Shown piece by piece: positions 1-21,891 of a DNA stretch of 21,891 nt. Source of the stretch: a virus. The translations under genes were made by a program, and so were the position numbers. Location: IMG/VR virus record IMGVR_UViG_3300021375_000187, positions 1-21,891 of that record; one strand, 5' to 3'. Within the stretch, counting starts at the first letter, position 1. Every line of letters starts with the position of its first letter. Under the pieces are notes generated by a model. That model saw only the letters and a program-made list of their open reading frames with translations, had not been told where the DNA came from and searched no databases.

Positions 1-1
1 A

Positions 2-1426
2 TTTGATTTATGGCCGTATCAAGAAGATATGTTCGATCACTTTCATAAAAATAGATTTTCTATTGTTTTAGCATGTCGACAAAGTGGTAAATCTATATCA
101 TCAGTTATATTTTTACTTTGGTTTGCATGTTTTCACCCAGAAAAAACCATTGCTATATTAGCTAACAAGGGTGCAGTTGCTAGAGAGATGTTAGCACGTA
201 TTACTTTAGCTTTAGAAAATTTACCCTTCTTTTTACAACCTGGCTGTAAGGCTTTAAATAAAGGATCTATTGAATTTAGCAATAACTCTAAAATTATTGC
301 TGCAGCAACATCTGGTTCTTCCATTCGTGGTCTTTCTATTAACTTATTGTTTTTAGATGAGTTTGCTTTTGTAGAAAACGATGCGCAGTTTTATACATCT
401 ACATATCCAGTAATATCATCAGGTAAAGATACTAAAATTATTATAACATCTACTGCAAACGGTGTAGGTAATGTGTATCATAAACTATGGGAAGGTGCAG
501 CAACTAATACGAATGAGTTTAAACCTTTTAGAGTCGACTGGTGGGATGTACCAGGAAGAAACGAAGAGTGGAAAGAACAGACCATTGCTAATACTTCATC
601 ACTTCAGTTTGATCAAGAGTTCGGTAATTCATTTCATGGACGAGGAAACACTCTTATTCCAGCTAATGAGTTATTAGCACAAAAGGCTTTAGATCCAATA
701 TCATTTACTGAAAATATATTTGTATATGAAAATCCAGTAGAAGATCATCAATATATAATGACAGTTGATGTTGCTAAAGGTAGAGGATTAGACTATTCTA
801 CGTTTACAATTATAGATGTATCAGTGGATCCGTTTAAACAAGTATGTGTATTTAGAGATAATAACATATCCCCAATACTATTTCCTGATCTTATATACAA
901 ATGGGCTAATCATTATAACGAAGCATATACTATTATTGAAAGTAATGACCAAGGTGCGGTAGTTTGTAATGGTTTATATTATGATTTAGAATATGAAAAC
1001 ATGTTTGTTGAGTCAATGGTAAAACGTAATGCACTTGGTGCTACAATGACCAAACGATTAAAACGAATAGGTTGCTCAGCAGTAAAGGATCTAATTATAG
1101 AGAAAAAGCTTCATATTATAGATGCTAATACTATTATTGAAATGAGTACATTTGTAAATAGAGGATCATCATGGGAAGCTTCAGGTAATAACCATGATGA
1201 TTTAATGATGAATTTAGTATTGTTTTCTTGGTTTACTACCACTGATATATTTCATGGTATAACTGATATAGATATGAAAACACTTTTATATAAAGAGCAA
1301 CTTCAAGCTATACAAGATGACATGCTACCATTTGGTGTATTTAGTAGTGATGAAGATAACGATAAGGAAGTTGATAAAGAAGGTAATGTTTGGATGGAAG
1401 TAGACAAACATCAAGGGCTTTATTAG
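2..1426 (+). CDS. gp17: Terminase large subunit (gp17-like), 5' end outside window
   Basis: This is the ATPase-nuclease motor that packages DNA into proheads through the portal. The reading frame is open to the left edge: codons before the first ATG at 29 read FDLWPYQED, which matches the conserved stretch before the Walker A of gp17, so the true start lies upstream and ATG 29 is not the start. Walker A is CRQSGKS (74-94). Walker B is LLFLDEFAF, with D and E at 356-361. The C-terminal RNase H-like nuclease shows MTVDVAKGRGLDYS (Asp codon at 767), SNDQG and HDDLMMN (about 1193). Only an N-terminal part of the ATPase domain is missing. A late promoter for gp18 follows the stop. The family is clear from the motifs; packaging is known for the family. 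Confidence 0.96.
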   Translation, partial: FDLWPYQEDMFDHFHKNRFSIVLACRQSGKSISSVIFLLWFACFHPEKTIAILANKGAVAREMLARITLALENLPFFLQPGCKALNKGSIEFSNNSKIIAAATSGSSIRGLSINLLFLDEFAFVENDAQFYTSTYPVISSGKDTKIIITSTANGVGNVYHKLWEGAATNTNEFKPFRVDWWDVPGRNEEWKEQTIANTSSLQFDQEFGNSFHGRGNTLIPANELLAQKALDPISFTENIFVYENPVEDHQYIMTVDVAKGRGLDYSTFTIIDVSVDPFKQVCVFRDNNISPILFPDLIYKWANHYNEAYTIIESNDQGAVVCNGLYYDLEYENMFVESMVKRNALGATMTKRLKRIGCSAVKDLIIEKKLHIIDANTIIEMSTFVNRGSSWEASGNNHDDLMMNLVLFSWFTTTDIFHGITDIDMKTLLYKEQLQAIQDDMLPFGVFSSDEDNDKEVDKEGNVWMEVDKHQGLY

Positions 1427-1438
1427 AATGTTAAAACA

Positions 1439-1446
1439 TATAAATA
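1439..1446 (+). promoter_or_regulatory. T4-type late promoter box upstream of gp18
   Basis: Exact TATAAATA, the -10 element recognised by the gp55 late sigma factor in T4-like phages. It lies 66 bp before the gp18 start in non-coding DNA. No -35 is expected for this class. Confidence 0.85.
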
Positions 1447-1511
1447 ACTATGATTGAATATAACCGTATTATGAGAACATATTAACTAACTCAAATTAAG
1501 AGGATAAAGCG

Positions 1512-3224
1512 ATGGCATTTCAAGTATCACCAGGCGTCCAGGTCAAAGAAATTGACGCAACGGGCGTTGTTCCTGCCGTATCAACCAGTATTGGTGGATT
1601 CGCAGGGTCATTTAATTGGGGTCCAGTTGACGAAGTAATCACGGTAGGTTCAGAAAAGAATCTAGCTGAAATATTTGGTCAACCTACAGATTCCAATACC
1701 GCTAACTACTTTTTAACTGCTGCTGGATTTTTAAAATACGGCAGATCATTAAAGGTTGTTAGAGCAACCAGCGGTCACTTAAACGCGACTTCTGGTACAT
1801 CAGGAGTACTAATTAAAAATAGTACTGATTACGAAACTAACCATGACGATGGTGCACCTGCTTCAGGTAACACTAACGCTATGGGAGGCTGGGCTGCAAA
1901 ATACCCTGGCACACTAGGTAACAGCCTTAAGGTTGAACTTTGTGGACCACTAGGATTTTCAAGCTGGGCTTACAAAGGTAGCTTCGATTCAGCACCTGGA
2001 ACATCAAATTACGCGGCAGACGTGCTAGGTAAAACTAGTGCATTGGACGAAGTCCATGTTGCTGTAATTGATACAACAGGCTTATGGAGCGGAACTCCAA
2101 ACACAGTTTTAGAAACTTTCCCATTCGTAAGTGTGGGATCAGACGCTAAAGCAGACGACGGCACAACTAACTATTACGTAGATGTTATTAATAACAGATC
2201 AAGCTATGTTTGGTGGTTAGCGCATCCAACTATTTCTAGCTCAAACATTGGAGCACCTATTGCTTCAACAGCAGCATACGTAGTTGGTTCAACAGTACAA
2301 ACTAGATCATTAGCAGGTGGAGCTGACGATAACGCACCAACAACTGGTGAAATATCAACAGCATACGATCTTTTAGCAGACGGAGAAACAGTAGATGTTA
2401 ATTTACTATTTGCTTATCCAGATGCTAGTGGAGCAACAATTGCTAATAAACTAATTGCTATGGCTGCAGCCAGAAAAGACTGTATGGCTTTTGTTTCACC
2501 TCCTGTTGTTTCAACAGCAGGTATCGCACCAGGTACTGCATTAACTAATGTAACTACATGGGTCGGAACAGTAACTAAGAGTTCATACGGATCAGCAGAT
2601 TCAGGTGCTTTATATGTGTACGATAAGTACAATGATAAGTATCGTTGGATCGGTGGCGCAGGTCACATTGCTGGACTATGTGCAGGTACTGATTTAGCAG
2701 CAGATGCTTGGTTCTCACCAGCTGGTTCGACTAGAGGTCAACTACTAGGTGTTACCAAATTAGCATTTAACCCTAATCTAGCACAAAGAGATGAGTTGTA
2801 TAAGGCTAAGGTCAATCCACTCGTATCTTTCCCTGGAGAAGGAACAATTTTATTCGGAGATAAAACTTTATCACCTAAACCTTCAGCATTCGATAGAATT
2901 AACGTTAGACGTTTATTCATCGTATTGGAAAAATCAATTTCAACAGCTGCTAAGGGACAACTCTTTGAGTTCAATGATGAATTTACTAGAGCACAATTTA
3001 GGAATTTAGTGGAACCATTCTTAAGGGATGTTAAAGGCCGAAGAGGAGTTACAGACTTTAAAGTAATCTGTGACGAAACAAATAATACAGGACAAGTAAT
3101 TGATTCTAATAGTTTTGTAGCTGATATCTTTATCAAGCCATCAAGATCTATTAACTTCATTACCTTGAACTTTATAGCAACTAGAACAGGCGTCGATTTT
3201 TCAGAAATCGCCGGCTCTAATTAA
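1512..3224 (+). CDS. gp18: Contractile tail sheath protein (gp18)
   Basis: This protein polymerises around the tail tube and contracts on infection. The N-terminus MAFQVSPGVQVKEID is typical of gp18-family sheaths. The C-terminal third carries the conserved core: VSFPGEGTILFGDKTL, then INVRRLFIVLEKSI, FEFNDEFTRAQFRNLVEPFL, and a final strand region ending NFIATRTGVDF. At 570 aa it is shorter than T4 gp18 (about 659 aa); the variable Ser/Thr/Gly-rich middle (roughly residues 90-330) is where sheath proteins differ. The start has a good ribosome site (AAGAGGA, 1498-1504) and a late promoter 66 bp upstream. gp19 follows 11 bp after the stop, so the two are probably co-transcribed. Confidence 0.96.
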   Translation: MAFQVSPGVQVKEIDATGVVPAVSTSIGGFAGSFNWGPVDEVITVGSEKNLAEIFGQPTDSNTANYFLTAAGFLKYGRSLKVVRATSGHLNATSGTSGVLIKNSTDYETNHDDGAPASGNTNAMGGWAAKYPGTLGNSLKVELCGPLGFSSWAYKGSFDSAPGTSNYAADVLGKTSALDEVHVAVIDTTGLWSGTPNTVLETFPFVSVGSDAKADDGTTNYYVDVINNRSSYVWWLAHPTISSSNIGAPIASTAAYVVGSTVQTRSLAGGADDNAPTTGEISTAYDLLADGETVDVNLLFAYPDASGATIANKLIAMAAARKDCMAFVSPPVVSTAGIAPGTALTNVTTWVGTVTKSSYGSADSGALYVYDKYNDKYRWIGGAGHIAGLCAGTDLAADAWFSPAGSTRGQLLGVTKLAFNPNLAQRDELYKAKVNPLVSFPGEGTILFGDKTLSPKPSAFDRINVRRLFIVLEKSISTAAKGQLFEFNDEFTRAQFRNLVEPFLRDVKGRRGVTDFKVICDETNNTGQVIDSNSFVADIFIKPSRSINFITLNFIATRTGVDFSEIAGSN

Positions 3225-3235
3225 GGAGAAGTATA

Positions 3236-3763
3236 ATGGCAATTTTAGGTATAGATGATTTTAAATCTAAGCTGACAGGCGGTGGTGCAAGACCTAACTT
3301 GTTTAAGGCTACAGTAAACTTCCCTAGCTATGCTCAGGGAAATGTGGAATTAACTTCATTCTTGTGTAAAGCAGTAGCTATCCCATCTTCTGTAATCGCT
3401 CCCATTGAATTAAATTTCAGAGGAAGAAAGATGTCAGTAGCAGGTGATAGAACCTTTGAACCAGTTACATTAACTGTTATCAATGATGCTGCATTTGAGG
3501 TTAGAAATAGCTTCGAACGATGGATGAATGGAATTAATCAGCACAACGCAAATACTGGATTATCAAACCCAACTGAATATCAGTCGGATGTAGTAATCGA
3601 GCAATTGAATAAGGCTGGAGACACTGTAAAAACTTATAACGTAAGAGGATGTTATCCTACTAATTTATCTGCAATTGATTTAAACTATGACTCTGAGAAT
3701 GCAATCGAAGAGTTCACAGTTGAGATGCAGGTGACTTATTGGGAATCTGACACTACTTCTTAG
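3236..3763 (+). CDS. gp19: Tail tube protein (gp19)
   Basis: Major subunit of the inner tail tube, 175 aa (T4 gp19 is about 163). Visible family features are FKATVNFP near residue 25, FLCKAVAIPSSVI, the short FRGRKM turn and the AGDRTFEPVTLTV strand, followed by FERWMNGI and a C-terminal beta segment EEFTVEMQVTYWE. It starts after a clear AAGGAG site and 11 bp after gp18, the usual sheath-tube pair. A second protein with the same pattern (FRG, GDR, then a Trp) is encoded at 8810-9274, so the phage carries at least two tube-fold proteins. A new late promoter begins 4 bp after the stop. Confidence 0.93.
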   Translation: MAILGIDDFKSKLTGGGARPNLFKATVNFPSYAQGNVELTSFLCKAVAIPSSVIAPIELNFRGRKMSVAGDRTFEPVTLTVINDAAFEVRNSFERWMNGINQHNANTGLSNPTEYQSDVVIEQLNKAGDTVKTYNVRGCYPTNLSAIDLNYDSENAIEEFTVEMQVTYWESDTTS

Positions 3764-3766
3764 TCG

Positions 3767-3774
3767 TATAAATA
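3767..3774 (+). promoter_or_regulatory. T4-type late promoter box upstream of the portal gene
   Basis: Exact TATAAATA four bases after the gp19 stop and 52 bp before the portal ATG. The hairpin at 3784-3803 would lie at the very 5' end of a transcript started here. Confidence 0.85.
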
Positions 3775-3783
3775 ATAATATGG

Positions 3784-3803
3784 CAGGGACAATTGCGTCC
3801 CTG
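3784..3803 (+). other. Perfect hairpin in the portal gene leader
   Basis: CAGGGAC (3784-3790) and GTCCCTG (3797-3803) form a perfect 7-bp stem around the loop AATTGC. No T-run follows, so it is not a standard intrinsic terminator. It starts about 10 bp after the late box, so a late transcript would begin with this stem-loop. A role as a 5' stabiliser is inference. Confidence 0.6.
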
Positions 3804-3826
3804 TCACTATTGTAAAGGTATAAACT

Positions 3827-5311
3827 ATGGCAGAATTGTTCGGATTTGAGATTAATAGAAAAGGTAAAGAGCCTATTAGGCCTTCTTTTGTTCCTGATAC
3901 AGAAGCAGAAGGAACTGGCGTAATTAGCACAGGTGGTCACTTTGGCCAATACCTTGATATTGATGGAGATAAAGTAAAAAATGAAAATGAGCTCATATTT
4001 AAGTATAGAGACATTTCAGTTCAGCCTGAATGCGATGCTGCTATTGATGATATTGTAAACGAGGCTATTACTGGAGACTTTAATGCAGCTCCTGTAGCAA
4101 TTGTGTTAGATAGATTAAAAATATCTGATAACATTAAGAAGAATATACGAAAAGAATTCGATAATGTTTTAGAGCTGTTAAACTTTAATAGCACTGGACA
4201 TGATATATTTAGAAAATGGTATGTAGATGGTAGATTACCATATCATATGATTATAGATGATAAAAACCCTAAAGCTGGTTTAAAAGAATTAAGATATATT
4301 GATCCTACTAAAATTAGAAAGATTAAAGAGATTGAAGAAGAAACTGATCCTAAGACGGGTGCAAAGTTAATTAAAAAATCTAATGAATATTTCATGTTTC
4401 AAGATGTACATATGGATAGAGCGAATCAAGGACTTAAAATTCATCCTGATTCTATAGCATACTGCACATCAGGTATGTTAGATCCAAGCCGTAAAAGAAT
4501 TTTATCACATTTACAGAAAGCTATTAAGCCTGTAAATCAGTTAAGGATGATGGAAGACTCATTAGTTATTTACAGAATATCTAGAGCTCCTGAACGAAGA
4601 ATTTTTTATATTGATGTAGGTAATTTACCTAAGGGTAAGGCTGAAGAGTACTTACAGAACATCATGAATAAGTATCGTAATAAATTAGTATATGATGCTA
4701 AAACTGGTGATGTAAAAGATGACAGAAAACATATGTCAATGTTAGAGGATTTCTTTTTACCAAGAAGAGAAGGTGGTAGAGGTACTGAAATATCTACACT
4801 TCCAGGTGGAGAAAACCTAGGGCAAATAGATGATATAATCTATTTCCAAAAGAAATTATATAAAGCTTTAAATGTTCCTATGAACAGATTAGAGCAAGAA
4901 GCACAATTTAGCTTAGGTAGAGCTACTGAAATAAGTAGAGACGAAGTTAAATTTAAGAAGTTTATTGATAGAATAAGAAAAAGATTTTCTGATATCTTCA
5001 TGCAAGTATTAAAAACACAGCTTTTGTTAAAAGGTGTTATTACTAAAGAAGATTGGAGAAGCTGGAAAGAATATATAGCGTTTAATTACATTGAGGACAA
5101 TTACTTCAGTGAATTAAAAGAATCCGAAATCATTCGTGAAAGATTTGAAATGTTAGCTACACTTGATGAATATGTAGGTAAATATGTATCACATGAATGG
5201 GTACGAAAAAATATTCTTAGACAAGATGACGACGAAATCGAGGCACTTAGAACGCAGATGGATGCAGAAAAAGATGCTGGAGATGACGATGACCTTGATC
5301 TTGACTTATAA
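3827..5311 (+). CDS. gp20: Portal vertex protein (gp20)
   Basis: Forms the dodecameric portal at one capsid vertex, the start point of head assembly and the docking site for terminase and the neck. At 494 aa it is close to T4 gp20 (524). Family-typical stretches include the N-terminal QYLDIDGDKV, YRDISVQPECDAAIDDIVNEAI near residue 65, WYVDGRLPYHMIID, LRYIDPTKIRKI, and the clip/stem region with YRISRAPERRIFYIDVGNLPKGKAEEYL followed by GRATEISRDEVKFKKFI. The C-terminus is a run of Asp/Glu (AGDDDDLDLDL), usual for this family. It has its own late promoter and hairpin leader. The following gp67-like gene is 33 bp away with a separate late box. Confidence 0.96.
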   Translation: MAELFGFEINRKGKEPIRPSFVPDTEAEGTGVISTGGHFGQYLDIDGDKVKNENELIFKYRDISVQPECDAAIDDIVNEAITGDFNAAPVAIVLDRLKISDNIKKNIRKEFDNVLELLNFNSTGHDIFRKWYVDGRLPYHMIIDDKNPKAGLKELRYIDPTKIRKIKEIEEETDPKTGAKLIKKSNEYFMFQDVHMDRANQGLKIHPDSIAYCTSGMLDPSRKRILSHLQKAIKPVNQLRMMEDSLVIYRISRAPERRIFYIDVGNLPKGKAEEYLQNIMNKYRNKLVYDAKTGDVKDDRKHMSMLEDFFLPRREGGRGTEISTLPGGENLGQIDDIIYFQKKLYKALNVPMNRLEQEAQFSLGRATEISRDEVKFKKFIDRIRKRFSDIFMQVLKTQLLLKGVITKEDWRSWKEYIAFNYIEDNYFSELKESEIIRERFEMLATLDEYVGKYVSHEWVRKNILRQDDDEIEALRTQMDAEKDAGDDDDLDLDL

Positions 5312-5316
5312 AAACT

Positions 5317-5324
5317 TATAAATA
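5317..5324 (+). promoter_or_regulatory. T4-type late promoter box for the prohead operon (67-21-22-23)
   Basis: Exact TATAAATA beginning 5 bp after the portal stop and 28 bp before the ATG at 5345. No further exact box lies between here and gp23, so this is the best candidate promoter for gp67, gp21, gp22 and gp23. Confidence 0.85.
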
Positions 5325-5344
5325 TATAAACAAGAGGAACTGAA

Positions 5345-5515
5345 ATGAGTAGTATAGAATCATTAATTGATAATTTAAAAGGTAACGATAATGTTAAAGC
5401 TAGTGATAACTTTAATAGCATTATGGCTGATAAATTAAAAGATGCACTCGATGCAAAAAAAATCGACTTAGCATCAACAATGACCGATCGAGCTTCTAAA
5501 GCTGAAGAGTCATAA
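5345..5515 (+). CDS. gp67: Small prohead core protein, gp67-like
   Basis: A 56-aa reading frame with ATG at 5345, a ribosome site (AAGAGGAA, just upstream), and a stop 10 bp before gp21. The protein starts MSSIESLIDNLKGNDNVKAS and contains FNSIMADKLKDALDAKKIDLA, a helical pattern like the start of T4 gp67 (an N-terminal helix, then a segment with F, M, K and a hydrophobic I..A motif). T4 gp67 is about 80 aa with a long acidic tail; that tail is absent here. The position between portal and protease is exactly that of gene 67 in T4, where the product is part of the scaffolding core and is cut by gp21. Identification rests on position, size and a weak sequence pattern. Confidence 0.75.
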   Translation: MSSIESLIDNLKGNDNVKASDNFNSIMADKLKDALDAKKIDLASTMTDRASKAEES

Positions 5516-5525
5516 AGGAACAACT

Positions 5526-6173
5526 ATGAAGTTAATATCTGAATATACCGATAGTAATATCGAATGTTATACAGAAGCTACCAAAAGTGGTGGCAAACAG
5601 CACGTCATTGAAGGCGTGTTTATGCAGGCCGATCAAAAGAATAGAAACGGTCGCATATATGAAAAACAAATTTTAGAGGCTGCGGTAGAAAAATACGTAG
5701 TCGAACAGGTGAAAAGTGGACGAGCAGTAGGGGAATTAAATCACCCTGAAGGTCCAACAATTAACCTGGATAAAGTTTCACATAAGATTACGGATCTCAA
5801 ATTTGAGGGAAGTAATGTTATTGGAAAAGCATCAATTCTTAAAACCCCTATGGGACAAATCGTTGAAGGTTTGCTCGAAGGTGGAGTTAAGCTTGGTGTA
5901 TCAAGTCGTGGTATGGGTAGTCTTGTACAGAAGAATGGTACTAGTTACGTGGGCAAGGATTTTATGCTTGCAACTGTAGATATAGTCCAGGACCCTTCCG
6001 CTCCAGAGGCATTTGTCAATGGAATTATGGAAGGTGTTGATTGGATATGGAATAACGGTATCTTAACTGCACAAGAAATTGAATCAATTGAGACTGAAAT
6101 AAAGCGTACTCCTAAAAAGCATTTAGCTGAAGCAGAGATTAAAGCGTTTAAAAATTTCCTCTCTAAACTTTAA
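5526..6173 (+). CDS. gp21: Prohead core protease (gp21)
   Basis: Serine protease of the herpesvirus-assemblin fold that digests the scaffold and trims capsid proteins during head maturation. At 215 aa it matches T4 gp21 (212). The likely catalytic His is H73 in GELNHPEG and the nucleophile lies in GVSSRG (S126/S127). NRNGRIY near residue 40 and VDIVQDPSAPEAFVNGIMEG near 155 are also family hallmarks. The C-terminus contains KKHLAEAEIKAF, where LAE resembles the L/I-x-E consensus cut by gp21, so self-trimming of the tail is plausible (inference). It lies between the gp67-like gene and gp22, as in T4. Confidence 0.95.
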   Translation: MKLISEYTDSNIECYTEATKSGGKQHVIEGVFMQADQKNRNGRIYEKQILEAAVEKYVVEQVKSGRAVGELNHPEGPTINLDKVSHKITDLKFEGSNVIGKASILKTPMGQIVEGLLEGGVKLGVSSRGMGSLVQKNGTSYVGKDFMLATVDIVQDPSAPEAFVNGIMEGVDWIWNNGILTAQEIESIETEIKRTPKKHLAEAEIKAFKNFLSKL

Positions 6174-6194
6174 TTCTTAATAGGAGAATATAAA

Positions 6195-7337
6195 ATGTCA
6201 TTAGAAGACGCAATTAAATCCACTGCTGTTGCAGAGGAAGAGGCTGTGTTAGACATCTCTGAAGATGCTGAGCTAGATTCTGAAGAAGAGCTCGTTGAAA
6301 ACGAAGTTGGAAACGAGGAAGAAGCTTTAGATGAAGAAGTAGTAGCCGAAGCAAAAGTTGAAGAAGACGAAGATGAAGACAAAAAAGACGAAGAAAAAGT
6401 CGAAGAGTCTGCACCTGTAGTCCCTAAAACTAAAGCTGGTGTTATTAACGCTGCATTGGAAATGTTTAAAAAGGCCAAAAAAGAAGACGCGCAAAAGCTA
6501 TATGCTAAATTGACAAAAGTAGAAGAATCAGAAGACGATGGATCAGTTGATAAAACAATTGATGCTGTTGCTAAAGATAAGAAAGCACCTAAAGCTAAGC
6601 TAGAGGCTGCTGATTATTCTGAAGATTTGGATATCTTAGTAGCTGAAGAAGCTACATTGTCAGATGGATTCCGTGTTAAAGCTGGTGCAATTTTTGAAGC
6701 TGCTTACGCAAGTAAAGTAGGTGCTGAGATTGATAGGCTAGAAGGCGAATACGCGCAAAATCTTGAAGAAGAAGTCGCTGATATTCAGAGCTCACTCGTA
6801 GAAAAGGTAGATTCATACCTTAACTATGTTGTTGAAAACTGGATGAAAGAAAATGAAGTAGCAGTAGAGACTGGACTAAGGTCTGAAATCGCTGAAGACT
6901 TTATGAGTGCACTTCAGGTAGTATTCAAGGAACATTACATTGAAGTTCCAGAAGGTAAAGTTGATCTAGTAGATGAGTTATCATCACAGGTTGCTGAGCT
7001 AGAGGAATCACTCAATAAAACCACAGAAGAAAATATTCGTTTATACGAGTCAACTCAATCTTTAGAAAGAGCTGAAATCGTAAGAAGACATTCTTCAGGC
7101 TTGGCTGAAACCGAAGCTGAGAAGTTATCATCATTGGTAGAAGACATTGAATTCGATAACGCTGAATCTTTCGAAATGAAAGTATCAGTTGTTAAAGAGT
7201 CATACTTCAAGCAAGATGTTAATGAATCAGTTGACGAAGTAAATGCTGCAATTGGAAATGAAGAAGCTGACGAAGTTCAGTCTATCTCTAATTCAATGGC
7301 TGCTTACACTCAAGCTATAACTAAATCTATTAAATAA
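6195..7337 (+). CDS. gp22: Prohead scaffolding core protein (gp22-like)
   Basis: Major internal scaffold on which the capsid shell assembles, later degraded by gp21. Assigned from its place between protease and capsid genes and its build: a very acidic first 80 residues (EEEAVLDISEDAELDSEEE and similar runs), a Lys/Glu-rich middle, long helical coiled-coil-like segments (about residues 195-300), and a C-terminus ending MAAYTQAITKSIK. At 380 aa it is clearly longer than T4 gp22 (269), mostly through the acidic N-terminal extension. AGGAGA at 6181-6186 supports the ATG at 6195. Several I/L-x-E triplets could be protease sites. Sequence similarity across this family is low, so context carries much of the call. 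Confidence 0.9.
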   Translation: MSLEDAIKSTAVAEEEAVLDISEDAELDSEEELVENEVGNEEEALDEEVVAEAKVEEDEDEDKKDEEKVEESAPVVPKTKAGVINAALEMFKKAKKEDAQKLYAKLTKVEESEDDGSVDKTIDAVAKDKKAPKAKLEAADYSEDLDILVAEEATLSDGFRVKAGAIFEAAYASKVGAEIDRLEGEYAQNLEEEVADIQSSLVEKVDSYLNYVVENWMKENEVAVETGLRSEIAEDFMSALQVVFKEHYIEVPEGKVDLVDELSSQVAELEESLNKTTEENIRLYESTQSLERAEIVRRHSSGLAETEAEKLSSLVEDIEFDNAESFEMKVSVVKESYFKQDVNESVDEVNAAIGNEEADEVQSISNSMAAYTQAITKSIK

Positions 7338-7363
7338 AACATAAACCTAAGGGGAAATAAAAA

Positions 7364-8701
7364 ATGTTTAACGCAGATAAAAATCTAGTAGAGAAATGGA
7401 CTCCTGTCCTTGATCACGAAGATGCTCCAAGCATCGGTGACAAGCACAAGAGAGCTGTTACTGCTAGACTCTTGGAAAACCAAGAACTCGCACTACAAGA
7501 AAGCAGAGCACATTCTGATTTTCAAATTAATGAAACAGCAGCTAACGCTACTGGTTCTAACATTAGTAACTTTGATCCAGTATTGATCTCTCTTGTAAGA
7601 CGTGCAATGCCTAACCTTATCGCATACGATATCGCAGGCGTACAACCAATGAACGGACCTACTGGTCTAATCTTTGCAATGAAGTCTAAGTACAGCACTC
7701 AAGGTGGTACTGAAGCTTTATTTGATGAAGCAGATACTGATTTCTCAGGAACTGGTACACATCAAGCTGATCCTACTGGATTGGTTGGTGTAGCTGATTC
7801 TGGAGACGCAGGTACTTCTATCGCTGACGAAGCTGATACTGTATCTACTTTCGGTTCTGGTATCACTACAGCGAATGCTGAAGCTAAAGGTACACACGTA
7901 CCAGGTTCAGCTATTTCAAGTGCTAACCAGTTTGGCGAAATGGCTTTCTCAATCGAAAAAGCTCAAGTACTAGCTAACTCAAGAGCTCTTAAAGCTGAAT
8001 ACACTATGGAACTTGCTCAAGATCTTAAAGCAATCCACGGTCTAGACGCTGAAGGCGAATTGGCTAATATTCTTTCTTCTGAAATCCTTGCGGAAATCAA
8101 CAGAGAGATGGTTAGAACTATTCTTACTAAAGCTAAAATCGGTGCACTTCAAGCAAGTGTTGCACTTAAAGGTGTATTTAACGTTAATACTGATTCTGAC
8201 GGAAGATGGATGGTTGAGAGATTCAAAGGTCTCATCATGCAACTCGAAAGAGAAGCTAACGTAATCGCTAAAGAAACAAGAAGAGGAAAAGGTAATTTTG
8301 TACTTTGTTCTTCTGATGTTGCTTCAGCACTAGCAGCAGCTGGTCTTTTAGACTACACTCCTGCTCTTTCAACTGACTTAAACGTTGACGATACTGGTAA
8401 TACTTTTGCTGGTGTTCTTAACGGTAGATTGAAAGTATATATCGATCCTTATGCTACTGGCGACTTTGCTTGTGTAGGTTACAGAGGTTCAAATCCATAC
8501 GACGCAGGTATCTTCTATTGCCCATACGTTCCTTTAACTATGGTTAAAGCGATTGGCGAGAATGACTTCCAGCCAAGAATTGGATTCAAAACTAGATATG
8601 GAATGCAGCAGAACCCATTCGTGGGAACAGCTACAGGTGCGGGTACTAACCGTGTCAACCCATATTTCAGAATCTTTAGAGTAGACGGAATTATGGTGTA
8701 A
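7364..8701 (+). CDS. gp23: Major capsid protein (gp23)
   Basis: HK97-fold shell protein of the T4-like head, 445 aa (T4 521; marine relatives are typically shorter). Family signatures include FDPVLISLVRRAMPNLIAYD near residue 68, GVQPMNGPTGLIFAMKSKYS, NQFGEMAFSIEKAQVLANSR, the LKAEYTMELAQDLKAIHGLD helix, and the C-terminal YVPLTMVKAIGENDFQPRIG with NPYFRIFRVDGIMV. The N-terminal propeptide probably ends at INE (residues 55-57), which fits the L/I-x-E cleavage rule for gp21; the mature protein would begin TAANATG. It is preceded by an AAGGGGA site and followed by a strong terminator. No exact late box lies directly upstream, so it is probably transcribed from 5317. Confidence 0.97.
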   Translation: MFNADKNLVEKWTPVLDHEDAPSIGDKHKRAVTARLLENQELALQESRAHSDFQINETAANATGSNISNFDPVLISLVRRAMPNLIAYDIAGVQPMNGPTGLIFAMKSKYSTQGGTEALFDEADTDFSGTGTHQADPTGLVGVADSGDAGTSIADEADTVSTFGSGITTANAEAKGTHVPGSAISSANQFGEMAFSIEKAQVLANSRALKAEYTMELAQDLKAIHGLDAEGELANILSSEILAEINREMVRTILTKAKIGALQASVALKGVFNVNTDSDGRWMVERFKGLIMQLEREANVIAKETRRGKGNFVLCSSDVASALAAAGLLDYTPALSTDLNVDDTGNTFAGVLNGRLKVYIDPYATGDFACVGYRGSNPYDAGIFYCPYVPLTMVKAIGENDFQPRIGFKTRYGMQQNPFVGTATGAGTNRVNPYFRIFRVDGIMV

Positions 8702-8731
8702 ACCGTAATTAGTTAATTCTAATTCTGATGG

Positions 8732-8759
8732 AGAGGGGTCTTAGGATCCCTCTTTTTTT
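8732..8759 (+). terminator. Intrinsic terminator after gp23
   Basis: Stem GAGGGGTC (8733-8740), loop TTAG, stem GATCCCTC (8745-8752), with one G-T pair and an extra A-T pair at the base, followed by seven T (8753-8759). It ends the prohead/capsid transcript. Confidence 0.9.
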
Positions 8760-8783
8760 GTCTGAGTTCTATGCTAAAAGACT

Positions 8784-8791
8784 TATAAATA
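8784..8791 (+). promoter_or_regulatory. T4-type late promoter box upstream of the gp3-position gene
   Basis: Exact TATAAATA, 25 bp after the terminator T-run and 18 bp before the ATG at 8810, so transcription is terminated and restarted between gp23 and the next gene. Confidence 0.85.
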
Positions 8792-8809
8792 GTATTAGGA
8801 GATTATTAT

Positions 8810-9274
8810 ATGGCTACACTAACTTCAAATAAAAACTATTTAAGTCCTGTTGGATTTAAATTTACTATTGACAATCAATTGTACCCTAATTTAGAATACT
8901 TTTGTACTGCAGTATCTTTACCATCAATTAGTATTGCTGAAGCACCAATGCCTTTCAGAGGAGCTAATGTAGGGTTTACTGGAGACAGAATTACATTCGA
9001 TGATTTAACTGTTAAGTTTAATATTACTGAAGATATGGATAACTATAAGGAAACTTTTGATTGGATTCATAATATAGTTAATGTTGGAGAGCAATTTAAA
9101 TCTGATGCCATTTTAAGTATATTAACCTCACACAATAACGTAAGTAAAACTATTAGGTTCTCAGATGTTTTTCCTATTAGTTTAAGTGGTGTTGAATTTA
9201 CAACAGGTGCTACTGAAATTGAATACTTACAAGCAGACGTAACTTTTAAATATACCTCGTTTGAATTTATATAA
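8810..9274 (+). CDS. Second tail-tube-family protein (gp3 position)
   Basis: A 154-aa protein that follows the same pattern as gp19 (3236-3763). FCTAVSLPSISIAEAPMPFRG lines up with FLCKAVAIPSSVIAPIELNFRG, GFTGDRITFDDLTVKF with the AGDRTFEPVTLTV strand, and FDWIHNI with FERWMNGI. It therefore very likely shares the gp19/gp54 beta-barrel tube fold. In marine T4-like phages the gene between gp23 and uvsY is normally annotated gp3 (tail completion/tube terminator), so a tube cap is the likeliest role; a baseplate tube initiator is an alternative. It is driven by its own late box, consistent with a structural protein. Tube-fold membership is seen in the sequence; the exact role is inferred from position. 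Confidence 0.8.
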   Translation: MATLTSNKNYLSPVGFKFTIDNQLYPNLEYFCTAVSLPSISIAEAPMPFRGANVGFTGDRITFDDLTVKFNITEDMDNYKETFDWIHNIVNVGEQFKSDAILSILTSHNNVSKTIRFSDVFPISLSGVEFTTGATEIEYLQADVTFKYTSFEFI

Positions 9275-9276
9275 TA

Positions 9277-9297
9277 ACTACTATCATATATAGTAGT
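9277..9297 (+). other. AT-rich inverted repeat upstream of uvsY
   Basis: ACTACTAT (9277-9284) and ATAGTAGT (9290-9297) are perfect inverted arms around CATAT. The repeat fills the gap between the tube-like gene and uvsY, with no T-run after it. It could be an mRNA hairpin or a two-fold protein site. Confidence 0.5.
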
Positions 9298-9311
9298 ATA
9301 GGAAATTAATT

Positions 9312-9758
9312 ATGTTAGATATTGAAAAAATATTAGAAATGTGGAAGAAAGACTCAAACATTGATGAAATGCAACTTGACGAATCTTCTAAAGACTCAGC
9401 AAAACTCCACGCAAAATACCTCGAATTTGTAACACATAATCGTTTAGATCTTAAGAAAAGAGAAATGGAATTTAAGGTCTTACTTAAAGATAAATGGTTG
9501 CACTATAATGGAAAAATGTCCAAAGAAGATATTGACGATAGAGGCTGGGATTATGATCCATTAAATGGGTTAAAAGTATTAAAGGGTGATATGGATTATT
9601 ACTACGATTCAGATCCTGATATTCAAAAAGCTCAGGCGCGCATTGAGTATCTTAAAACCACTGCAGATACACTAAAGGAAATTTTAGATAATGTTAAGTG
9701 GAGACATCAAACTATTAAGAATATGATTGAGTGGAGAAAGTTTACTAGTGGTATTTAA
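9312..9758 (+). CDS. uvsY: Recombination mediator UvsY
   Basis: UvsY loads the UvsX recombinase onto gp32-coated single-stranded DNA. This 148-aa protein (T4 UvsY 137) is mostly helical and charged, with the layout of the family: an N-terminal EKILEMWKKDSNIDEMQLDE, the SAKLHAKYLEFVTHNRLDLKKREMEFKVL helix, a middle YDPLNGLKVLKGDMDYYYDSDPDI segment matching the T4 KTVLSADKDVLK region, and the C-terminal helix KWRHQTIKNMIEWRKF, which corresponds to the IKHIQDMRAFE end of T4 UvsY. Its stop codon is followed at once by the uvsW ATG (TAAATG), implying translational coupling. uvsX is not in this window. Confidence 0.92.
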   Translation: MLDIEKILEMWKKDSNIDEMQLDESSKDSAKLHAKYLEFVTHNRLDLKKREMEFKVLLKDKWLHYNGKMSKEDIDDRGWDYDPLNGLKVLKGDMDYYYDSDPDIQKAQARIEYLKTTADTLKEILDNVKWRHQTIKNMIEWRKFTSGI

Positions 9759-11270
9759 ATGGACATAGTGACAGTTAAGAAACTTAACGAAACCTTTATA
9801 CAGATACTAACTGATCCTGGTATCGAGCAAGAGTTAACAGAACACTTCTGTTTTTACGTTCCAGGGTATAAATTCATGCCAGCGTATAAAAATAGGATGT
9901 GGGACGGTAAAATACGCTTGTACGATCTTAGGCGTAAGACGTTGTATGGTGGATTGTTCCAATACCTCAATGAATTTTGTGAAGTTAGGGACTACACCCT
10001 GAAGATAGAGGAAGATGAGTACTATTCAAGGCCTGATATTGAACAAATTATTGATATTGAAGGGTTTATGAGTGAATTACGGCCTAGCGTGAACGGTAAG
10101 GGTATTATCCCCCATGACTATCAACTTACGGCACTCTCGCTCTTGCTTTCTAAAACTAAAAGCCTTCTACTATCACCAACGGCTTCTGGAAAGAGTTTGA
10201 TTATATATTTAGCTGTTAGATATTACTTAGAGACGTATGATAACAAAGTCCTTTTAGTAGTACCAACGACGTCACTTGTTGAACAGATGTATTCTGACTT
10301 TAATGACTATTCTCAACTTGAGGATTGGAACGTAGAAGATAACTGCCATAGAATATACTCAGGTAAGGAAAAATATAATATAAAACCTAGGGTCATTATT
10401 ACCACATGGCAATCAATATATAAGATGCACCATGAATGGTTTGAACAATACGGTATGGTTATAGGAGATGAGGCACATTCATTTAAAGCTAAGTCATTAA
10501 CGTCAATATTAGAAAAATGTACGGAAGCTAAATACAGAGTAGGTACGACAGGAACTCTTGATGGTACATTAACTCATCAGTTAGTTTTAGAAGGTTTGTT
10601 TGGGCCTGTACATAAAGTTACAACAACTAAAGAGTTAATGGATAAAAATACATTAGCACAATTAGAGATTCAGGTATTGCTCTTAAAGTATGCTGACGAG
10701 TATTGTAAGCTTGTGAAGAAAATGAAATACCACGATGAGTTAGATTTTATTGTAAAGTACGAACCACGGAATAACTTTATTAGTAATTTAGCTTTAGACC
10801 AAGATGGAAACACACTTATACTATTTCAATTTGTAGAGAAGCATGGTAAACCATTGCACTCGCTTTTACAGGATAAGATAAGTAAACTACCTCGTTCCGA
10901 GGAAAGAAAATTATTTTATGTCTCAGGAGAAACCGATGTCGATACTAGGGAGAAGATTAGATCAATCACAGAGCAACAAGATAACGCAATTATTGTTGCT
11001 TCCATGGGTACTTTTTCTACTGGGATTAATATTAAGCGTCTTCATAATATCGTATTTGCTTCACCAAGTAAGTCCCAAATTAGGGTTTTACAAAGCATAG
11101 GAAGAGGGTTGCGGAAGAGTGCAGATGGTATAAATACTAAAGTGTACGATATTGCAGATGACCTACATTGGAAGAACAAGAAGAATTACACATTAGAGCA
11201 CGCAGGTGTACGAATTAGCATATATAGTAAAGAGAAGTTTAATTATAAAATATTTGAGATAAAAATTTAA
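9759..11270 (+). CDS. uvsW: UvsW superfamily 2 DNA/RNA helicase
   Basis: UvsW is an SF2 helicase that rewinds and branch-migrates recombination intermediates, restarts stalled forks and unwinds origin R-loops late in infection. At 503 aa it matches T4 UvsW. Motifs in order are the N-terminal substrate-binding part (GYKFMPAYKNRMWDGKIRLYD), Walker A SPTASGKS (139-146), TTWQSIYK, the DEAH box GDEAHSF (D237-H240), motif III GTTGTLDG, FQFVEKHGKPL, and motif VI QSIGRGLRK (445-453, with both Arg present). It starts directly after the uvsY stop and its own TAA shares one base with the next ATG (TAATG), so three genes are read as a coupled set. Confidence 0.96.
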   Translation: MDIVTVKKLNETFIQILTDPGIEQELTEHFCFYVPGYKFMPAYKNRMWDGKIRLYDLRRKTLYGGLFQYLNEFCEVRDYTLKIEEDEYYSRPDIEQIIDIEGFMSELRPSVNGKGIIPHDYQLTALSLLLSKTKSLLLSPTASGKSLIIYLAVRYYLETYDNKVLLVVPTTSLVEQMYSDFNDYSQLEDWNVEDNCHRIYSGKEKYNIKPRVIITTWQSIYKMHHEWFEQYGMVIGDEAHSFKAKSLTSILEKCTEAKYRVGTTGTLDGTLTHQLVLEGLFGPVHKVTTTKELMDKNTLAQLEIQVLLLKYADEYCKLVKKMKYHDELDFIVKYEPRNNFISNLALDQDGNTLILFQFVEKHGKPLHSLLQDKISKLPRSEERKLFYVSGETDVDTREKIRSITEQQDNAIIVASMGTFSTGINIKRLHNIVFASPSKSQIRVLQSIGRGLRKSADGINTKVYDIADDLHWKNKKNYTLEHAGVRISIYSKEKFNYKIFEIKI

Positions 11271-11668
11271 TGGACATATCGGTAAGACAATTTAAATTAT
11301 ACAGTGGCGAAGACGTTATTGCTTTGGTCAACAAGGTTGATGGTGAAAATTATATTGTCGAGAGACCGTTTAAACTTATTCAAAACTTAGTTGGTCAATA
11401 CCAATTAACTCCTTGGTTCCAATTTTCAGACCAAACCCTATTTAAAATACTACGATCAAGAATTATTCATTCAGCCGAAATAAGTGCTGAAATAAGAGAG
11501 GCTTACATCAGTATAGCTTCACAGAAAAGAACTTTAGAGACGCCTGTCGGCGATTCGGACTCTGAAGGTCTAGAGGAATATGTCAGAATGTTAAGAGACA
11601 TCGATCCTACTAGTGATATGGAGGAACCATCAGTTGATGATGATACAAAGGAACGAACAATACATTAG
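11270..11668 (+). CDS. Small Sm-like beta-barrel protein, function unknown
   Basis: A 132-aa protein starting on the last base of the uvsW stop. The first 85 residues read like a small Sm/SH3-type barrel found in marine T4-like phages: VRQFKLYSGEDVIALV, then YIVERPFKLIQN, LTPWFQF and TLFKILRSRIIHSAEI, a pattern of short strands with a GE turn. The last 45 residues are acidic and low in complexity (DSDSEGLEEYVRM, then DPTSDMEEPSVDDD). The coupled position after uvsY and uvsW suggests a role with nucleic acid or recombination, but no function can be claimed. A minus-strand promoter at 11702-11730 points into its 3' end. The fold is a tentative recognition; the gene itself is secure from length and coupling. 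Confidence 0.7.
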   Translation: MDISVRQFKLYSGEDVIALVNKVDGENYIVERPFKLIQNLVGQYQLTPWFQFSDQTLFKILRSRIIHSAEISAEIREAYISIASQKRTLETPVGDSDSEGLEEYVRMLRDIDPTSDMEEPSVDDDTKERTIH

Positions 11669-11701
11669 CTTTATATTACCCTCCCTCGGAACCACTCTAT
11701 T

Positions 11702-11730
11702 ATTATACCACGTTTTCTGTAATTTGTACA
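11702..11730 (-). promoter_or_regulatory. Minus-strand promoter of the TGTACA/TGGTATAAT family
   Basis: Read on the minus strand it is TGTACA (11730-11725), 17 bp, TATAAT (11707-11702), with TGG just before the -10. This is exactly the layout of the four + strand copies, and its upstream TGCAGAAA..CCTGTACA is shared with the copy at 15442. Initiation is expected near 11695, running leftwards into the end of the gene at 11270-11668. No convincing minus-strand gene lies downstream, so the product would be an antisense or small RNA. Confidence 0.7.
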
Positions 11731-11758
11731 GGACTTTCTGCAATAAAGGGCAATTAAA

Positions 11759-11962
11759 ATGATATATAAACCTGATCAAAATGAGATGATGTTTTGTGAA
11801 TACAGAATACATCGAAAAGATAAAGCATTAGTACTTGATAAAGAGCTTAATGTTCAAAAGTTTTTTAACTTTAATGATGGGGACACCCTACGCGTTAGCG
11901 TTAATAAAACAGATGAGGGATTCATGCAAACAACATTCACAAAACTATGTACAAATGAGTGA
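11759..11962 (+). CDS. Hypothetical protein, 67 aa
   Basis: A 67-aa frame, MIYKPDQNEMMFCEYRIHR at its start, with no recognised family. It has mixed charge, no signal peptide or membrane segment, and a DGDTLRVSVNK segment that looks like beta strands. A weak purine site (AAAGGG, about 11745-11750) precedes the ATG. The gene sits between the Sm-like gene and gp55, and the -35 box of the gp55 promoter lies inside its last codons. The minus-strand promoter at 11702-11730 starts just upstream and points away, so the two may diverge. No clear + strand promoter was found for it. Confidence 0.6.
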   Translation: MIYKPDQNEMMFCEYRIHRKDKALVLDKELNVQKFFNFNDGDTLRVSVNKTDEGFMQTTFTKLCTNE

Positions 11963-11976
11963 ATTTATGGTATAAT
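11948..11976 (+). promoter_or_regulatory. Early/middle-type promoter for gp55-gp47-gp46
   Basis: TGTACA at 11948-11953, a 17-bp spacer ending in TGG, and TATAAT at 11971-11976. It is one of five matching sites in the window. The extended -10 (TGGTATAAT) is strong; TGTACA is a poor match to the sigma70 -35 TTGACA, so an activator may bind it. The gp55 ATG is 35 bp downstream. Confidence 0.88.
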
Positions 11977-12011
11977 AGTACCTATACAACATTAATAATG
12001 GAGATTTAACT

Positions 12012-12578
12012 ATGGCAGATCCAAAGCAAAAGCCACACTATATTAATAACAAAGAATTTTCACTCGCTGTAGTTGAGTATGTTACTAATAAAAATAAGTT
12101 GGAAGAAGAAGGTAAAGAAACCCCTAAGGTTACTAACTATATTGCCTCTTGCTTCTTAAAAATATCAGAAGGTTTATCCCACAGACCAAACTTTGTAAGA
12201 TACACATACAGAGAAGAAATGGTTATGGATGCAGTAGAAAATTGTTTAAAGGCTATTTCTAATTACAATATTGAAACAGCAACAAGAACTGGAAAGCCAA
12301 ATGCGTTTTCTTACTTTACTCAAATTTGTTACTTTGCGTTTATTCGTAGAATTACAAAAGAGAAAAAGCAACAGGATATTAAATTTAGGTTTATTGAAAG
12401 AATGGGTATCGAAGATTTTGCTCAAATGGGAATGGATGATGCAGGTGCACAACAAACCATGGAGTATGTCGATACACTAAGACAACGAATTGCTAAGGTT
12501 AAAACTTCTGACGAAAAGATTAAGAAGTTTGCTAAGGCAGAAAAAGATTTAGAAAAACTAGAATTATTTATGGTATAA
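12012..12578 (+). CDS. gp55: Late-transcription sigma factor gp55
   Basis: gp55 replaces host sigma on RNA polymerase and recognises the TATAAATA late promoters, working with gp33 and the gp45 clamp. At 188 aa it matches T4 gp55 (185). The N-terminal [15 protein letters not shown] matches the T4 YVNNKELLQAI segment. [39 protein letters not shown] corresponds to T4 [55 protein letters not shown] is the region 2-like core helix. It is the first gene after the promoter at 11948-11976 and is followed by gp47 after a one-base gap. Exact late boxes elsewhere in the window (1439, 3767, 5317, 8784, 20114) are its expected targets. Confidence 0.95.
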   Translation: [188 protein letters not shown]

Positions 12579-12579
12579 T

Positions 12580-13641
12580 ATGAAAGTAGCTATTTTAAAC
12601 GATACACATTGTGGTGTAAGAAATTCATCAGATATATTTTTAAACTATCAAAGAAGATTTTACGAGGAAGTATTCTTTCCTTACTTAAAAGAACATGATA
12701 TTAAACAAATACTTCACCTAGGCGATTACTACGAACACCGTAAATTCGTTAACTTTAAAGCTCTTAACCAAAACCGTAGAGACTTCTTAGAACCAATGCG
12801 AGATGCTGGTATTACTATGGATATTATACCTGGTAATCATGATGTATATTTTAAAAATACTAATGAGCTTTGTTCTCTAAAAGAATTGCTAGGTTATTTT
12901 ACATCTAATGTCAATATCATTATGAAACCTAAAGTATTAGATTATGCTGGTTGCGGTGTTGCTGCAATTCCATGGATTAACAATTCTAATTATGCTGAAT
13001 ATACAAAATTCCTTAAAAACTGTAAAGCTTCTATCGTAGGAGCACATCTTGAGTTAAAAGGTTTTGATATGATGGCAGGTATATCAAATCCTCACGGTAT
13101 GGAATCTGATATATTCCAAAGATTTGAGTTAGTGTTGTCAGGACATTTCCATACGAAATCATCGAGAGGACCAATCCATTATCTTGGTTCACAATTTGAG
13201 TTTACTTGGGCAGATGTTGATGATCCAAAATATTTCCACATATTAGATACAGAAACACGAGAGATTACACCAGTGCGTAATCCTATTACAATGTTTAAAA
13301 AGTTTGTTTATGACGATGAAAAACATGATTATTCTGATATTGATATGGAACAGTTTAAAGAAAAATTTGTTAAGATTATAGTATTAAATAAAAACAATCT
13401 ATACATGTTTGATAAATTTATCGATAGATTGCAATCTACTGAAACATACGAATTAAAAATAGCAGAAAACTTTGAAGAATTCTTAGGAGATAGCGTTGAG
13501 GACGATAAAGTTTCCCTTGAAGATACTACTGTTTTACTAGATTCATATGTTGAAGCTGTCGATACAGAATTAGATAAAGATCATTTAAAAATTGAATTGA
13601 GAAAGCTTTATACTGAAGCTCAGAACCTAGAGGTCGTATGA
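12580..13641 (+). CDS. gp47: Recombination nuclease subunit gp47 (Mre11/SbcD-like)
   Basis: Metal-dependent nuclease that, with gp46, resects DNA ends for recombination-dependent replication and degrades host DNA. All phosphoesterase motifs are present in the 353 residues: NDTHCG (D8, H10), HLGDYYEHR (D49), PGNHD (N86, H87, D88), GAHLE (H156) and LSGHFHT (H189, H191). Length is close to T4 gp47 (339). It begins one base after the gp55 stop and overlaps gp46 by four bases (ATGA at 13638-13641), so the nuclease and ATPase subunits are translationally coupled. Confidence 0.96.
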   Translation: MKVAILNDTHCGVRNSSDIFLNYQRRFYEEVFFPYLKEHDIKQILHLGDYYEHRKFVNFKALNQNRRDFLEPMRDAGITMDIIPGNHDVYFKNTNELCSLKELLGYFTSNVNIIMKPKVLDYAGCGVAAIPWINNSNYAEYTKFLKNCKASIVGAHLELKGFDMMAGISNPHGMESDIFQRFELVLSGHFHTKSSRGPIHYLGSQFEFTWADVDDPKYFHILDTETREITPVRNPITMFKKFVYDDEKHDYSDIDMEQFKEKFVKIIVLNKNNLYMFDKFIDRLQSTETYELKIAENFEEFLGDSVEDDKVSLEDTTVLLDSYVEAVDTELDKDHLKIELRKLYTEAQNLEVV

Positions 13642-15353
13642 TAAATTTTAAGTATGTAAAGTGGAAGAACTTTTTGTCTACTGGAAACGAATTTACAAAA
13701 ATACAACTAGATAAAACACCATCTACTCTTATAGTAGGATCAAATGGAGCAGGTAAATCTACATTACTAGATGCGTTATCATATTCTCTATTTGGTAAGG
13801 CACATAGAGATATTAAGAAAGACCAATTGGTTAATTCTATTAATAAAAAGGGTACTGAAGTAGAAGTTGAATTTGAAATTGGTGGAGTTGATTTTAAAGT
13901 CAGAAGAACTATTAAACCTACTAAGTTTGAGATATTTCAAAATGGAAAAATAATCAACCAAGCAGCTAATGCCAGAGATTATCAAAAGTTTTTAGAACAA
14001 AACATACTTAAACTTAATCATAAATCGTTTCACCAGGTAGTAGTACTAGGTAGCAGTTCGTTTATTCCTTTTATGCAATTACCACCATGGTCGCGTAGAG
14101 CAGTCATTGAAGATTTATTAGACATTAACATTTTTAGTAAGATGAATGGTCTATTAAAGGAAAGGAATTCTAAAATTAAAGATGAACTAATAGATTTAGA
14201 CCATAACTTAGAATTAGTAAAATCTAAAATACAAAGCCAAACTAAATATATTAAAGATCTTCAAGGTATTAATCAAGATATGATTGATGCTAAGTATGCT
14301 ACAATGAAAGAACATAAAACAGAAATCAAAGGATATATCGATAAGTCTGCAGAGCTTAGTGAAAATTTATCTACAAATCTAGAAGAAATTAATAGATCAT
14401 ATGCAGTTACTGATTCTGATATAAGACAACTTCAAAGAAAGGAACACGAACTAACCGATAAAATAAAAGGTATGGTTAAAGAGGCTAGATTTTATGAAGA
14501 CAACGATCATTGTCCTACATGCGATCATGACCTAGAGGATAGTTTTAAAGAAGCTAAACTTACTCAGATTAAAGAGGAAGCGAATAAGATTCAAAACGAA
14601 ATGTCTAAGGTTGTAAAACAAGTCAACTTTTTAGAAAAAGAAGCAACCTTAGCCAAAAAGACAATAGACCATTTACTGAAAAAACAAAATCAAATAACTA
14701 CAAATAACGAAGCTGTAGGTTTACTACAAAAAGAAATCGATAAAATACAAAAAGATATTAGAAGCCTTAATGGTCAATCAGGTGATATAACTACCGCAAA
14801 GACTGACCTATCAGACCAAAGAGAAAAGAAAGATACTATGACAGAAAAGAAATTGTCATATGTAGAAGAAAGAACATACAACGAAGTTATAGGTGAAATG
14901 CTTAAAGATACTGGAATTAAAACCAAAGTTATTAAACAGTATTTGCCTGTAATGAATAGATTTATAAATCAGTATTTACAAGTATTGGATTTCTTTGTAG
15001 CTTTTCATTTAGACGAAGCATTTAACGAAACCATTAGGAGTCGTCATAGGGATGCATTTAACTATTCATCATTCTCAGAAGGTGAAAAGCAAAGAATCGA
15101 TTTAGCATTATTGTTCACATGGCGAATGATTGCTAAAATGAAAAATTCAGCTGCCACTAACTTACTAGTTTTAGATGAGACATTTGACTCATCACTAGAT
15201 CTTGATGGTATTGATAACCTCACTAAAATCCTAAATACACTAGAGGAAGGAACCAATGTGTTTATTATATCACATAAAGGCGATGTTCTAGAGAATAAAT
15301 TTAGGTCTAAAATAGAGTTCTATAAAGACAGAAACTTTTCTAAAATAAAGTAA
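13638..15353 (+). CDS. gp46: Recombination nuclease ATPase gp46 (Rad50/SbcC-like)
   Basis: SMC-family ATPase partner of gp47. In the 571 residues the order is Walker A GSNGAGKST (34-42), a first coiled-coil arm, a zinc hook CPTC (C292-C295), the return arm, the ABC signature FSEGEKQR (479-486) and Walker B LLVLDETFD (D513, E514). A Q-loop-like QVVVLGSSSFIPFMQL follows the first lobe. Length matches T4 gp46 (560). It overlaps the end of gp47 by four bases. A strong hairpin begins right after the stop and ends this three-gene block. Confidence 0.96.
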   Translation: MINFKYVKWKNFLSTGNEFTKIQLDKTPSTLIVGSNGAGKSTLLDALSYSLFGKAHRDIKKDQLVNSINKKGTEVEVEFEIGGVDFKVRRTIKPTKFEIFQNGKIINQAANARDYQKFLEQNILKLNHKSFHQVVVLGSSSFIPFMQLPPWSRRAVIEDLLDINIFSKMNGLLKERNSKIKDELIDLDHNLELVKSKIQSQTKYIKDLQGINQDMIDAKYATMKEHKTEIKGYIDKSAELSENLSTNLEEINRSYAVTDSDIRQLQRKEHELTDKIKGMVKEARFYEDNDHCPTCDHDLEDSFKEAKLTQIKEEANKIQNEMSKVVKQVNFLEKEATLAKKTIDHLLKKQNQITTNNEAVGLLQKEIDKIQKDIRSLNGQSGDITTAKTDLSDQREKKDTMTEKKLSYVEERTYNEVIGEMLKDTGIKTKVIKQYLPVMNRFINQYLQVLDFFVAFHLDEAFNETIRSRHRDAFNYSSFSEGEKQRIDLALLFTWRMIAKMKNSAATNLLVLDETFDSSLDLDGIDNLTKILNTLEEGTNVFIISHKGDVLENKFRSKIEFYKDRNFSKIK

Positions 15354-15392
15354 TCTACATAAAAGTGCATAAAGGTTACATTTTTATGTAGA
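15354..15392 (+). other. Large hairpin after gp46
   Basis: TCTACATAAAAGTG (15354-15367) pairs with CATTTTTATGTAGA (15379-15392): 14 bp with one G-T pair, loop of 11. It begins on the base after the gp46 stop. The run after it is ACAAAAG, not T-rich, so it is not a standard intrinsic terminator on +. It may protect the 3' end of the 55-47-46 mRNA. Confidence 0.6.
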
Positions 15393-15405
15393 CAAAAGTG
15401 TAAAA

Positions 15406-15447
15406 TAGGCTAATTATTTTGCAAATAAATGCAGAAAACCCTGTACA
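15406..15447 (+). repeat. Upstream promoter repeat, copy 1
   Basis: A 42-bp segment that recurs at 17896-17937 with 40 of 42 bases identical. It contains TAATTATTTTGCAAATAAATG and ends in the TGTACA box. The AT-rich half could act as an UP element or activator site. Confidence 0.85.
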
Positions 15448-15470
15448 ATCCACCATCAGCCTGGTATAAT
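15442..15470 (+). promoter_or_regulatory. Early/middle-type promoter for the 74-aa/VWA operon
   Basis: TGTACA (15442-15447), 17-bp spacer ending TGG, TATAAT (15465-15470), then AGTTATATAAATT, which is repeated after the promoter at 17932. The first ATG is 29 bp downstream. Confidence 0.88.
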
Positions 15471-15498
15471 AGTTATATAAATTAAGGAGATAAGGATT

Positions 15499-15723
15499 AT
15501 GAAACAAGGTTTAATTTTACACCACATCGCTACAGGGATCATTCAAGAGGTTCCTTTAAACGGCAAAGAGATGCAATTGGCTATGGATAAAGGCCCTACT
15601 ATAAATGATAGCTGGGACTTAATGGTAGCTTCAGTGGCCTCTAGGTCAGACATTACAATCAACGACGGCAACTGGGATTTAGAAAAAATCGTGGTCGACG
15701 GCGTTTCAAGGGTAGCACATTAA
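15499..15723 (+). CDS. Hypothetical protein, 74 aa
   Basis: No family recognised. The 74 residues, beginning MKQGLILHHIATGIIQEV, look like a small alpha/beta protein with no membrane segment or metal motif; two tryptophans lie in NDSWDLMV and DGNWDLEK, which might be an internal repeat (xxWDL). It has a good ribosome site (AAGGAG, about 15484-15489). Its stop shares one base with the ATG of the 721-aa VWA protein (TAATG), so it is made from the same mRNA and probably coupled to it. A role as a small partner or inhibitor of the VWA/AAA+ machine is only suggested by position. Confidence 0.75.
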   Translation: MKQGLILHHIATGIIQEVPLNGKEMQLAMDKGPTINDSWDLMVASVASRSDITINDGNWDLEKIVVDGVSRVAH

Positions 15724-17888
15724 TGAATAATAGTTTAGCAAAACTTCTAGCAACAGAAAATATCACCGTTCAAGTTGGTAATTATAATACTGCTTGGTTT
15801 GATATTAAATCCAGAGTACTAGGTCTTCCAGATTGGAAAGACATGACAAAGGACGTTGAGGATCTTCTTATAGGTCACGAAGTAGGCCATGCATTATTTA
15901 CTCCATACGAAGGCTGGCACGATAGCCCAGAAAAATTAGAAGGATGTCCTAGGTCATACATTAATGTAGTTGAAGACGCTAGAATTGAGAAAAACATTAA
16001 ATCAAAATATCCTGGATTGGTTGGACCAATGGCAAGAGGATATACTTCATTAGTAGCTAAGGAATTCTTTGGTGATCTTACTGATATTGATTGGGATAAT
16101 GTAAAACTCATTGATAAAATTAATCTTAAAGCTAAGATTGGTACATTATTAGATGTCCCAATGAATCCAGAAGAATCAGCATTATATAACGCTACAATGG
16201 TTACTGAATCATTTCAAGAAGTTTTAGATGTTGTTAGAGATATTTTAGCTTATACTAAAGAAAACCAAGAAGAACTAATTCAAAAACCAGAGACGCTTCC
16301 AGATTTTGATGAAAGCGATACTGAAGAAAATAACGATCCTACTACTCAAGGTCATGATGATTTTGAGCAAACACTAAGTAAAGAACAAGAGGCTACTGAA
16401 GAGGAACCAAGAGACGGCGAGGAATCTGACGATTCTGAAGAACCAGGACAAGCGGAGAAAGCAGTAGCTTCGCCTTTACCAGAGCATAGTGATGAAGATG
16501 TATCTATTACAGATGATATCTTTAGAGCAAAGGAAAAGGAGTTAATACCTGAGTCATCAAATACGTTTTATGCTAATGATGTTAAGGACGTTACACCATA
16601 TGTTATTCCATTTAAAGATTTAATGTCTAGAAGAAAAGAGGTATTAGAAAGCTTTAATCACGAATATGAAGATGGAACTGTTAACAAAAAACAAGTTCTT
16701 ACAATGAATATGGAAGTAGAATTCAAAAAGTACTTAAGTAAAGTTAAGAAAGCAGTTCAGCCAGCAGTAAAAGAATTTGAGCAAAAGAAAGCTGCGCATC
16801 AATGGCAGTATGCTACTACAGCAAAAACTGGTAGAATTGATGTTAACAAATTACACTCATACAAAATATCAGAAGACATTTTTTCACAAACGACTAACCT
16901 AGCCAATTCTAAAAATCATGGAATGTTTATGTTAATCGATTATTCTGGATCAATGGCTGGTGTTTTAAGTAATGTACTAGAGCAGTTAATCCATAGCATT
17001 ATATTTTGCAAAACAGTTAATATACCATTTGACGTATATGCATTTACAACTGGTGGCAATCATGATTATACTTCTTATAGAGATGGTGATTTTCAGATGG
17101 ATAATCTATCAATGCCACAGCTTATTCATTCAGATCTTAAAAAGAATGATTTTGAATTAGCTTTAAAATATCTTTATGCTAGAATGGAATGTGCTAGAGG
17201 ACCTCATGATTATTCAATATATGCTAGATGCGAAGAATGGGGATCAACACCTTTAAACCACGCACTAGTTTGTTCACATAAGTTAATTAAGAAGTTTAAA
17301 GCAATAAAAAATCTAGAGAAAGTTAACCTTATGTTAATCACTGATGGCGATACAAACAGATTAAGCATTATTGAAGATAGATCTCTTAGCGACAAGAAGC
17401 TTCCTACCACGAGCTCATACTATGGGTACGATGCAGAAATTAAAACTACCATTGATGGCAAAAAGTTAACACTAGCTGGAAGAGGTGTTAATGGTACTAA
17501 AAGTCTTTTACAAAATCTTAAGAAAAGATACGGAGTTAATGTTATAGGATTTTACATTGCTGATTCTAGAGGCGATCTAAATAGTGCTATATTCTCAAGT
17601 TATAGAGATCAAAACAAAGACGCTAATGATTGGGATACCAGTTTTGATAAGCATAAGAAAATAAAGTTAAAGGAAAGAAACAAAAACAAATGTATCGAGT
17701 ACAAAAACAGTAAAGGTTACGATAATCTTTACATTGTGTTAGACAAAGAGTTTAGTACAGACGAGGACGAATTCGAAGCAACTTCTGATCAAACTAAAAG
17801 CCAAATAACAAGAGCATTTAAAAAGTATAGCTCAAGTAAAAAGGTTAACAAGAGTTTGATGAGCAAATTTGGCCAGGCAGTAGCATAG
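15723..17888 (+). CDS. Zincin-VWA protein, CobT-like
   Basis: A 721-aa protein with two recognisable parts. The N-terminal domain has a zinc protease motif HEVGH (52-56), followed by NVVEDARIE where E84 could be the third ligand. A very acidic linker (about 195-260) precedes a C-terminal VWA domain with a complete MIDAS: DYSGS (D406, S408, S410), T509 in GSTPL and D541 in LITDGDT. The segment GRIDVNKLHSYKISEDIF just before the VWA resembles CobT. A MoxR/CobS-type AAA+ ATPase is the next gene, a standard pairing in which ATPase and VWA protein form a remodelling machine. A cobalt chelatase role is unlikely here since no CobN-like large subunit is seen; chaperone or regulated proteolysis is inference. 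Confidence 0.85.
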   Translation: MNNSLAKLLATENITVQVGNYNTAWFDIKSRVLGLPDWKDMTKDVEDLLIGHEVGHALFTPYEGWHDSPEKLEGCPRSYINVVEDARIEKNIKSKYPGLVGPMARGYTSLVAKEFFGDLTDIDWDNVKLIDKINLKAKIGTLLDVPMNPEESALYNATMVTESFQEVLDVVRDILAYTKENQEELIQKPETLPDFDESDTEENNDPTTQGHDDFEQTLSKEQEATEEEPRDGEESDDSEEPGQAEKAVASPLPEHSDEDVSITDDIFRAKEKELIPESSNTFYANDVKDVTPYVIPFKDLMSRRKEVLESFNHEYEDGTVNKKQVLTMNMEVEFKKYLSKVKKAVQPAVKEFEQKKAAHQWQYATTAKTGRIDVNKLHSYKISEDIFSQTTNLANSKNHGMFMLIDYSGSMAGVLSNVLEQLIHSIIFCKTVNIPFDVYAFTTGGNHDYTSYRDGDFQMDNLSMPQLIHSDLKKNDFELALKYLYARMECARGPHDYSIYARCEEWGSTPLNHALVCSHKLIKKFKAIKNLEKVNLMLITDGDTNRLSIIEDRSLSDKKLPTTSSYYGYDAEIKTTIDGKKLTLAGRGVNGTKSLLQNLKKRYGVNVIGFYIADSRGDLNSAIFSSYRDQNKDANDWDTSFDKHKKIKLKERNKNKCIEYKNSKGYDNLYIVLDKEFSTDEDEFEATSDQTKSQITRAFKKYSSSKKVNKSLMSKFGQAVA

Positions 17889-17895
17889 TGATACT

Positions 17896-17937
17896 TAGGC
17901 TAATTATTTTGCAAATAAATGCAAATAACCCTGTACA
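17896..17937 (+). repeat. Upstream promoter repeat, copy 2
   Basis: Differs from copy 1 (15406-15447) at two of 42 positions and likewise ends in TGTACA. It begins 8 bp after the stop of the VWA gene. Confidence 0.85.
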
Positions 17938-17960
17938 CTATGCATTAACTATGGTATAAT
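17932..17960 (+). promoter_or_regulatory. Early/middle-type promoter for the AAA+ gene
   Basis: TGTACA (17932-17937), 17 bp ending TGG, TATAAT (17955-17960). Initiation near 17967 would put the TTG at 17972 almost at the RNA end, which favours the ATG at 17990 as the start of the AAA+ gene. Confidence 0.88.
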
Positions 17961-17989
17961 AGTTATATAAATTGATAAGGAACTATATT

Positions 17990-19117
17990 ATGAACATAAA
18001 CACAAATACAATACTAAAAAGCTTAATGGAAACATATCCAGATAGCACTGTCTTTAAAAAAGCAGAAATCGTATCCATAGCAAATTCGCTAGGATTTAAA
18101 AAGAGTGATTATTCACCTCTAACTTCAACTGATAACAGGACCGATGTCAGAGGTCAATATGATCTTTCAGCTGTTATTATTCCAATGAGGGAATCTAATA
18201 CAATGGCTAAAACATCACCAACAGTAGTTGGAATGCAATCAATAGTAAATGAAGAGAAAACATTCGCTTCAGTTGATCCTACATTCGTACCATGGGGTGC
18301 ATATTCAGACGTCGTTAAAGTCGTTAAATCTGAAATGTTTTACCCTATCTATGTGTCAGGTCTAAGCGGTAATGGTAAAACCTTTATGGTCGAACAGGCA
18401 TGTGCTAAAGAAGGTAGAGAGTTTATTAGAGTGCAAATTAATCCAGAGACAGATGAAGACGATTTAATTGGCGGATTCAGATTAATCAATGGCGAAACAG
18501 TTTTCTCCAAAGGTCCAGTTCTAAAAGCTATGGAAAACGGAGCAATTCTTCTCCTAGATGAAATTGATAGAGCTACTAATAAAATCATGTGTCTTCAAGG
18601 AATCCTAGAAGGTAAGCCAGTCCTAGTTAAGAAAACTGGAGAGGTTGTTAAACCTACTAATGGATTCAATGTAATAGCAACTGCTAACACAAAGGGTAAA
18701 GGGTCAGACGATGGAAGATTCACAGCAGCTTCTATTATCGATGATGCTTTCCTAGAAAGATTCACAATATCAATTGATCAAGCATTTCCATCGGTATCAG
18801 TTGAAAAGAAAATTGTTAATAACCACATGAAAAAATTTGGAGAAGTCGACAAAGACTTTGCTGATAACTTAGTGGGATGGGCAGACATCATCAGAAAAAC
18901 TTTCTACGATGATGGAGTCGATGAAGTTATTTCAACAAGAAGGTTGTGTCATATTGCACAAACATTCTCAATCTTTAAAGATAAGATGAAATCAATTGAT
19001 CTATGTATCTCAAGGTTCGACGATGACACAAAAGCTGCATTCCTAGATCTTTACAGTAAGGTCGATGCAGGTATAGAAACAATTACTGACGAGGATTATA
19101 ATGGCGAAACAGCTTAA
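17990..19117 (+). CDS. cobS: MoxR/CobS-family AAA+ ATPase
   Basis: A 375-aa AAA+ protein of the MoxR/CobS type, widely named cobS in cyanophages. Walker A is GLSGNGKT (124-131), Walker B ILLLDEID (D190, E191), sensor 1 lies in IATANTKG, and ERFTI carries the arginine-finger region. The first 110 residues (KKAEIVSIANSLGFKKSDY) look like a small helical DNA- or protein-binding domain, as in phage CobS. ATG 17990 is chosen over an in-frame TTG at 17972 because AAGGA at 17976-17980 is correctly spaced from it. It has its own promoter although its likely partner, the VWA gene, lies just upstream. The cobalt chelatase role of bacterial CobS is known; its relevance in the phage is unproven. Confidence 0.9.
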   Translation: MNINTNTILKSLMETYPDSTVFKKAEIVSIANSLGFKKSDYSPLTSTDNRTDVRGQYDLSAVIIPMRESNTMAKTSPTVVGMQSIVNEEKTFASVDPTFVPWGAYSDVVKVVKSEMFYPIYVSGLSGNGKTFMVEQACAKEGREFIRVQINPETDEDDLIGGFRLINGETVFSKGPVLKAMENGAILLLDEIDRATNKIMCLQGILEGKPVLVKKTGEVVKPTNGFNVIATANTKGKGSDDGRFTAASIIDDAFLERFTISIDQAFPSVSVEKKIVNNHMKKFGEVDKDFADNLVGWADIIRKTFYDDGVDEVISTRRLCHIAQTFSIFKDKMKSIDLCISRFDDDTKAAFLDLYSKVDAGIETITDEDYNGETA

Positions 19118-19388
19118 CTACAAATTTAACGAAGGAGCTCTAATCAAAGAGCTTCAAGCGTATATCGATTCTACGTACGATGCACATTATGGACAAGGGG
19201 GATTACAATCCTCTGAGGTTATAGTGGATCGTGGACATGGTCTAGGATTCTTCCTGGGTAATGTCGATAAATACAATGCAAGGTACGGGAAAAAGGGTGA
19301 TGTGAAAGACCACCGAAAGGATCTTATGAAAGTATTGCATTATGCATTACTTGCTCTCTATGAGCATGATAGGATTAATTCAAACTAA
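19101..19388 (+). CDS. DUF3310-type small protein
   Basis: A 95-aa protein with the pattern of phage DUF3310 proteins: FFLGNVDKYNARYGKKG followed by RKDLMKVLHYALLALYEHD, i.e. a G-N-x-x-K-Y helix, a K-rich turn and a second helix. Some relatives are labelled nucleotide kinase, but no P-loop is present here, so that label is not supported. The start overlaps the end of the AAA+ gene by 17 bp in another frame, which implies coupled translation from the promoter at 17932-17960. Function unknown; a link to nucleotide metabolism is only by association in other phages. Confidence 0.75.
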   Translation: MAKQLNYKFNEGALIKELQAYIDSTYDAHYGQGGLQSSEVIVDRGHGLGFFLGNVDKYNARYGKKGDVKDHRKDLMKVLHYALLALYEHDRINSN

Positions 19389-19391
19389 CTA

Positions 19392-19420
19392 TGTACATTA
19401 TACTAAAAGTATGGTATAAT
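19392..19420 (+). promoter_or_regulatory. Early/middle-type promoter for the gp45 clamp
   Basis: TGTACA (19392-19397), 17-bp spacer ending TGG, TATAAT (19415-19420), in the 58-bp gap before gp45. The spacer contains ATACT-AAA-AGTAT, a perfect 5-bp inverted repeat (19400-19412). Confidence 0.88.
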
Positions 19421-19446
19421 ATACTATTAATTAAAAAGGTAATATT

Positions 19447-20118
19447 ATGAATATAACAAACGATACTCTCAAGGTATTGAAAAACTTTGCTACCATTAAT
19501 CCTAACATTGTGATTAAACCTGGTGGTCAACTAAAAACAATCTCTGAAGCTAAAAACATTATGGCTGTTGCTGATGGCACTGATGATTTTCCTACAGAGT
19601 TTGGAATCTATGATCTTAATGAGTTCTTATCTGTTTCAAATTTGGTACAAGATCCAAACTTTGATTTTCAAGATAAAAACGTTAAGATTACTTCAGGTGG
19701 TAACACTGTAACATATTTCTTTTCAGAGCCAGAGATCTTAACATCTCCTTCTAAAGAAATTACAATGCCAGACACCGAAGTTGGAATTTCCATTACACAG
19801 GAAGTTTTATCACAGGTTCGTAAAGCAGCTGCTGTACTTGGACATACTGAAATGTCTATTAAAGGTAACGGCGGTAAAGTAACACTATCAGTAGTTGATA
19901 GTTCAGATGCCACTGCTAACTCATTTGATATTGAACTTAACGACAATAACGATTGTACTGAAGAGTTTAATTTCATCGTAAATATTAATAATCTAAAATT
20001 GATCGAAGGTGATTACTTTGTGAATATCAGTTCTAAACTAATTTCACAGTGGACATGTTCATCAATGGCAGTTAAATATTTTATCGCTTTAGAGAAAGCG
20101 TCAACATTTGGCGTATAA
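19447..20118 (+). CDS. gp45: DNA polymerase sliding clamp gp45
   Basis: Trimeric processivity clamp for the phage DNA polymerase and the mobile activator of late transcription through gp55 and gp33. The 223 residues match T4 gp45 (228) in length and pattern: LKNFATINPNIVIKPGGQLKT at the N-terminus (T4 LLKNFATINSGIMLKSGQ), FGIYDLNEFLSVSNLV (T4 VAIYDLNGFLGILSLV), FNFIVNINNLKLIEGDYFV (T4 FNFIINMANMKMQPGNYKL), and a C-terminal VKYFIALEKASTF. Own promoter 27 bp upstream of the ATG; a late box overlaps its stop codon. The clamp-loader genes follow after two small genes. Confidence 0.96.
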   Translation: MNITNDTLKVLKNFATINPNIVIKPGGQLKTISEAKNIMAVADGTDDFPTEFGIYDLNEFLSVSNLVQDPNFDFQDKNVKITSGGNTVTYFFSEPEILTSPSKEITMPDTEVGISITQEVLSQVRKAAAVLGHTEMSIKGNGGKVTLSVVDSSDATANSFDIELNDNNDCTEEFNFIVNINNLKLIEGDYFVNISSKLISQWTCSSMAVKYFIALEKASTFGV

Positions 20119-20121
20119 ATA
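20114..20121 (+). promoter_or_regulatory. T4-type late promoter box overlapping the gp45 stop
   Basis: Exact TATAAATA whose bases 20116-20118 are the gp45 stop codon. It would give a late transcript with a leader of about 110 nt for the 91-aa gene at 20238. Confidence 0.75.
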
Positions 20122-20148
20122 TAATGGTATATTATATACGCAATAGGA

Positions 20149-20201
20149 ATTCTCATAATAATTATGAGGATATAGTGTAAGATGCGGATAACCGGTCTTA
20201 C
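20149..20201 (+). other. Two tandem hairpins in the leader of the 91-aa gene
   Basis: The first is a near-perfect palindrome, CTCATAAT-A-ATTATGAG (20152-20168), extended by a few outer pairs. The second pairs GTAAGAT and CGG with CCG and GTCTTAC (20177-20201) around the loop ATAA, with one bulged G. Neither is followed by a T-run. They lie downstream of the late box, within the untranslated leader. Confidence 0.6.
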
Positions 20202-20237
20202 TAATTATAGTCTAACTTTGATCAAAGGAGAAACAAA

Positions 20238-20513
20238 ATGACTAATCAAGTAGAAACTCAAGCTGGTGAGGAACAAGAACCAGTACAACTAAGTCTTCAG
20301 GACATCTCAACTTTTGTGCAGATTATCGATATCTGTTCTAAAAGAGGTGGTTTTGAAGGTCAAGAAATGGAAGCAATCGGCGGTCTTAGAAATAGAACCG
20401 TTCAGTTTCTAAACCAAGCATCAGAAGCTCAAGGTGAAAAAGCTCCAGAAGGTATGGTACCATCTGAAGGCGATCCCGATGTAACTGTTGATACTGGCGA
20501 AGCAGACGCTTAG
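20238..20513 (+). CDS. Hypothetical late protein, 91 aa
   Basis: An acidic 91-aa protein. Its middle (VQLSLQDISTFVQIIDICSKRGGFEGQEM) is likely helical, followed by EAIGGLRNRTVQFLNQASEAQ and a flexible acidic tail rich in G, E, P and D. Similar proteins occur as conserved hypotheticals in marine T4-like phages, as far as I recognise. A strong ribosome site (AAAGGAG) precedes the ATG, a late box with a structured leader lies upstream, and a terminator follows, so it is a self-contained late unit placed between clamp and clamp loader. Late expression suggests a virion or assembly role (inference). Confidence 0.8.
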   Translation: MTNQVETQAGEEQEPVQLSLQDISTFVQIIDICSKRGGFEGQEMEAIGGLRNRTVQFLNQASEAQGEKAPEGMVPSEGDPDVTVDTGEADA

Positions 20514-20530
20514 TTGAAAGATTAGCCTAT

Positions 20531-20555
20531 TGCGGAGGTGGCTCCTCCGTATTTT
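20531..20555 (+). terminator. Intrinsic terminator after the 91-aa gene
   Basis: CGGAGG (20533-20538) and CCTCCG (20544-20549) pair around TGGCT, with outer G-T and T-A pairs, followed by ATTTTATTAATTTT. The stem is GC-rich, but the T-run is interrupted, so it may be leaky. Confidence 0.75.
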
Positions 20556-20581
20556 ATTAATTTTATTATGAAGGATTTATT

Positions 20582-20839
20582 ATGGATCGCAATGAAACAT
20601 CACGCTTAATCGAAGCACTAAAACGAGGTTCTGTTACAGTAACCTTTCAAAAAATTGACTCAGACGAAATTAGAGTCATGCCATGTACTCTCAACCCCCC
20701 AGTTCTAAAAGCTAATGGAGTTCAATCTATTATCGAAAACATCGATCCTAACACGCATCATATTGCTGCTTGGTCTCTTGACAAAGACGCATGGAGATCG
20801 TTTAGACTAGATACTGTTCTTGGTTGGGAGGTACTATAA
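20582..20839 (+). CDS. DUF2693 (WYL_2-type) Sm-like small protein
   Basis: An 85-aa protein matching the phage DUF2693 pattern: an N-terminal helix (RLIEALKRG), a strand SVTVTFQKIDSDE, and the hallmark IRVMPCTL, then a C-terminal AAWSLDKDAWRSFRLDTVLGWEVL in place of the usual basic strand. The family is predicted to form an SH3/Sm-like barrel; its function is unknown to me. Its stop overlaps the gp44 start by one base, tying it to the clamp-loader genes, and its coding end holds the GGGAGGT that serves as the gp44 ribosome site. The conserved location next to the clamp loader hints at a replication-associated role. Confidence 0.78.
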   Translation: MDRNETSRLIEALKRGSVTVTFQKIDSDEIRVMPCTLNPPVLKANGVQSIIENIDPNTHHIAAWSLDKDAWRSFRLDTVLGWEVL

Positions 20840-21774
20840 TGCAAGAATTTCTTTGGGTAGAGAAATATCGTCCACAAACAATTAAAGATACAATTTTACC
20901 AAATTCAATCAAGAAAACTTTTGAAGATATTGTTAAAGGGGGTGACTTACACAATATGCTTCTTACCGGCTCAGCCGGCCTTGGTAAAACTACTGTCGCT
21001 AAAGCTTTGTGCAACGAGTTGTCATTAGATTATATTATAATTAATGGCTCCGAAGAGGGTAACATTGATACTCTCAGAGGTAAAATCAAGCAGTTTGCTT
21101 CATCGGTATCATTACAGGGTGGCTATAAAGTAGTTATCCTTGATGAAGCAGACTACTTGAACCCACAATCAACACAACCAGCTTTGCGTGGATTCATCGA
21201 AGAATTCTCAGGAAACTGTAGGTTTATACTAACATGCAATTTCAAAAACAGAATTATCGATCCGCTTCATTCTCGATGTACAACTATTGAGTTTAATGTA
21301 CCTAAAAAGTCAATGCCAAAACTCTGTGATCAATTTCTTAGTCGTTGTCAATATATTCTAGAACAAGAAAATATTACTTACGATCGTAACGTCGTTGCAG
21401 AACTTATTATTAAACACATGCCTGATTGGCGTAAAGTAATAAATGAGTTACAGCGATATAGTACCAGTGGAACAATTGATACTGGAATACTTGTAACGCT
21501 CTCTGATGCTTCTATTAGTGATTTAATGGAACATCTAAAACTTAAAAACTTTAAGCTTATGCGACAATGGGTTGCAGATAACATTGACACAGAACCAGCT
21601 TCACTCTTTCGTAAAGTCTACGATAACATGAATGAATATGTTGATCCTCAAAGTATACCGCAACTGGTACTTATTTTGGCAGATTACCAATACAAAAATT
21701 CATTTGTTGCTGATCATGAGTTGAATATGGTTGCATGCTTAACTGAGATAATGGCTGGAGTTAAATTCAAATGA
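20839..21774 (+). CDS. gp44: Clamp loader large subunit gp44
   Basis: AAA+ ATPase that, with gp62, opens the gp45 clamp and places it on DNA. Of its 311 residues (T4 gp44 319), the start WVEKYRP is the loader family signature; Walker A is GSAGLGKT (44-51), Walker B VVILDEAD (D102, E103), and the SRC arginine-finger motif is at 145-147. The C-terminal collar includes PDWRKVINELQRYSTSG. ATG 20839 is chosen over an in-frame TTG at 20824 because GGGAGGT lies 6 bp before it and the ATG overlaps the upstream stop (TAATG). gp62 starts inside its end with a 4-bp ATGA overlap. Confidence 0.96.
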   Translation: MQEFLWVEKYRPQTIKDTILPNSIKKTFEDIVKGGDLHNMLLTGSAGLGKTTVAKALCNELSLDYIIINGSEEGNIDTLRGKIKQFASSVSLQGGYKVVILDEADYLNPQSTQPALRGFIEEFSGNCRFILTCNFKNRIIDPLHSRCTTIEFNVPKKSMPKLCDQFLSRCQYILEQENITYDRNVVAELIIKHMPDWRKVINELQRYSTSGTIDTGILVTLSDASISDLMEHLKLKNFKLMRQWVADNIDTEPASLFRKVYDNMNEYVDPQSIPQLVLILADYQYKNSFVADHELNMVACLTEIMAGVKFK

Positions 21775-21891
21775 CACCGTTCGATTATCTAAAAGCAATC
21801 AATAATTCTAAAAAGAATATTATTGTAGACGACTTATCGGAAAATGAGTATAACGCCTTTATGGTAAATAGAGGGTTATCGTTTTTCCCTA
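21771..21891 (+). CDS. gp62: Clamp loader small subunit gp62, 3' end outside window
   Basis: The first 40 codons of a frame beginning at the ATGA overlap with gp44. The visible protein starts MTPFDYLKAINNSKKNI and includes YNAFMVNRGLSFFP, which matches the conserved KFMVENALSQFP segment of T4 gp62 and the similar VNR-LS--P motif of marine relatives. gp62 is the non-ATPase subunit of the clamp loader and follows gp44 in all T4-like phages. The rest of the gene lies beyond the right edge. Confidence 0.85.
   Translation, partial: MTPFDYLKAINNSKKNIIVDDLSENEYNAFMVNRGLSFFP

Follow-up and report, generated by a model that had tools for sequence, protein, structure and literature searches.

In an uncultured marine phage related to T4, the early genes seem to be switched on from some 16 promoters of almost identical sequence, built from a TGTACA hexamer at -35, a 17-bp spacer and an extended TATAAT at -10. 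The best explanation, to which we give a probability of a little over three in four, is that the host's unmodified sigma-70 polymerase would read these sites as early promoters. They are probably a conventional switch, newly spelled but still read by the host, and not a novel activator system. We infer promoter activity, its timing, and the unaided reading of TGTACA by host sigma-70 from sequence comparison.

The promoter family in the window

The window, the whole stretch of 21,891 nt that was analysed, contains five exact copies of TGTACA-N14-TGGTATAAT; 100 dinucleotide shuffles contained none. A first-pass annotation had described these five copies, and its coordinates and strands are all correct. 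Allowing up to three mismatches, a scan returned 10 matches, namely the five exact copies and five with three mismatches, with nothing intermediate. The copies and the genes around them are:

11702..11730, minus strand: promoter copy, exact match, divergent from gp55
11948..11976, plus strand: promoter copy, exact match; gp55 (late sigma) is the next ORF, then gp47 and gp46
12012..12578, plus strand: gp55-like late sigma factor (phrog_234, E 1.8e-50)
12580..13641, plus strand: gp47-like nuclease subunit, SbcD-like (phrog_100, E 3.1e-91)
13638..15353, plus strand: gp46-like nuclease subunit (45% match to an HTVC008M CDS annotated 'recombination endonuclease subunit')
15442..15470, plus strand: promoter copy, exact match; a 74-aa ORF is next, then the VWA 'peptidase'
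15723..17888, plus strand: VWA protein (phrog_459 'peptidase', E 3.7e-166; 'VWA' is the label of the first-pass annotation)
17932..17960, plus strand: promoter copy, exact match; the CobS-like AAA+ ORF is next, then a 95-aa ORF (phrog_480)
17990..19117, plus strand: CobS-like AAA+ protein (phrog_249, E 4.6e-111; searched from 17996, with the ATG at 17990 taken from the sequence)
19392..19420, plus strand: promoter copy, exact match; the gp45 sliding clamp is next
19447..20118, plus strand: gp45 sliding clamp (phrog_223, E 5.5e-73)

Copies 15442 and 17932, together with one further copy in a related genome (G001, below), also have a long upstream stretch in common.

Genome-wide spread in close relatives

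Two longer contigs, G001 (136.8 kb) and G002 (126.4 kb), come from close relatives of the window phage. Each carries 16 exact copies of TGTACA-N14-TGGTATAAT, whereas 60 shuffles averaged 0.10 copies and never had more than 1. The genome-wide scan that the first-pass annotation had proposed thus finds the motif enriched before prereplicative genes. The exact 17-bp spacing that it had remarked upon extends to both genomes: in each, TATAAT begins 23 bp past the first base of TGTACA at 16 sites, and the other offsets listed, up to 40 bp, occur at most twice apiece. Each genome has one extra member with an 18-bp spacer and one with TTTACA. In both G001 and G002 the spacer is 17 bp at 17 of 18 TGTACA sites; by spelling, each has 17 TGTAC promoters and two TTTAC. 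Forward copies lie 7-43 nt ahead of a called ORF (scripts used longest-ORF calls) in 13 of 14 cases in G001 and all 14 in G002 (27/28). The first genes behind them include gp55, the CobS-like ORF, gp45, DNA polymerase, NrdA and S21. From the -10 of copy 11948 to the start codon of gp55 the distance is 36 nt, and it is identical in G001 and G002.

Copies of this kind could have been scattered by duplication, as a dispersed repeat, and not be maintained as promoters. The long upstream stretch shared by three copies, and the identical spacer of two G001 copies, would fit such an origin. However, 15 of the 16 spacers in G001 are distinct, with a mean difference of 8.2 out of 14 positions, which already contradicts a repeat; the copies sit just before ORFs; and they recur in distant phages such as G012. 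We regard this origin as scarcely credible. In G002 all 16 spacers are distinct; the union of the two genomes has 27 distinct spacers, many of them near-copies across both.

Comparison with T4 early promoters

The T4 early class consists of an UP element, a -35, a TGn extension and a -10, with GTTTAC at -36 to -31 (PMC2988021 and PMC1524935, in their available text). At 22 of 58 non-coding TGnTAyNAT sites in T4 we found TTTACA (14) or TTTACT (8) at 17 bp, and the spacer is 17 bp at 23 of 25 T4 TTTAC[AT] sites. The clade promoters resemble these in their 17-bp spacer, their extended -10 and an A-rich upstream element at the same register. All five window copies, and all 16 in each long genome, have a TATAAT-like -10 with a TGn extension, as T4 early promoters do.

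They differ from them chiefly at -35. As the first-pass annotation recognized, TGTACA is not the sigma-70 consensus, TTGACA; it is one base from the T4 early TTTACA, with G in place of T at -34. The -36 position is usually not G, whereas G is conserved there in T4, so the strict GTTTAC is departed from at -34 and usually at -36 as well. The -10 is TATAAT, whereas that of T4 is often TACTAT. On sequence grounds, then, we file the clade promoters as a variant of the T4 early class and not as strict members. Variation of the early -35 among T4-like lineages has been described before, at -33 and -36; RB49, RB43 and Aeh1 prefer G at -33 (PMC1524935). The G at -34 of the present clade is not among the departures described in the available text of that paper. 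Nor, among the literature matches listed, did we find any description of TGTACA as a phage early -35; in the available text of the Pf16 paper, the sole 'TGTAC' string is not a -35.

The upstream elements were scored with a model trained on 23 T4 promoters only:

11731..11752, minus strand: A-rich upstream element of the minus-strand copy, score 4.1
11926..11947, plus strand: A-rich upstream element, score 9.9
15420..15441, plus strand: A-rich upstream element, score 4.5
17910..17931, plus strand: A-rich upstream element, score 3.8
19370..19391, plus strand: A-rich upstream element, score 3.9

Applied to 27 clade promoters, the model gives a mean of +1.45 at register 0 and -3.3 to -22 at 24 other registers; AT-rich random sites average -10.8, and the random 95th percentile is -2.1. 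Scored separately, G001 reaches 2.8 (next best register -1.4) and G002 3.0 (next best -1.2). In other TGTAC phages (G007, G009, G012 and G023) the model fits poorly or shows no fit, and there is no register-0 peak in HTVC008M or Melnitz.

This T4-early layout supports the alternative that the first-pass annotation had offered, namely early promoters for host sigma-70 that favour one -35 variant. Host polymerase, its sigma-70 unmodified, would bind directly after infection to the A-rich element, the -35 hexamer and, 17 bp on, the TGG extension and TATAAT. Genes for replication, recombination and nucleotide metabolism would be transcribed first, gp55 and gp45 among them, and these two would then direct late transcription at TATAAATA promoters. 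At nearly all such promoters of the clade, the -35 spelling would have shifted from the TTTACA of T4 to TGTACA. One feature is odd under host reading: the -35 is two positions off TTGACA, yet almost all promoters of the clade retain it. With one clear promoter class before many prereplicative genes, the clade offers a simple early/late programme that can be tested from sequence.

Middle promoters

The first-pass annotation had also drawn a parallel with T4 middle promoters, which would here be activated by MotA-like and AsiA-like proteins. In T4 the genes gp45, gp46, gp47 and gp55 belong to the prereplicative set, and these targets suit such a reading. So does the -10, since T4 middle promoters also use a sigma-70 -10 that is often extended. 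The T4 middle box, however, is centred at -30 (PMC2988021, available text), where it replaces the -35 and needs both MotA and AsiA, whereas the clade hexamer stands at -35 with a 17-bp spacer. The search for a MotA-like gene that had been suggested found PF09158, for the DNA-binding domain of MotA, in T4 (E 7e-71) and in none of seven other records. AsiA (PF09010) was found, among five records, in T4 (E 2.3e-43) and not in G001, G002, Melnitz or HTVC008M; a separate run gave one sub-threshold match in Mosig. PF09114 matched none of six records, in a run that held no T4 control. More broadly, MotA, AsiA, Alt, ModA, ModB and Srd have no match in G001 or G002, both of which are possibly incomplete. 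Scans for exact TATAAT with a 17-bp spacer also revealed no second sigma-70-like class that could be the early one. Because of the position of the box and the lack of a MotA or AsiA match in G001 and G002, we reject the middle-promoter parallel as very unlikely. For Melnitz, early and late promoters were reported and no identifiable middle promoters, which its authors consider perhaps too divergent for detection (PMC9004378, available text).

A possible phage-directed reading of TGTACA

The hexamer might instead be read by a phage-encoded or phage-modified factor, either an unrecognised -35 activator or a modifier of sigma-70 region 4, the whole promoter set having switched together. Nearly all promoters of one genome are spelled alike (17 TGTAC to 2 TTTAC in G001 and G002), TGTACA is palindromic, and the many small G002 proteins that lack a Pfam name leave room for such a factor. 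Against it, 6 of 16 multi-promoter loci mix TGTAC with TTTAC, and both the position of the hexamer and its 17-bp spacer match the sigma region 4 contact. A scan of 90 small forward G002 proteins, of 102 listed, turned up no further activator by name (the last batch listed 25 of its 35 families). We consider a phage-directed reader improbable; nothing found requires a phage activator for TGTACA.

The one named candidate is a WYL_2 protein:

20582..20839, plus strand: WYL_2 protein, of a Pfam family shared with a T4 protein at the gene 31.1 position

WYL_2 occurs in G001, G002, G012, G023, G025, T4 and C48C1, and was not found in the TTGAC isolates Melnitz and HTVC008M. The 17 locus-set records that have it comprise 13 TGTAC, three TTTAC, one unclassed and no TTGAC. 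Yet the genomes are few, and the set itself is TGTAC-rich and mostly fragments (111 TGTAC, 35 TTTAC, 24 TTGAC, 92 none). The family is also known from many phages of enteric bacteria, Vibrio and Aeromonas (478 records), and G at -33 is the preference of relatives such as Aeh1 and RB49 (PMC1524935, available text). WYL_2 is therefore a suggestive but weak marker of T at -33, and a possible candidate regulator. In a bolder form, TGTACA would be a third dialect among T4-like phage promoters, gained several times through a phage-directed change of polymerase (an activator or region-4 modifier, e.g. WYL_2), that unifies the spelling of forward and divergent promoters. We hold this, too, to be unlikely, although forward and divergent gp55 promoters do agree in spelling at 10 of the 11 loci that have both.

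Two further candidates were rejected. Alt-type modification of polymerase as the cause of T at -33 fails because Alt, ModA, ModB and Srd match T4 only (phmmer, 16 records). YefM is linked to TGTACA, and a YefM/Phd regulator was considered; PhdYefM was present in none of four genomes.

Distribution of -35 spellings

Melnitz (TTGACA) and HTVC008M (mostly TTGACT), both marine Kyanoviridae, share the spacing and extended -10 of the clade and differ in spelling, TTGAC as against TGTAC. One of our locus sets, drawn from the matches listed, was selected for carrying an exact copy and is biased. A less biased sample, 122 gp23-derived loci with near-copies kept and some contigs shared with the former set, gave TTGAC 20, TTTAC 18 and TGTAC 6. 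Many rows of the tree of -35 spellings are based on one site only. TGTACA-form promoters recur in distant phages, for instance G012, whose gp23 is 54% and gp45 37% identical. Of 16 loci with at least two promoters, 6 mix TGTAC and TTTAC, two of the six being the near-copies G001 and G002; this mixture within one genome fits a single reader that tolerates T or G at -34. The earlier statement that TGTACA is strictly kept while spacers vary thus stands for the clade and for the spacers, and not for related phages, which mix TGTACA and TTTACA.

In 18 isolate records, two of 94 T..AC[AT]-N14-TGnTAyNAT sites were TGTAC, part of the 94 arising by chance since a backwards control gave 21 matches; the TGTACA form, at up to one mismatch, had no copies in seven isolate or single-cell records. 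Host reading of TGTACA is therefore unsupported by any cultured phage examined. TGTACA is the assigned -35 in three entries of an E. coli RpoD promoter list (PMC3946193, available text). Relatives of gp23 occur in GTDB assemblies of many phyla (42 loci), so binning is no evidence for the host. One Alteromonadales MAG has nine TGTACA-form sites; it looks like binned phage DNA, because ORFs on the inspected parts of five contigs match T4-like phage contigs. The three spellings (TTGAC, TTTAC and TGTAC) offer a marker for host-driven versus phage-factor-driven promoter spelling.

The divergent promoter before gp55

All 29 bases of the minus-strand copy at 11702..11730 are identical in G001 and G002. 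Transcription from it would enter the 3' end of a 132-aa ORF in the antisense direction. Of 62 gp55 loci, 21 have a minus-strand promoter no more than 420 nt from gp55; the set omits the near-copies G001, G002, L011, L047, L114, L080 and L310, and also L065, and a 45-locus subset is its less biased portion. Directly behind the promoter lies:

11669..11701, minus strand: intergenic purine-rich segment, similar by eye in about 14 of the 21 divergent-promoter loci

No conserved short peptide was seen by eye behind the divergent promoter. A strict exact-stem script, applied out to 400 nt at 19 leader sites of which some are not before gp55, found no terminator, and Rfam gave no match at E 1 in window positions 11000-20500. 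Locus L424 was rejected as a further G-rich leader, its G-rich bases lying in or beside a tRNA-Met gene (ARAGORN); it is still included in a tally of 30. The divergent promoter points to a candidate antisense or small RNA at the very gene that launches late transcription; we know of no description of one at gp55.

Late-promoter-like sites

The window also holds four TATAAATA late-promoter-like sites:

1439..1446, plus strand: before gp18
3767..3774, plus strand: before gp20
5317..5324, plus strand: before an ORF at 5345
8784..8791, plus strand: before a 154-aa ORF at 8810

The T4 late class (TATAAATA) has no -35, and the TGTACA sites differ from it in having one. Overlapping early and late promoters have been discussed as a middle mode for RB49 and S-PM2 (PMC2984593, available text). 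A late-like sequence follows the promoter by no more than 60 nt at 3 of 16 sites in G001 and 2 of 16 in G002, against a background of about 0.03. Overlap is thus above chance and possible for a few genes, and we reject it as a general middle mode. Non-coding TATAAATA sites form a separate set, with 19 in G001 and 16 in G002.

Promoter family in the window and its close relatives

The sequence TGTACA-N14-TGGTATAAT, which combines a -35 hexamer, a 17-bp spacer and an extended -10 element, occurs five times in the window by exact match, four times on the plus strand and once on the minus, just as the first-pass annotation had it, and never in 100 shuffles of the window. Allowing three mismatches adds five matches, each with three mismatches. 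The window, an IMG/VR record of 21.9 kb, comes from a T4-like marine phage. Its genes include the structural genes gp17 to gp23, UvsW, gp55, gp47, gp46, gp45 and gp44, and those for phrog_459 and phrog_249 proteins.

Enrichment ahead of genes, which that annotation had left to a genome-wide scan, is found in two longer contigs, G001 (136.8 kb) and G002 (126.4 kb), close relatives of the window and near-copies of each other. Each has 16 exact copies, against a maximum of one in 60 shuffles. Fourteen copies in each are forward in the sense of the window and two reverse, and a called ORF starts 7-43 nt after 13 of the 14 forward copies in G001 and all 14 in G002. The first genes downstream include:

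gp55
a CobS-like ORF
gp45
DNA polymerase
NrdA
ribosomal protein S21
several unknowns

TGTACA lies at 17 bp from 14 of 18 non-coding TGnTATAAT sites in G001 and 15 of 18 in G002, and the family is therefore this phage's main extended -10 class. Among the remaining sites, each genome has a single TGTACA spaced at 18 bp and a single TTTACA. The T4 late type, TATAAATA, is also found, at 19 (G001) and 16 (G002) non-coding sites, and this set is accompanied by gp55, gp45, a coactivator resembling gp33 and a protein resembling DsbA.

Two other features accompany the copies. The second reverse-strand copy (G001 reverse complement, 39474-39502, minus; G002, 104403-104431, minus) is identical in the two contigs and is followed by GGGGGGCAGAGGTAGTA. 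A stretch common to three promoters, GGCTAATTATTTTGCAAATAAATGCA, lies upstream of the hexamer at window 15402-15441 and 17892-17931 and at 123834-123873 of the G001 reverse complement; it is longer than promoter elements require.

Early or middle promoters

In T4 middle promoters, a MotA box centred at -30 replaces the -35 element, and both MotA and AsiA are required; early promoters are of the UP/-35/TGn/-10 type (both as described in PMC2988021), with GTTTAC at -36 to -31 (PMC1524935). In the T4 genome, TTTACA or TTTACT stands at 17 bp in 22 of 58 non-coding TGnTAyNAT sites, and when spacers of 12-22 are scanned, 23 of 25 such pairs have 17 bp. T4 early promoters and the window family share one geometry: a -35 hexamer, 17 bp and an extended -10.

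The likeness extends upstream. Using 23 T4 promoters only, we built a weight model for the 22 bp 5' of the -35 and slid it along 27 clade promoters (many being near-copies between G001 and G002). The mean was +1.45 at register 0, never above -3.3 at the 24 other registers and -10.8 at random AT-rich sites. When the base just ahead of the hexamer was omitted and the genomes were taken separately, register 0 scored 2.8 (G001) and 3.0 (G002), and the next best -1.4 and -1.2. Other TGTAC phages fit weakly or not at all, and the marine isolates HTVC008M and Melnitz give no peak, which counts against a shared origin of the upstream element in all of them.

The proteins of the middle mode were also sought. 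The MotA DNA-binding domain (PF09158) matched T4 (E 7e-71) and none of seven other records, so the MotA-like gene that the annotation thought worth looking for did not appear; MotA_activ, run without a T4 control, matched none of six. AsiA (PF09010) was detected in T4 (E 2.3e-43), while G001, G002, Melnitz and HTVC008M gave no match; a separate run gave a sub-threshold match in the record Mosig. For the T4 proteins Alt, ModA, ModB and Srd, T4 was the sole match among 16 records. With early geometry at the sites, and neither the MotA domain nor AsiA found in G001 or G002, the proposed parallel with T4 middle promoters is not supported. Among 90 small G002 proteins, a Pfam scan recognised components of late transcription and of replication, and a single WYL_2 protein. 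G002 also encodes a CsgF (curli) domain protein, one of 37 proteins in alignment A4; phage curli genes are discussed in the Melnitz paper (PMC9004378).

Spelling of the -35 hexamer across relatives

We collected 122 loci through gp23 homology, independently of the motif, and searched them for T..AC[AT]-N14-TGnTATAAT. Thirty-two carry sites, 44 in all: 20 TTGAC, 18 TTTAC (the T4 type) and six TGTAC (the window type), while the rest of the 16 possible middle dinucleotides are unrepresented. Among isolates, Melnitz uses TTGACA and HTVC008M mostly TTGACT; a looser pattern in 18 isolate records found TGTAC in two of 94 sites (backwards control, 21 matches). In IMG/VR, the exact motif occurs in at least 119 stretches, with two or more copies in 16 of the 80 matches listed; the same pattern with ACATGT occurs in 49, always singly.

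A gp23 tree with 45 rows requires seven changes for TGTAC, at least five of them forced by well-supported branches and interleaved with TTTAC. Clustering is clear for TTGAC (0 of 500 shuffles as low) and weak for TTTAC (41) and TGTAC (59). Since many rows rest on one site, a repeated origin of TGTAC is put no higher than likely. Sixteen loci have two or more sites. TGTAC and TTTAC are mixed in six (two being G001 and G002); four have TTTAC only, three TTGAC only and one, the window, TGTAC only. HTVC008M has TGTAC and TTGAC at 1 to 10, and one further phage record, G012, has all three.

The early -35 of T4-like phages is known to vary at -33 and -36 (PMC1524935). G at -34 is not among the variation described in the text of PMC1524935 available to us, and our literature search recognised no description of it in T4-like early -35 elements. 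None of 16 window proteins has a tblastn match in a 132-kb phage contig of 51% GC (G022, IMGVR_UViG_3300027795_000039) that carries 11 T[TG]TACA-N17 extended -10 sites, and T4-like phages may therefore not be the only ones to use the form. In GTDB assemblies (e.g. G028), T4-like gp23 contigs sit among many unrelated bacterial phyla.

Reader of TGTACA

The simplest account is the alternative already offered in the first-pass annotation, that these are early promoters with a -35 variant, read by host sigma-70 polymerase. The T4 early geometry favours it, as does the mixing of TTTAC and TGTAC in the same loci, which supports a single reader for both. Given a strong extended -10 and upstream element, host sigma-70 would tolerate either T or G at -34; an E. 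coli RpoD promoter list assigns TGTACA as the -35 in three of its entries (PMC3946193). This account poorly explains TGTACA at nearly every promoter of one clade. A phage-directed change of reader would explain that retention, and we consider it improbable. The sole named candidate for such a reader, weakly supported, is:

window 20582-20839, between gp45 and gp44: WYL_2 protein (E 6.8e-8, plus a weak WYL match)

WYL_2 is also present in G012, G023, G025, the record C48C1 and T4, where it occupies the position of gene 31.1; Melnitz and HTVC008M gave no match. By spelling, in a locus set composed mostly of fragments, it occurs in 0 of 24 TTGAC records, 13 of 111 TGTAC and 3 of 35 TTTAC. The family is widespread among enteric, Vibrio and Aeromonas phages (478 records).

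Divergent promoter upstream of gp55

The minus-strand copy in the window points away from gp55:

window 11669-11730, minus: divergent promoter and leader, between a 132-aa ORF and gp55

After removal of near-copies, 21 of 62 loci have a promoter in any of the three spellings on the divergent strand, no more than 420 nt from gp55; the remaining 41, among them T4, Melnitz, HTVC008M and C48C1, lack one. Among 45 motif-independent loci it occurs in seven (five TTTAC, two TTGAC) versus about 0.9 expected (density 0.0208 per 420 nt strand). Where forward and divergent promoters are both present, their spelling agrees in 10 of 11. We take the divergent promoter to be real. It is seen too in distant T4-like phages (L291, L304, L250, L324, L338, L277 and L260), where all three spellings are represented. 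The 30 nt or so that follow are purine-rich and, by eye, similar in about 14 of the 21 loci; a search of window 11000-20500 against Rfam gave no match at E 1.

Leaders behind other early promoters

Of 362 distinct promoters, 30 have a G-rich leader behind them; at random sites the rate is 3.7%, which would give about 13. The excess is modest, and the gp55 sites that prompted the test are part of it. A profile of 12 gp55 leaders found two untrained sites at E under 5 (E 2.6 and 4.9, neither significant alone), both directly behind an early promoter. Individual cases are:

Melnitz MZ577096, 74238, plus: G-rich leader directly behind an early promoter, ahead of a small gene and tRNA-Arg
G025, 53801, minus: G-rich leader directly behind the early promoter of another gene
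L423, 9584-10154, minus: G-rich leader behind an early promoter at 10154, with a tmRNA gene about 90 nt on (ARAGORN tmRNA*)
L364, around 5204, minus: early promoter on the strand opposite to gp23 and just behind that gene, then a leader

The L423 contig is binned in an Alteromonadales MAG. A strict terminator script made no call at L364; by eye, its leader is followed within about 60 nt by a hairpin, GGACCGGC-TTTC-GCCGGTCC, and promoter, leader and hairpin together could possibly specify a short RNA.
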